From assembly GCA_024229395.1 (NCBI GenBank), contig JAAESM010000037.1, forward strand, positions 1 to 64,000: DNA of 64,000 nt, read 5' to 3'. The translations under genes were made by a program, and so were the position numbers. Of this stretch, positions 1 through 64,000 are shown one piece after another (position 1 is the stretch's first letter; every line of letters begins with the position of its first letter). This DNA comes from Planctomycetota bacterium. Its GTDB lineage: Bacteria; Planctomycetota; UBA1135. The notes beneath the pieces were generated by a model that was not told the DNA's origin, searched no databases, and saw only the letters and a program-made list of their open reading frames with translations.

Positions 1-591
1 GAGCGCAACATCGAAGCCGGCGCTTGGGTGGGTCCTGGTGCATCGTTGGCTTCGTTCTATGCCGTCGATGCCGCCGAAGTCACCTTGCCAATCGCAGCAG
101 TGCAATTGGACAACCTAGGCCTGGCAGTGGCGGGTTCTTCCGCACCGATTGACGTCACCTTTGAAACTCAAGTTGGCGACCGCACTGCCTACTGGAAGGG
201 GCGCATTGTGCGCACCGAAGCAAGTATCGATCCTGGCACCCGGATGATCACCGCCATCGCCCAAATCGATGCTCCCTTCGAAGCCAGCGCCGACGGTACT
301 CCAGCTCTGGCCCCAGGCATGTTCCTGCGCGCCACCATCTCCGGTCGCGAGTTGACCAATGTCTATCGCGTTCCGCGTTCAGCCGTGCTGGATGGCGACG
401 TGGTGCGTGTAGTAGATGATGCCAGTCAGGCCCATGAACTGGGAGTGGAAGTGCTATATCGCACTGCAACCGAATGCCTGATCGGGGAAGGTCTGCAGTC
501 TGGTCAACAGTTGATCATCAGCACCCTGCCGTTGTTCGTTGAGAGCATGGACGTCGTAATCATGGATGCGCAAGCAGGAGAGCAACAGTGA
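1..591 (+). CDS. RND efflux periplasmic adaptor (HlyD/MFP family), 5' truncated by window edge
   Basis: Frame is open upstream of the listed GTG at 28 (ERNIEAGAWVGPGA...). C-terminal adaptor-like sequence with LAPGMFLRATISGRE. The next gene is an RND permease with GTGA overlap. Confidence 0.85.
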   Translation, partial: ERNIEAGAWVGPGASLASFYAVDAAEVTLPIAAVQLDNLGLAVAGSSAPIDVTFETQVGDRTAYWKGRIVRTEASIDPGTRMITAIAQIDAPFEASADGTPALAPGMFLRATISGRELTNVYRVPRSAVLDGDVVRVVDDASQAHELGVEVLYRTATECLIGEGLQSGQQLIISTLPLFVESMDVVIMDAQAGEQQ

Positions 592-3500
592 ACGGCATCA
601 TTTCATGGTTCGCCCACAACAGTGTGGCGGCCAACCTCACGATGGTGGCGATTCTGGTGGTCGGCGCAATGACCGCCACGACCTTGAAGCAGGAAGTTGT
701 TCCTGAGATCGTCGTCGAATCGGCCACGGTTTCGGTGGCTTATCCTGGTGCCTCGCCGGCGGAAGTCGAGGAAGGCATCATCATGCGCATCGAGAAAGAG
801 GTGCAAGGGTTGGCCGGTGTGGATCAAGTCAAAGCTACCGCCAACGAAGGCTTTGGCGTGGTCACGATCGATTTCCTCGATGGTGAGGATCGCGAAAAGC
901 TACTCGATGACATCAAGGCGGCAATCGGTCGCATCGACAACTTCCCCGCCGACGCCGAGGAGCCGCAGGTCGAGTTGATTGAGATCAACAACCGCGCCAT
1001 GCAAATCGCTGTCTGGGGTGACACCGACCAGAAGACCTTGCGCGAGGCCGGACGCTTGCTCGAGGACAACCTCATCAAGCAGAAAGACATCTCCTTGGTG
1101 ACCCTGTCGAACGCACCTGATTTTGAGATTGCGATTGAAGTCTCCGAAGAGGCGCTGCAGCGTTATCGCATGACCTTCGATGAAGTCGTTGCAGCCGTGC
1201 GTATGAGTTCCCTCGACCTCCCTGGTGGTGGCATCAAGACCAGTGCCGGAGAAATCCTGTTGCGCACCAAGGGGCAGGCCTATGTGGCCACCGAGTTCGA
1301 GGCGATCCCACTACGCACTTTCGCCGACGGCACACGCATCACCATCGGCGACGTCGCCCAGATCCGCGATGGCTTCGCCGAATCAGATCAAGGTACGCGT
1401 TTCAACGGCAATCCCGCGGTGATGCTGCATGTGTTCCGCGTTGGCAAGCAAGAGGCCCTAGTGATGGCCGATCAGGTGCTGGATGCGATCGCGCTCACCG
1501 AAGCAAGCCTTCCATCGGGCATTCACCTGACCAAGAGCATGGATGACACCCTCATCCTGCGCAGTCGTTTGGATCTGATGTTGCGCAACGGCCGATCCGG
1601 TCTGTTGCTGGTGCTTATCTCGCTGGCAATCTTCCTGCGCTTGCGCCTGGCCTTCTGGGTCACGCTCGGTATCCCGCTGGCTTTCCTTGGCGCAGCCGTG
1701 TTGATGCCCTCGCTTGGCGTCTCGGTGAACCTGATCTCCCTGTTCGGCTTCATCGTTGTGCTGGGAATCGTGGTCGATGATGCCATTGTGGTGGCGGAAA
1801 ACGTGCACGAACATCGACAACGTGGCAAGTCAGGCCTGCAAGCCGCCGTCGAAGGCGCACAAGAGATGGCCAAGCCGGTGATCTTCGCAGTCCTCACCAC
1901 CATCATGGCCTTCATCCCCATGCTGCTGATGCCCGGCAACATGGGACAGTTCTCGCGCAACATCCCATTGGTGGTCATCGCGGTGCTGGCATTCTCGCTG
2001 GTCGAATCGCTGCTGATCCTTCCGGCGCACTTGAAGCATCTGCCTGCCGACGCCAAGACCCATAAGGTTGGCCCTTGGGAACGCGTGCAGAATGTCGCCG
2101 ACGCCGGCGTGGAATGGTTCATTGCCAGGATCTACAAGCCCTCCTTAGATATCTCCCTGCGTTGGCGCTATGCCGTGGTCGCGGCGGGCATCGCCTTATT
2201 CATGGTGGCGATCGGCTACGTGGCCAGTGGCCGCATTAAGTTCAACTTCTTCCCTCCTATCGAAGCCGACAACGTGATGGCGGAGCTGCAGATGCCGCTC
2301 GGTACTCCGGTCGCACAGACCGAGACCGCCATCAGGCGCTTCGAAACCGCCGCCCAAGAGCTGCAGGCCGAGTTGTTCAACGAGCAGGGTAATCCGCTGA
2401 TCATGTACATCACCACGTCCATTGGTTCGCAGCCGATGAAGACTCAACAGCAGAATTCTGGCGGCGTGGCGTCTGCCGGCTTCACAGGTGGGCATTTGGC
2501 TGAGGTCAACATTGAGCTTATTTCCGCCGAAGAACGCGAAATGTCCGGGCGCCAGATCATGGCGAAGTGGCAAGAGCGCGTTGGCGCAGTACCAGGAGCC
2601 GAAGAGGTCAGCTTCTCGTCAGACCTAATGGCGGCGGAAGGCGACATCAACATCCAGCTGGCTGGTGCAGGCATGGACTCGCTGCAGGCGGCGGCTTTGG
2701 AGCTGCGCGAACGGCTGATGTTGGTGGCAGGAGTCACGAGCGCGCGCGACACCTTCGTGCTGGGCAAGCGTGAGTTGCAGCTGGAACTCACTCCAGAAGG
2801 CGAAGCCCTCGGTTTCCGCCTTGCCGACCTTGGCCGCCAAGTGCGCCAGGCATTCTATGGAGAAGAGGCACAAAGCATTCAGCGCGATCGCGATGAGGTC
2901 GACGTGATGGTGCGCTACCCGCGTGTAGACCGGGAACAGCTCGCCACCTTAGAGACCATGCGTTTGCGAACCCCAGACGGACGAGAGGTTCCATTCTCGG
3001 TGGCTGCAACGGCCACCATGGGCCGAGGCTACTCGAAAATCGACCGCCTGGACCGACGTCGGAGCCTCAGTGTGCTGGCAGATATCGACAAGGAGAGCAC
3101 CACGCCGGACACCGTGCTGGCAGCAATCTCGGCAGAATTCCTGCCGGACCTGCTGGGGCGCTATCCAGGCATGACCTACAGCTTGGAGGGGCAACAGAAG
3201 GAGCAGAGCGAATTCATGGGCACCTTGATGCGCATCAATGCGATGGCGCTGCTGGCGATCTTTGTGCTGCTGGCAATCCCGCTGAAATCCTATGGACAGC
3301 CACTGATCATCATGTCGGCCATCCCCTTCGGCATGATTGGGGCCATTGCCGGGCATGCCATGTTGGGCTATGACCTTGCAATCTTCTCCCTAATTGGAGT
3401 GGTGGCGCTGAGCGGCATTGTGATTAACGACTCCCTAGTGATGATGGACTTGATCAACCGTGAGCGAGAATCGGGTTTGCCAGTGCTACAAGCGGTCCGA

Positions 3501-3740
3501 GATTCCGGAGTACGGCGCTTTCGGGCCATTATGCTGACCACAATGACCACGTTCTTGGGACTAACTCCGCTTTTGTTAGAAAAGAGCTTACAGGCCAAGT
3601 TCCTGATTCCGATGGCGGTTTCGGTGGCATTTGGCGTCGTGTTTGCTACGCTGATTACATTGATACTGGTGCCCTCTCTCTACCTAATCGGCGAGGACAT
3701 CAAGAGGCTTGCAATCCGCCACCTCCACTCTGGACACTAA
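588..3740 (+). CDS. Efflux RND transporter permease subunit (AcrB/HAE1-like)
   Basis: 1050 aa. MNGIISWFAHNSVAANLTMV start, VSVAYPGASPAEVEEGI, and the GIVVDDAIVVAENVHEH motif in the TM4 region. Confidence 0.95.
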   Translation: MNGIISWFAHNSVAANLTMVAILVVGAMTATTLKQEVVPEIVVESATVSVAYPGASPAEVEEGIIMRIEKEVQGLAGVDQVKATANEGFGVVTIDFLDGEDREKLLDDIKAAIGRIDNFPADAEEPQVELIEINNRAMQIAVWGDTDQKTLREAGRLLEDNLIKQKDISLVTLSNAPDFEIAIEVSEEALQRYRMTFDEVVAAVRMSSLDLPGGGIKTSAGEILLRTKGQAYVATEFEAIPLRTFADGTRITIGDVAQIRDGFAESDQGTRFNGNPAVMLHVFRVGKQEALVMADQVLDAIALTEASLPSGIHLTKSMDDTLILRSRLDLMLRNGRSGLLLVLISLAIFLRLRLAFWVTLGIPLAFLGAAVLMPSLGVSVNLISLFGFIVVLGIVVDDAIVVAENVHEHRQRGKSGLQAAVEGAQEMAKPVIFAVLTTIMAFIPMLLMPGNMGQFSRNIPLVVIAVLAFSLVESLLILPAHLKHLPADAKTHKVGPWERVQNVADAGVEWFIARIYKPSLDISLRWRYAVVAAGIALFMVAIGYVASGRIKFNFFPPIEADNVMAELQMPLGTPVAQTETAIRRFETAAQELQAELFNEQGNPLIMYITTSIGSQPMKTQQQNSGGVASAGFTGGHLAEVNIELISAEEREMSGRQIMAKWQERVGAVPGAEEVSFSSDLMAAEGDINIQLAGAGMDSLQAAALELRERLMLVAGVTSARDTFVLGKRELQLELTPEGEALGFRLADLGRQVRQAFYGEEAQSIQRDRDEVDVMVRYPRVDREQLATLETMRLRTPDGREVPFSVAATATMGRGYSKIDRLDRRRSLSVLADIDKESTTPDTVLAAISAEFLPDLLGRYPGMTYSLEGQQKEQSEFMGTLMRINAMALLAIFVLLAIPLKSYGQPLIIMSAIPFGMIGAIAGHAMLGYDLAIFSLIGVVALSGIVINDSLVMMDLINRERESGLPVLQAVRDSGVRRFRAIMLTTMTTFLGLTPLLLEKSLQAKFLIPMAVSVAFGVVFATLITLILVPSLYLIGEDIKRLAIRHLHSGH

Positions 3741-4080
3741 GAACGTGGAATTCAACATCTCACCGGAGCAACTCAAGGAACTTCTCGCCAAGCGTGACAA
3801 GGTCCGTGTGATTGACGTCCGTGAACGCGAAGAATGGGATATCTGCCACTTGCCTGAGGCAGAACTTTTCCCCATGTCACGCTTCAGTGAGTCTCAAGAA
3901 GAGCTCATGGAAGTCGAAGACCCTATCGTGGTCTATTGCCACCATGGAATCCGAAGTGCTGGCGTTTGCAGCCAGCTCCGCTATCTAGGTAAGGGCAACG
4001 TTTTCAATCTCTCAGGCGGCATCGATCGTTGGTCAGCTGAAGTTGACCCTTCTGTGCCCACCTATTCCACAACTAGCTGA
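3709..4080 (+). CDS. Rhodanese-like domain protein
   Basis: VIDVREREEWDICHLPEAELFP and active-site loop VVYCHHGIRSAGVC. Start ambiguous (TTG 3709 or GTG 3745). Confidence 0.9.
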   Translation: MQSATSTLDTKNVEFNISPEQLKELLAKRDKVRVIDVREREEWDICHLPEAELFPMSRFSESQEELMEVEDPIVVYCHHGIRSAGVCSQLRYLGKGNVFNLSGGIDRWSAEVDPSVPTYSTTS

Positions 4081-4335
4081 ATTTCGAACCTTATCGGCGT
4101 CCAACGCCCATTTTTACCCAATTTTTCGATTTCCAGCATCTTATTGCGACCCCAAAAATTGGGAGTTTTTCGAAAAAAAGTGGGAAAAGTGCCTGCGTTT
4201 CCTGGACAGATGAGAATTCGTGGGATAAACCTAGTTGATGGTCGAGTGCACCTCAATCCCATGGTGCGTCGGCTAGCCCCCTCCCTTTCCGGGCTTTTGC
4301 CCATACCTTTGTCCCTAGGCTTCAGGAGAAACTGA

Positions 4336-5508
4336 ATGTTCCGTAGCATTGTCGCATCCGCGGCGGTCGTGGCCCTTGCCGCGAGCGCATCCGCTCAAAC
4401 ACCCCAGCAAATCGCTGGCAATCTTGAAAAAGTTACCAATAGCACCACCATCCAATACACGATGGGTGAAGGCTACCAGGTTGTAAACACCGCTCAGCGC
4501 TCCGGCCCTGAAACGATTTTCAACAACCGTGACGGTAACATCTACTACTACACCACCCGCGCCAACACCGATGAGTTTGTTGATGAGGGTTCGTTCCACA
4601 TGGCTGGTGTCAACGGCACCGAGCAGATCAACGGCATGGTCTTTGATTACTGCTCGACCGTATCTGACGCAGTTGGTGACGCAATCGACATCGAACTTCG
4701 CATGTACGATGAAGTTGTTGGCTTTACCGGTATCACCGGTTGGGTTGACGCAAACACCCGCAACGAGAAGTGCGGTTACCTGCTCGCTGGCATGCCTGGT
4801 GACACCGCTATGACCGGCGTTTCTTGCTGGCTCGTGACTCTTGACCTGAACGCAGGTTTCGAGTGCACCTTGCCACAAGAGCAGTCTGCTGGTGGTATGG
4901 AGAACTTCGGTCACTCCTCCGTCTTCATGGATGCAGCTAACAGCGCTGGTACCGGTCCTTTGTTGGATAGCCTTTGGGGCACCCAGCTCGGTAACGACTA
5001 CGGCGTACAGGATTACTTCGAGTACTACGACATGTCTCAGGCACTTGGTGCTGAGTACCTCGGTACCTACTGGTACGGTGGTGGCATGAAGGCTCAGGCT
5101 AACTTCTTGACCTCGTACGATGGTAACCCAACGGACACCGAGGCTTACTACAGCGCAGCTCCAGGCACTGCTGACACCGTTGACCTTCAGGCCGACGTTG
5201 AAGTACGCGCTGGTCAGGCTGCTGGTTGGACCATCACTAACGTGAACGCTGGTTCTAACTACGCTCTGATCGCTTCGACCGCCAAGATCGACGTCGCTCG
5301 CTTGGTTGGTGGTAACGCTCACATCTTGCTGAACTGGATCTCTGCTCCTTTGTTGCCTGCTCCATTCGTAATGGCTGGCGGTACCTACGCTCAGAACCTT
5401 CCAGGTGCATTGCCACCAAGTATCAACGTTCAAGCTGCTGAGTACGTAGGTGCTCTGACCCCAGCTAACATCGTTGGTATGTCGAACGGTTTGACCCACT
5501 CCAACTAA
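4336..5508 (+). CDS. Secreted protein of unknown function, paralog of the next gene
   Basis: Signal peptide MFRSIVASAAVVALAASASAQ. Near full-length similarity to 5648-6802 (TMGEGYxV...QRSGPETIFNNR..I.YY). Strong codon bias. Confidence 0.9.
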   Translation: MFRSIVASAAVVALAASASAQTPQQIAGNLEKVTNSTTIQYTMGEGYQVVNTAQRSGPETIFNNRDGNIYYYTTRANTDEFVDEGSFHMAGVNGTEQINGMVFDYCSTVSDAVGDAIDIELRMYDEVVGFTGITGWVDANTRNEKCGYLLAGMPGDTAMTGVSCWLVTLDLNAGFECTLPQEQSAGGMENFGHSSVFMDAANSAGTGPLLDSLWGTQLGNDYGVQDYFEYYDMSQALGAEYLGTYWYGGGMKAQANFLTSYDGNPTDTEAYYSAAPGTADTVDLQADVEVRAGQAAGWTITNVNAGSNYALIASTAKIDVARLVGGNAHILLNWISAPLLPAPFVMAGGTYAQNLPGALPPSINVQAAEYVGALTPANIVGMSNGLTHSN

Positions 5509-5525
5509 GGATTGAGTTAACACTG

Positions 5526-5583
5526 GATGACTTCGGTCATCGACTGACGCCCTGCAGCTTGCTGCAGGGCGTCTTTCTTTTTG
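5526..5583 (+). terminator. Tandem hairpins: TTCG-tetraloop hairpin then a 13-bp stem terminator
   Basis: GATGAC-TTCG-GTCATC (5526-5541), then GACGCCCTGCAGC-TT-GCTGCAGGGCGTC (5546-5573) followed by TTTCTTTTTG. Confidence 0.9.
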
Positions 5584-5647
5584 CCCCTCCAATCCCAAGT
5601 TCTATTCCTGGTTGCCGCCATTCGGCAATCCACTAATATTAAGTCCT

Positions 5648-6802
5648 ATGATTTCTTACCTGACAACTGCTCTGGCGTTTGCCGCGATCGCCGCGAGCGC
5701 CTCTGCTCAAACTCCACAACAAGCAAGTCCTTCCTTGCAACCAGCGATTACCCCTACCGCTTTGGAATACACCATGGGTGAGGGTTACGAAGTGATTTCA
5801 CAGGACCAACGTTCCGGTCCGGAGACGATCTTCAATAATCGCATTGGTGGCATCTACTACTACATCACCATTCCTCAAACCGAGGAATGGGTCGATGAGG
5901 GCTCCTTCGCCCTGCATGGCGTGAACAACACCGAGCAGATTAATGGCATGAGCTTTGACTACTGCTCTTCTGTTCCAGACCCACTCGGTGATGGCATCGA
6001 CATTGAACTGCGCTTTTATGAAGAGACCATCGGTTTCTCCGGAGTCAGCGGCTGGGCAGATGCCAACAACCGCAATGAGAAGTGCGGCTACGTAATCCCT
6101 GGCTTGCCTGGCGATACCACCTTGGCGGGACTCAGCTGCTGGGCCATCAACCTGAATTTAGCGGGCGGCTTCGAATGCACCCTGCCTCAAGAGCAGACGC
6201 TCGGTGGCATGGACAACTTCGGTTGGTCCAATATGTACCTCACCGCCAGTTCGATCGGGGCAACCGGCCCCTTCCTGGGTGGCACAAGTGGTTATGGCGT
6301 GCAGGATTACTACGAGCTGTATGACCTAACCCAACCTCTAGGTTCCGAATACCAAGGCACCTTCTGGTTCGGTGGCGGCCCCAGCGTACAAGCCAACTTC
6401 CCAATGTCCTTGGAGGGCAATCCAACCGATACGTCGGCGTATTACAGCGCCACTCCTGGCACGGCAGATTCGATCGACTTACAAGCTGACGTGCAAGTGC
6501 GTGCAGGCCAACCTGCTGCTTGGACGGTCACCAACCCAACTGCCGGCAGCAGCTACGCGCTTATCGCATCCGGAGGCTCCGCCGATGTGCCTGGACTTGT
6601 CGGCGGCCAGGCACACCTATTGGTGAACTGGCTGGGCAATCCACTGCTTCCAGTACCGGTGGTGATGGTTGGTGGTTCCTATCTTCAGCTCATGCCGAAC
6701 GCGCTTCCACCCGCCGTCCACGTTCAAGCCGCGGAATACTCCGGTGCGCTCACGCCGAGTAACATCACCGCGATGTCAAACGGCTTGAGACACGCGAACT
6801 AA
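5648..6802 (+). CDS. Secreted protein of unknown function, paralog of the preceding gene
   Basis: Signal peptide MISYLTTALAFAAIAASASAQ. Upstream extension to 5612 judged unlikely. Confidence 0.88.
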   Translation: MISYLTTALAFAAIAASASAQTPQQASPSLQPAITPTALEYTMGEGYEVISQDQRSGPETIFNNRIGGIYYYITIPQTEEWVDEGSFALHGVNNTEQINGMSFDYCSSVPDPLGDGIDIELRFYEETIGFSGVSGWADANNRNEKCGYVIPGLPGDTTLAGLSCWAINLNLAGGFECTLPQEQTLGGMDNFGWSNMYLTASSIGATGPFLGGTSGYGVQDYYELYDLTQPLGSEYQGTFWFGGGPSVQANFPMSLEGNPTDTSAYYSATPGTADSIDLQADVQVRAGQPAAWTVTNPTAGSSYALIASGGSADVPGLVGGQAHLLVNWLGNPLLPVPVVMVGGSYLQLMPNALPPAVHVQAAEYSGALTPSNITAMSNGLRHAN

Positions 6803-6833
6803 TCGCCCACGCGCATTGATATGGTGCTACAGC

Positions 6834-8879
6834 ATGAAGCTGTTGTCACCCGTCCTTCTACTTGGTGCCCTATCTGTGGGTTGGTTCCTTCCTCAAGAGC
6901 CTCAAGCTCCACAACCGCAACAGGAAGCGGGCACCACCATCCTGACCGAGGTCTTGCATCTCGGAAATGATGAGACCCCTGAGTGGCCGGAAGCGGCCGC
7001 CGCTCCGGATGCGGCCAACAGTTACGAGTTTCATTTCGAGGCGAGGGCCGGCAGCAAGGAACGTGCGCTTGAAATCACTTCCCGCCATGTCAATGACTCG
7101 TGGAAGGTCGAGCTGAATGGCAAGCTCCTCACCACGCTGAAGACCGGCGACCCACGAGTCATGACGGTCTATCCCCTGCCGGTTGGCTTTCTCGTCGATG
7201 GGGATAACGTCATGCGTGTCTCGCAAAGTCGGATCAGTGATGACATCACCTTCGGCCCAGTGCGCTTGCTTGATCGCGGCATCGGTGAGATCCATCAAGT
7301 TGCGCCATTGCGGGTAAAGGTGACTGATGCAGAGACCGGCGCACCACTGCCAGCTCGCATCACGGTGGTTGACGAGAATGACGAACTTGCTCCCATGTAC
7401 TTCGCCGACCGTCATCACACTCCAGTACGCACTGGCTTCGCGTACACCGACGCACACGGCGAAGCCCTGCTGCAACTTGGTGCCGGCAAGCACACGATCT
7501 ACGCCAGCAGAGGACCGGAATGGAGTTATTCCGAAGTTTCGCTTACCCATGCCTATCAATCAGAAAGCTCCGTCGAACTGAGCCTGCGCCATGAAGTGAA
7601 CACCAATGGTTGGGTGTCGGCTGATACCCACATCCACACTTTGACCTTCAGTGGCCATGGTGATTCCTCTTTGGAGGAACGCATCCTGACCTTGGCAGGT
7701 GAAGGTCTCGATGTTGCGATCGCAACCGATCACAATCATCACACTGATTACAGCGCGGCACAAAAAGAAGCAGGGCTGCTCGGCAGTTACTTGTCGATCG
7801 TCGGCAATGAAGTCACCACCGACATCGGCCACTTCAATGCCTTCCCTTACACCGTCGATGGTCCCCTTCCAGATGCCAAGATCATCGACTGGTATGAGTT
7901 GGATAAGGAGATGCGCGCCAAGGGTGCCGAAGTAGTCATCCTCAATCACCCGCGTTGGCCGGATGTGCAACGCGGTCCTTTTGGCGTTTCCAACCTCGAC
8001 GCGCGCACCGGGTATTTTGAAGATGGTCTGAAGCTTCCGGTCGATGCAATCGAGGTCTTCAATAGCACGGACCCCGGCACCGATTGGGATGTCATCGTGG
8101 CTGATTGGTTCAGCTTGTTGAACGCCGGTTCGATGGTGCGCGGTGTTGGCAGCTCGGACTCGCACACCGTTGGGGATCCCGTCGGCCAAGGACGCACTTG
8201 GCTGCGTAGCTCCACAGATACCCCAAGTCAGATCGATACCGCCGAGTTGTACCGTCATTTCCGCGATGGCGTGTCCTCGATGGCCATCGGCCTGTTCGGT
8301 TGGGCCAATGTGCAAGGTCAGGCTTCCGGCAGCCTGGTCACTCCCAAGGATGGCGAACTGAGCATCCAGTTCCACATCGCCGGCGCCTCCTGGGCGGATG
8401 TAGATGCTGCCAAGGTCTACATGAATGGCGTGGTGGTGGCGCAATCGGAAACGATGCACCGCAAGGAGGACGAGCCGCTCGACACCAACGTCTGGTTCAC
8501 CATCCCCGCACCAAAACACGATGCATGGTTGGTGTGCGGAATACGCGGCCCGAATCCCAAGGGCGTATGGCGCTACACACTGATGCCTGGCCTGGTCTTG
8601 ATGACCAATCCAGTCTGGATCGATGCCGACGGCGATGGCAAATACACCAGCCCCGCCGCCACCGCCAAACTCCATCTGGATGAAGTCGTCATCGATGCGG
8701 AACGCGGACCACAGATCCATACCTTGGCTAAACTCATGTCGACTTGTGACAGCGCCATCGCGGTCCAGGTGATGGCTCAAGCAAAACAGCGATGGGGAGC
8801 CGATTACCCTGATAAACTTGAGCTGATTGCCTCCCTGAGCAGCCGCTACAAGGCTCGCCTATTGGATTTGCTTGACTAG
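6834..8879 (+). CDS. CehA/McbA-like metallohydrolase with PHP-type domain, secreted
   Basis: N-terminal signal MKLLSPVLLLGALSVGWFL. GWVSADTHIHTLTFSGHGDSSLEER, IATDHNHHTDY, GSSDSH. Confidence 0.85.
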   Translation: MKLLSPVLLLGALSVGWFLPQEPQAPQPQQEAGTTILTEVLHLGNDETPEWPEAAAAPDAANSYEFHFEARAGSKERALEITSRHVNDSWKVELNGKLLTTLKTGDPRVMTVYPLPVGFLVDGDNVMRVSQSRISDDITFGPVRLLDRGIGEIHQVAPLRVKVTDAETGAPLPARITVVDENDELAPMYFADRHHTPVRTGFAYTDAHGEALLQLGAGKHTIYASRGPEWSYSEVSLTHAYQSESSVELSLRHEVNTNGWVSADTHIHTLTFSGHGDSSLEERILTLAGEGLDVAIATDHNHHTDYSAAQKEAGLLGSYLSIVGNEVTTDIGHFNAFPYTVDGPLPDAKIIDWYELDKEMRAKGAEVVILNHPRWPDVQRGPFGVSNLDARTGYFEDGLKLPVDAIEVFNSTDPGTDWDVIVADWFSLLNAGSMVRGVGSSDSHTVGDPVGQGRTWLRSSTDTPSQIDTAELYRHFRDGVSSMAIGLFGWANVQGQASGSLVTPKDGELSIQFHIAGASWADVDAAKVYMNGVVVAQSETMHRKEDEPLDTNVWFTIPAPKHDAWLVCGIRGPNPKGVWRYTLMPGLVLMTNPVWIDADGDGKYTSPAATAKLHLDEVVIDAERGPQIHTLAKLMSTCDSAIAVQVMAQAKQRWGADYPDKLELIASLSSRYKARLLDLLD

Positions 8880-8882
8880 CTC

Positions 8883-9416
8883 ATGAGATTACCGACTTCC
8901 ACCCTTGCGCAGACGGCTGTATTCGCCCTCGGAGTGCTCGTGCTTGGTGTATTGAATAGCTACATCAATCCCAACGCACTGCGGCTGCATGTGGCGCACA
9001 TCAACCCTACTGAGATCCACAATGGCGGCGAGGGCAAGGGTTTGGAGCATGGCTATCAGACCGCCAGTGCGGAAGATGTGAAGAGTTATCTGGATCTGCT
9101 CTATGAGGATCCGCCCTACGTGATGATGATCGATGCGCGCAGTGAAGCGCATTACCAAGAGGGCCATATTCCTGGCTCCTTCCTGCTCGATCATTACCAC
9201 CAGGATCAGTACATCAAGGAACTCAAACCGACCCTCGAAGAATCCGCCATCATCGTGATCTACTGCACCGGCGGCGATTGCGAAGACAGCATCTTCTTGA
9301 GCAACAGTTTGGTCTACAACCACGGTGTTGAGAAGGAGAAGATCTTCATCTTTGAAGGTGGCGTCGAAGTCTGGGAAGAAAAGGGCTACCCCATGAAGGA
9401 GGGCGCCGAACGATGA
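8883..9416 (+). CDS. Membrane-anchored rhodanese-like domain protein
   Basis: N-terminal TM; MIDARSEAHYQEGHIPGSFLLD; VIYCTGGDCEDS loop. ATGA overlap with the next gene. Confidence 0.85.
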   Translation: MRLPTSTLAQTAVFALGVLVLGVLNSYINPNALRLHVAHINPTEIHNGGEGKGLEHGYQTASAEDVKSYLDLLYEDPPYVMMIDARSEAHYQEGHIPGSFLLDHYHQDQYIKELKPTLEESAIIVIYCTGGDCEDSIFLSNSLVYNHGVEKEKIFIFEGGVEVWEEKGYPMKEGAER

Positions 9417-9904
9417 GAAGTTATCTTCCCTTGTTCATTCGCGTGGCCGTTGCGGCCTTGCTGATCTCCTATGGCGTGGAGAAATTCCAGGATCCGGTCA
9501 ACTTCCTGAAGTCGATCCACGAGTACGACATCCTGCCAGTGCAACCAAGCTGGATGCTGAACCTTGGCCCCAACGTGATCCCGATTCTGGAACTGGCAGC
9601 TGGCCTGTGCATCCTGTTCGGTTTCCTGCGTCGCGGCGCTGCGGTCTTCATGGGCGGCTTCCTGGTGCTGTTCACCGGCGCGATCCTGTGGCGCACTCTT
9701 GGTGTGATGGATGAGACCGGTCAAGCCTTCTCCGAGATCGCATTCGATTGCGGTTGCGGCGGTGGCGAAGTGGTCATCTGGGAGAAAATGGTGCTCAACG
9801 CCGCGTTGATTGTCGGCACCTTCTACTGCATGTTCGAGCGCGGCGTGGTCTCGATGCAGGTCGCCAAGGACTCCGCTGGCGACTCCGCCAATCATGGCGA
9901 CTAA
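9413..9904 (+). CDS. DoxX/MauE-family membrane protein
   Basis: 163 aa, four hydrophobic segments, SYGVEKFQDPVNFLKSI..., LELAAGLCILFGFLRRGAA. Confidence 0.8.
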   Translation: MRSYLPLFIRVAVAALLISYGVEKFQDPVNFLKSIHEYDILPVQPSWMLNLGPNVIPILELAAGLCILFGFLRRGAAVFMGGFLVLFTGAILWRTLGVMDETGQAFSEIAFDCGCGGGEVVIWEKMVLNAALIVGTFYCMFERGVVSMQVAKDSAGDSANHGD

Positions 9905-10700
9905 CTTCCACTTGCAAGCCGCCGACGGCACTCAGCTGACCGGCTATGAATGGCGTCCAGATGGCGAGCCGACTTGCAATGTCTTGGTGATCCACGGCCA
10001 AGGGGAACATCTTGGTCGCTACGAATATCTCGGCGAGGTCCTTGCCGAGTCTGGTGTGCGCAGCATTGGCGTGGACCTACGTGGTCATGGCATGTCGAAA
10101 GGCAAGCGTGGTCACGTCAAGAAATGGTCGGACTATGTGCAAGATGTCAGCGCAGCTGCAGAAATGCTGCCGGAGACCTTTCCTGTGATCGGCCATTCGA
10201 TGGGCGGCCTGATCGCGCTAAGTTATTCCGCGGCACAACCGCAACGCGTGCGCAACTTAGTACTCAGTGGCCCGCTGATGGGCGTGGCTGTTGCCGCCCC
10301 CGCCTGGAAGACCGCAATGGCCGGAGTCTTGAGCAGAGTATTGCCCGGTCTAAGTTTGGCCAGCGGCATTCCTTTGAACGAGTTATGCACCGATCCAGAA
10401 GCCGTCGCCCTTTATGAAAAGGATGGCTTACGTGTGAAAACCATCACACCGCGGTGGTTCACCGAGATGCAAACTGAGATCGCGCGTATGCGTCGGCAGC
10501 TGCCGAACTTCACGATGCCACTGAGTCTGCATGTTGCGGAGTTGGAAAGCATTGTCGATGCGCAACAGAACGAACTCCTCTACGAAGCCTGGCCAGCTGC
10601 GAAGAAACGTTGGTATTGGCAAGGCGGCATGCATGAAATCCTGCAGGAGCCCTTCCGTCAAGGTGTGGTCGCGGCCATGTTGGAAGACATCCGCGGCTAG
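9894..10700 (+). CDS. Alpha/beta hydrolase (monoacylglycerol lipase-like, serine aminopeptidase S33 type)
   Basis: VLVIHGQGEHLGRYEYL, DLRGHGMSKGKRGH, nucleophile elbow GHSMGG. Confidence 0.92.
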   Translation: MATNFHLQAADGTQLTGYEWRPDGEPTCNVLVIHGQGEHLGRYEYLGEVLAESGVRSIGVDLRGHGMSKGKRGHVKKWSDYVQDVSAAAEMLPETFPVIGHSMGGLIALSYSAAQPQRVRNLVLSGPLMGVAVAAPAWKTAMAGVLSRVLPGLSLASGIPLNELCTDPEAVALYEKDGLRVKTITPRWFTEMQTEIARMRRQLPNFTMPLSLHVAELESIVDAQQNELLYEAWPAAKKRWYWQGGMHEILQEPFRQGVVAAMLEDIRG

Positions 10701-10717
10701 GCGTTGCTCTAGATGCC

Positions 10718-12253
10718 TTATTGCGATTGCACCGCCAATAACTGATTCAGTTCCGCCTGGAAGAGTGCGTTGCCTGGTTCCAGTTCCAAGGCGCGTTGCA
10801 AGTCACGAATGCCACCCTGCACATCCCCTGCTGCGCCACGATAGCCGCCTAACTCGGCGAGCATTGCGGCTTCATCCCACAACTGTTCACTAACCAAGGC
10901 GGCATAGCGACGCACCTCGTGCTGCTTACCGAGCATGGCGCTCAATCGCAGCAAGCCGGTCTGCAACTCCATAGGATGCAACAAGCCGATTCGGTCGACC
11001 AACTCCAAGTGTTGCCATGCATCTTGGGCCGCGACGCGCGCTTGCATGTCGTCGTCGGTGGTCTCCAACAACTTCACTGAGGCCCAACCTTGCGCCTCGT
11101 GGTAACGCACTACCCCAGAATGCACACTGAAGCTCAGGCACAGCAAGGAAATCAATCCGAAGCCCACGCCGGAGCGTTGCAAGCGACCGCCTTTGCGTAA
11201 CACCCATTTTGAGAATCGCACATTCGGCTTGGTGAATAGACGAATGGTGGTGATAGCCATGAAGGCGAAGATGGCGCCAAGACCAAGCGTCATCAAGAAC
11301 GGTCCGACGTTATAGAGACCGCGGAAGATGAATACCGTCGACAGCATGACGCATGCCATGAGGATCTCTTCAGGCCATGAGAAATCAAAGGGCACGCGGA
11401 AGCGCGCCTTCGGCCCGACCGCGGAAGCCATCGATGGATTGCCGAAACCATAATGCGCGGCATCGTTGGGGCAGGCTTCGATGCAATCCAGGTCTTTCAA
11501 GCAAGCTGGATTGACCACGTTGCCATATTCCTGGAACTCCTTCAGCACTTGGATGTTCGAGGTACATGCGGCCGTGCATTTGCCGCACTCCTTGCAGTTG
11601 TCATTGACCCGAATGCGCCCGGGTGCCAAACGGTCCGCCCATCCGAAGATGGCTCCATAAGGACAGCCATAGGTGCAGAAGCTGCGCGAGCCCAAGAAGT
11701 AGACCGCGATGAAGCCGACCACCAAGAAGGTCATCAGGGCCACCCACACTGGCGGCAAGTTGCGCCAGAAGTCGTCGGTCATGAACGATGCCCAGCCTTC
11801 GACATCGCTGTTCATATGCAAGGCCGGCATGGGTTGCCCCTCGCGAAGGCGTGAGATCTGTGGCCACACGAACATATGCACCACTGCCAGGATTGGAACC
11901 CACAGCAGCAGGCGCGAGCGCACAGGTTTGGGCGTGATACCAATCTTGCCAAGCATCCAGTGGCATAGGTCCTGCAGCGCCAAGATGTGGCAGCCCCATG
12001 AGCAGAAGAAGCGCCCGAAGAACATGGTGGCCAACACCGCCGTGAGCATGAACAGAAAGCCCGCAGTGATGATGCCGAGCTCGAGGGTGTACATGAGCTC
12101 GTTCAGCTCCAACGGCGCCAGAGTGGTGCCGTTAAGCTTCCAGTGCGCGATATGAATACCGAACAGGACATGCACCAGCACCAGGGAGATGGCGCGGCGC
12201 TTGCTGTAATTGGGTTTCTTGCGCGGAACGGAGTCAGCTGATGGAGCATTCAT
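10718..12253 (-). CDS. 4Fe-4S membrane protein (NapH/CcoG-like) with C-terminal TPR-like region
   Basis: CSWGCHILALQDLCHW, CTYGCPYGAIFG, CKECGKCTAAC, CLKDLDCIEACP plus TM segments. Confidence 0.88.
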   Translation of the reverse strand: MNAPSADSVPRKKPNYSKRRAISLVLVHVLFGIHIAHWKLNGTTLAPLELNELMYTLELGIITAGFLFMLTAVLATMFFGRFFCSWGCHILALQDLCHWMLGKIGITPKPVRSRLLLWVPILAVVHMFVWPQISRLREGQPMPALHMNSDVEGWASFMTDDFWRNLPPVWVALMTFLVVGFIAVYFLGSRSFCTYGCPYGAIFGWADRLAPGRIRVNDNCKECGKCTAACTSNIQVLKEFQEYGNVVNPACLKDLDCIEACPNDAAHYGFGNPSMASAVGPKARFRVPFDFSWPEEILMACVMLSTVFIFRGLYNVGPFLMTLGLGAIFAFMAITTIRLFTKPNVRFSKWVLRKGGRLQRSGVGFGLISLLCLSFSVHSGVVRYHEAQGWASVKLLETTDDDMQARVAAQDAWQHLELVDRIGLLHPMELQTGLLRLSAMLGKQHEVRRYAALVSEQLWDEAAMLAELGGYRGAAGDVQGGIRDLQRALELEPGNALFQAELNQLLAVQSQ

Positions 12254-12292
12254 TGCTTTTGCAATGATACGCTACAAATGACTCTGTTATTC

Positions 12293-12646
12293 CTAATTCA
12301 AGAAAGGCTTGAAGTAAACCGCCCAGACTGCCACCAAAACCAGCAGACGGGTCAAATAGGCCATCGTCCGCACCTGCTGTGGCTTGCGATAAGCGATACC
12401 GGCCATAGCGGAAAGGCCCAACCAGCAGGCGATTTTGATGAACAAGAAGGTGTGCCAGGTATTGTCGTAGATCTTAGCCACCAAGCCGAAGCCGCCGAAC
12501 AGCATGACAAGGCTCAAGAGACCACTGATAATCATCACCTTGCGGCGGTTTTCGGGCAGCTTAGGGCTGGCGAAGACGAAGAAGGTGTAGCCGACCAGCA
12601 AGAAGGCAGCAGCGACGTGTAGGAAGGAGTAGAGCGTTGGGCTCAT
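12293..12646 (-). CDS. Small integral membrane protein of unknown function
   Basis: 117 aa, about four TM helices. Confidence 0.75.
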   Translation of the reverse strand: MSPTLYSFLHVAAAFLLVGYTFFVFASPKLPENRRKVMIISGLLSLVMLFGGFGLVAKIYDNTWHTFLFIKIACWLGLSAMAGIAYRKPQQVRTMAYLTRLLVLVAVWAVYFKPFLN

Positions 12647-12690
12647 TGCCAGATTTTAGGGGGACAAGATGCGGATTGCATCCGTGAGGT

Positions 12691-12748
12691 ATTTAGGACA
12701 TAAAGGAGCTTAACCAAGCACTGATTCTTGGTCGAGATTGTCCTAAAT
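12691..12748. promoter_or_regulatory. Nested inverted repeat between divergent genes
   Basis: ATTTAGGACA (12691-12700) / TGTCCTAAAT (12739-12748), enclosing ACCAAG (12713-12718) / CTTGGT (12727-12732). Ends 8 nt before the ATG at 12756. Confidence 0.55.
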
Positions 12749-12755
12749 TACGCAA

Positions 12756-13415
12756 ATGGAATCCCTTCTTCAGGAGGCACGTCGGCAGACTTCCGACGCA
12801 GGTGTCGGCGAGTTGCTCGACCGGATCTTGGCAGTGCCACGCTTGCACGCGCGCTTGATTAATAGTCTGTCGCGCATGGAATATGTCGGTGCACGCAAGA
12901 TGGTCAAGGCGCGCCATACCGATTCGATGAACTCCGCTGGCCTGCAGCACCTGCTCGAAGAAGTGGGCCATTCGCTGCGCTTGAAACGTGCTGCCATCAA
13001 GGTCAATGGCGGCAGCGATGAAGGCATTGAGACCTTCTCGGCCGAACATACTTTGGCTGGCGACGCCGGCGAAGGTTATCTGCAAGGCGTGGACCGCGGT
13101 TGCGAAGGACTACTGATGGAGCTGAAACTGCCCGAGCCCAAGCGCAGCGAGGTCAACTACGTGTTGTCGAGCCTGGCAATCGAAGTGCGCGCGGAAGCCT
13201 TCTACCCCATCTATGAGGAAGCGCTGCAACGCGCCGGTGCCCCCTTCAGCGTGCGTTCGATCCTCAGCGATGAGTTGCGCCACCTTGAAGAAATGACCAC
13301 TGCCATCGCCAAGCATTTGCCTGAGGGCGGCGAGAGCATCATCGATGCCGCATTGAAGCTCGAGGACCAATGCTTCCGCGGATGGATTTCCGCAGTGCGG
13401 AAATCACTGGATTAA
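12756..13415 (+). CDS. Ferritin-like (putative diiron four-helix) protein
   Basis: Acidic/His motifs in helical context: SRMEYVGARKM, LLEEVGHS, EVRAEAFYPIYEE, DELRHLEEM. Fold call is inferred. Confidence 0.6.
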   Translation: MESLLQEARRQTSDAGVGELLDRILAVPRLHARLINSLSRMEYVGARKMVKARHTDSMNSAGLQHLLEEVGHSLRLKRAAIKVNGGSDEGIETFSAEHTLAGDAGEGYLQGVDRGCEGLLMELKLPEPKRSEVNYVLSSLAIEVRAEAFYPIYEEALQRAGAPFSVRSILSDELRHLEEMTTAIAKHLPEGGESIIDAALKLEDQCFRGWISAVRKSLD

Positions 13416-13462
13416 TCCACACCCTAGCGAGCAGATTTGCCCATTTGTGGCATACTTGGCAC

Positions 13463-14149
13463 ATGCGCATTGTCCCCCAAGTCATCTTGCTCGCTGCTCT
13501 TAGCGCCTGCGCCACCAAGCCTACGACCCCCACCACGATCAAGCTCTTCAACGGCAATGATCTCACGGGTTGGCATGCCGACGTACCCGATGCCGATAAG
13601 GATCCTGAGATCTCGCCATCGTTCAGTGTTTGGGAAGGACTGCTGCTGAGTAACGGCTCTCCGCAAGGCCACTTGATTTCGGATGAGACCTACAGCAACT
13701 ACGAGTTGATTGTTGAATACCGCTGGCCAGGCAAGGGTGGCAACTGCGGCGTACTGGTCCATGCCTCCAAGCCGCGCATGCTCTATGGCATGTTCCCGCA
13801 ATCGATCGAATGCCAAATGCATGCTGGCAACGCTGGTGATTTCTGGTGCATCGGCGAAGACATCAAGGTTGACAACATGGCCGAGCGTCGTGGTGGTGAT
13901 CCCAGCAACTGGGGTGGTCAAGAAGGGCAGGAGCGCCATATCTGGAACTTGACCGATGATTCCGAGAAGCCGCTGGGTGAATGGAACACCATGCGCATCG
14001 TTTGCAAGGATGACACCATCAACATCTGGGTCAATGGTGATCACGTGATGGCTGGGTACGAGTGCACCGCGACCTCAGGCGCGGTTGCATTACAAGCTGA
14101 AGGCACGCCTTGCGAGTTCCGTCGAGTCGACCTCACACCTCTGCAGTAA
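13463..14149 (+). CDS. Lipoprotein with DUF1080 (3-keto-disaccharide hydrolase) domain
   Basis: Lipobox LSAC; TIKLFNGNDLTGWHAD...; YELIVEYRWPGKGGNCGVLVH; EWNTMRIVCKDDTINIWVNG. Confidence 0.92.
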   Translation: MRIVPQVILLAALSACATKPTTPTTIKLFNGNDLTGWHADVPDADKDPEISPSFSVWEGLLLSNGSPQGHLISDETYSNYELIVEYRWPGKGGNCGVLVHASKPRMLYGMFPQSIECQMHAGNAGDFWCIGEDIKVDNMAERRGGDPSNWGGQEGQERHIWNLTDDSEKPLGEWNTMRIVCKDDTINIWVNGDHVMAGYECTATSGAVALQAEGTPCEFRRVDLTPLQ

Positions 14150-14243
14150 TTTCGCCATTCCAGGCCGATTTCGGCTGTTAATCTGGAAATCTCATGCGAC
14201 GCACTTCGGTGGTGCCGCCCCCCCACTGCTCTTTCATGGAGGC

Positions 14244-15032
14244 ATGATGTTGAGATTTCTTTGCTGCGCGGCTTTTAGCCTAGCTGCGCTCACCCCCACC
14301 GTTGACGCCCAATTGACGGGTTCGACACTAGATGCCGAATGGCATTACCCATCGTTTGGTGCAGTACTCGAAAGCCACACCGTCGTCGTTTCCGCCGGCG
14401 TCGAGCTGCCGAGCACGGCAATCTTCAACGACAGTAAGTTCGATATCGATATCGGTGATGATTGGATTGAGTTCCGCTTCAACGCCGCGTCGAGCTGGAG
14501 TACGACCACTTTCAACGGTTGGTTGTTCCGCGACGCACTTGGTGTGCTGGGACCCTTCGGAGGGTTCACTGTCGATTCCTGGAGTGCTGGCGTCACCGGG
14601 ACAGGTGGCATTGCCACTAGCTTCAATGACGATGAGCTATGGGCAAACTTCGCCGGAATGACAGTCGCTGGAGCTGGTGACTGGATTCGCCTGAAGGTTG
14701 CGCCTGGCGGCCCGGTGCTGAGCATTTCGGGTTTGGTCGCTGGTCAAACGGCTATGATCACCGTCGACAACACCACGCCGAACGGGTCGGTAGGCCTGGC
14801 TTACTCCATGTCCGGCGCAGGTCCCACTACGGTGTTCACCGGTAGCTGCGGCTTCCTGGCAGTGGACCTGAGTGCTCCGATCCGGGTCATCGGCACCTTT
14901 GGCGCGATCGGCACCACCATGAGCCTGAACATGAGTATCCCGCTTGCTGCAAGTGGCCGTTCCGTTTGGGTTCAAGGCTTGGATGTCGGCAGCTGCACCC
15001 TCACAAACGGTCTTGCACTGACCGTCCTGTAA
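14244..15032 (+). CDS. Secreted protein with shared C-terminal module
   Basis: Signal peptide MMLRFLCCAAFSLAALTPTVDAQ. C-terminus LSISGLVAGQTAMITVDNTTPNGSVGLAYSMSGAGP...VWVQGLDVGSCTLTNGLALTVL. Confidence 0.85.
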   Translation: MMLRFLCCAAFSLAALTPTVDAQLTGSTLDAEWHYPSFGAVLESHTVVVSAGVELPSTAIFNDSKFDIDIGDDWIEFRFNAASSWSTTTFNGWLFRDALGVLGPFGGFTVDSWSAGVTGTGGIATSFNDDELWANFAGMTVAGAGDWIRLKVAPGGPVLSISGLVAGQTAMITVDNTTPNGSVGLAYSMSGAGPTTVFTGSCGFLAVDLSAPIRVIGTFGAIGTTMSLNMSIPLAASGRSVWVQGLDVGSCTLTNGLALTVL

Positions 15033-15036
15033 ATGC

Positions 15037-15075
15037 AAAAAAAAAGCAGCCTTCCTCAATCAAGAGGAAGGCTGC
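15037..15075 (-). terminator. Rho-independent terminator for the minus-strand gene 15093-16127
   Basis: GCAGCCTTCCTC-AATCAA-GAGGAAGGCTGC (15046-15075). On the minus strand it is followed by T9 (A-run 15037-15045). Confidence 0.92.
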
Positions 15076-15092
15076 TCGAGCAAGCTAAAGAC

Positions 15093-16127
15093 TTACAGTA
15101 CGAGCTCTGCCAAGGAGTTGGTCAGAGTACTGGTCGAGAGGTCTGCAGCCTGGGTGTAAACGGTGAGGCCAGATGCGCGTCCTGGGACACCAAGGCTCAA
15201 TGCAGCAACACCTGCACCGTCAGCGGTGAGGACTGGCAACTGAGTGATAGGTACACTCATATCGACAGGGCCGAATGGAGTCATGGTAGGACCTGCACCG
15301 GTCAGCGAGTAACCGATCAAGACGCCGCCGCCAGCAGATGCGCCAGAAACGGTCAAGGTTGCCGTACTACCACCAGCGAGGCCGGCAATAGCGTAGGAAG
15401 GACCACTTGGGCCATCGCCCAGATCCCAGTTGTCACACATGGCGTTGTAACCACAGATGCCAACGTCAGTGCCCAAAGTGCCTGCGAAAGCAGCGATGAT
15501 GCCGGAGCTCTCGTAGTGGTATTCGTAAACACCATCGTTGAACTCATCGATGTCGACGTTCATGGTGTCGCCAGCATTCGAGATCGAGAAGCGAACGTGA
15601 CCACCGGTCACTGGAGTGATGGCGAAGAAACCACCGTAGGCACCCAAACCACCAGCTGTGGCGTGGTAGAAGCCAATAAAGTCGTAAATGCCGCCGCCGC
15701 CGTTCGATTGAACCTTGGTCCAGAGCATTTCAGCACCTGCACCCATCACAGCGCCTGAATAGGTCAAGCCTGCTGGGCTTACACCAAGATCAAGCTCAGT
15801 GGTTTGATCTTCGTACGGCGCGGAAACACCTGCGCGTTGAATCCAGTAGTTGCCGCTACCCGAAACGAGCATGTCGCCCGAGATCGAGAACGAACCACCC
15901 ATTTGGGTCCAACCTGCACCAAGGCTAGCGCGGTTGAAATCATCGGAATCGATGGAGCCGGCGTTAAAGACGCCTCCGTATGGAGATGTCGACGCGTTAG
16001 CAAAGCTAACTACCGAATTTTGAGTAGCAGTCTGCGGCCCCATGTGAATTGTGGGGTCTAAGTCCTGCTGGTTAACAGCACCCGCCTGCATAGAAGCGAG
16101 CAAAAGAGAAAGGGGGAGATAGATCAT
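15093..16127 (-). CDS. Secreted protein with shared C-terminal module
   Basis: Signal-like N-terminus. C-terminus AGLAGGSTATLTVSGASAGGGVLIGYSLTGAGPTMTPFGPVDMS...LTNSLAELVL. Confidence 0.88.
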   Translation of the reverse strand: MIYLPLSLLLASMQAGAVNQQDLDPTIHMGPQTATQNSVVSFANASTSPYGGVFNAGSIDSDDFNRASLGAGWTQMGGSFSISGDMLVSGSGNYWIQRAGVSAPYEDQTTELDLGVSPAGLTYSGAVMGAGAEMLWTKVQSNGGGGIYDFIGFYHATAGGLGAYGGFFAITPVTGGHVRFSISNAGDTMNVDIDEFNDGVYEYHYESSGIIAAFAGTLGTDVGICGYNAMCDNWDLGDGPSGPSYAIAGLAGGSTATLTVSGASAGGGVLIGYSLTGAGPTMTPFGPVDMSVPITQLPVLTADGAGVAALSLGVPGRASGLTVYTQAADLSTSTLTNSLAELVL

Positions 16128-16499
16128 GTATTCACCCTAGCGCAACATTTTGCTACGAAATGAAAAAAAAGCAAAAACCTTTTCCAATTGGGGCGCAACT
16201 ATGCTACCAGCTAGGAATGTGTATTTCCTGTCCTAGTCCTACGGTCAGGGCTCAGGGTGCTAGGCCAAGCGAATACTTGATGGGAAAAATATGAGAAGGC
16301 AGATTGGAATGCGGGATGTTGAGGAGTTGGGGCTGTGCTTTTTTTGCTGATTTTTACGACGAAATGCGCTTCTAGGGCCATCTCATTGCAAAATCGTAGC
16401 GTTTCCAAGATTTTCGGGATGTCACCGGGGATTTCCCCAGGGAATTCTGTATGCTCGCAACAGGCCAAATGGCCCAATCGAATCCCTTTCGCTAGAAAC

Positions 16500-17459
16500 A
16501 TGAAAACACTCATCTCTCTCACCATCGCCGGCGCCCTGTTTGCCAGCACCGCTTCCGCCCAGAACGTGGATACCTTTGATAATGGCGCCAACCCGAACGG
16601 TTGGTGGTGGAATGGCTTCGTGCCAATCATGGAACCTGTCGGTGGCAATCCTGGTTGGTGGTACCGCGATAACTTCATCAATGATTTCATTCCTGCCTTG
16701 CGTACTGGCAGTGCAACTGGCCTGTGGGCTGGCGACTACCGCGCCAACGGTGTACACACCATCGCATTTGATGCACAAACCATTACTGGCCCTTCGGCAA
16801 CCCAGCCAATGACCATCGTCTTGAAGGACACCAAAGGCACGCCGAGCGACCCTAACGATGATGACTACGCTTTCTACGTAGACAGCTCCGTTGTGATGCC
16901 ACAAGCTGGTGCCGGTTGGAGCCACTACGAGTTCGATATCCCTAGCCAGTCCACCACCCTGCCTGCAGGTTGGGCTGCCGCAAGTGGCGGATGGTTCACC
17001 CCAGGCTTCACCGCTGGCTACACCTGGGACATGCTGATCCAGAACGTGGATCAGGTCGAGATCTGGATGAACGACCCAACGGCATTCGGCATGTGGTTGG
17101 TATGGGACTGCGGCGTGGACAACATCGAGATCAACAACGCTCCACTCACCCCTGAGTTGGTCTACACCGGCCTCGTCGGTGGTGGTACCACGACCCTCAC
17201 CGTCTCGAACGCAACCGCTGGCGGCAATGTCATTGTGGGCTACTCGCTGGCAGGTGCTGGTCCAACCAACACCCCATACGGCATGGTTGACATGAGCAAC
17301 CCAATCACCGTGTTGCCAACCTTGACTGCAGACGCAGGCGGCGTCGCTAGCTTCAGCAGCGCGATCCCAACTCGCGGAACCGGCTTCACCCTCTACTCGC
17401 AGGGTGTTGACCTTGGCTCCGGCGACCTGACCAACTCGGTCGCAGAGGTCATTCTCTAA
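16500..17459 (+). CDS. Secreted carbohydrate-binding-like protein with shared C-terminal module
   Basis: Signal peptide MKTLISLTIAGALFASTASAQ; N-terminal beta-sandwich-like region; C-terminus GLVGGGTTTLTVSNATAGGNVIVGYSLAGAGPTNTPYG...LTNSVAEVIL. Confidence 0.88.
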   Translation: MKTLISLTIAGALFASTASAQNVDTFDNGANPNGWWWNGFVPIMEPVGGNPGWWYRDNFINDFIPALRTGSATGLWAGDYRANGVHTIAFDAQTITGPSATQPMTIVLKDTKGTPSDPNDDDYAFYVDSSVVMPQAGAGWSHYEFDIPSQSTTLPAGWAAASGGWFTPGFTAGYTWDMLIQNVDQVEIWMNDPTAFGMWLVWDCGVDNIEINNAPLTPELVYTGLVGGGTTTLTVSNATAGGNVIVGYSLAGAGPTNTPYGMVDMSNPITVLPTLTADAGGVASFSSAIPTRGTGFTLYSQGVDLGSGDLTNSVAEVIL

Positions 17460-17481
17460 GACTTAGGGTACTCAAAAAATC

Positions 17482-17517
17482 GAGCGGCCTCCCATCTGGG
17501 AGGCCGCTCTTTTTTTG
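17482..17517 (+). terminator. Rho-independent terminator
   Basis: GAGCGGCCTCCCA-TC-TGGGAGGCCGCTC followed by a T-tract. Confidence 0.95.
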
Positions 17518-17529
17518 CACTGGGAGCAC

Positions 17530-19299
17530 TCACTTCACCGACGTCAACCAGGCCTTACGGATCCGATTCTGCTTTTCAGTGGCGTCTTCACGCACCTTCA
17601 ACGAAGCAGTCACGCTGGTATTCGCCGTCAAGGTCACATCAAGTTCACGCTCCACACCATCTTCTTCTAGAGTCAAGGTGACCACCTCACCTGGTTGGTG
17701 CTTCTTGAGGAAACTCTTGGCATTGGTGAACTCTTCACCATTCACCGCCACAAGGATCTCGCCAGCGACCGGTTCCTTGGATGGCACCATGATCCGTGCA
17801 CGTCGGCCAGAGATGCGATTGCCACGAATCGCGAACGGGAAGGAGCAAGGAGTGACGTCTTCACTGTACTCAATACCCGCATAGGCGAAGTATTCGGCCA
17901 ATGGCGGATCAACAGTGCCATAGACATGGCGCGCGAAGAACTCCGAGAAGTCATAGTTGCTCAGTGCGGTGCATGCACGCTCGACATCTCCTTCTGCAAA
18001 GCCGACATTCTTCTCGGCGAACCAGCGGTTGAAGAAACGCATGACGTCGTTCAGTGACTTGCTGTTGTCGGTCTCATGACGAATCTTCAAGTCGATCAGG
18101 GCGCCAAGCATCTCGCCCTTGGCGTAGTAGTCGACGCGCGGCTCGGTCTCACTGGAGCTACGGTGCCAAACATTACGACTTGCCCAGAACACCGAGTGCT
18201 CCAAGCGGCGCATCTTGCTCTGCTCACGCGAAATGAAGCGTGCCATCAAGTTCAGGAACTCTTCTTCCGTGAGGATTCCGGTGCGTACTAGGGTCAGGTC
18301 GCCGAAGTACGACGTCCATCCCTCGGAGACCCACAGGTTGCCGGTGTAGTTCTCATGCTCGTATTCAAAAGGTCCAAGCACATCCGGGCGGATTCGCTTG
18401 ACGTTCCAAGTATGGAAAAACTCATGCGAAGTGACGGAGGCGCCTGCTTCTGGATTTTGCCGCTGACTAGCTGCACGTAAACCGATCGATGTGGAGTTCA
18501 AATGCTCCAATCCCCCGCCACCTGGCAACGTGAACAGGAATACATAGTTCGGGAATGGATAACTTCCGAACAGCTCGCCTTGATTGATTACGATCAGCCT
18601 GACCAGCTCGACGAAGGCCTCGATGTCGAAATCATAGACTTGACTGTTGGTGAAGAACACACAACGGAAAGGAGTGCCGTTAACCTCAAAGCCACGTTCT
18701 TCAAAGAGTCCAAGAATGGTCGGGGCGTCGGCGAAGGTGTCATAGTCGCGCGCATGAAAGACCATCGGATCTTCGGTGGTCAACAAGCCGTTGGCGACTT
18801 GCCATTGCGCTGGCAGTGCGTAAGTGGCCGTCACGGGAACCAACTTGGAGCCTTCCACATAAAGATAAGTATCGGTACCACCGATCCGTAGCCCCGTCAC
18901 TTCGGCATCTGGATTCGCTGAGCGGCCACGTCCGCGCGAACTCGGCAAGCGGTAAGAAATCCTCACCGTGGAATGACCTTCGGTAGCGATGCTCCAAGTC
19001 TGGTGATCCATCTGCAACACTTCCAAAACCGCACCGTCAGCATCTGTGGCGCGCAAGTCCTGGACACGCTTACCGAACTGCCCAATGTAGTAGGTGCCAG
19101 GCATCCAGTTCGGCATGGCCACATGTAAGCGTGGGCGTTGCAGGTTCTGCACATCGATGTCGATCTCAAAACTTTTCAAGTCCTCGGAGACCGTCGTGGT
19201 GTAGGCGATCTCAAGTGGCGTCATGTCATCGCGATTGGTTTGCGCGAAGGCCGACGTGGTTGCCAAGAGAACCAAGAGGATGGGTAGTAGCTGTTTCAT
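17530..19299 (-). CDS. M61 family metallopeptidase (glycyl aminopeptidase-like) with C-terminal PDZ-like domain
   Basis: SVTSHEFFHTWNVKRIRP (HEFFH), WVSEGWTSYFGDL. C-terminal GEILVAVNGEEFTNAKSFLKKHQPGEVVTLTL. Start MKQLLPILLVLLATTSAFAQ. Confidence 0.92.
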   Translation of the reverse strand: MKQLLPILLVLLATTSAFAQTNRDDMTPLEIAYTTTVSEDLKSFEIDIDVQNLQRPRLHVAMPNWMPGTYYIGQFGKRVQDLRATDADGAVLEVLQMDHQTWSIATEGHSTVRISYRLPSSRGRGRSANPDAEVTGLRIGGTDTYLYVEGSKLVPVTATYALPAQWQVANGLLTTEDPMVFHARDYDTFADAPTILGLFEERGFEVNGTPFRCVFFTNSQVYDFDIEAFVELVRLIVINQGELFGSYPFPNYVFLFTLPGGGGLEHLNSTSIGLRAASQRQNPEAGASVTSHEFFHTWNVKRIRPDVLGPFEYEHENYTGNLWVSEGWTSYFGDLTLVRTGILTEEEFLNLMARFISREQSKMRRLEHSVFWASRNVWHRSSSETEPRVDYYAKGEMLGALIDLKIRHETDNSKSLNDVMRFFNRWFAEKNVGFAEGDVERACTALSNYDFSEFFARHVYGTVDPPLAEYFAYAGIEYSEDVTPCSFPFAIRGNRISGRRARIMVPSKEPVAGEILVAVNGEEFTNAKSFLKKHQPGEVVTLTLEEDGVERELDVTLTANTSVTASLKVREDATEKQNRIRKAWLTSVK

Positions 19300-19385
19300 G
19301 TAAGGCGTGTGGCAGGAGAAGGTGAACGGCTGCCATCCTACCCCGGTCTGCCAGGAAAGCAGGTACGTGATATGGTTCATTCACC

Positions 19386-20186
19386 ATGCATCGTCTCTTG
19401 CTTCCCCTCGCTCTCACCGTGGTCTTTAGCGCCAACCTCCAGGCGCAATCCGCCCCAGGCATCATCCATACGGTGACCAACCCTGCCAACGGTCACACCT
19501 ACCACTTGCTCGACCAATCCAATTGGACTGATGCGGAAACAGAAGCCATCGCCCTTGGTGGTCACTTGGTGACCGTCAACGATTTGGCGGAGAACGATTT
19601 CCTGATTGCTGAGTTTTCGTTTTTTGGCGCTATCACACGCCACTTGTGGACTGGCTACAACGATGAGCTGGTGGAAGGCACTTGGGTTTGGGCCGACGGC
19701 GACCCATCCGCATACACCTATTGGAACCCTGGTGAACCAAACAACTCCTTCGCAAACGATCCAATCCATGGCGAAGACTATGCTGCCATGTATCCGAGCG
19801 GTCCTTGGGTAGACCTCAACGATGCCAGCACTTTGACCTGGTTCCCAGTCTTGAATGGCGTGGTCGAGATTGGCTCGCCATTGCTTTCAATCAGCGGCCT
19901 TGTCGGCGGTGGCATTGCCACCATCAATGTCAGCAATGCAACCGCTGGTGGAGCCGTGTTACTGGGTTACTCACTCAGCGGTGCTGGCCCAACCATGACT
20001 CCCTATGGCCCTGTCGACATGAGTCCACCGATTTCGCTGCTGCCTTCCTTGACCGCCGACCCAAGCGGCCTGGCCAGCATGTCGACCGGCGTTCCTGGTC
20101 GCGCGACTGGCTTCACGCTTTACATGCAGGGCGTTGACTTGGCGTCTGGCTTGTTGACGAGCTCGCTGGCCGAGACGGTTCTTTGA
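19386..20186 (+). CDS. Secreted C-type lectin domain protein with shared C-terminal module
   Basis: HTYHLLDQSNWTDAETEAIALGGHLVTVNDLAENDFL...HLWTGYND...WNPGEPNNS; C-terminus GLVGGGIATINVSNATAGGAVLLGYSLSGAGPTMTPYGPVDMS. Confidence 0.92.
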   Translation: MHRLLLPLALTVVFSANLQAQSAPGIIHTVTNPANGHTYHLLDQSNWTDAETEAIALGGHLVTVNDLAENDFLIAEFSFFGAITRHLWTGYNDELVEGTWVWADGDPSAYTYWNPGEPNNSFANDPIHGEDYAAMYPSGPWVDLNDASTLTWFPVLNGVVEIGSPLLSISGLVGGGIATINVSNATAGGAVLLGYSLSGAGPTMTPYGPVDMSPPISLLPSLTADPSGLASMSTGVPGRATGFTLYMQGVDLASGLLTSSLAETVL

Positions 20187-21835
20187 ACCTGCAGACCGTT
20201 GTGTTTCTTGGCGCAGCCTTGTGTTGCGCTGCCCCAGCACCTTGCCAGCAATCCCCCGCCGAGCAGGAGTCGGCACATGAGATTCAGTTCGTTCCGAATG
20301 GCCTGCATGGTTACATCGGCTATCGTGCTACGCGCCCACCCGAGCAATCAGAGTTCGGCGCCGGCATGGGTTTCTACTCTGCGGTGTGGCCTTTGATTGA
20401 CCAACCGCTTGCCAACTTCCAGATTGGATTGGCGGGCGCATGGGTCATTCCCGACAACTCAGACAATAAGGACCAAGCACTTGCTCCCGTCGGAACCTTG
20501 GCGCGCACTTGGCCTGAACGTGGACCGACTTGGAGTAGTGTCTTCCAAACCGTCGAGGGCGGGCTTGGATATTGGCGCGGCAACCGGTTTCGCTACGGCC
20601 CACCGAAGTTCAGCATGAACGCCACCCCACAATGCTACGACTATGAGGTGGGATCCCCCGGTTGGTCTTTTTTCTACGACACCGAAGCCTTGCCCGACGA
20701 TCGCCTGGGGATAGCTCAGTTGAGCAACCGCCTACTGATTCCACCTGACGCCCTGCCCTTCGAAGGCAATCCGCGCGGCAAATTTCTCGGCTACACCTAT
20801 ATGGCACTGCCATTCACCGCGCCAACCACAGGCGACCCACCGACTGGCGATCAAGCTTGGACCTGTTTCCTGAGCACAGCCAATTTCAAAGGCCCAATCG
20901 CCTACTACATTCCTGAGACCTGGAGCAAGATCGGCAAGATCTTCGACATGCCCTTCCTGCATGGGCGCGGATTGGATGCGCGACCTGGCTTGATGGGCGG
21001 TGGCGCCATGGAGATCAACACCGTGCCGAGTTTCGTCGGCCGTGATTCCAAGGGCACGCGTTACTCGAAGATCCCAAAGCTGAACTTTGCAGTAGACCAG
21101 CAAGGGCAAGCGGTGTTGGTGCAAGATGTCACTTATTACTCCAAGGCTGCCCTCTACGATTCCTTCAAGGCATGGCGCGACGGCGGCCCGGCATGCTCGG
21201 GAGAGTTTCAGGAGTCCGGTTCGTGGCGCTCTACCCTGACGACGAACACTCCCCGATTCGATCAAGCCGGCAAGTCCATCGTTGGCGTCGACAAGGTCTT
21301 CAACACCAAGATTTTCGGAGATACGCAATGGGGTTTGGAATGGCTCGATAGTGCAGTCAGCCCACCAGGGCGGTTTCCTCAATACTTCAAGCATGTCGGT
21401 GAAGAGCGCGTTGCGATCTCAGCGGCCGACGTCCCTGAAGAAACCGGCTTGCTGCAAAAGAACTTCCCGTTGGCAAAGCGCGGTTCCCCATTCACATCGC
21501 CTGGTAAGGGCGCATGGACACAACCGGGTCCTACAAAAGGTCCGTTTACTGTGATGCTTGGCGATGGTTCGCTGGTCACCTACTCGTGGTACCGCTTTGT
21601 CGATCAACCCTCCTTCCAGCAGTACTCGTGGAGTGAGGCCAAAAAGGAGCGTCTGCAGACCTTGGTGGAGAAAGTCCACCGCACTTGGCCAATCGACCGC
21701 GACTACATGAAGCCGCCAAGTAGCGGTGAGTTGGTCAAGCTTGATCCGGCTTTGTTCGTGACGCCACCGAAGGGATTGGAGATTGGCTACGTACCGATTG
21801 TCACGCGCCAACAAGATGCCTCCGAGAATCGCTAG
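20183..21835 (+). CDS. Conserved-looking hypothetical protein
   Basis: 550 aa ORF from TTG overlapping the previous stop (TTGA). Signal-like N-terminus. No family recognised. Confidence 0.7.
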   Translation: MNLQTVVFLGAALCCAAPAPCQQSPAEQESAHEIQFVPNGLHGYIGYRATRPPEQSEFGAGMGFYSAVWPLIDQPLANFQIGLAGAWVIPDNSDNKDQALAPVGTLARTWPERGPTWSSVFQTVEGGLGYWRGNRFRYGPPKFSMNATPQCYDYEVGSPGWSFFYDTEALPDDRLGIAQLSNRLLIPPDALPFEGNPRGKFLGYTYMALPFTAPTTGDPPTGDQAWTCFLSTANFKGPIAYYIPETWSKIGKIFDMPFLHGRGLDARPGLMGGGAMEINTVPSFVGRDSKGTRYSKIPKLNFAVDQQGQAVLVQDVTYYSKAALYDSFKAWRDGGPACSGEFQESGSWRSTLTTNTPRFDQAGKSIVGVDKVFNTKIFGDTQWGLEWLDSAVSPPGRFPQYFKHVGEERVAISAADVPEETGLLQKNFPLAKRGSPFTSPGKGAWTQPGPTKGPFTVMLGDGSLVTYSWYRFVDQPSFQQYSWSEAKKERLQTLVEKVHRTWPIDRDYMKPPSSGELVKLDPALFVTPPKGLEIGYVPIVTRQQDASENR

Positions 21836-21886
21836 GTTGCTCTAGCGCGTTCCATTGGCGATGCCCGCTTCGGTAATCTAGCGGGC

Positions 21887-22729
21887 ATGAAAATCGCACT
21901 CGTCCAGCAACATGCCGGTGCCAACAAAGCCAACAACCTGGAACGCGGATTGACTGCTGTACGCGCAGCGGCGCAAGCTGGATCCCAAGTGATCTGTTTT
22001 GCAGAATTGGCCTTCGAGCCTTTCTATCCGCAGCTACCCGCCAATGCACAAGACTGGGCAGAGAATGTGCGCGATCTAGCGGAATCGATTCCTGGCCCCA
22101 CCACTGATTGCTTTCGAGCTTTGGCCGCTGAACTGGACGTGGTGATCGTGCTCAATCTTTACGAACGCGATGGTGAACAAGCCTTCGATACGTCGCCGGT
22201 GATTGATGCCGACGGCAGCCTGCTTGGATGCACGCGCATGGTGCACATCACCGACTACGAGGCCTTCCATGAGAGTGGCTACTACGATCCTGGCGATCGT
22301 GGAGCGCCGGTCTATGAAACGCACTTCGGCAAGATCGCGGTGGCCATCTGCTATGACCGCCATTACCCCGAATACATGCGTGCTTTGACCCTGGCCGGTG
22401 CGGAAGTCATCTTCGTGCCGCAAGCGGGCGCACTCGGCGAATGGCCCGACGGCCTTTACGAAGCGGAGTTGCAAGTCACGGCATTCCAGAACGGAGTGTT
22501 CACCGCACTCTGCAATCGTGTTGGTGAAGAGCAAAAGCTGACTTTCGCCGGTGAGTCCTTCGTATGCTCACCGAGTGGACGTGTGATCGCCCGCGCAGGT
22601 ACAGGAACCGATGAGATTCTGTATGCCGACTTGAATCTGCAGGAAGTCAGCGAATCGCATGCCCAACAACTCTTTCTACGCGACCGACGCCCTGAGCTGT
22701 ACGGCTCATGGCTGAGTGTTGAGTACTAG
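21887..22729 (+). CDS. Carbon-nitrogen hydrolase (N-carbamoylputrescine amidase-like)
   Basis: CFAELAFEPFYP; KIAVAICYDRHYPEYMRALTLAGAEVIFVPQA; nitrilase-superfamily Glu/Lys/Cys arrangement. Confidence 0.9.
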   Translation: MKIALVQQHAGANKANNLERGLTAVRAAAQAGSQVICFAELAFEPFYPQLPANAQDWAENVRDLAESIPGPTTDCFRALAAELDVVIVLNLYERDGEQAFDTSPVIDADGSLLGCTRMVHITDYEAFHESGYYDPGDRGAPVYETHFGKIAVAICYDRHYPEYMRALTLAGAEVIFVPQAGALGEWPDGLYEAELQVTAFQNGVFTALCNRVGEEQKLTFAGESFVCSPSGRVIARAGTGTDEILYADLNLQEVSESHAQQLFLRDRRPELYGSWLSVEY

Positions 22730-22759
22730 CTGGCAGCATCGAACAGAGCAACCGAAGGA

Positions 22760-22975
22760 TTATTCGGTGCCGTTGAGTACGCGACGAATCGAGTTCTCCA
22801 GCCCACCGGTGATCTTGACCAGCCGCCCTTCCTGATCGATCAGGAAAGTCGCTGGGATACCGGTGACGACATATTGCTTCACGATTGGATCATCCCATTT
22901 CAGGCCTTGGTGGATTTGCACCCAGTTCATGCCGTGCTTTTCGGCGAAGGGTTCTTCCGCCTGGAGTAGGGACTT
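22760..22975 (-). pseudogene. Decapitated thioredoxin/TlpA-like C-terminal fragment
   Basis: Minus-strand reading KSLLQAEEPFAEKHGMNWVQIHQGLKWDDPIVKQYVVTGIPATFLIDQEGRLVKITGGLENSIRRVLNGTE*. The CxxC half is absent. Upstream frame runs into gene 22974-23672. Confidence 0.75.
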
Positions 22976-23672
22976 ACTTCGCCATGCCGCCAGAGGATTC
23001 CAGCGTCTCCATCTGTTGTGGAGTCAGCATGGCAGCCAGGCCCTGTCGGTAGTCACTGTCGATTTGCTGCCACGGGGCTCCAGCATCGGCTTTGTTCATC
23101 TCGCCGCTGCGAATAGCTGCCATGACTTCCTGGCGCGCCTGCTCGCGGTTGTCGAGCATTTCACTCATTTGAATCGCTTGCACATCACTGAGGCCAAGTT
23201 CTCCGGTCCAGAAATTCACCTGGTTGTCGAGCCGGGCCATGCGCTTCTCTTCCACGATACGCTCTCGCGCCAAGCGCTCCTCCTCTTCCCTTTGGTCAAT
23301 CACTCCGGAGATGGCGCGATCCAAACGATTGCCGGAAAGCGATTCGGGCGCATCGGCAGAACCAAGCATCAACTCATCAAGGCGCGCTTGCAATTGATTG
23401 AACTCCGCGCGGCTAGGTCCATCGAAGGCCTGGCGCTGAAGGCCAGTGCTTGGCTGCTGAAGGCTGAGTGCGTCAAGCGCCACGGCCTGATCCTGGGTTA
23501 GTAGCTCAAGGTCGGCAATCCGGCTGTGCAGGGCTGCGGAATCCGAGGATCCTCCCGAAGCATCCACTGATGGAGTTGGTTCGCTGTTCAGGAACACGAC
23601 CAACATGGCGCTGGCTGCGCCTGAGACCAAGCCAACGATTACGGGGGGGAAAAATCCGGACGAAGATGACAT
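22974..23672 (-). CDS. Membrane-anchored coiled-coil hypothetical protein
   Basis: N-terminal TM (FPPVIVGLVSGAASAMLVVFL), then charged helical region. Confidence 0.75.
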   Translation of the reverse strand: MSSSSGFFPPVIVGLVSGAASAMLVVFLNSEPTPSVDASGGSSDSAALHSRIADLELLTQDQAVALDALSLQQPSTGLQRQAFDGPSRAEFNQLQARLDELMLGSADAPESLSGNRLDRAISGVIDQREEEERLARERIVEEKRMARLDNQVNFWTGELGLSDVQAIQMSEMLDNREQARQEVMAAIRSGEMNKADAGAPWQQIDSDYRQGLAAMLTPQQMETLESSGGMAK

Positions 23673-23694
23673 CCATTGATTCTACCCCAAATAT

Positions 23695-26415
23695 TTGAGA
23701 ATGTGTGGTAGCTTGGGGATTACCTTTGCCATGCTAAGCAACCTCCTACTTTTAGCTCTCGCCCCCCTCTCCGCAGCCCCTCAGCAGGGCCCGGTGGTAA
23801 GCGAATTCTTGGCATCCAATCAAGGCGGTTTGGAGGACGAAGATGGCGACAGCCCTGACTGGATCGAAATCTACAATCCACGGCCTGTTGGGGTCGACCT
23901 TGGCGGCAGCTACCTGAGCGATGATTCGGGCAATCTGACCCGCTGGGCTTTCCCCTCACCCACCGTCATCGCAGCTGGCTCAACCATGATCGTTTTTGCA
24001 TCTGGCAAAGATCGTGCGGTCAGCGGACAGGAACTGCACACCAACTTCTCGCTCTCTTCGGGTGGAGAGTACTTGGGTTTTATCGAGTCCGACGGCATCA
24101 CCATTCGTAATCAATATGCACCGGAGTATCCCACCCAATACTCGAACGTTTCCTTTGGTTTGCGTTTTGATCCTGGGGTGACCGCGGAGCAGAGTTACTT
24201 CCCGGTTCCAACTCCCAATGCAACCAACGGCAGTGGCGGCCCATTCATTGAGAGCGCAACGCACAGTCCTGAATCGCCGAGCAATCACGAGGACATCATC
24301 GTCACGGCTCGCATCCTCAGCGCAGGTTCTGCGGTCACCAACGCCACCCTGACGACACGGGTCATGTATGCGGCAGAGACCACCGTCATCATGAATGACA
24401 GTGGCATCGCTCCTGACCTGCAAGCTGGCGACGACTTCTGGACCGGAAAGATCTCGGCAGCTTCTTCGTCGCCTGGCGAGATGGTGCGCTGGAACATCTC
24501 GGCGATCGACAACGGCAACCACTTGAGTGTCTCGCCGGCCCACTTGACATCGGAATCGGCCGAATACTTCGGCACCGTCATCAACAACCCTGCCGTCGAC
24601 AGTGACCTGGCCACCATTCATTGGTTTGTACAGAACCCGGCGATGGCCAACACGACGACCGGCACGCGCTGTTCCGTGTGGCTCAACGGCGAGTTCTACG
24701 ACAACCAGTATTGCCGCATTCGTGGCGGCAGCACCGCCAGCTACCAGAAGAAGAGCTACAAGATTGACTTCAACCCCGGTGAAAAGTTCCGCATGATTCC
24801 TGGTGTGGATCGCATGGAAGAGATCAACCTGAACTCGACCTGGTCGGACAAGGCGTACATTCGACAGCAACTCTGCTGGGAGACCTACGCGAACGTCGGC
24901 GCCACGGCTTCGCTGGCCGAAATGGTGCACCTGATGCAGAATGGTTCCTTCAAGGGCTTATACAACTTCATCGAACAAGTCGATGATGAGTATCTGGATC
25001 GCCGCGGCTTCGATGATGATGGCGCGCTGTACAAGATGTACAACTCGATGACCTCCTCGATCAACGGCGTGTCCAAGAAGACACGTACTTGGGAAGGCAA
25101 TCAGGATCTGCTTGACCTGGTCAATGGCATACAGCAGCAAGGCAATAGCCTTGAGCGCTTCATGTTCGACAATATCGACCTGCCGGCGGTCATCAGTTAT
25201 TTGGTCGGCACAGCACTGATCTGCGACAACGATCACATCGACAAGAACTACTACGTCTATCGCGATTCCGACGGCGACCAGGAATGGATGTTCCTGCCGT
25301 GGGATAAGGACCTGACTTTAGGGCGCAACTACACGCTTACCGGTGGTGTGCTGAACGATTCGATGTGGGCGAATATCGATCCACAATGTCACCCGAAGTA
25401 TGGCGATCGCAACCATAAGAAGATCGACGGCTATTGGAACCGCTTGATCGATGCCTGTTATCGCGAACCGCGCGTGCTGGAGATGTATGTGCGCCGCCTG
25501 TGGACCGTAATGGAACAGGAGCTACAGGCTCCTGGCACGCCAGCTGGGCAGCTGAAGTTCGAGCAACGCGTTGAAGAGTTGCACTTACTGTTGGCAGATG
25601 AAGTGGCGCAAGACGTACAGGTCTGGGGCACGCCGAGTTGGGGTTCCTACATGAACTTCCAGTCCGCCTTGAACCAACTCACGCAGGATTATCTGGCACC
25701 ACGCCGCGCGCACCTATTCCAGACGCATCTGCAGTCTGGCGTCATGCCAGGCCCACCAGCCTCCACGCCAGCCATGGTTTTGGGCAGCATGGAACCCGAT
25801 CCAGCTTCCGGCGATGACGACGAGGAATGGCTTCAGCTTCTCAACCCCAGCAATGACGCGGTCGACATGAGTGGCTGGACTTTGACCGGCGGTATTGAGT
25901 TCACCTTCGCTCCTGGCACCGTTGTGCCGGCCAACGACGAGGTCTACCTGTCCGCCAAGATCAAGAGCTTTCGCAACCGCAGCACTTCGCCGAAAGGCAA
26001 TGAAGGCAACTTCGTGGTCGGTCCGCATGATGGCAACCTGCGCGTTGGCGAAGAGTTGTTCCTGTGGAATGCCGATGGCGCCTTGATTACCTCGAACTCC
26101 GACGCCTTCACGCTCTACGCTAGCGACTTCCTCGCTGGTACCAGCGCGGTGGTCAGCGTTGCGGGAGCCACCCCGAACTCACCGGTGTTTATCGGTTGGA
26201 GCTCGGCTGGAGGCGGCCCGACCAACACTGCATGGGGTGTTGCGGACTTGAGTCAGCCAATCAGGGTATTGCCAAGCATGACGGCATCGGCAGCAGGAAC
26301 GGCCTCGACGTCGGCGCCGCTTCCAGGCACCCTGTCGGGAGTTCAGATCTGGTTGCAGGCTTTGGATCCAGCGTCGGGCGAGATTTCCAACGGCGAGACA
26401 CGCGTGATTCAGTAG
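23695..26415 (+). CDS. Secreted CotH-kinase-family protein with lamin-tail domains and shared C-terminal module
   Basis: VSEFLASNQGGLEDEDGDSPDWIEIYNP (LTD); CRIRGGSTASYQKKSYKIDFN...; GLYNFIEQVDDEYLDRRG; DNDHIDKNYYVYRD; second LTD EEWLQLLNPSNDAVDMSGWTLTGG. Start uncertain. Confidence 0.92.
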   Translation: MRMCGSLGITFAMLSNLLLLALAPLSAAPQQGPVVSEFLASNQGGLEDEDGDSPDWIEIYNPRPVGVDLGGSYLSDDSGNLTRWAFPSPTVIAAGSTMIVFASGKDRAVSGQELHTNFSLSSGGEYLGFIESDGITIRNQYAPEYPTQYSNVSFGLRFDPGVTAEQSYFPVPTPNATNGSGGPFIESATHSPESPSNHEDIIVTARILSAGSAVTNATLTTRVMYAAETTVIMNDSGIAPDLQAGDDFWTGKISAASSSPGEMVRWNISAIDNGNHLSVSPAHLTSESAEYFGTVINNPAVDSDLATIHWFVQNPAMANTTTGTRCSVWLNGEFYDNQYCRIRGGSTASYQKKSYKIDFNPGEKFRMIPGVDRMEEINLNSTWSDKAYIRQQLCWETYANVGATASLAEMVHLMQNGSFKGLYNFIEQVDDEYLDRRGFDDDGALYKMYNSMTSSINGVSKKTRTWEGNQDLLDLVNGIQQQGNSLERFMFDNIDLPAVISYLVGTALICDNDHIDKNYYVYRDSDGDQEWMFLPWDKDLTLGRNYTLTGGVLNDSMWANIDPQCHPKYGDRNHKKIDGYWNRLIDACYREPRVLEMYVRRLWTVMEQELQAPGTPAGQLKFEQRVEELHLLLADEVAQDVQVWGTPSWGSYMNFQSALNQLTQDYLAPRRAHLFQTHLQSGVMPGPPASTPAMVLGSMEPDPASGDDDEEWLQLLNPSNDAVDMSGWTLTGGIEFTFAPGTVVPANDEVYLSAKIKSFRNRSTSPKGNEGNFVVGPHDGNLRVGEELFLWNADGALITSNSDAFTLYASDFLAGTSAVVSVAGATPNSPVFIGWSSAGGGPTNTAWGVADLSQPIRVLPSMTASAAGTASTSAPLPGTLSGVQIWLQALDPASGEISNGETRVIQ

Positions 26416-26466
26416 GCTCTGCTACTGATTGCCGGCTCTGGCTGACCTAAGCTGTTCACTGCGTCC

Positions 26467-27600
26467 TTGAAGTCCACCATCCTTGCCTGCCTATGTGCAG
26501 TCCCCATAGTCTTCGTTGCGCGTGGTTGCACGATGCCGTCGGTGGAAACACAGGTCTTGGCTGCAGCCGGCAGTCCAACCCTTGAAGAGTTTCGGCTTCC
26601 AACTCGCAGCTGTGGCGACTTCTTCATCGTGGATGCTTTCATCGATGGCAGTGGCCCCTACCCGTTACTCATGGATACCGGCGCTGGCACGACCACGATC
26701 ACGCCCAAGTTGTCTAAGCAAGCCGGAGTCTCTGATTGGATTGAGTCCTTTCAAATCGATCGCTTTCATGCCGATGGCCACATCCCCTGCCAGGTACAGG
26801 AACTGGATCACATCAGCCGCGTGCTGGGCATGGAGATTCAAGGAATCGTGGGTTATGGAGTTTTCGAAGGAGTGCTCCTGACTTATGACTATCCACAGCA
26901 ACAGATCCGTGTCCAGAGGAGCAAGTTCTCTGATGCTGAGCTTGCGCAGGAGAATGTGGTGCCGACCAGTGATGGCTCGCGACCTTTCATTCGCGTTTCC
27001 ACTCAGGGCCATTCGTTCACGGCTTTACTGGATACGGGTTCGAGCCGCAGCTTGACCTTCACCAAGTTGTCGCGTTTTGATTTTGAGGAAGCGCCGCGGC
27101 CGACGGGAGCAAGGATGCGTGTGAATGGCATGTTCCTGGTCAAGTCCGGCCGCCTTGATGGAGATTTGAAAGTTGGTCCTCTGCTGCTGCGCAAGCCGAT
27201 CCTGCATGATTCGACCGGCGTGAATCTCATTGGCCAACAGGTCCTGCGCGATTTCGTCATCACCTTCGACCAAAGTAACCACTATGTGCGCTTTGAAAGC
27301 CCGAATGGTCAAGTGAGTACAGCGATCGAATCCCTGCCTCTCTATGGCACGGGAATCGTTTCCGCCCCACGCGAGGATCGTTTGATCGTGCGGCGGATCT
27401 TCGAGGGCACCGCTGCCGAAACTGCGGGGGTCCAAATGGATGATGAGATCCTTGCGATCGATGGTGTGGCAATCGCCGACCGCGGATGTGCACATCATGA
27501 ATATTCGCCACAGCTCGGCCCTGAAATGGTCGAACTACTGATTGAGCGCAATGGCCAAGAGTTAACCCTGCGCTTCAAGACCGAAGTCTTGGTCTATTGA
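26467..27600 (+). CDS. Retropepsin-like aspartic protease with C-terminal PDZ domain
   Basis: Two D-T-G motifs (LLMDTGAGTTTIT, ALLDTGSSRSLTF) and a PDZ-like GVQMDDEILAIDG tail. Confidence 0.88.
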   Translation: MKSTILACLCAVPIVFVARGCTMPSVETQVLAAAGSPTLEEFRLPTRSCGDFFIVDAFIDGSGPYPLLMDTGAGTTTITPKLSKQAGVSDWIESFQIDRFHADGHIPCQVQELDHISRVLGMEIQGIVGYGVFEGVLLTYDYPQQQIRVQRSKFSDAELAQENVVPTSDGSRPFIRVSTQGHSFTALLDTGSSRSLTFTKLSRFDFEEAPRPTGARMRVNGMFLVKSGRLDGDLKVGPLLLRKPILHDSTGVNLIGQQVLRDFVITFDQSNHYVRFESPNGQVSTAIESLPLYGTGIVSAPREDRLIVRRIFEGTAAETAGVQMDDEILAIDGVAIADRGCAHHEYSPQLGPEMVELLIERNGQELTLRFKTEVLVY

Positions 27601-27654
27601 GGCCTGGCGCTAACACCCCAGCCTGCAAGCTCAGGCCCTCGCTATAGTCTTAGC

Positions 27655-28947
27655 ATGACTTCCATATGGTCAAAGGCCGCAAGTATCGCCGCGGCCACAC
27701 CAGCCTCGCGCAATCGTGCAGTCGATTTCCTGCGCGCGGTATCGATCATGGTGGTGGTCATCGGCCACTGGATGATGGCGTCACCGTGGCAAGATGCCAG
27801 CGGCAGCCACATGGGTCATATGCTGACTTGGGCACCGGTCACCCATTATGTGACTTGGGCTTTCCAGGTCATGCCGATCTTCTTCTTCGTCGGCGGTTAT
27901 TCCAACGGCATAACCTGGGATGCCGCAGTCCGCGATGGCATTCCTTATCGCGAGTGGCTGTTCGCTCGCTTGCGGCGTCTCTTGAAGCCGGTGCTGGTGC
28001 TTGCTTGTTTTTGGCCCATCGCTGGCGTGATCGCCTTTCAAGCTGGCGTGCCGGCGATCTTCATTGAAGTGGGCTCAGAAGTCGCGTTGATTCCAATCTG
28101 GTTCCTAGCAGTCTATTCGCTGATGGTTGCCCTCGCCCCTGCGATGCGCCTGCTCTGGCATCGCTTTGGTTTGTTCTCTCTTTGGCTTCCTATCGGCTTG
28201 GCAATCGTTGGCGATCTGCTGTATTTCAATAGCAGCGTGCCATCTCTCGGTTGGCTCAACTACTTGACCTTGTGGTTGGCGGTGCATCAACTCGGTTTCG
28301 TATGGCTGGACCGCCGCATCAAGAACAACGCCATTCCGTGGTTGTGCTTCGTCGGTGGCGTCACCGCCTTGATCCTGATGACGACTTACGGCCCATGGCC
28401 AACCAGCATGATTGGTGTGCCGGGTGAAGAGATTAGTAACTCCACGCCACCGCACTTACCAATCCTGTTCTTGGCGTCTTTGCAGTTTGGTTTCGTAATT
28501 CTGATTGAGAAACGTTTGCAGAACTGGTTATCGCATGGGTCATGGTGGACCGGCACGGTGCTGATCTCTTCGATGATCATGACCCTGTTCCTTTGGCACA
28601 GCAGCGTGATGATGCTCAGTTACGGCGCCGGCTTCCTGTGGGAGTTCGGGCTGAATGAGTTGCCCGGCAACGGATCCTGGTGGTGGCGACATATCGTTTG
28701 GATTCTAGCCTTCTTGCTGTTGTTGCTGCCGATTGCCATGCTGTTGTCGCATTTTGAACGACCGCGTAAGAGCACGCGCCCGGCACCCGCCACATGGCGC
28801 TTACTCAGTGGGATCCTAGTCTGCGCCTTTGGCTTGGCCTTGCTGGCCCTGCATGGCGTAATGGAACAAGATGAATCCGGAATCGCTTGGTTGCGCGTGG
28901 CTACCCCTTTCGCCGGTGCAGCGTTGACAGGCTTGTTGGGTCGATAA
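27655..28947 (+). CDS. Acyltransferase 3-family membrane protein
   Basis: NRAVDFLRAVSIMVVVIGHWMM start motif, about 10 TM helices. Confidence 0.9.
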   Translation: MTSIWSKAASIAAATPASRNRAVDFLRAVSIMVVVIGHWMMASPWQDASGSHMGHMLTWAPVTHYVTWAFQVMPIFFFVGGYSNGITWDAAVRDGIPYREWLFARLRRLLKPVLVLACFWPIAGVIAFQAGVPAIFIEVGSEVALIPIWFLAVYSLMVALAPAMRLLWHRFGLFSLWLPIGLAIVGDLLYFNSSVPSLGWLNYLTLWLAVHQLGFVWLDRRIKNNAIPWLCFVGGVTALILMTTYGPWPTSMIGVPGEEISNSTPPHLPILFLASLQFGFVILIEKRLQNWLSHGSWWTGTVLISSMIMTLFLWHSSVMMLSYGAGFLWEFGLNELPGNGSWWWRHIVWILAFLLLLLPIAMLLSHFERPRKSTRPAPATWRLLSGILVCAFGLALLALHGVMEQDESGIAWLRVATPFAGAALTGLLGR

Positions 28948-28981
28948 AGTGCGTGAGGATTGCCTGCGGCAATGCCACAGC

Positions 28982-29125
28982 TCAACCGGGAAAGCTATCC
29001 CAAATCATTTGTGAGAATTCAATTTCATAATGGAGATAACCGTCCACGAGGGAATCGAATAGCCGTTGGACCTCCTGTGGATCGCCCGGCTCTTGATGCT
29101 GACGGAGAAGCTCCTCGAACGTCAT
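28982..29125 (-). CDS. Candidate small protein (47 aa)
   Basis: MTFEELLRQHQEPGDPQEVQRLFDSLVDGYLHYEIEFSQMIWDSFPG*. Below the ORF-track size cutoff. Amphipathic, aromatic-rich composition. Confidence 0.4.
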   Translation of the reverse strand: MTFEELLRQHQEPGDPQEVQRLFDSLVDGYLHYEIEFSQMIWDSFPG

Positions 29126-29252
29126 GAAGAGGCGGAACACCTCGTTGCACTTCGCAAGGAAATGGCCAAGCTACCGGCGAGCGCCAGTCAAGAAGCGGAT
29201 TACGACACCGACGATATCCCCTACATGTAGGGCGCTTCGCACGGCTTCGATC

Positions 29253-30629
29253 TCAGCGACACTTGCTGCTTATCTCGCGTGCCAAGCTGAGAAGGACTTC
29301 CGATAACGTTGGGTGGTACCACGGCATGGACAACATGTCGTTGGCAGTACCGCGGTAGAACATCACCGCGCTGACAGCATGAATGATGTCGTCAGCACGT
29401 GGTCCAAGGATCTGCGCACCAAGAATCTCGCCGCCATCAGCCGTGGCGACCAAGCGCATCACGCCATGGGCAACATCCATCGTGATGGCGCGGCCGGTCT
29501 TGGCGAAACGTGCCTCAGCCGCCACGGTCTCGATTCCCTCTGCCTGCGCCTGTTCTTCGGTCAGACCAACAGTCGCAAGGGGCGGATCGGTGAAAACCAC
29601 CGACATGTGCAGTCGGCGTTCGACCGGTTCGACTTTGGCAACACCTGCTGCACCCTGGCCAGCTGCTACACCTTCCCAGTTGGCGACATGCAACAGCAAG
29701 CGCTCGCCCGACGCATCTCCAGCAACGAAAATCTTGGGATTGGTGGTTCGCATATCCGGCCCGGCTTTGACCTGGCGGCCTTCCAATTCCACACCGGCAA
29801 GATCAAGGCCAAGGTCATCCACCGCCGACCGACGCCCAGCGGCCAACAGTAGGTGTTGGGCCTGGACCATCTGCTCACCATCTGCGGTGTCGATCTTGAC
29901 TGCGATGCCATCGCCGCTCTTCTCGATGGCGACTGGAGTGCCCGGAGCGTGGTTGGTGAAGTTCGGTTCATCGGCAAGAGCAAGTGCGATCTCTTCCACG
30001 ACGGACTCCCCATAATCAGCAAACACCGGACGGCGGCTGATGAGCTCCACGCATGTGCCCATGCGCGAGAGGAACTGCGCCAGCTCTAATCCAATCGCGC
30101 CGCTGCCGATCACGGCGACGGATTCCGGAATCGTGGTCAGTGCCATGATGTCGTCGCTGGTCCAATAGGGCACATCTTCCAACCCGGGGAATGGCGGCGT
30201 TGAGATCACCGATCCAACTGCAATCACGGCACCCTTGGTGAAGCGATAGCTCTTGCCACCTGCCTCGACCGTATCGGGGCCAGTGAAACGAGCGCGTGCG
30301 TCTATGACTTCGTAGCCACCATTTTCAATGCCAGAGATCTTGGCGCGCTTGAAGCGTGCGACCTTCTCATCCTTATTTTGCATCACTGCAGCAAAGTCGG
30401 CAGCGAGCGTGCCATGCGCGACGCCAGGCGTGCGGTGATGTTCCGCTTCGTGGCGCAAGTGAGCTGCGTGCAACATGGTCTTGGTTGGCATGCAGCCGCG
30501 CAGGATGCACAAGCCGCCAAGTTCGCCATCGTTGAACATGGCGACGCGGGCGCCGGCCTGAACGGCGGCTTTCGCTGCTGCTGTGCCGGCTGTGCCGCCG
30601 CCGAGAATGAGTACGTCGTAATCTTGCAT
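29253..30629 (-). CDS. FAD-dependent pyridine nucleotide-disulfide oxidoreductase (mercuric reductase/dihydrolipoyl dehydrogenase-like)
   Basis: YDVLILGGGTAGTAAAKAAVQAGARVAMF; redox motif GGLCILRGCMPTK; C-terminal dimerisation domain. Confidence 0.93.
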   Translation of the reverse strand: MQDYDVLILGGGTAGTAAAKAAVQAGARVAMFNDGELGGLCILRGCMPTKTMLHAAHLRHEAEHHRTPGVAHGTLAADFAAVMQNKDEKVARFKRAKISGIENGGYEVIDARARFTGPDTVEAGGKSYRFTKGAVIAVGSVISTPPFPGLEDVPYWTSDDIMALTTIPESVAVIGSGAIGLELAQFLSRMGTCVELISRRPVFADYGESVVEEIALALADEPNFTNHAPGTPVAIEKSGDGIAVKIDTADGEQMVQAQHLLLAAGRRSAVDDLGLDLAGVELEGRQVKAGPDMRTTNPKIFVAGDASGERLLLHVANWEGVAAGQGAAGVAKVEPVERRLHMSVVFTDPPLATVGLTEEQAQAEGIETVAAEARFAKTGRAITMDVAHGVMRLVATADGGEILGAQILGPRADDIIHAVSAVMFYRGTANDMLSMPWYHPTLSEVLLSLAREISSKCR

Positions 30630-30736
30630 GGATGTGGGATTCAAGGGTGGTTCAAAGCCACACCTCTGGCACAAGCTTAGGGAATTCGCCCCAATGAGGA
30701 GGCGGCATGCCCTAGGCTCTTCGATCAGAGCGAATC

Positions 30737-32182
30737 ATGAGAACCCTAAGCCCCCCTTTCTTTTCTAGCGCGGCAACGGCCGGCATCCTTGCACTGAGCC
30801 TTGCGATGCCAAGCTGTGGAAGCCCCATGCCGCACTACCCATCCGAAGCCTACACCCCCGCTGGGGAGCAAGCTCCTTTGAGCGAGTACGCCGGCAGGCG
30901 GGAGCGTTTGATGGACCTGATCGGTGACGGTGTCGCCGTGATCGCCGGTGCCACCGAACCGATGGCGTCGGTGCAGTTCTGGCAGAACAACGATTTCTTC
31001 TACTTCACTGGGGTCGAAGTCCCGGGCGCCTTCCTGGTCATTGATGGAGTTACGCGTGAAAGCGCGCTTTTTTATCACCTCTCTGAAGATGAAGCCAAAG
31101 ACCGAGGCATTCCTCTTGGGTTGGTGCATGATCCTGCGGCCGCGACTGGCATGGAACAGATCGGAACGGTGGAAGAATTCGAACCCTACCTGTCCAGGCT
31201 CGCCGCCCGTACGCCACGGTTGTTCACCCCGCATTTCCCGCAAGAGCTGTCCCGCGTGACCAGTGCTACCGAGGAACATGCCGCCTGGAAACGCACCGTG
31301 ACGGATAATCCCTGGGACGGGCGTCAGAATCGTCAGCAGCGCTTCGTGCAACGACTGCAAGAGAAGTACCCACAAGCGGAAGTCCTGGATTGTTCGCGCA
31401 TGATTTGGGATCTTCGCAAGATCAAGTCAAAGGCCGAGGTCGCGCTGATTCGCAAGGCTGCTCAGATCGCGGTGGATGCGCATCTTGCGGTGATTCGTTC
31501 CACCCAACCAGGAGTGCAGGAGCAAGAGCTTGCCGCCCTATTCGAATTCATCTGCGGCAAGGGAGGTGCCCAAGCGCAAGCTTATGTCACGATCATCATG
31601 TCCGGCACGAACCACCCATACGGCCATTACCATCGTCATGACCGCACCCTGGAAAGCGGCGACTTCGTGATCCTCGATGCCGGCCCGGATTACTCCTACT
31701 ACGACGCCGATGTCTCCACTTCCTTCCCGGTGAATGGCGTCTTCACGGATCACCAGCGGGAACTCTATGAGATTGCCGAAGAAATCCATCAGGTCTGCTT
31801 GGCTGGTTATCAACCTGGCCGCACCTTGCGTGAAGTCGGCGCCGACGTCGCCGCTTTCCTGACCGCAAAGGGGCTTGATCCTGCGGACAAACGCTTCCGC
31901 TACGCCGCAAGCTGGGGTGGCTACAACCATCCCATTGGCATGGCCACGCACGACGTCATGAGAAGTATCACGGGCCCAGATGAGCCTCTAGAGCCCGGCT
32001 TCGTGTTCGCCTGCGATATCAACATTCCACTGGATGAGGACTTCGGGATTCGAATTGAAGACACCGTGGTCATCACGGAAGATGGCTGTGAAGTACTGTC
32101 AGCAGGCCTTCCACGGACAATCGCCGAAATTGAATCGCTGATGAAAGAGAAAGGGTTGCTGCAAAGGATGGACGGAAAATGA
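30737..32182 (+). CDS. Xaa-Pro aminopeptidase (M24B), putative lipoprotein
   Basis: Aminopeptidase P N-terminal domain; SGTNHPYGHYHRHDR; DAGPDYSYYDADVSTSFPVNG; GFVFACDINIPLDEDFGIRIEDTVVIT. N-terminal AMPSC lipobox-like. Confidence 0.93.
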   Translation: MRTLSPPFFSSAATAGILALSLAMPSCGSPMPHYPSEAYTPAGEQAPLSEYAGRRERLMDLIGDGVAVIAGATEPMASVQFWQNNDFFYFTGVEVPGAFLVIDGVTRESALFYHLSEDEAKDRGIPLGLVHDPAAATGMEQIGTVEEFEPYLSRLAARTPRLFTPHFPQELSRVTSATEEHAAWKRTVTDNPWDGRQNRQQRFVQRLQEKYPQAEVLDCSRMIWDLRKIKSKAEVALIRKAAQIAVDAHLAVIRSTQPGVQEQELAALFEFICGKGGAQAQAYVTIIMSGTNHPYGHYHRHDRTLESGDFVILDAGPDYSYYDADVSTSFPVNGVFTDHQRELYEIAEEIHQVCLAGYQPGRTLREVGADVAAFLTAKGLDPADKRFRYAASWGGYNHPIGMATHDVMRSITGPDEPLEPGFVFACDINIPLDEDFGIRIEDTVVITEDGCEVLSAGLPRTIAEIESLMKEKGLLQRMDGK

Positions 32183-34356
32183 AACGGAATCACTTGATGA
32201 AGACCATTCGCCAAGCGTTACGAACACCGCTGATTGTTCTTGGCATCGCTGCCTCCCCCCTCTCTTCGGGAGCGTTGTTCGCGCAGCAGGTCGATATCTA
32301 TGAACGCCCATTCCAGATCGAGCCAAGCCACGACTTTGATGTACAACATTACAAAGTGACCCTGGCATTCGACCTTGAGGCCAAGACTTTCCAAGGCGAA
32401 AACCAAATCACCGTGCTTGCCTTGCGCGATGGTTGGAAGAAGTGCCAGCTGCATGCCTTGGACCTGAAAGTAAGTTCGGTGTTGGATTCCGACGGCAACG
32501 TGTTGACCTTTCGCCAGGCTGATGGTTTGCTTGATATCGAATTGGCCAAAGCCTATGACTTCGGCGACAAGGTGGAGTTCACGGTGGCCTATCAAGGCAG
32601 TGATCCACCGCGCGGCCTGTACTTCGATGAGGAAGCCGCCGACCACCCACAGATGGTCTCGACGGACTCCTTCCCGAACAATGCGCGGCGCTGGATTCCC
32701 TGCTACGACTACCCGCATGACAAGGTCACTCAGGAAATGATCGTCACGGCTCCGATCGGCAACAAGATTCTGTCGAATGGCCGACTGGTGTCTTCAAGGG
32801 ACAACGAAGGTGCTGGCATCACCACATGGCATTGGCTGCAAGAAGAATCCCACGCGACCTACCTCTTCATGCTCGCAATCGGTCCCTTCACGGTCATCGA
32901 AGATGCCTATGGCGAGATCCCGGTCAACTACTGGGTCTACCCAGATGCGGCCGAAGACGCGCAATGGATCTTCAAGAAGACTCCCGATATGCTCGACTTC
33001 TACAGCGAGCTCTTCGACTTCCCCTATCCATGGGCGAAGTATGACCAAGTAACGACTCCACACGTCGGCGGCGGCGCGGAGGCTACATCGGCAACGGTGC
33101 TTGGCCAGAATGTGATTCACGATTTGCGCGCCGAGCAGGATTTTTCATGGGAGTGGATCATTGCCCATGAAGTGGCGCATCATTGGTGGGGTGATGTGAT
33201 CACGCTGCGCGAATGGTCCCACACTTGGTTGCATGAGAGTTTCGCTACCTACTCCGATTACCTCTACACCGATCATGAACGCGGCTCTGAGGAAGGGGCT
33301 TGGGATCTGAAGGGCAAGAAAGAGGCTTATCTTCAAGAGGCGCTCAATCGCTATGCGCGGCCGATCGTCTTCCATCGCTACGAACAGCCCGTCGACAACT
33401 TTGACAGCCACACCTATCCCAAGGGTGCGGCGGTCCTGCATATGCTGCGCTTCGTCTTAGGCGACGACGCATTCTTCGCCGCCCTTTCTCAGTTCTTGAA
33501 TACCCACGCCTTCCAGGTGGTCGATACTCATGACTTCATGAACACCGTGAAGGATGCCACGGGCCAGAACCTGGATTGGTTCTTTGAGCAGTTCCTCTTC
33601 AAACCAGGCCACCCGGTCTTTGATGTGAGCAGCAGTTGGGATCCCGATCAAGGAAGCCTGCACCTGCGCATTGCGCAAGTTCAGGACACGTCAACCGGCG
33701 TGCCGATCTATCGGATTCCAGTCGACATTGCGCTGGTCACAAAAGACGGCAAGCAGGTCGAAAGGATTTGGCTCGACCAACAGGAACATGATTTCCATTA
33801 CCAGCTTCAGGAACGCCCGCTTTTGGTGCGCTTTGATGAAGGCAACCATCTACTCAAGCAGTGGTCCTACAAGAAGGAGCTTGCAGAACTCCTCTACCAA
33901 GCGCAATACGACGACGTCATCGGGCGCGCCTGGGCGATGCGGGAGTTGGCAAGCCAGCGCGGTAATGCAAAGGTCGTTTCCTTCCTGATCGAAAGAAGTC
34001 TCCATGACTCCTTTTGGGCAGTGCGACGCGCAGCCGTTGAAGCCCTGCATTCCTTGGACCCCGACCATCAAGATGAGCATTTCATCGCGCTTTTGGCCGA
34101 CGCAAACTCCAAGGTTCGTGTCGCTGCCCTAGGCGCGCTCGCAAGTTCCAAAGACAGCAAGCACCTTGCTCTCTTCCGCTCCCGCTTTGAACAAGATGAT
34201 AGTTATCTAGCTCAAGCGGAAGCCTTACGAGGTATCGGCAAGGTCGGAAGTCAGGATGACCTGGACTTTCTCAAAGCTGCCGCTGCCATGCCATCGCCTC
34301 ACGGAGTTTTGCAACAAGCTGCCAATCAAGCGATACGCGAGATTGGCACTCGTTGA
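32179..34356 (+). CDS. M1 family metallopeptidase with C-terminal HEAT-like repeats
   Basis: HEVAHHWWGD...LHESFATYSD (HExxH-18-E). ATGA overlap with the preceding gene. Confidence 0.95.
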   Translation: MKRNHLMKTIRQALRTPLIVLGIAASPLSSGALFAQQVDIYERPFQIEPSHDFDVQHYKVTLAFDLEAKTFQGENQITVLALRDGWKKCQLHALDLKVSSVLDSDGNVLTFRQADGLLDIELAKAYDFGDKVEFTVAYQGSDPPRGLYFDEEAADHPQMVSTDSFPNNARRWIPCYDYPHDKVTQEMIVTAPIGNKILSNGRLVSSRDNEGAGITTWHWLQEESHATYLFMLAIGPFTVIEDAYGEIPVNYWVYPDAAEDAQWIFKKTPDMLDFYSELFDFPYPWAKYDQVTTPHVGGGAEATSATVLGQNVIHDLRAEQDFSWEWIIAHEVAHHWWGDVITLREWSHTWLHESFATYSDYLYTDHERGSEEGAWDLKGKKEAYLQEALNRYARPIVFHRYEQPVDNFDSHTYPKGAAVLHMLRFVLGDDAFFAALSQFLNTHAFQVVDTHDFMNTVKDATGQNLDWFFEQFLFKPGHPVFDVSSSWDPDQGSLHLRIAQVQDTSTGVPIYRIPVDIALVTKDGKQVERIWLDQQEHDFHYQLQERPLLVRFDEGNHLLKQWSYKKELAELLYQAQYDDVIGRAWAMRELASQRGNAKVVSFLIERSLHDSFWAVRRAAVEALHSLDPDHQDEHFIALLADANSKVRVAALGALASSKDSKHLALFRSRFEQDDSYLAQAEALRGIGKVGSQDDLDFLKAAAAMPSPHGVLQQAANQAIREIGTR

Positions 34357-34381
34357 CGAGAAGGCATGGCCGAAAACCTGG

Positions 34382-34903
34382 CTACAGAATGATTCTGAGC
34401 GCCATGGCAGCGGAACTGTATTCCGGCAGCTGACCTGGCTGGTTGGCAATCGCGGCAAAGTAGTACGTGCGACCAACAAGTCCTGCTGGAATGCCCGCCG
34501 GTATCGTCATGCTTGCGCTTGCATGGCCCGCTGCATCAAGGGTGCCGTGCATGCCACTAGTGCCCGGCACTGGATAGTTCCCGAAGAAGGTATCCAACAC
34601 CAAACTGTCTCGAGTCAGTGGAATGGCTACGCCGTAAGTCACAGGCCCCATGCCAGTTTGCGAGATCAAAATCTTGTACTGATCAAGCCCAGCAGCAGGG
34701 AAAGTCAGATCGTAATTAATGGTGCCGCCGGCCGATGCTGAAACCGCACCTGTGCTTGGGATCAGGTAAGGGTTGAAGGCGTAGGTGTAGACCGAACCAA
34801 TCGAGGCTTGGCCGCCGCACTTGCGCGGGACTAGCAATGGGCAGGCGCCAGCGGGGGTGTTATAGGCTCGGCCTGAGATGGAATTATGAAGTTTCGATGT
34901 CAC
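34382..34903 (-). CDS. Hypothetical protein resembling a stand-alone variant C-terminal module
   Basis: 173 aa, beta-rich. TYGVAIPLTRDSLVLDTFFGNYPVPGTSGMHGTLDAAGHASASMTIPAGIP..., no clear signal peptide. Confidence 0.55.
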   Translation of the reverse strand: MTSKLHNSISGRAYNTPAGACPLLVPRKCGGQASIGSVYTYAFNPYLIPSTGAVSASAGGTINYDLTFPAAGLDQYKILISQTGMGPVTYGVAIPLTRDSLVLDTFFGNYPVPGTSGMHGTLDAAGHASASMTIPAGIPAGLVGRTYYFAAIANQPGQLPEYSSAAMALRIIL

Positions 34904-34958
34904 TATTGTCGCACATTCCAGACCTCGAAACCCCTAACCCACTTATGAATAAACACTT

Positions 34959-34991
34959 AGGGATGTCGCAACCGATTAATGCGACATCCCT
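34959..34991 (-). terminator. Hairpin downstream of 35046-36635
   Basis: AGGGATGTCGCA-ACCGATTAA-TGCGACATCCCT, perfect 12-bp stem. Only a weak T-rich tail on the minus strand. Confidence 0.6.
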
Positions 34992-35045
34992 GAATTCAAA
35001 CCTTTGAATGCAGGTGCCACATGGGAAACCTCTCGGGAAATCAGT

Positions 35046-36635
35046 CTAAAGCACCTGCCGATTGGATGCCAGACAAGCCTGGATATCCACTGCCTGGATG
35101 GAGGTCCAGCAATGTTGTGACCGTGCGTTGAAGCTCAGGGAAACCATTCCGCTCGGATCCGCTTGGACCACGGCACCGATGGTCGGATTGAGCACACCCA
35201 AGATTAAGCCATTGCAACAGCCGCCGATGTTCCGGAAGATGCCATGGCTTCCATAGATGATGGCGACATTCCCTCCTGGAGTGGCATTGGAGACTGTCAA
35301 CTGAACCGGACCTGGGCAGGTACCGAACTTGGCTAGATTTGGATAGGTGTTGCGGTCGTTGACAAAGACGTCGTAGGCGAAGTTGGTGTCTCCCAAAACC
35401 AAATGGGCCGAAAAGTCATCGAAGGCAACAACGCTGCCGTCTGAAGAAATCGCAGCGTGGAAACTTTGAAAACTGCCCTGAGTGGTAGCCTTGGAGTAGG
35501 CCATGTTCGTCGTCAATCCAAGAAGCCTGTCGTGAAGGAAAACGTCCGAAGAAGAATTTAAGTCTTCTGTGATGAGGTCGGTGGCATAGCTGTCGAAAGC
35601 TACGAACAGGCCATCGTCGGAGATAGTGCCACGCCCACTCCAGCCACCTCCAGCCACTCCCTGACTATTCACACTCACACGCGTGGTCATCGACGTCGCT
35701 CGGTCGTGGGTGTAAACATCCGCCATGCCGTTGCGATCGCCGGGCACAAGCGTCGTGGAGTCATTGGTGAAGACCACGATGGTGCCATCAGCTGAAAGCC
35801 CTGGATCCCCAGAATATCCGTCAGCTTGCGCGCCACCGGACTTTAGACTTACGCGATTGGTTTGGCCGGTTGCAGGCTCATGGACGAAAATATCATAATT
35901 ACCATTGGTGTCGTTCGCCACGAGGTTGGAGGCGTCACTGGCAAAGCCGATGGTGGTTCCGTCAGCGGAGATGACGGGTTGCCCCGAACTGTGGTTTGCT
36001 TCTGTACCAGAGGAATCGACACTGACTCGTGAGGTGTTGCCGGTCTGTCGGTCATGCAGGAAAACATCATTGATTCCATTGGTGTCGCCAGAAACTAAAT
36101 TGGAGGAGTTGCTCGCGAAAACGACATAACGGCCATCACCGGATATCGCACATTCCGAAGAGGAACTATTTCCTTGGGCGCCACTGGATGAAACACTCAC
36201 ACGGGTAGTGATCCCGCTCAATCGATCATGTGCGAAAATATCGGCTAGGCCATTGGTGTCATTCGCCACTAGGTTTGAGGCATAACTGTGGAAGACAATG
36301 ATTTGGCCATCTGCTGACATATCTGGTTTGCGTGAATCACCGTTTGCTTCTGCACCGGTGGAATCGAGGCTGACGCGAACCGGTGTGCCAGTATTTCGAT
36401 TCACGAAGAATACGTCGGTGTAGCCATTCGTGTCTCCACTGATGAGGTTGGACGCATCGCTCTCAAAAACAACAAGTTGTCCATTGGCAGACAGAGCAGG
36501 GAAAGTGCTGCTCCCATTTCCGCTGTGACCAGAGGATCTTTCACTCACACGGTCTACGCCTTGAGCGGAAAGGTGACCTTCAAGACCCCCAAGCACAGCA
36601 AGGAGATAGAGAGATGCCGACAAGAAGTTATTCAT
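35046..36635 (-). CDS. Secreted TolB/PD40-like beta-propeller protein
   Basis: Seven repeats of the form [SA]xxL(V/I)xxDtNgxxD(V/I)(F/Y)xxxR..., signal-like MNNFLSASLYLLAVLGGLEGHLSAQ. Confidence 0.88.
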   Translation of the reverse strand: MNNFLSASLYLLAVLGGLEGHLSAQGVDRVSERSSGHSGNGSSTFPALSANGQLVVFESDASNLISGDTNGYTDVFFVNRNTGTPVRVSLDSTGAEANGDSRKPDMSADGQIIVFHSYASNLVANDTNGLADIFAHDRLSGITTRVSVSSSGAQGNSSSSECAISGDGRYVVFASNSSNLVSGDTNGINDVFLHDRQTGNTSRVSVDSSGTEANHSSGQPVISADGTTIGFASDASNLVANDTNGNYDIFVHEPATGQTNRVSLKSGGAQADGYSGDPGLSADGTIVVFTNDSTTLVPGDRNGMADVYTHDRATSMTTRVSVNSQGVAGGGWSGRGTISDDGLFVAFDSYATDLITEDLNSSSDVFLHDRLLGLTTNMAYSKATTQGSFQSFHAAISSDGSVVAFDDFSAHLVLGDTNFAYDVFVNDRNTYPNLAKFGTCPGPVQLTVSNATPGGNVAIIYGSHGIFRNIGGCCNGLILGVLNPTIGAVVQADPSGMVSLSFNARSQHCWTSIQAVDIQACLASNRQVL

Positions 36636-36735
36636 GAACTTCCACTCTAACAAAAAAAGTGGAAATGGTGTAAAGCCAAGACTTGCCTAATCCAGCTTGC
36701 CGGGGCCATTCGTAGAATGCGTGCTAGGTTACCGA

Positions 36736-36897
36736 ATGTCGTATTTCCCTCAAATAGCTCTCTTCCTTGCACTCACGACTTCATCTGCTACGGCGCAGAA
36801 CTTGGTCGTCAACGGCGATGCTGAAGCCATCCAAGGTGGCAACGGCACGACGATTATTCCACCACCTGGCTGGGTTGTGACGGGTGGATTTACAACC
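36736..36897 (+). pseudogene. 5' fragment of a secreted-protein gene, truncated
   Basis: MSYFPQIALFLALTTSSATAQNLVVNGDAEAIQGGNGTTIIPPPGWVVTGGFTTV, then abruptly enters the antisense of a transposase fragment. Confidence 0.75.
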
Positions 36898-37034
36898 GTT
36901 CGACGTTTCCCCATCTGTTCCTTCATGACCCTGTTTTCTTCGAGAAGATACTCGATGACCTCCCGCTGATGTCGGGTTACCCAACCAGAGACGCTTAGAA
37001 TCAAGACTTGAAGAGGGAAAAGCTCGGCCCGCAT
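36898..37034 (-). mobile_element. 5' fragment of integrase-core transposase gene (IS remnant)
   Basis: MRAELFPLQVLILSVSGWVTRHQREVIEYLLEENRVMKEQMGKRR resembles the N-terminus of rve-type transposases. The rest is missing. Confidence 0.72.
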
Positions 37035-37132
37035 GAGCCATTATCGGCAGATGCAAGATGCTTCAATCGCATTACTTACACGTCGGCCAAATATTGGCAC
37101 CATACGTGACTCCTTCCGAGGGCAACATCTTG

Positions 37133-37174
37133 ATAAAAGAAAAGACCTAGAAACCGTGATGGTTACTAGGTCTT
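37133..37174 (-). terminator. Hairpin terminator downstream of tRNA-fMet
   Basis: AAGACCTAG-A-AACC-GTGAT-GGTT-A-CTAGGTCTT (37142-37174). Minus strand continues TTTCTTTTATC. Confidence 0.85.
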
Positions 37175-37184
37175 CTCCGTGATG

Positions 37185-37260
37185 TGGTAGCGGGGGTAGG
37201 ATTCGAACCTACGACCTCCGGGTTATGAGCCCGACGAGCTGCCAGCTGCTCCACCCCGCG
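37185..37260 (-). tRNA. tRNA-fMet (CAT), CCA encoded
   Basis: CGCGGGGTGGAGCAGCTGGCAGCTCGTCGGGCTCATAACCCGGAGGTCGTAGGTTCGAATCCTACCCCCGCTACCA. GGG/CCC anticodon-stem pairs and 1:72 mismatch typical of initiators. Confidence 0.97.
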
Positions 37261-37362
37261 ATTCAGGCCGAAAAGTTTAACTCTGCCGCGGAAGGAGTCA
37301 AGCTTCGTAAGCAGCAAATCCAAACAGGGCTCGGACAGGCCGGAAAGCCGATATCAGTCTCC

Positions 37363-39612
37363 TTAGAGCTGGGTGGAGCCAACCACCATCTTCGACGTTT
37401 CCTGGTCGCCGTCGCCAGCTGGTGGCACTTGGTCAGCATTGTCGGTCACAGGAGTCTCAGGCACCGGAGTTTCCTCTACTGGAGCTGGCTCTGGGTCTGG
37501 ATAGGATTTCTTAACCTGGGTGTAATAGGTAAAGAACTCGAACTCAGCAATCACTGTGGCTTCCGATTCCGGGCCAGCAGCTTCCAGCAGCACCTCAACC
37601 TTGGCTTTGTATTTCTCGAACAAGGGGCGCCCTTCTTCGATTAGCTGCAAAGCTGCAGCACTATGCAGGGTGCGTAAACCAAGTTGCCATTTGTCATGCT
37701 CCGGGAAGTCCAGATGATCCACCAACAAATGCATCACAGTGATGGCCTCGGCGACCTCGCCACGATCCAGTTGCACACGAACCAGATAATGCGGCCATTC
37801 TAGGGAAGTCGGCTCTGCTTCCATGCGCTCGCGCAGGCGCACAGCAGCATCCGCGGCGTAGGCACTGTTGCCATTCTGCGAACCGCTCTCGATGAGGTAC
37901 TGAGAGACCGCGCGCGCATAACGCACATCCATCTGGGTCTTCTGCTCCGGAGTCAGTCCTTCGGTCTGGAAGTTGAAGACTACGCGGAAGGCCATCTCCC
38001 GCTGGCCGCTGGCTTCGAAATGATCCAGCACACGATTGCAGGTGGCGAAATCGTTGGCAATCTGTGCAATCAAAGCACTGCCGTAGGGATCGATCAACGC
38101 AGTCGCTGGCTGGAAGGCCAACAAGGCTTCGAGGACCTCGGGGCTGGACTTGCTACCCAACAGGATCAGCATACGCTTTTGCAGGAACTCCTCTTCCTCT
38201 ACGGGCAAACGCGAAGCCAACAGTCGTTCCCAACCACTCATGTTCAACAGCCCAAGGCTCTCGATCGCCTGACGACGCATCTGAGTCTCAGGGTCGGCGA
38301 GCAACTGCGGCAACAACTTCTGCAAGGTCTCAGTATTCGCAATCCGTTTCGAGATCGTGGTCATGGCCACTAAGGACTCTTCACGATCTAAAGATGCTGC
38401 ATCAAGATTGACGACGATCGCCCCTAGTACCGGCAAGAAGGACTCCCCCGCCAAGGTGCCGATGGCGCTGTGGATCTGGGTGCGCACGTCTTGGTTGGTT
38501 TCGACTTCAAGCGCTAACTCCAAGCGGTGAAGCACGTCTTCGTCGACGTTGCTACCGCTATCCAGGTACAAGAAACTCAAACTGGCCCACAGCGCAGTGC
38601 GGACCTTCACACTGCCAGCTGGGCCTTCATAATCAGCCGGATAAACCCCATTCAGGGCATCGAGCACGCCTTTTTGTGCCACTCCGCTGGGTTGAATCTG
38701 CTTCAGCAAGCGTGCCGCGGGCTGCTTTTCACTAGCATGGCCGAACTTCAAGGCGCGCAGGATTGGACTCAGGGCTTCTTGGCCACTCAACAAGCGCGGC
38801 ACCAACTCCAGCAGGGCTTTGCGTTGCTCTAACAGGTTTTCCGACGCCAACGCATCTTGGAAAGCGGTGGAGATTTCCTGTTGGGTAGCCTCTGGAGAAG
38901 CATCGAAATCGTAGACCTTCAAGGCTGCAAGAGCCAAGGTGCGAATCTCGGGCAACTCATGACGCAAGCCCCGCAAAATGTTGACATGATCGGTGCTGTT
39001 ATTGAGCTGGGTGCGCCAAGTACTCAACTCCCGCTCATTGCTGGCTGCAAGCGCGCGCTCCAACCAAATCTCGCGGCCGAGATCCTTGGAGTTACTCCAC
39101 CAGATCTCAAACTCAGCCAGGTTCGCGAAGGACTTGCCGGTCAACTTCCACAAGGCATGGCGGGCGTCGGCAGCGAAATTGGTGCGATCCAAGAACTGCG
39201 ACACGCCTTCGATCAAGGCGATGTCGGAAGACTTCAACGCGCTGGAGCTTCGTAGGGCGCCGCGGACCAAATCCCTGTTGGCGGGCAGTGGCTGCAGCAA
39301 GCTCTCGATCAGGCGAGTCTCCAACAGCTCCCAGTCTTGATCCAGCTTGCGGTAGATCGGCATCAGGTCCACATTCAACAGACCTGCGCCATCGGCTTCT
39401 AATAGGAAAGGCAGTTGTTGATCTGCTGGCAAGGTCTGCAAGCGGCGCAGCACCATTTCGATGGCGGCATTACGAGCCGTTGCTTCTTGATTCGAATCCT
39501 GTGAGAGACTCCAAGCCTCTATCACGGCGGGTTCGGCGGCCAGAGCTTCGGGCAAATCGGGCCCACCGGCCTGAAGGCACAATAGTGGGAAGCTCAGCAG
39601 CAGGGCAAACAC
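37363..39612 (-). CDS. Secreted/periplasmic HEAT-repeat-like helical protein
   Basis: 749 aa. Signal-like MFALLLSFPLLCLQAG; repeated helical segments such as LADPETQMRRQAIESLGLL. Confidence 0.78.
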   Translation of the reverse strand: MFALLLSFPLLCLQAGGPDLPEALAAEPAVIEAWSLSQDSNQEATARNAAIEMVLRRLQTLPADQQLPFLLEADGAGLLNVDLMPIYRKLDQDWELLETRLIESLLQPLPANRDLVRGALRSSSALKSSDIALIEGVSQFLDRTNFAADARHALWKLTGKSFANLAEFEIWWSNSKDLGREIWLERALAASNERELSTWRTQLNNSTDHVNILRGLRHELPEIRTLALAALKVYDFDASPEATQQEISTAFQDALASENLLEQRKALLELVPRLLSGQEALSPILRALKFGHASEKQPAARLLKQIQPSGVAQKGVLDALNGVYPADYEGPAGSVKVRTALWASLSFLYLDSGSNVDEDVLHRLELALEVETNQDVRTQIHSAIGTLAGESFLPVLGAIVVNLDAASLDREESLVAMTTISKRIANTETLQKLLPQLLADPETQMRRQAIESLGLLNMSGWERLLASRLPVEEEEFLQKRMLILLGSKSSPEVLEALLAFQPATALIDPYGSALIAQIANDFATCNRVLDHFEASGQREMAFRVVFNFQTEGLTPEQKTQMDVRYARAVSQYLIESGSQNGNSAYAADAAVRLRERMEAEPTSLEWPHYLVRVQLDRGEVAEAITVMHLLVDHLDFPEHDKWQLGLRTLHSAAALQLIEEGRPLFEKYKAKVEVLLEAAGPESEATVIAEFEFFTYYTQVKKSYPDPEPAPVEETPVPETPVTDNADQVPPAGDGDQETSKMVVGSTQL

Positions 39613-39642
39613 GTTCTTAGTCTAACAATTGAATCTGTAGTT

Positions 39643-41688
39643 TCATCGGGTTCCGACGGGGAATAACTTCAGTACGGAGTTTGTTGCCAGACGTTCGACG
39701 CTTTCTGCGATCCGTCCGCTGTTTTTCAGCTTCACGACAGCACATTTTGTGTAACCGGCCATGCGACGCTCCAAAAGCTGCTCGATTTCCTGCTCCAGAG
39801 GCAAACCGGTCAAGGCCGGGCGCGGCGCCTTCTGCTGACGCTCCAATAGGATTTCAGCGGGGCAATCGAGGAAAACCACCCGTGGCGCCAGTTTCAGGCT
39901 CTGAACCGACTGTTCGCGCTCCACCGCCCCACCACCCAAAGCCACGACATGACGTGGTAAGGAAAGCAACTCGGGAAGTAGCGCGGCCTCGGCATTGCGG
40001 AAGCCCAGAGGGTCGCTGGCAATCCAATCGGCGATGCTGCGTTGATGACGCTTTTCAAGTTCATCGTCAGCATCAACAAACTGCCAACCGAGTTCCACTG
40101 CCAATGCGCGACCAAGACTGGACTTGCCACAGGCACGCGCGCCGATCAAGACCACTGGGCTGTGCTGCTCGAGTTCTTCTTGCAAGGTGTCATTCAAGGT
40201 GGCGAAATCGCTATCGATTGCAGCAGCGGTGCTGAGCTGCGCCAACATCTGACGAATCAACATATGCGTGCCTTGTAGGCAAATCGCTCCAGCTTGCGCG
40301 GCCGACGCGAGCCATTCGGTCTGTAGCGGCTGGTAAACCATGTCCAAGACGATGGCACCTGCACCCGGGCTTTGACCGGGTGTGGGACTGCCTGGGTGGA
40401 ACAAGCTACCAAGTGAAGTTGCCTGAATGATTGCGCTGAAGTCGGCCAGCTCTACCTTGGCAAGGTCGATCGCGGTAAGAAGAGCCGTTGTACCTGGCTC
40501 CATCGATGCTTGGCAGTCTTGTTGCAACTGCAGGACTTGCTCAAGCCGACGCGCCGCCACCGTGATTTGATAACCACGGCGCATGGCTTCCATGGCCACA
40601 CCGCGTGCCGCCCCACCCGCTCCAAGGATCAGCAGACTGCCTTCTTTTCGAAAGCCGGCGGCCAGCAAACTATCCAAGGCTCCGGCGCCGTCGGTGTTAT
40701 TGCCCAACCATGAGTCAGATTGGCGCATCAAGAAGTTGGCGGCTCCGCCAGCAACTGCATTGTGCGAGGCCTCAGCAGCAGCTTGTTTCCACGGGGCTGT
40801 GACCGACAAGGCCTGCACGCCACGCGCTGCAGCCAACTCGAAGAATCTTTGTGGCTCGGCAACCGGAAAACGCAGATAGACGGCATCGCTGCCACTAGCT
40901 TGGAGAGCATCGTTCCATAGCAAGGGGCTCATACTGTGCTCGACCGGATTGCCCATCACTCCATAGACCTTGGTCTTGGTGCCGGCATCATGCGGCACTA
41001 ACTCCAGAAGGCTCTGGTAATCCCATTGGCCAGGGGCGGTCTGTGCTCCGGGCCAGCAGCTGTATATCCACGGTGCTCCTGCCAGGAGCGACATAACGCG
41101 CGCAGCAGAACTGCCCGGCCCTTGTGCGAAGGCAAGCAGGGTGCAACTGTCCGCGCATTGCTGCTGCAGGGTGACGGCTTCCAAGGCCTGTTCGGCATAG
41201 TCGGCCCACACCACCAGCTTGACCAAGCCTCCACTACCAGCTTGCTGCCGAGCTTTGTTACGGAGTTCAGCCAAGTCAACCTGAGCAGGTGAGGTGCTTT
41301 GCTGTGGCGCTGCTGCCGGGTAACTCTGGCCTGACTGTTGATGCCAAGAGACGATGCGCTTCACTCCAACCGGCAAGGCCAGTGCAGCACTATCGATTGG
41401 CAAATCAATGTAAGTAAAACCACATGCAGCGACGCTGTGCAAAAGTTGACAACGCTGTGCATGATTGCCCTCAAAACAGCCACCCTCACTCTTGAGCAAA
41501 ATGGCCGCGATGAATTGCAACTGCGGAAAGTCCACCATCAAGGCGGTCAAGTCCAATGACGCTGGCAGTAAGTCCAAGCGCAGCTCCACCCAACCGACGG
41601 TGCCGTGCAATTGTTGCAACTGATCACGCAGTTGTTGCTCATCGCGCACCATCAGCGAAACCAGGATTCGATTCGCTATCGAAGTCAT
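39643..41688 (-). CDS. aroD-aroE-aroK: Trifunctional AroD-AroE-AroK: 3-dehydroquinate dehydratase I, shikimate dehydrogenase, shikimate kinase
   Basis: AroD: ELRLDLL, RIVSWHQ, LVKLVVWAD. AroE: VMGNPVEHSMSPLLWN, LSVTAPWK, NNTDG, GAGGAARG. AroK: GARACGKSSLGRALA, DADDELEKR, LGGGAV, RPALTG. Confidence 0.93.
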   Translation of the reverse strand: MTSIANRILVSLMVRDEQQLRDQLQQLHGTVGWVELRLDLLPASLDLTALMVDFPQLQFIAAILLKSEGGCFEGNHAQRCQLLHSVAACGFTYIDLPIDSAALALPVGVKRIVSWHQQSGQSYPAAAPQQSTSPAQVDLAELRNKARQQAGSGGLVKLVVWADYAEQALEAVTLQQQCADSCTLLAFAQGPGSSAARVMSLLAGAPWIYSCWPGAQTAPGQWDYQSLLELVPHDAGTKTKVYGVMGNPVEHSMSPLLWNDALQASGSDAVYLRFPVAEPQRFFELAAARGVQALSVTAPWKQAAAEASHNAVAGGAANFLMRQSDSWLGNNTDGAGALDSLLAAGFRKEGSLLILGAGGAARGVAMEAMRRGYQITVAARRLEQVLQLQQDCQASMEPGTTALLTAIDLAKVELADFSAIIQATSLGSLFHPGSPTPGQSPGAGAIVLDMVYQPLQTEWLASAAQAGAICLQGTHMLIRQMLAQLSTAAAIDSDFATLNDTLQEELEQHSPVVLIGARACGKSSLGRALAVELGWQFVDADDELEKRHQRSIADWIASDPLGFRNAEAALLPELLSLPRHVVALGGGAVEREQSVQSLKLAPRVVFLDCPAEILLERQQKAPRPALTGLPLEQEIEQLLERRMAGYTKCAVVKLKNSGRIAESVERLATNSVLKLFPVGTR

Positions 41689-42551
41689 GAGGCTGGCAAC
41701 CCTTTGGCCAAAGCGCGTAACTGCGCCTCCTTGTCGGAATCCAACCGCCCACTTGCCGCGGCCAAATCGATGACCGCAAGCAGAGAACCACGATAACGCT
41801 CGGCTTGCTGGGCAGAGAGAGCATTCAAGTGAGCCTCCACCGTGCCGACGTCGCCGCGCACCACTGGCCCGGTGAGGGCTTCGATTCCGCCCTTCTCTAA
41901 GGTTGCGCTAATAGCGCGTTGACTCATGGCGTGAATCAAGGTGGTGGTTTCATCGCCCAAAGCTGGCTGCAGAAGTTCTTGCGCCCAGGCGGTGATGGCG
42001 GTGATGTGATTGGCCAGTAACGACAAGCCAAGGTGATAGCTGGCGCGGTCCTGATTCGCAGGTAGACGCTTCAAACGTGCATGCCAGCAAGCCACGGAGG
42101 CACTGACTTGTTTGTGATGCTGGTCGGCGCAATCCATCATGACTGCACTGTCGCCGAGCTGCTGCACGTCACTACGGGCCGATTCACTGAAGGCCATCAG
42201 CGGATGTAATGCGGCGGTTGCCGCTGCGGTGGCTTGTAGAGGCGCCAAGATCTCGGCGCCGAAGGCTCCACTTAAATGCGCGACTACCGCTTGCTTGACC
42301 AAGTCATGTTCGACGCATTGTTGCACGACTGCTTGTAGTTCCTGGTCGGCTACGGCGAGCAGGATAAGGTCAAAGGGCGGGCCTTCTAGTGGCCACTCAA
42401 GCAAGGCCGCGATTTGGTTGTTCATGGTCCATTGCTGCCATTCACCCGATCTACGTCCGAGTAGCTGCACCGTGGCGCCACCCTGTTCGTGGGCCAATGC
42501 CAGACACTTGCCCACGCGTCCGGGGCCGATCACCAATACGCGCTTACTCAT
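41685..42551 (-). CDS. Rossmann-fold / DUF2520 protein (candidate oxidoreductase)
   Basis: MSKRVLVIGPGRVGKCLALAHEQGG; HLSGAFGAEIL; LHPLMAF; C-terminal helical SYHLGLSLLANHITAITAWAQELL...ALTGPVVRGDVGTVEAHL. Confidence 0.85.
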   Translation of the reverse strand: MSKRVLVIGPGRVGKCLALAHEQGGATVQLLGRRSGEWQQWTMNNQIAALLEWPLEGPPFDLILLAVADQELQAVVQQCVEHDLVKQAVVAHLSGAFGAEILAPLQATAAATAALHPLMAFSESARSDVQQLGDSAVMMDCADQHHKQVSASVACWHARLKRLPANQDRASYHLGLSLLANHITAITAWAQELLQPALGDETTTLIHAMSQRAISATLEKGGIEALTGPVVRGDVGTVEAHLNALSAQQAERYRGSLLAVIDLAAASGRLDSDKEAQLRALAKGLPAS

Positions 42552-43465
42552 GCTTCTTGTCCTGGCATGGGCAATGGATTCGGTTTGCGCAACACAGCCC
42601 CTTGCTGCAACGGTGCCACGAAGACATGTTTACAGATCGACCTTGTTTGAGTGGCGCAGTTTTCGGCGGCTTGGTGATTCCTGAAGTAGGCAAAGTGTGC
42701 GCCACCGGAACCGCTCAGATGGAAATCCGCGGCGGCGTCGAGCATGTCGTGGAAGGCTGCAAGTTCGGGGTAGGCTGCCTGGGCTGCTTCGACTAATTCG
42801 TTTGGTTGCGGCGCTTCCGACAAGTCAAGCTTGGAGTCAGCCTCTGCTGGGACTGCGTCTTCCATGGGTGCTGCATGCAACTTTGAGAATACGCGCGCTG
42901 TGTTGACCGAGAAATCGGGCACCGCCAAAACCACCCATCCTTGCGGGGCCTGGTCGCTGGCCAACAACTGTTCACCGCGTCCGCCAAGCAGGACCGCAGA
43001 ATGCTGTTGCAGGAAGAAAGGTAAGTCACTGCCAATGGACAGAGCCAATGCCGATAGGTCAGGAATAGCGCTGCCGTTACCAATGGCTTCCAATAGCAAC
43101 AAGGCTGCAGCAGCGTTGCCAGAACCACCGCCAAGACCGGCGCCGGCAGGAATGTTCTTGATCAGAGACCAAGTCACGGCCGGGGCTTCTCCACCTGCAG
43201 CACGCCAAGCTTGTTCGGCACGCAACACGAGATTGGAACCATCCACGGGCAAGCCTTCGGCAGCAGGGCCTGTGATGCACAGCGGTGGCTCGGCGGTATG
43301 GGCTGGCTCGCGCAAATGGCAATAAAGCTCATCGTACAAGGCAGCGGCCAAGAACCAGGAACGCAACTCATGAAAGCCGTCCTCGCGACGGCCGAGGACT
43401 TCCAAGGTCCAGTTGAGTTTCGCTGGACTGCGCAACATGAATCCTTGGTTTGAGCTGTTTGACAT
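42548..43465 (-). CDS. ispE: 4-diphosphocytidyl-2-C-methyl-D-erythritol kinase
   Basis: SPAKLNWTLEVLGRREDGFHELRS; GHMP motif IPAGAGLGGGSGNAAAALLLL; LSGSGGAHFAYF. Confidence 0.95.
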   Translation of the reverse strand: MSNSSNQGFMLRSPAKLNWTLEVLGRREDGFHELRSWFLAAALYDELYCHLREPAHTAEPPLCITGPAAEGLPVDGSNLVLRAEQAWRAAGGEAPAVTWSLIKNIPAGAGLGGGSGNAAAALLLLEAIGNGSAIPDLSALALSIGSDLPFFLQQHSAVLLGGRGEQLLASDQAPQGWVVLAVPDFSVNTARVFSKLHAAPMEDAVPAEADSKLDLSEAPQPNELVEAAQAAYPELAAFHDMLDAAADFHLSGSGGAHFAYFRNHQAAENCATQTRSICKHVFVAPLQQGAVLRKPNPLPMPGQEA

Positions 43466-43473
43466 GGGTTGGC

Positions 43474-44328
43474 TTAGGGGTTGCCTAAGAGCAGATTATC
43501 AAGCAGATGCACACCTTCCAAACGTGCGGCAATCAAGGCGCGCCAAGCATGGCCACGTGAGGTACTGGAGGTCTGTGCGGACTGGAAGGTGACTTCGTCG
43601 ATGACGTCGGCGTAAGCTAACACTGCAGGCGAATCTTCGAAGAAGGTACGCATGGTGGCCTCGAGCTTGCGCGGATCGCGGTCGCCGGCTTGAAATTCGG
43701 CAACCGCAGCAGTCAATGCTTGATGTAGGACCAAAGCCTGTTGGCGGGCGACTTTGGAAAGGCGCGCGTTGCGCGATGAGAAGGCTAGACCGTCGTCTTC
43801 GCGCAAAGTTGGGCAGGCTTGAACGGTCAGCGGTAAATCCAAGTCGCGCGTCATGCGCTGAACCAGAAACAACTGCTGGGCATCCTTTTGCCCGAAGTAA
43901 GCCGTGGTGGGCCGACAACGTTGAAACAGCTTTAACACCACCGTGAGTACACCAGCAAAATGCCCCGGGCGAGCGGCGCCTTCGAACTGCACCGCACTAT
44001 CCCCTGGATCAACGCTGGTGGCGAATCCGCTTGGGTACATGTCGTCCGGTGTAGGAAGATAAACCGCATCGACCTTCAAGTTCTCAAGCATGGCCAGATC
44101 CTGCTCCATGGTGCGCGGATAAGCCTTCAGGTCATCGGTGCGTTCGAACTGCAGCGGGTTGATGAACACCGACGCCACCACTTGATCACATTCAGGCCGC
44201 GCCGTGTCGAACAAGGTGGCATGGGCCTTATGCAAGGCGCCCATCGTGGGAATCAGACCAACTGTCTCTTCAGGAGAAAATTGCCGACGCCAAGCCTGCA
44301 GCTCAGCATTGTTGTTTAGCAATTCCAT
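43474..44328 (-). CDS. panC: Pantothenate synthetase
   Basis: VGLIPTMGALHKAH; ASVFINPLQFERTDDLKAYPRT; AYFGQKDAQQLFLVQRM; SSRNARLS. Confidence 0.97.
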   Translation of the reverse strand: MELLNNNAELQAWRRQFSPEETVGLIPTMGALHKAHATLFDTARPECDQVVASVFINPLQFERTDDLKAYPRTMEQDLAMLENLKVDAVYLPTPDDMYPSGFATSVDPGDSAVQFEGAARPGHFAGVLTVVLKLFQRCRPTTAYFGQKDAQQLFLVQRMTRDLDLPLTVQACPTLREDDGLAFSSRNARLSKVARQQALVLHQALTAAVAEFQAGDRDPRKLEATMRTFFEDSPAVLAYADVIDEVTFQSAQTSSTSRGHAWRALIAARLEGVHLLDNLLLGNP

Positions 44329-44329
44329 C

Positions 44330-44791
44330 TTAATCGTTCATCATTTGCGCCAAGCGCTGATGTGCGGTGCTGCCACCCGCGAGTGGCAGCTTGGGCGCGA
44401 GTTCCGCCAAGGGTTCGAGCACGAAGCGCCGTTGCTCCATGCGTGGGTGTGGCAATTGCAAATCGGCGGAAGCCATCTGCACGCTGCCGTACATCAACAA
44501 GTCGATGTCGATGGTGCGCGGACCATTATGTTCCTGGCGTACGCGGCCCAAGCGCGCTTCGATCATCAACATATGACGCAGCAGGTGTTTGGGCGACAAG
44601 CTGGTCTCGCAACGCAACACCGCATTGACGTAGTCCGGCTGCTGCGGACCACCCACTGGAGGGGTGCAGCGGAAATTGCTCAATCGCAGTGAATCCACCT
44701 CTGGGATGGCGTACAAGGCATCTGCGGCGCGGCGCAAATTGCCGACGCGATCGCCAAGGTTGGACCCCAAGCCCAGGAAAACTACGGACAT
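44330..44791 (-). CDS. folK: 2-amino-4-hydroxy-6-hydroxymethyldihydropteridine diphosphokinase
   Basis: VFLGLGSNLGDRVGNLRRA; GPRTIDIDLLMYG; LPHPRMEQRRFVLEPLAELAP. Confidence 0.97.
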   Translation of the reverse strand: MSVVFLGLGSNLGDRVGNLRRAADALYAIPEVDSLRLSNFRCTPPVGGPQQPDYVNAVLRCETSLSPKHLLRHMLMIEARLGRVRQEHNGPRTIDIDLLMYGSVQMASADLQLPHPRMEQRRFVLEPLAELAPKLPLAGGSTAHQRLAQMMND

Positions 44792-44797
44792 GATTTG

Positions 44798-45631
44798 CTA
44801 GTGAGAGTTGGGCGGGACTTGCGTTTTTCGGAACATCGAAGGTAGGTCGCGGATCAACGGCACGAACACGAACAAGCCAGCCATGAAGACCATCGCCAGT
44901 TCTGGCTCCAGGAACAGCAAGGCGAACAGCACCACGAACTTTGCGAGTGTCTTCACCGGTCGACGCGAGCGCGTCATCCAAGCGAAGAAGTGCGGGTAAG
45001 GAACGCGCGACACCATCAGCAAGCCAAGCCCCATCAACAGGAATGGAATCATGACCAAGGACCAATACTGCAAACCATAGAGAACATGTTCATCAAGGGT
45101 GAAGATCTTGATGTCTTCCACACCAAAGAAGAACAGCACCAAAGCAATCGGCAAGGCGGCTGCACCCGGCGACGGCAGGCCAATGAAGTGGGCATGGTCG
45201 GTGGTGAGATCTTCCGATTCATGATCCACGTTGAAGCGCGCCAAACGGAGCACCGCGCAGCAGGAGAAGATCACCGGAGCGATGATCATCAGGCGTGGGT
45301 GCATGTTGATATCCAGCCCCGGCCCCATCACGCGCAGCAAGGAGATTGACAAAATGCCAGGAGCCACGCCAAAGGTGACGGCGTCGGCCAGGCTGTCGAG
45401 CTGAGCACCCAAGGGACTAGCGCTGCCCGTAATACGGGCCAACTTGCCATCGACCGCATCTAAGAGGTTTGCAAGGACCAGGTATAACCCACCTTCGTAA
45501 AGTCGTTTAGGGTCATTTTCCAGCACAGCCGTAACGCACAGCAGCATCGCAATCACCCCACAGGCAAGATTGCCAAGGGTGACCAAGTTCTGCGGCGATA
45601 AGACTTGGGGAGGACGGGGCTCCGAATCCAT
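44798..45631 (-). CDS. pssA: CDP-diacylglycerol--serine O-phosphatidyltransferase
   Basis: CDP-alcohol phosphotransferase motif DAVDGKLARITGSASPLGAQLDSLADAVTFGVAPG. Confidence 0.95.
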   Translation of the reverse strand: MDSEPRPPQVLSPQNLVTLGNLACGVIAMLLCVTAVLENDPKRLYEGGLYLVLANLLDAVDGKLARITGSASPLGAQLDSLADAVTFGVAPGILSISLLRVMGPGLDINMHPRLMIIAPVIFSCCAVLRLARFNVDHESEDLTTDHAHFIGLPSPGAAALPIALVLFFFGVEDIKIFTLDEHVLYGLQYWSLVMIPFLLMGLGLLMVSRVPYPHFFAWMTRSRRPVKTLAKFVVLFALLFLEPELAMVFMAGLFVFVPLIRDLPSMFRKTQVPPNSH

Positions 45632-45683
45632 AGGAAGATTCTATCCTGGAACGCCCAAGGCCGTACTGGCCACAAAAACCAAC

Positions 45684-47447
45684 ATGCGCATTACCCTCCC
45701 CATCCTCCTCCTTTCCCTTGCGGTGCCGCTTTCTCCGGCGCTGGCTCAGGAAACCGAAAGCGTTACCGTTGCCGAATCCCTGACTGGCCTCCCCGCCCAG
45801 GATTCGATCGTCGATGCGATTTACGCCACCACCGATGACGAGATGCAGGTCGAGGAAATCCTCACCGAGCTTGTTGAAGGCATCGGTCCGCGCTTGACTG
45901 GCTCGCAGAATTTGACCGAAGCCGGCGAATGGGCGATGGCTAAGTTCAAGAGCTTTGGCATCGAGAATGTGCGCATGGAAGAATGGGGAACATTCCCGGT
46001 CGGCTTCGATCGCCGTTTCGCCAGTGGCCACATCACTTGGCCAATCAAGGAAGAATTGGTTTTCAACACGCGTTCCTGGACGCCCGGAACCGACGGCCCA
46101 CAACGTGGCGCTGCAGTTCTTGCTCCTACCAACGATGAGGAGCTCGAAGCCCTGAAGGGTCATTTGAAAGGAGCATGGGTGATTGCCACTTCCGGCACCT
46201 ACTCGCCACGCTTCGGTAGCGGCCAAGATGAGCTGCGCGATCGCTTCGGCGCCATGTGTGATGAAGAAGGAATCTACGGCGTGATTCGCCCTAGCGGCAA
46301 GAATGGCCTGCTGCGTACTTCCGGCAACTACCGGCTTGAATACGACAACTTGCCAACCCGCGTTTCCATCCTGCTGTTCCGTGACCAGTTCACCACCATC
46401 TACGATTTCCTCAAGAATGGTGAGCGTGTCGAGCTGGAGTTCGATATTGATCAAAGCTTCAAGGAAGGCCCTATTCCGCAATACAACGTGATCGCGGAGA
46501 TTCCAGGCACCGACCTAGCAGACGAATTGATCATCTTCGGTGGGCACCTTGATTCGTGGGATGGCGCAGGTGGCGCGCAGGACAATGGCACCGGCACTTC
46601 CACCACCTTAGAAGCAGCACGCTTGTTGATGAAGGCCATGACCGAGCAAGGCGTTCAGCCACGTCGCACCATCCGCTTCATGTTGTGGGGTGGTGAAGAG
46701 CAAGGCCTTCTTGGCTCGCGCGCTTACATCCGCCAGCACCCTGAAGAGAACGATCGCATCTCTGCAGTCTTGGTCCATGACGGTGGCACCAACGCATGTT
46801 CAGGCATTCGCACTACACCGAACATGATGCCTTTGTTCGAAGAAGCCTTCGCACCCATTGTCGCGCACACCGCCGACGCCGAAGACGACAACCTGCGTTT
46901 CCGCCTAGTCAGCGCAGCACGTCTTCCACGTGGTGTCGGTAGTGACCACGACTCTTACCTGAGCGCCAACGTGCCAGGCTTCTTCTGGGAGCAGTTCGGT
47001 TCCGCCAACTACTCCTATGTGCACCACACCCAGCATGACTGGATTCCGCAAGTCGTTCAGGCTTACCAGCGTGGAACTGCGCGCGTGGTGGCTTCGGCTG
47101 CTTGGCGCCTATCCAACATGAACCAGGCCGTGCCTCGCGACGACATGGGACAGCGCCAGCAGCGCCAACAGCGTGATCCGAATGCCAAGCGCGTCGGCGT
47201 TTATCTCGGCGAAGGCATGCTGATCAACGACCTGGTCAGCAATGGCTTGGCTGCCAAGGCCGGCATGGCCAAAGGTGATGTGATCATCAGTGTCGACGGC
47301 AAGAAGATCACAAACCAGGGTGAGCTCGGCAGGACCTTGAAGGGCCTAAAGAAGGATTCCGCCAAGATCGTCTGGAAGCGCGGCGACAAGCTGATGGCTG
47401 CAACCTTCGATTGGAAGGCTAAGACCGCAGTCACCACCGAGCCGTAA
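45684..47447 (+). CDS. Secreted M28 family peptidase with C-terminal PDZ domain
   Basis: Signal MRITLPILLLSLAVPLSPALAQ; GGHLDSWDGAGGAQDNGTGTSTTLEAARLL; WGGEEQGLLGSRAY; PDZ GLAAKAGMAKGDVIISVDGKKI. Confidence 0.95.
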   Translation: MRITLPILLLSLAVPLSPALAQETESVTVAESLTGLPAQDSIVDAIYATTDDEMQVEEILTELVEGIGPRLTGSQNLTEAGEWAMAKFKSFGIENVRMEEWGTFPVGFDRRFASGHITWPIKEELVFNTRSWTPGTDGPQRGAAVLAPTNDEELEALKGHLKGAWVIATSGTYSPRFGSGQDELRDRFGAMCDEEGIYGVIRPSGKNGLLRTSGNYRLEYDNLPTRVSILLFRDQFTTIYDFLKNGERVELEFDIDQSFKEGPIPQYNVIAEIPGTDLADELIIFGGHLDSWDGAGGAQDNGTGTSTTLEAARLLMKAMTEQGVQPRRTIRFMLWGGEEQGLLGSRAYIRQHPEENDRISAVLVHDGGTNACSGIRTTPNMMPLFEEAFAPIVAHTADAEDDNLRFRLVSAARLPRGVGSDHDSYLSANVPGFFWEQFGSANYSYVHHTQHDWIPQVVQAYQRGTARVVASAAWRLSNMNQAVPRDDMGQRQQRQQRDPNAKRVGVYLGEGMLINDLVSNGLAAKAGMAKGDVIISVDGKKITNQGELGRTLKGLKKDSAKIVWKRGDKLMAATFDWKAKTAVTTEP

Positions 47448-47490
47448 TCGGCTCTTGCCCCTGGCTCAGGCTGGGAGCGTTGTTCAAGAG

Positions 47491-47533
47491 GCTCTGATCT
47501 CCTCTGATGAGGTAATCAGAGCTTCCTTTGTTC
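47491..47533 (+). terminator. Composite hairpin terminator
   Basis: GCTCTGAT-CT-CCTC-TGAT-GAGG-TA-ATCAGAGC (47491-47522), then TTCCTTTGTT. Confidence 0.8.
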
Positions 47534-47551
47534 TGGGAGTCCGGGCTTAAC

Positions 47552-49171
47552 CTAGGCTCCAGGACCGGCGTGGCCGGTCGCATCCACATATCCCTTGTAG
47601 CCGCCGTAATAGGTGGTGGCCTCAGAGGCATCGATTTCCAATACGTGAGTCGCAAGAGACTCCAGGAAGTGGCGGTCGTGACTCACGAAGATGATCGTGC
47701 CCTGGTAGTTGGCTAAGGCTTCCAACAAGGCCTGCTTGGACTCTACATCAAGGTGGTTAGTTGGTTCGTCCAAGACCAGGAAGTTCGGCGGGTTGTAGAG
47801 CATGCGTGCCAATACCAAACGCGCCTTTTCACCACCGGACAGCACCGAGGTGCGCTTCTCCAAGTCATCTGGATCGAAGCCGAAACATGCTAGACAAGAG
47901 CGCAGATGGCCAATACTTGCCGTTGGGAATTCAGCCGTCATGATGTCGATGACCGATGCCTCTGGGTGGAGCAGATCGGTGGTGTGCTGAGCGAAGTATC
48001 CAGTGCTCAACGAGGCACCGCGTTTGCACACGCCATCATCCGCATCCAAGTCCCCCATGATGATCTTCAACAGGGTGGACTTACCGGCACCGTTGACTCC
48101 CAATACGGCCCAACGCTCGGTCCGGCGTAGATGTAGATCCAAATCCACGTACACCAAGTTTTCTCCAAAGCACTTATCCAGGCCTTCCGCCACGAACACA
48201 TCATTGCCCGAACGCGGTGGCTCCGGAATCTTGAATACTAGCTTCTGGCGGCGGCTACGCGGTGGTTCAAGCTTTTCGAGCTTATCCAATTTGCGCAAAC
48301 GACTCTGCGCTTGCGACGCCATCCGTGCCTTTGCGCGGAAGGAGTTGATCCAGCGCATCTCGCGCGCGACATGGGCTTCTTGGCGCTCGAACTTGGCCAT
48401 GCGCTGCTTGTCTTCGAGCTCGCGTTGGGCCAAGTAGAAATCATAATCACCAGGAAAGATGCGCAGCTTGCCTTCGTCGATCTCGACGATGCGCGAGACC
48501 ACTCGGTTCATGAACTCATGGTCGTGACAAGTCATCACCACGGTGCCGCGATAGTCACGAATGAAACCCTCCAACCATAGGATGGACTCCAAGTCCAAGT
48601 GGTTGGTCGGTTCGTCAAGCAGCAGGATATCGGGCTGCTGCAACAAGATGCCGGCCAAAGCCACGCGCATCTTCCAACCACCAGACAGGATGCCGATGTC
48701 GCCATCCATCTTCTCCTTGTCGAAACCTAGGCCAGCCAACACTTCCCGCGCGCGTGCTTCGATGTCATAACCACCAAGGATTTGGAACTCGGCCTGCAGT
48801 CCTGAATACTTGGCCATGATGGTGTCCATCTGATCAAGCTTGTCGGGATCGCCCAAGTCATGCTCAAGGTCTTCGAGCAGATTGCGCAATTCACCGACAC
48901 GACCGGCACAACGCACGGCCTGCTCCACAACATCGCAACCGAACATCTCGCCGACTTTCTGATCGAAATAGCCGATGCGCGCGCCATTGGGGTAGCTAAT
49001 GCCACCGGTCTCCAGTGCTTCTTGGCCAGTCAACAAGCGAAACAGCGTGGTCTTGCCACAGCCGTTCGGGCCAATCAATCCAACCTTCCATCCCGACTCC
49101 ACCTTGAGGGCGGCTTCGTCGAAGATGACTTGGGATCCGTAGCGGTAATCGAGGTCGGTGATGCTGAACAT
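47552..49171 (-). CDS. ABC-F family ATP-binding protein
   Basis: Two ATPase cassettes: GPNGCGKTTL...LSGGWKMR and GVNGAGKSTL...LSGGEKARL, plus linker; no TM. Confidence 0.95.
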   Translation of the reverse strand: MFSITDLDYRYGSQVIFDEAALKVESGWKVGLIGPNGCGKTTLFRLLTGQEALETGGISYPNGARIGYFDQKVGEMFGCDVVEQAVRCAGRVGELRNLLEDLEHDLGDPDKLDQMDTIMAKYSGLQAEFQILGGYDIEARAREVLAGLGFDKEKMDGDIGILSGGWKMRVALAGILLQQPDILLLDEPTNHLDLESILWLEGFIRDYRGTVVMTCHDHEFMNRVVSRIVEIDEGKLRIFPGDYDFYLAQRELEDKQRMAKFERQEAHVAREMRWINSFRAKARMASQAQSRLRKLDKLEKLEPPRSRRQKLVFKIPEPPRSGNDVFVAEGLDKCFGENLVYVDLDLHLRRTERWAVLGVNGAGKSTLLKIIMGDLDADDGVCKRGASLSTGYFAQHTTDLLHPEASVIDIMTAEFPTASIGHLRSCLACFGFDPDDLEKRTSVLSGGEKARLVLARMLYNPPNFLVLDEPTNHLDVESKQALLEALANYQGTIIFVSHDRHFLESLATHVLEIDASEATTYYGGYKGYVDATGHAGPGA

Positions 49172-49248
49172 CTTTGCGGGCCGGAGACGGCGAAAGAATC
49201 GACCATTCTCGCATAACCGTACTGATAGTTGGAGGCCCGCAGGGCTAA

Positions 49249-50805
<1,557 letters not shown>

Positions 50806-50825
<20 letters not shown>

Positions 50826-51846
50826 CGATCTCGAGGCCGCAAAACAGTTCGCTGCTGCCTTCCAACAATTACGCGAACAAGTCGGCAAGGTCGTCGTTGG
50901 CCAAGAGCAGGTCGTGGAAGAACTGGCGATTGCCATCGCCGCCCGCGGTCATGCTGTACTGGTTGGCGTACCAGGGCTCGCAAAGACTTTGTTGGTAAGT
51001 ACTTTCGCACGCGCACTGGATTTGGATTTCCGTCGGATCCAGTTCACACCAGACCTGATGCCGGCTGATATCACTGGCGCTGAAGTGCTCCACGCCGACC
51101 CTGAGACCGGTGAGCGCAGCTTCCGCTTCGTGAAAGGCCCTGTTTTCGCCAACATCGTGCTTGCGGATGAGATCAACCGCACACCGCCAAAGACTCAGGC
51201 CGCTCTGCTCGAAGCTATGCAGGAGCGCCAAGTCACCTCCGGCAACGAGACCCGCACTCTGCCGGAGCCTTTCTTCGTACTGGCTACGCAAAACCCAATC
51301 GAACAGGAAGGCACCTACCCTCTACCAGAGGCCGCACTGGACCGTTTCCTGTTCTTGATCAAGGTCGACTACCCGAGCCAGAGCGAAGAAGCCGAGATCC
51401 TGCGCCGCACTACGGGCGCGATTGAGGCGAAAGTCCAGCAGGTCATGAATGCCGAGCAGATGAAGCAAATGCAAAACTTGGTGCGCCAGGTACCGGTCGC
51501 CGACAGCGTGATTGATTACGCGGTCGCCATCGCACGCACCTCGCGGCCGTCGGCAGATGCGCCGGAGTTCATTCGCAAGTGGGTCACCTGGGGTGCCGGG
51601 CCGCGCGCCTCGCAGAACATGATTTTGGCATCGAAGGCCCGCGCACTGCTGCAAGGGCGATTGCATGCCTCCAGCGAAGACGTCGATGCAGTCGCACCGG
51701 CCGTTCTGCGCCACCGTATCTTGACGAACTTCGCAGCCGAGGCGGAAAACATCACCCCCGACGATGTGATCCAACGTCTGCTGCAAGAAACCAAGGCTCA
51801 CACCAGCGCACTTCACGGGGATCGTGCGGCAGGTATCGGATCCTAA
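50806..51846 (+). CDS. MoxR-family AAA+ ATPase
   Basis: GVPGLAKTLLVSTFA Walker A; RIQFTPDLMPADITG; LADEINRTPPKTQAALLEAMQERQVT; ATQNPIEQEGTYPLPEAALDRF. Confidence 0.98.
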
Positions 51847-52726
51847 GCTCCGGGCTCGACTGGCGCGCCTTGAGTTGCGCGCCCGAACCGCGGTAGAAGG
51901 TCTGCGCGGCGGACGACATCGTTCCCCGCTGCGGGGATCCAGTACCACCTTTGCCCAACACCGCGAATACGTCGCCGGCGACGACATCCGCCACTTGGAT
52001 TGGCGTCTGATGGCGCGTTCGGATCGCAACATCATTCGCGAGTACGAGGCGGAAACCGATCTACGTTTGTGGATCGTGCTGGATGCATCCGCTTCAATGG
52101 CGTTCACCACCGGTGAGTGGACCAAGCTTGAGTATGCCACTTGGTTGGCTGCAGCTTTGGCGCGCGTGGCCTGCGATCAGAACGATATGTTCGCCCTGTT
52201 CCTGACCCACGGCGATCGCTTGGAGCGCCCGTTGCCCGCACGTGGCGGCGAGACTCATTGGACTTCCTTGTGCAATCATCTCGCAAGCTTGGAAGCCGAA
52301 GGTGCTGGTGACCCGGCGCTTGGATTGCAGCTTGCCGGCGGGCAGATGGAAGGACGCGGTTTGGTGGTTTGGATTGGTGACAACCTTGGTGATCCTGAAG
52401 CCGCTGCCCAAGCCGCCAGCATGTTGCGTCGTGCTGGCCACGACTTGATCGTGTTGCGCACCTTGGATCAGGCCGAGGTCGAATTCAACTTCCAGCACAA
52501 CACCCGCTTTGAAGGGTTGGAAACCGAGTTGCGCCTGCGCTTGGACCCCAATGCCATCCGCGAGGCCTATCTTGCCGAGTTCGAAGCCCATGGTGCGGAA
52601 CTACGTCGGCGCTTACGTTCCAGCGGTTGCGCCTTCCGACGCATGCCGATCGAGGAACCCCTAGAAGCCGGCCTGGTCGAGTTCCTGGCCCGCCGCAATG
52701 CCGCCAAATCGGGGAGGAGCCTTTGA
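51824..52726 (+). CDS. DUF58 domain protein
   Basis: RGGRHRSPLRGSSTTFAQHREYVAGDDIRHLDWRLMARSDRNIIREYEAETDLRLWIVLDASASM. Confidence 0.97.
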   Translation: MRQVSDPKLRARLARLELRARTAVEGLRGGRHRSPLRGSSTTFAQHREYVAGDDIRHLDWRLMARSDRNIIREYEAETDLRLWIVLDASASMAFTTGEWTKLEYATWLAAALARVACDQNDMFALFLTHGDRLERPLPARGGETHWTSLCNHLASLEAEGAGDPALGLQLAGGQMEGRGLVVWIGDNLGDPEAAAQAASMLRRAGHDLIVLRTLDQAEVEFNFQHNTRFEGLETELRLRLDPNAIREAYLAEFEAHGAELRRRLRSSGCAFRRMPIEEPLEAGLVEFLARRNAAKSGRSL

Positions 52727-54891
52727 ATTTCGCGGTTCCCGGCATGTTGTGGACTCTACCCCTGGTAGCGGTTCCAATCATCATCCACTTGCTGCAACGC
52801 CGACGCTTCCGCAAGGTGCCGTTCAGTGCGATGGATTTCCTGGAGCGCGCATTGCGACGTACCCGTCGCCGCATCCTGCTCGAGGACATGCTGTTGCTGT
52901 TGCTGCGCACCTTGGCGGTGCTGTTCCTGATCTTGGCATTGGCGCGGCCTAGCAGTGAAGGTTTGCCACTCGCTCTTGGTCGCGACGCCCGCGCTGAGCT
53001 GATCGTGTTGGATTCGTCGTTATCGATGGACTTCCGCAACGATGAGCAGTCCACCTATGAACACGCCTTGGCTTTTGCGGGCCAACGCATTGACGAGCTG
53101 GACACCAACTTGGATGACCGCGCCGCGATCTTGCGCGCAGGTCTGGTCACCGATCGTTTGGCCTCCGGCGATCCACTCGAAGTGCAAGCAACTCTTCGCG
53201 AACTGGAACGGCCCGATGCCGTTCGCGGTGATCTGCATGGTGCATTGGTCGCAGCAACGCGCACCGTTTCGGATCTTGGCATGGAAGCCGCGCAAGTACG
53301 TGTGACTGTACTGACAGACCTCCAAGCCAATCTTTGGAATGAAGAGAGCGGCATCTCTGCACCCTTGGAAGAGTTGGTTGCCATGGGCTGCACCATCGAT
53401 GTGGTGAACTGCGGTCTGGAGTCACGCGATAACGTCGCCGTGACATCGCTTGCTTTGTCGACTTCACGTTTGGTCAGTGGCGATTCCTGCGAGGCCTCGG
53501 TGGTGCTGCGCAACTTCAGTAGCTTGCCGAAAGAGATTCAGGCCACCTTGCTTGTGGATGACATTCCGGTCAGCGTGCGCAAGTTCAGCCTCTCGGCCCA
53601 AGAACAACGAGATTGGAGCGTGCCGCTGGCACCGGTCGAAGTTGGTGCGCGCGCAATCGAGGTGCGCATTGAGCATGACCACCTAGTTGCCGATGATTCG
53701 CGCTCGGCAACTCTCACCGTACATGATGGCTTAAAGGTGGTGTTGATCGGGCAGGAAGCCTCCCCCAGTGAAACGCCAGGTGCTTTCGATGCGCTGCAAA
53801 GTTATCTCAACATTGGCGAGCGTTCACCACTGCGTCCAACTGCCATTCCAGTCGCGCAACTAACCGACACTGACCTGACAGAGGCGGACTTGGTCATCTT
53901 GGCCGATCCGGGGCCAGTGCCGATTCGTAGCGTGCGTGTCTTGGTGCCCTTCGTTGCACGTGGCGGCGGACTGTTGATTGCAGTTGGTCCGCAAACTGGT
54001 CAAGAGGAATTGGCTTCCTTGTTGAGTGAGTTGGATGGTGCGGGTGTTTCGATCGGCGACACCGTCAACAATCTGGAAGAGCCCGCACGCCTTGGCATTG
54101 AACTACCGAGCCATCCGGCCTTGCGTCTGTTCAGCGATGAACGCTGGCAGCCCCTACTCACCGAGGTGCCTCATTACAGCTTCCGCCCCATCGTGGTGAG
54201 CCCGCAAGTGGAGCTGCCCGCCCAAGTGGCGTTGCGCTTCCTTGGCAGTGATGCGAATGTCGATAGTGGCGCGGCTTTGGTCGGTTGGAACTCGGGCTTT
54301 GGCCAAGTGGCTCTGCTGGCGGCCACGCCCCACGACACTTGGAACCGCATGCAAGAAGTTCCTGGCGGCACCTTGCCGCTGATTTACGACTTGCTGTTCT
54401 CACTGGCACCGGAACCTAGCTACGCCACCTTCTATGAGGTTGGCTCCAACTTCTCGGTCAACTTGGACTTCCCTCCCACCGATACCGAGTTGATCAACCC
54501 TGAGGGCCTGCGCCGCACCAACGTCACCACCACCACGAGCATGGCCGAGGGACGTCACCGTTTAGAATTGTCCAGCGCCGTGCCGCAACCAGGCATTTGG
54601 CACCTCAACACGCATCTGCTGTTGCCCGATGGCGCCGAGGAACCGCTCAGCCTGCGTTTGGCCGTGGTGCCGCCTGCGATTGAAAGCGATTTGCGCGCCG
54701 CCTTGCCCGATGAGCTGCGCACCTTCCTTCCCGAGAGCGTCAATCTCGGCCGCGTTGATGACCTCGACGCCACCACCGTCACCACCAACGACCTGCCGCG
54801 CGACCTCATGCGCACGCTGCTGTTCCTGTTGCTGGCTTGCTTGATTGGCGAAACGCTGCTGGCGACTATGCTAGACCGGAGGCGCACTTGA
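52723..54891 (+). CDS. BatA/VWA-type membrane protein
   Basis: TTG start in TTGA overlap. NFAVPGMLWTLPLVAVPIIIHLLQRRRFRKVPFSAMDFLERA; VWA-like LIVLDSSLSMDF; C-terminal TM. Confidence 0.9.
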   Translation: MNFAVPGMLWTLPLVAVPIIIHLLQRRRFRKVPFSAMDFLERALRRTRRRILLEDMLLLLLRTLAVLFLILALARPSSEGLPLALGRDARAELIVLDSSLSMDFRNDEQSTYEHALAFAGQRIDELDTNLDDRAAILRAGLVTDRLASGDPLEVQATLRELERPDAVRGDLHGALVAATRTVSDLGMEAAQVRVTVLTDLQANLWNEESGISAPLEELVAMGCTIDVVNCGLESRDNVAVTSLALSTSRLVSGDSCEASVVLRNFSSLPKEIQATLLVDDIPVSVRKFSLSAQEQRDWSVPLAPVEVGARAIEVRIEHDHLVADDSRSATLTVHDGLKVVLIGQEASPSETPGAFDALQSYLNIGERSPLRPTAIPVAQLTDTDLTEADLVILADPGPVPIRSVRVLVPFVARGGGLLIAVGPQTGQEELASLLSELDGAGVSIGDTVNNLEEPARLGIELPSHPALRLFSDERWQPLLTEVPHYSFRPIVVSPQVELPAQVALRFLGSDANVDSGAALVGWNSGFGQVALLAATPHDTWNRMQEVPGGTLPLIYDLLFSLAPEPSYATFYEVGSNFSVNLDFPPTDTELINPEGLRRTNVTTTTSMAEGRHRLELSSAVPQPGIWHLNTHLLLPDGAEEPLSLRLAVVPPAIESDLRAALPDELRTFLPESVNLGRVDDLDATTVTTNDLPRDLMRTLLFLLLACLIGETLLATMLDRRRT

Positions 54892-54907
54892 TGCGTAACG
54901 CCCAACG

Positions 54908-57148
54908 ATGACGCAACTCTTCTTCACCGACATGCCCGCAGCCTGGGTGCTGTGGTTGGTGATTGCACCTGCGGTCATCGCCTTCGTGGCCTTCGCCTAT
55001 CGTTTGCGCGGACGTAACCGCAGCACGCGCCGCGCCACCACCGTGTTCCGCGTTCTGTTGTTCGCGCTGGTGATCTTCTTGTGCCTTGGCCCAGCGCTGC
55101 GCGATGACCATGTCTCGTCAGAGCCTGCGCCACTGGCTTTGCTGCTCGATGACAGCGCTTCGATGTCGAGCATCGATGGCAACGATGGCCTTTCGCGCCA
55201 ACAGAACCTGACGAACCTTCTTAGCAGTCCGTTCCGCGAACAGCTCGATGATCAGTATGACTTGATGGCATGGCGCTTCAGTCAACGCTTGGTCGCAACG
55301 AACCCCGACGGCTCCGAACTCGCTGCAGCCGGTCAAGAATCCGCGCAAGGCGATGCGCTGTTGGCCTTGATGGCGGAATACCGCGGCCGACGTATGCCCG
55401 ACGTGGTCCTGTTCAGCGATGGCCGCTCCACCTCAGGTACTGACTTGCCGGATGTTTCTGAACGCTTGCGCAATGAAGGCGTGAAAGTTCATGTGGTCAG
55501 CTATGGCAACGCCTCGGCTGCACCAGACCTGATGCTGGAACGTATCCAAACTCCAGACCTGGTCCTCGCCGGTGATGTCGCCCTGTTCTCGCTGCGCCTG
55601 CGCGCGACTGGCGCGAACATTCCGCAACAAGCCACCGTGCGTTTGCTCGATGAGACTGGCAACTTGATCGGCGACACCGTGCAGGTTCAGAACCCTGATG
55701 AAAATGGTGTCAACTTGGTGTTGTCGGCAGTGCTGCAAGAAGCTGGCGAACGCACCTTGACCGCGGAAGTGATTCCCGCTGAAGGTGAGACCGCAATCGA
55801 CAATAACCGCATCACCTTGTCACTGACGGTCAAGGAAGTGCAAGTACGCGTGCTTTACGTCGAAGGCGGACCTCGTTGGGAATACGAGTACTTGAAGGAT
55901 CGCTTGATTCGTGCCGAGCGTGATATCTCAATCTCGTGCTGGTTGGCTGAGGCAGACCGCAACTTCCCGCAAGAGCATTCGCGCGATGCCGAATCGTTGT
56001 TGGCACTACCGATCGAAGTCGATGACTTGCTCGACAACTTCGACTTGGTCATCCTTGGCGACGCCGACCCGACGCGCCTCACTCCCGACCCCATCGATGG
56101 TCAACGCTTCTTGGCAAGCCTTGCCGAGTTCGTCGAGAAAGGTGGCGGCCTGTTGATGCTGGCTGGGCCGAAGTACAACCCGTCGGCCTATATCGGCACG
56201 CCGATCGAGTCCATGTTGCCAGTCATCATTGGGCGTGAAGAAGCGATCGCTTCCAAGGAGTACCTGCCGCTGCCACCGGACATCCAGCGCCCGCACCCAG
56301 TAGTGCTGTTCTCTTCGGATCCGGAGCAGAACCGCGAGCTATGGACGACTTCCGCACCGCTGTGGTGGTACAGCCCGGTCGAACGCTTACGCCCAGGTGC
56401 CCAAGCTTGGTTGATCAATAGTTCCGTAGAGAATCGCTTCGGTCCGCATGTGATTGCCGCGAGCATCTTCGCGCCAGAAGGTTGGGTCGGCTGGATCGGC
56501 ACCGATGAGACTTGGCGTTGGCGCTTCCCCGGTGGTGAGAAGTATGTCGACCGCTTCTGGCGTTCGGCTTTGCGTCACTTGGCGATTACCCGCTTGCGCG
56601 GTGACCACGGACGCTTGCGCTTGGACCTGGATCGCACCGAAGTCGAACTGGGCGCCTTTGTGCAGGTGGAAGCGCGCTTGCTGGATGATTCCTTCCAGCC
56701 GGTCGTCAGCGAAGAAGGCGTTCCGCTATTCCTCGATGACAGCGGCACCACCACCATGTTGAGCCCGGTGCCCGATCAACCGGGCATCTATCGCGGACAA
56801 CTGCGCGCCTCCAGTGTGGGACCAGCGCGCGTCTTCATGACCGACGACGGCGACTTGGATAGCGAGGTCATTGCCAGTGCGCGCTTCAACGTGCACCTAT
56901 CCTCGCGCGAGATGGCAAACATCTCACAGGATCAAGTTGCCCTGGCCGCCCTGGCCGCACGCACGGGTGGCGAATTGGTGCCGATGAATCGCGCTGAAGA
57001 TCTGCTCGACACCCTCGATGGCAAGAATCGCGTCACGCGCGTGATCTCGTCTGCCATCCGTGATCTGGAAGCATGGCCCTTCTTGGCCCTGTTCCTTGTT
57101 CTCGCCGCCGCAGAGTGGCTGTTACGGAAACGCATGAACCTGAGTTGA
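54908..57148 (+). CDS. VWA / glutamine amidotransferase-like membrane protein
   Basis: N-terminal two TM; LLLDDSASMSSIDG; VLYVEGGPRWEYEYLKDRLIRAERDISISCWLA; GGGLLMLAGP; C-terminal TM. Confidence 0.85.
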   Translation: MTQLFFTDMPAAWVLWLVIAPAVIAFVAFAYRLRGRNRSTRRATTVFRVLLFALVIFLCLGPALRDDHVSSEPAPLALLLDDSASMSSIDGNDGLSRQQNLTNLLSSPFREQLDDQYDLMAWRFSQRLVATNPDGSELAAAGQESAQGDALLALMAEYRGRRMPDVVLFSDGRSTSGTDLPDVSERLRNEGVKVHVVSYGNASAAPDLMLERIQTPDLVLAGDVALFSLRLRATGANIPQQATVRLLDETGNLIGDTVQVQNPDENGVNLVLSAVLQEAGERTLTAEVIPAEGETAIDNNRITLSLTVKEVQVRVLYVEGGPRWEYEYLKDRLIRAERDISISCWLAEADRNFPQEHSRDAESLLALPIEVDDLLDNFDLVILGDADPTRLTPDPIDGQRFLASLAEFVEKGGGLLMLAGPKYNPSAYIGTPIESMLPVIIGREEAIASKEYLPLPPDIQRPHPVVLFSSDPEQNRELWTTSAPLWWYSPVERLRPGAQAWLINSSVENRFGPHVIAASIFAPEGWVGWIGTDETWRWRFPGGEKYVDRFWRSALRHLAITRLRGDHGRLRLDLDRTEVELGAFVQVEARLLDDSFQPVVSEEGVPLFLDDSGTTTMLSPVPDQPGIYRGQLRASSVGPARVFMTDDGDLDSEVIASARFNVHLSSREMANISQDQVALAALAARTGGELVPMNRAEDLLDTLDGKNRVTRVISSAIRDLEAWPFLALFLVLAAAEWLLRKRMNLS

Positions 57149-60100
57149 AACGCATCCTTAGTTTTTGGCTACCGGCTTGCCTGATGTTGGCAACGGTGGG
57201 TCGCGCACAGCAGGAGTTACCGGAAGGCATCTCCTTGTTGGAAGACCGCGGTCTAGCCACCAAGCTGGATGACGCACGTGCTTACCTAGCCGAGGAGCGA
57301 TGGGAAGAAGCTGTCGGTTTGTTGCAAGAAGTCGCCGACGCCGAGAAGTCTGCCGTAATCTCTTATGGCGGTGGTTTGTTCACCGGTGCGGTGCACAACG
57401 CTAACCAGTTAATCGCCGGCCTGCCTGAAGAAGCCCAAGTCTTCCGCGCACAGATGTTGGCCGATCGCGCAAAGTCGGAACTACAGGAAGCGATTTCACC
57501 GCCGGACCTGCCGCTGTTGACGCGCATCGCACATCGTTACCAAGGCACTCCTAGTGGCGACCAGGCCGCTGCCTTGTTGAGCGAACTGTGGCGCGACCGC
57601 GGCTATCAAGACTTGGCCAAGGTCTTCGGCGCCGCCCCACTATCGCCACTGCTCCGTGCTGCACTGCCGCAAGCGCAACCGCTGCACACCGTCAGCGCAC
57701 CGGTATTCTCCTCGATTGGCGCAAGGGAGTTGCCGCGCTTGGATTCGGAAGGCATCCAAAAGGCCTGGAGCTTCAGCTTCAAGAACTCCGACGCCTTGCA
57801 AGATCTCGGTCATCGCATGGCATTCGGCCATGGCCTCGGTTTCGCCACCAATGGCCGTTCGGTCGTGGCCTTGGATCTCGGCAATGGTCTGCCGCGCTGG
57901 CATTTTGAAGGCCCGCTCGGTTGGAATGACCTTGGCAGCAATCAAGACGATGCTTTCAGTGGCGGCACCTCGCCGTACACCATGTACGCACCGGTACTCG
58001 CCGATGGCATTCTGCTCGCCGTCATCCAAGAACCGATCGCCATCGGTCGCGTGGATCAATACAGTCGCATTGATATCCGCAAGATGATGCCCGCACGCAG
58101 GCTCTATGCTTTTGATGCATTGAGCGGCGATATTCTATGGCGCCAAGAGGTGCCGTGGATGAATGAGATGAAGGGCCAGCCTCATGAGCTGGCTGCCAGT
58201 CCGCCTGCGATCGCTGGTGGCAAGGTCTATCTGCCGGTCTACAGCGCTGCCGGCACCGTGGACTTGAGTTTGCTGTGCTTGGACCTGCACACTGGCGAAA
58301 GACTATGGAAGAGTTTCCTGACCAGCGGCACCATGGAGACCAATCTGTTCGGCAACATCCTGTCGGAGCTTGCATGTCCTCCACCGGTGGCTGACTTGGA
58401 CCGCGTGATCGTGTGTTCACACTTCGGCACCATCTGCGCCGTCGACGCCAACCATGGCCAATCGCTGTGGACACGCACCTACCGGCGCACCGAAGTCCAC
58501 ACGCGCCAAAATGGAACGGTCAGTTCGCGTAAGCATTACTTCCGCAACAACCCGATGGCCTACGACGGCAAGACTTTGGTCGTCGCACCGATCGATTCCT
58601 TCTTCGCTCTTGCAATCAACGCTGAAGATGGCGGCCTGCTCGACTTGTGGGAAGCGCGCGCCGATTCCGTTTACGGAGTGATGGCGCACCTGATTGGCAT
58701 GGATCGCAATGGTGCCTGGTTCAGCGGCACCAACGTCGTCCATCAACCCTTCCAAAGCAGCGGCACCAATCGTTTGCGCTTCAGCCCTGCCATGTACGAG
58801 TTCGCCAACAGCGACTCGTCGAACTTGCACCCAGGCGTGATCACCCATTCCGGCGTGCTTGCCATGTCGTCACGCGGTGCCGCGATTCTCGATCCGGATA
58901 ATTTGCGTGCGCAGAGTTTTGCCATCGACCGCAAGACCATGCCCACCACTCCGTTGGGGCCGGCGCAAGCCATTCACGGCATGGTCATGATCATGACCCG
59001 TGAAGGCGTGCATGCCTTGATGAACCCGGAGTCCTTACTGGATGCGTTGGCGTCGAAGAAACTCGATCCGGGCACCATGCAGGAGCTGTTGCTGGTGTTG
59101 GAGTCGGCCGATTTCGACAACATCAGTCTCGGCAAGCGTCTGGCGCGCACTGCTGAGTCCTTGGCGAAGGAAGAGCGCTTCGCCAAGTTCGCCAATGACC
59201 TGAAGTTGTTGTCTGGCCGCACCTGGCTGCGCGTCAATGAAACGCGCAAAGGCTTGAGTCAACTGGGTGAGCTGCTCGAGTGCCCGGACCAACGCCTGCG
59301 TATCGCTGCAGCAAGCCTGTTGCTGGATGTGCAATCGGTCGCCGACCCCGAATCGCCGCGCCTGGAGCAAGCCATCATGGTGCTGCTCAATAGCGCCCCC
59401 CAGCGGGTGCTGACCAGCATGGGCAACTACGAGCCCTTCATTGCCGCACTCGAGCGTTCGGAAGCCCTAGTCGCCATGGCCTCGCGCGACAAGGCCAAGC
59501 AACATGCGGAACTGGTTGACATCCTGCTTCTCGACAACGCTGGCCACCTGCAGGTGCGCGATCAAGCCCTGCAAGATTGGGCCCGACGCCTACTCGACAT
59601 GTTGTTGAAGGAGTCGGAAATGAGGGCGCTTCACCAACAGGCTGCGCTCGACATGATCGCGCGCAGCCCGGTGACTGATTCCAGCCTGCGCGCCTTTGGT
59701 GCCACCGAAGCCATGCAGGATTGGTTGCGTGAAGAACTCAACAGCAGCAAAGGTGACAAGCCCACCTTCAAGCAGATGCTGAACTGGGTTTATCGATTTG
59801 GCTCCAGCGATCGCCCCTGGCCAGAAGTCGCGGAACAATTCCGCCAAGAAATGCCACTGCCTAAATTGCCTACGGCATTGGATCCCATCAACGGTATCCG
59901 CATGGAAAACTCGTGGCTTCTGCACATGATGGAAGCGGATGGCTCGGTCTACGCATTCATGCAAGCCCGGGAACGCAACCTATGTCACATCGTGCGCATG
60001 GACAGCACCACGTCGGAACTGATCGCAAGCGTGCGCATCATGCCTGGCGACGACAGCCTGCAGAACATGACCAGTCATTGCCACCCCACACCGAGTGGCG

Positions 60101-61167
60101 TGGCTATCCTCAATGAGGGCCGGTGGGTGCATATCAGCATGGATGGCAGTTATCGCCAACGTGTGTTGGATTACCCCAATTTCGACATCACCAAGCCAGT
60201 TCCGATTGGAGAAGTAGCCGCCTTGTTGTTGCGCGGCCCGAACCAGAAGTTGCGCCTTGAGGTGATTGACCTGGAGAGTGGCGTGTCGGTGATCACACAA
60301 GACATTGACGCCGCGGCCGACCGTTATTCACCGATGGTCGCCAATGATCACTGGTTGTTCGTGCTGCAGGATTCGGTGCGCATCGTGCACCGCGTGGATC
60401 TGCACCAACAAGTGCCGGTCACCAAGATCGATCTGCCCTTCGTACCTTATTGGCCTGACCTGCAGCAAGCGCGCGCCTTCGGTGAAGGCGTGGCCATGCC
60501 AACCAACCGTTCCAATCCGAACAACAATGGTGCGCGCGGTGACAACACCATCGCTGTGGTGCGCCCCAAACAACCGCCGCTGAAACTGTCACTCAGTGAC
60601 TTGGAGTTCGGTCGACTAATCACCAAAGATGGCATCGGTTGGTGGACGCGCCCATTGCGCAATTTGCAGTCACAGATGGGCCCAATGACCCTGAACTGGT
60701 TGGAGCCTGGCACCACCAGGCCTTGGCAACACACTTTCCCGGTCAACAATGTGCGCATCCCGCAACTGATCTCGCGCTCGGCCAGTGCCGTGGCGCCTAG
60801 GGATCACCAACTGCTGGCAATCCACCCAGGAGCCCGTGATAGCGCTGAGCTGCACTGTCTGGAACTCGGCGTTGGTGCCGAACGCTGGGTCGCCACCTTG
60901 GAAGGCTTGCCATTCTCTGGCTTGGCTGACCCATTCGTGGCGCCGCAACGCGGCAGCAACGGTTGGGCAGTACTGTTACGCGAAAGCAATCAACGCCGCG
61001 CTGGCACTCGCCTGCACACCTACTTGATCGATGACTCGGGTACCGTGGTCGACCACTACGTCACGCCAAGTCTCTCCACCAGTCGCTACGCTCAGGAACT
61101 ATATTTGCTTAACGGCTTAGTCGTCCTGCGTAATGACGATCTCCTCACTCTGCTTGGAAAGAAATGA
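57145..61167 (+). CDS. PQQ-binding-like beta-propeller repeat protein
   Basis: TTG start in TTGA overlap. Repeats VVALDLGNGLPRWHFEG, LYAFDALSGDILWRQEV, LLCLDLHTGERLWKSFL, ICAVDANHGQSLWTRTY. Confidence 0.9.
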   Translation: MKRILSFWLPACLMLATVGRAQQELPEGISLLEDRGLATKLDDARAYLAEERWEEAVGLLQEVADAEKSAVISYGGGLFTGAVHNANQLIAGLPEEAQVFRAQMLADRAKSELQEAISPPDLPLLTRIAHRYQGTPSGDQAAALLSELWRDRGYQDLAKVFGAAPLSPLLRAALPQAQPLHTVSAPVFSSIGARELPRLDSEGIQKAWSFSFKNSDALQDLGHRMAFGHGLGFATNGRSVVALDLGNGLPRWHFEGPLGWNDLGSNQDDAFSGGTSPYTMYAPVLADGILLAVIQEPIAIGRVDQYSRIDIRKMMPARRLYAFDALSGDILWRQEVPWMNEMKGQPHELAASPPAIAGGKVYLPVYSAAGTVDLSLLCLDLHTGERLWKSFLTSGTMETNLFGNILSELACPPPVADLDRVIVCSHFGTICAVDANHGQSLWTRTYRRTEVHTRQNGTVSSRKHYFRNNPMAYDGKTLVVAPIDSFFALAINAEDGGLLDLWEARADSVYGVMAHLIGMDRNGAWFSGTNVVHQPFQSSGTNRLRFSPAMYEFANSDSSNLHPGVITHSGVLAMSSRGAAILDPDNLRAQSFAIDRKTMPTTPLGPAQAIHGMVMIMTREGVHALMNPESLLDALASKKLDPGTMQELLLVLESADFDNISLGKRLARTAESLAKEERFAKFANDLKLLSGRTWLRVNETRKGLSQLGELLECPDQRLRIAAASLLLDVQSVADPESPRLEQAIMVLLNSAPQRVLTSMGNYEPFIAALERSEALVAMASRDKAKQHAELVDILLLDNAGHLQVRDQALQDWARRLLDMLLKESEMRALHQQAALDMIARSPVTDSSLRAFGATEAMQDWLREELNSSKGDKPTFKQMLNWVYRFGSSDRPWPEVAEQFRQEMPLPKLPTALDPINGIRMENSWLLHMMEADGSVYAFMQARERNLCHIVRMDSTTSELIASVRIMPGDDSLQNMTSHCHPTPSGVAILNEGRWVHISMDGSYRQRVLDYPNFDITKPVPIGEVAALLLRGPNQKLRLEVIDLESGVSVITQDIDAAADRYSPMVANDHWLFVLQDSVRIVHRVDLHQQVPVTKIDLPFVPYWPDLQQARAFGEGVAMPTNRSNPNNNGARGDNTIAVVRPKQPPLKLSLSDLEFGRLITKDGIGWWTRPLRNLQSQMGPMTLNWLEPGTTRPWQHTFPVNNVRIPQLISRSASAVAPRDHQLLAIHPGARDSAELHCLELGVGAERWVATLEGLPFSGLADPFVAPQRGSNGWAVLLRESNQRRAGTRLHTYLIDDSGTVVDHYVTPSLSTSRYAQELYLLNGLVVLRNDDLLTLLGKK

Positions 61168-62261
61168 TACTCGCTACCTGCTTGCTGCTTTTCCAGACCG
61201 CGCCCGAACCCACCGTTCCAGCCACTCCCCAAATCACGCCTCTGACTGAGGCTGGTTTCGAGGCTGCAGAACGTGGCTTGAAGTACCTCGCCTCCACCCA
61301 AGGCCCCGACGGTTCTTGGGCTGGCGACGTCGGCTACAAGCTCGAAGAGGGTTACCGCGTTTGGAACGAGGATGCTGGTCACGTTGGGGTCACAGCCTTG
61401 GCAGGCATGGCCTTCTTGGCGGGCGGTCATGTACCGGGTCGCGGGCCGTATAAGGACAACGTCGATAAGGCCATCGATTACATCATCAAGCAGGCTAAGA
61501 AAGACGGCTACATCACTGGCAACGAGACACGCCTCTACTCGCATGCCTTCGCCACGCTGTTCCTGGCCGAGGTCTATGGCATGAGCCAGCGTGAAGACCT
61601 GCGTCCCACCTTGCAGAAAGCTGTCGACTTAATCGTGGCTAGTCAGAACAAGGAAGGCGGCTGGCGTTATCAGCCGCACGTGGCCGACGCCGACATGTCG
61701 GTGGCCGCTTGCCAAGTATTGGCCTTGCGTGCCGCGCGTAATAAAGGCATTCAGGTTCCGATCACCACCATCGACGATGCGGTCGAGTATGTGCGCAAGA
61801 GTGCGGTACGCGACAACGATCCGAACTGGAGTCGCTCCTATCAAGCACAACCTGGTGAGTTTCGCTACCAACCTGATTTCCAGTCGCGCGCCAGCTTCCC
61901 GCTGACGGCTGCCGGCATCACCATCCTGCATGGTGCGGGCGTTTACGCCGATGCCGACATCGAGAAAGGCATGGATCGCTTGAAAGCGAGATTGAGTGCC
62001 TTCACCAAGCGTTATGGCGGCCTCGCCAATGGCCACTACTACTTCTACTACGGCCATTACTACGCCGTGCAGGCCTTCCACATCGTCGGTGGCAAGAGCT
62101 ACGAGGATTATCTCCAGGTGATCCAACGCGAGTTGCTGACCATGCAGAAGCCCGATGGCTCGTGGCCAAACCGCACCGGCCCTGGCACCAACTACGGCAC
62201 CGCCACCGCCTGCCTCATCCTGCAGATTCCTAAGGAGTATCTGCCGATCTTCCAACGTTGA
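61164..62261 (+). CDS. Prenyltransferase/squalene-oxidase-like repeat protein
   Basis: AAERGLKYLASTQGPDGSWAGD; QNKEGGWRYQPHVADADMSVAACQVLALRAARN; QKPDGSWPNRTGPGTNYGTATACLILQIP. Confidence 0.9.
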   Translation: MILATCLLLFQTAPEPTVPATPQITPLTEAGFEAAERGLKYLASTQGPDGSWAGDVGYKLEEGYRVWNEDAGHVGVTALAGMAFLAGGHVPGRGPYKDNVDKAIDYIIKQAKKDGYITGNETRLYSHAFATLFLAEVYGMSQREDLRPTLQKAVDLIVASQNKEGGWRYQPHVADADMSVAACQVLALRAARNKGIQVPITTIDDAVEYVRKSAVRDNDPNWSRSYQAQPGEFRYQPDFQSRASFPLTAAGITILHGAGVYADADIEKGMDRLKARLSAFTKRYGGLANGHYYFYYGHYYAVQAFHIVGGKSYEDYLQVIQRELLTMQKPDGSWPNRTGPGTNYGTATACLILQIPKEYLPIFQR

Positions 62262-64000
62262 GTAAGACCCCTCTGCCCGTCGCTATTAAGCAAGCGCTGC
62301 GCTCTTTGGAGCGCCGCCTGTTCGTGGTGTTGTTCGGCTTCGGCATCGGCCGTCTGCTGCGCAACCTCACCGTGTTGGTGCTTGCGGTCTACGCGCTGGA
62401 TCGACTGCTCGCCCCGCCGGTCGCGGTGCGTTGGGTGCTGGCTGGCTTGGCGGTGCTGGTGCTGTTGTTGCGTGCCAAGCGCGACCTATTCAGCCCTCTG
62501 GCTACGCGCCCGCCACGACGCGACTTGGCCGCGATCTGGGAATCGCGCAATCCGCAGCTTGGCGATCGCCTGGCTACCGCCGTGGATATGTATGAGCAGC
62601 AGCACAGCGCTTCGGAACCAATGGTGGAAGCCGTCACTGCACAAGCCGAAGCCCTCTGTGGCGACTTGGATGCTCGCGCAGTCGTGCCAACCGGGCGCGC
62701 GCATCGCAGTCTACTGACCGGTACCGGCGCCATGGCCTTGTTGCTGCTTGGCGTGTGGGGATTCCCCGATGAAGCGGCGATCTTCGCACAACGCCTCAGC
62801 GGCCAAGACATCGCCTGGCCTTCCGACACCACCTTGGTGTTGCTGCCGGCTTATATCGAAGGCACCACCGATGCCGTCGCATTTGACCACGATGGCGCCG
62901 AGGAATACACCTTGGCCGTGGCGCGCGGTTCGGTGATTTCCTTGCGTATACGCGCCGAAGGAGAAGTACCTGAAACGGTACAAGCGCTCGGTTGGAGCCG
63001 CTCACGCCCGATGCACGCTCTTGGCGGCGGCGAGTTCGTGTTGCGCATGCCACCGCTGCATCAAGATGTCACCTTGGAGTTCCGTGGCGGCGATGACACC
63101 GACGGCTACCCGCGTCTGCACCTTCGCGCTGGCGACGCCCCTGGCTTGGCTTCTTGGACGGTCAATACGCAACCACCGAGTTACACCGGCTTGCCCGGTG
63201 AGAGTGGTAACTTCCAGGAGTTGCGCGCCTTGCGTGGCACCCAAGTCTCGATTGACTTCGAACCGAACCGCGAGACTACCGAAGTGGAAGCTGTCTTCCT
63301 GGATGGAAAGCGTCAGCCACTCACTGCTGGAGAAGATGATCAATATCGCTTCGACTTCATGGTGGAAGCATCCGGTGAAGTGCGTTTGTCGATGGTCGGC
63401 CCCGATGGCTTCCGCAACGACAAGGCTGGCATCCTGAAATGGACAGCAACGCCCGACCGCAATCCTGAACCGGAAGTGTTGTTCCCATCGGAACGTTGGC
63501 TGACGGTTCCTGGTGGCAGCGTGCCATTAGTTGTGAATGCGATGGACGACTTTGGTTTGTCCGACGTGACTTTGGTGCGTCATAGCGATGGCCAAGAAGA
63601 TCATGCCATCGAATTGAACTCAGTCCAACAACAGACAGAGTTCCGCCAAGTGTTACGCGTACCGGCACCGGATTCCTTCTCCGGTGAATCTTTTGAAGCG
63701 AACCGTTATCGCTTCCTGTTCAGCGCCAGCGATGCCGCCGAGCCGGTCAACAACACCGCTACGGTCAAGTCGCCATGGATTGAAGTGGTGCCCATGGAAA
63801 CTGAGGAGCAACGGCTGGCCGAGCGGATCATTGCTCTACGCGAAGACCTGGAAGGCCTGCGCGATCGCAGCGCTGGCTTTGCCGATGACACCACCGCCCC
63901 ACCGAGTGCCCAACAAACGCGGCGTTTGGTGCGTGAGTTGGACAGTGCCCTGGGCGAGGCCGAAGGCTTCTTGCTCGAGCGTCTCTACTCCAATCTTGAT
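62258..64000 (+). CDS. DUF4175-like membrane protein, 3' truncated by window edge (not in ORF track)
   Basis: TTG start in TTGA overlap. Open frame to 64000: LSKTPLPVAIKQALRSLERRLFVVLFGFGIGRLLRNLTVLVLAVYALDRLL...MVEASGEVRLSMVGPDGFRNDK...EGFLLERLYSNLD. Family name is a tentative inference. Confidence 0.85.
   Translation, partial: MSKTPLPVAIKQALRSLERRLFVVLFGFGIGRLLRNLTVLVLAVYALDRLLAPPVAVRWVLAGLAVLVLLLRAKRDLFSPLATRPPRRDLAAIWESRNPQLGDRLATAVDMYEQQHSASEPMVEAVTAQAEALCGDLDARAVVPTGRAHRSLLTGTGAMALLLLGVWGFPDEAAIFAQRLSGQDIAWPSDTTLVLLPAYIEGTTDAVAFDHDGAEEYTLAVARGSVISLRIRAEGEVPETVQALGWSRSRPMHALGGGEFVLRMPPLHQDVTLEFRGGDDTDGYPRLHLRAGDAPGLASWTVNTQPPSYTGLPGESGNFQELRALRGTQVSIDFEPNRETTEVEAVFLDGKRQPLTAGEDDQYRFDFMVEASGEVRLSMVGPDGFRNDKAGILKWTATPDRNPEPEVLFPSERWLTVPGGSVPLVVNAMDDFGLSDVTLVRHSDGQEDHAIELNSVQQQTEFRQVLRVPAPDSFSGESFEANRYRFLFSASDAAEPVNNTATVKSPWIEVVPMETEEQRLAERIIALREDLEGLRDRSAGFADDTTAPPSAQQTRRLVRELDSALGEAEGFLLERLYSNLD

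Follow-up and report, generated by a model that had tools for sequence, protein, structure and literature searches.

Among the closest described systems is the type A C-terminal domain (CTD) of the type IX secretion system (T9SS; TIGR04183), an Ig-like beta-sandwich of ~100 aa at the C-terminus of Sec-signal proteins, which shows low pairwise identity and occurs on many diverse hosts per genome, with one PorV shuttle serving many substrates (PMC12618676). PEP-CTERM, the tag of the exosortase system, consists of a motif, a transmembrane helix and a basic tail (PMC1569441) and is a lineage-amplified C-terminal homology on unrelated exported proteins. GlyGly-CTERM/rhombosortase relies on a short C-terminal sorting signal common to unrelated proteins of one genome (PMC3237569), as does MYXO-CTERM/myxosortase (PMC11980579); both signals are tripartite membrane tails. 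Dockerin type I (PF00404) is a C-terminal attachment domain found on diverse secreted proteins and is built from calcium-binding EF-hand-like helices. Here we describe a C-terminal module that shares some features with each of these systems and differs from each in others.

The module was recognised in a 64,000-nucleotide stretch of a Planctomycetota bacterium (GCA_024229395.1; JAAESM010000037.1, positions 1 to 64,000, forward strand), hereafter the window, where the original prediction had listed five proteins with homologous C-terminal regions. To keep the test independent of the window, 27 modules from three further species (G001, G002 and G005) were used to make an HMM, which was searched against the window ORFs. 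All five copies were recovered (E 5e-28 to 3e-43) at the predicted loci, along with a weak sixth match that the prediction had overlooked (35052-35324, - strand; E=0.003), while the top match over 20 residue-shuffled sets of window ORFs had E=0.18. A query with one window copy also retrieved the other four at genome-wide E values of 1e-10 to 2e-12, and each of the five modules stops exactly at its own stop codon.

Copy 1 (14709-15032, + strand; E=5e-28), a Cys-containing variant, forms the C-terminus of a host ORF at ~14244-15032 whose N-terminus is signal-peptide-like, MMLRFLCCAAFSLAALTPTVDA. Copy 2 (15093-15404, - strand; E=3e-43) ends the host ORF 15093-16127 and shares a 283-bp block of 85.5% identity (blastn) with a gene on contig C4, although the host parts are only ~32% identical. 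Copy 3 (17148-17459, + strand; E=9e-41) ends a host ORF at ~16500-17459, and the host parts of copies 1, 2 and 3 have no Pfam match, so that the jelly-roll-like fold suggested in the original prediction is putative. The two hosts that had been assigned to known families proved correct: copy 4 (19875-20186, + strand; E=2e-42) is the C-terminus of a C-type lectin protein (19386-20186; PF00059 at 1.7e-8), and copy 5 (26104-26415, + strand; E=1e-33) ends an LTD-CotH-LTD protein (23695-26415; PF08757 at 6e-42 and two PF00932 stretches). Copy 5 was inherited together with its host, as it is 78.6% identical to the module of the orthologue in G005. The overlooked copy is divergent and Cys-containing, and lies at the C-terminus (35046-35324, - strand) of a signal-peptide protein at ~35046-36635; an iterative search seeded with this Cys variant arrives at the main family. 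A tentative seventh, divergent copy may end a 183-aa open frame without a clear start at 34382-34933 (- strand), where matches are weak (E=0.0014) and not significant with the independent HMM.

When 26 module copies were compared with Pfam-A and NCBIfam, there was no match at any sensible score or above a curated cut-off, and identity with a known domain was therefore rejected. A PDB sequence search with the module returned best matches of only E=0.13 and 0.15, and no description of the module was found in the open-access papers searched. The module thus defines a family that neither Pfam nor NCBIfam contains, and no known Pfam domain with an unrelated role accounts for it. An AlphaFold2 model of the ~100-residue module gave a confident all-beta sandwich of eight strands (pLDDT 96.7, pTM 0.84), and a model of the Cys-containing sixth copy likewise gave an all-beta domain of this kind (pLDDT 89.3). 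The best Foldseek neighbours of the ~100-residue model in the PDB were neocarzinostatin-type apoproteins, ester-bonded adhesin repeats, FN3 and antibody domains, with probabilities up to 1.00 and TM scores of ~0.5-0.6, but none at E<=0.001, so these neighbours place the module in the Ig-like fold class without pointing to any nearer relative. By prediction, and with these low-significance neighbours, the module is an antiparallel Ig-like beta-sandwich. Many modules share just 25-35% identity, and the conserved positions, mostly Gly, Pro and Gln, could have a purely structural role. The alignment (A1) ends in SNxxxxxVL/VQ without a transmembrane helix or basic cluster, which distinguishes the module from GlyGly-CTERM and MYXO-CTERM.

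The module therefore shares with type A CTDs a Sec signal peptide on the host and a C-terminal Ig-like beta-sandwich of ~100 aa, the fold class coming from prediction. Its size class, fold and placement on Sec-exported proteins (PMC12618676), together with overlapping host families, would suit a true T9SS C-terminal domain served by a Planctomycetota T9SS. We consider this highly improbable, given that neither TIGR04183 nor TIGR04131, nor any other NCBIfam T9SS tag model, matched the 26 copies at E<=1, and that both named models were also absent from the five full-length window hosts. SprA_N (PF14349) was found in 0/26 relatives, a result to be read alongside the fact that no control genome matched it either. 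The module further differs from type A CTDs in its host phylum, Planctomycetota rather than Bacteroidota, and in having three N-terminal copies (described below). Secretins were present in 41/41 relatives tested, which makes a secretin-based route available, though not implicated.

A search of the window's own genome and its relatives, as the original prediction had envisaged, showed that the family is greatly amplified. The profile of 26 copies gave 54 matches at E<=0.01 in the window's genome (31 at E<=1e-3 with a one-copy query); a few of these represent fragments, or the two parts of a gene that is divided between the end of contig C73 and the start of C85, which brings the estimate to ~50 genes. 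The module is present in each of the 26 family genomes, at 19-80 copies, and at least one module was found in 138/151 genomes of the class. Across a phylum sample it occurred in 53/294 genomes, where up to 16 candidates were scored in each genome and the per-genome counts are therefore lower bounds. The search of named genomes, which used a tight alignment (A2), placed the module in uncultured, mostly marine Planctomycetota MAGs, UBA1135 among them. One MAG labelled Gemmatimonadetes, a label taken as given, has 12 copies. Phage and plasmid collections yielded no module match, and an origin from either was rejected.

The host proteins of these modules include reprolysin, matrixin M10, M14, CotH with lamin tails, lectin, cupredoxin, LamG-like, GSDH and beta-helix types, as well as a Porphyromonas-type PAD and an ethylbenzene-dehydrogenase/cytochrome protein; subtilisin-like and M28-like hosts were assigned from sequence reading only. 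Judged by sequence, the same module is shared by dozens of otherwise unrelated exported proteins. Position and export signals were assessed in 122 non-redundant ORFs drawn from the window, its genome and relatives. The module ends <=12 aa from the stop codon in 119/122 ORFs, is never internal and never occurs twice in one protein, so it is never tandem. The expectation that it would always be C-terminal fails for the other three, in which it lies N-terminally, directly behind the signal peptide. One of these is the Kelch protein L076 of the window's genome, and the other two, L140 and L145, come from distant families. These argue against a strictly C-terminal signal.

A signal-peptide-like N-terminus, called by a crude home-made rule, was present in 94/122 hosts and in 57/179 neighbouring control ORFs (Fisher p=8e-15). 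Of the 28/122 hosts that this rule scored as negative, most could be put down, on inspection by eye, to a near miss, a wrong start or a truncated frame, and none of the 122 ORFs looked clearly cytoplasmic. Several signal-peptide proteins in the window have no module, which is therefore not required for export as such.

The distribution of the module was compared with that of other C-terminal tags. None of the 35 genomes with >=5 modules had >=5 PEP-CTERM or >=5 dockerin hits, compared with 83/259 of the others in the same set of 294 genomes (Fisher 5e-6); both the distribution and the exclusivity follow clades, so Fisher p-values overstate independence and are only indicative. Neither PF07589 (PEP-CTERM) nor PF00404 matched in the window's genome. 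PEP-CTERM is common in other Planctomycetota. Exosortase (PF09721) was rejected as a partner of the module, since it showed no association with it (22/53 module genomes vs 93/241 others) and was absent from 4/7 sampled genomes of the module-rich family. The module, a folded domain, also has none of the motif, helix and basic tail of PEP-CTERM. The analogy with T9SS and PEP-CTERM drawn in the original prediction accordingly holds for the logic of the tag and not for membership, as the tag models are unmatched and exosortase is unassociated.

CotH proteins provide a direct comparison of tails, which were sorted by eye. Those of module genomes carry the module, or a diverged version of it, at their C-terminus (L170, L178, L179 and L183), with one exception that ends without it (L176); the ends of L184 and L187, whose sequences are incomplete, resemble divergent module forms. 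In other Planctomycetota, dockerin-like repeats hold the same place on CotH proteins (L161, L164, L167, L169, L171 and L182), and the remaining CotH ends outside module genomes are hydrophobic tails (L181 and L185) or nothing. Both these CotH tails and the distribution across genomes are consistent with the module being an alternative C-terminal tag, all-beta where dockerin is helical.

This replacement also suits an attachment or adhesion role, in which the Ig-like domain would bind a common extracellular ligand and would not contribute to passage through the outer membrane. Candidate ligands would be a matrix polysaccharide, the S-layer or a scaffold protein, with enzymes and lectins kept near the cell in a dockerin-like manner. 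Besides standing in for dockerin-like tails, the module is found on lectin, LamG-like and beta-helix hosts, its Foldseek neighbours include, at low significance, the small-ligand-binding neocarzinostatin-type apoproteins, and the three N-terminal copies favour this role somewhat. The strong C-terminal bias and the lack of tandem copies would be unusual among binding modules, however, and no signature of ligand binding was identified. The data suit an attachment or binding domain almost as well as a sorting tag; as an explanation in its own right we think the former possible but rather doubtful, and, should a surface receptor be the partner, the two may come to the same thing.

The explanation that we prefer, though with only about even confidence, is that the module acts after export as a tag for sorting or attachment, with a logic like that of T9SS, and is read by a putative shared envelope partner. 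This class of Planctomycetota would add an independently folded beta-sandwich suffix of ~100 residues to many Sec-exported proteins. The signal peptide would carry the host protein over the inner membrane, and one or a few putative shared partners in the envelope or outer membrane would then recognise the folded suffix and pass the protein outward, hold it at the surface or in the matrix, or both. The logic would be that of the type A CTD with a different machine, and any of the several secretins present could provide the route over the outer membrane. We favour a tag because the suffix is folded, constrained, C-terminal and single-copy on diverse exported hosts, and because it replaces other attachment tags and stays similar within a genome. 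The findings that the original prediction had named as refuting it did not appear, and the sorting role first proposed for the module is supported in part: it gains from the module's placement, the signal peptides of its hosts and the CotH swap, and loses from the three N-terminal copies and from the fact that no partner, receptor or processing enzyme was found. Proteins labelled with the module make up a sizeable share of those exported in a marine group of Planctomycetota that is widespread and largely uncultured. The tag, its ~50 hosts and its class-wide presence profile together offer a way to find the machinery with which this group moves or anchors proteins.

The similarity of modules within a genome was examined by pairing orthologous hosts between species through reciprocal best hits of the host part. 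In enzyme hosts, among them the reprolysins, the CotH proteins and one cupredoxin, module and host diverge in step. Several other hosts carry a module that is nearer to that of an unrelated host in the same genome than to that of the orthologue. In G001, L103 and L102 have modules of 93% identity on hosts of 25% identity, whereas the orthologue's module is 64% identical; in G000, the module of L006 is 90% identical to window copy 2 and 83% to that of the orthologue. Synonymous sites gave the same picture (pS 0.32 vs 0.76 for orthologous modules in the case of L103/L102, and 0.42 vs 0.66 for L006/window copy 2). Nucleotide identity in 30-nt bins was ~0.3-0.4 before the module, ~0.9 from its start and ~0.3 right past the stop codon; the host parts are not alignable, so such sharp borders are expected under gene conversion and domain replacement alike. 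These sequence comparisons show that some copies are rewritten from other copies of the same genome, by one or other of these processes. Homogenisation of the modules could come from recombination alone.

Exchange between hosts, a generic fold and conserved positions that are mainly Gly, Pro and Gln would also be compatible with a passive cap for folding, stability or protection from proteases, which has no partner and spreads by domain shuffling. We regard this as unlikely, because it leaves unexplained the near-exclusive C-terminal placement, the class-wide expansion and the alternation with other C-terminal tags. A more specific form of the sorting or attachment tag, which we put forward tentatively and believe somewhat unlikely, is that the module addresses proteins to an undescribed system of one Planctomycetota class, for secretion over the outer membrane or for attachment to the surface. 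Such a system would be T9SS-like by convergence: a shared receptor would read the folded Ig-like tag at the C-terminus, and gene conversion would keep the copies within each genome alike and so matched to that receptor. Within-genome homogenisation with borders at the domain edges would be an unusual and directly testable way to keep a suffix matched across unrelated proteins. In the pairs with measurable dS, dN was far below dS (0.047 vs 0.42 and 0.089 vs 0.62), which places the module under constraint.

Module genes can be grouped in threes or fours, each with a different host part, as at window 14244-20186 and, in two other genomes, at G001:C110:70810-74135 and G006:C1:10266-13385; this clustering may favor exchange between module copies. 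The window's own genome, G000, also holds four pieces of the module, orphaned or broken, to which no host part is attached (C4:80182-80466, C18:33066-33200, C81:107-208 and C27:77433-77552); one of these pieces lacks its middle. These are possibly leftovers of domain exchange or decay, or else assembly artefacts.

Within the window, a sixth, divergent and Cys-containing module is carried by a signal-peptide protein (35046-36635, minus strand) that appears by eye to feature TolB-like repeats, and an adjoining open frame without a clear start (34382-34933, minus strand) is a possible seventh. In rare proteins, namely the Kelch protein of G000 (L076, C50:177486) and two proteins from genomes of distant families (L140 and L145), the module immediately follows the signal peptide and the C-terminus carries none.

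No PEP-CTERM protein was detectable in G000, despite its single exosortase gene (C50:445350-446108). Twelve module copies occur in a MAG labelled Gemmatimonadetes (G424; locus L120, JALXCG010000029.1), reflecting either a wrong label, contamination or true presence in another phylum. The ends of G000 contigs C73 (40580-40761) and C85 (2-183) share an overlap of 182 bp (99.5% identity) that falls within a single lectin-module gene, and these contigs are probably genomic neighbors.
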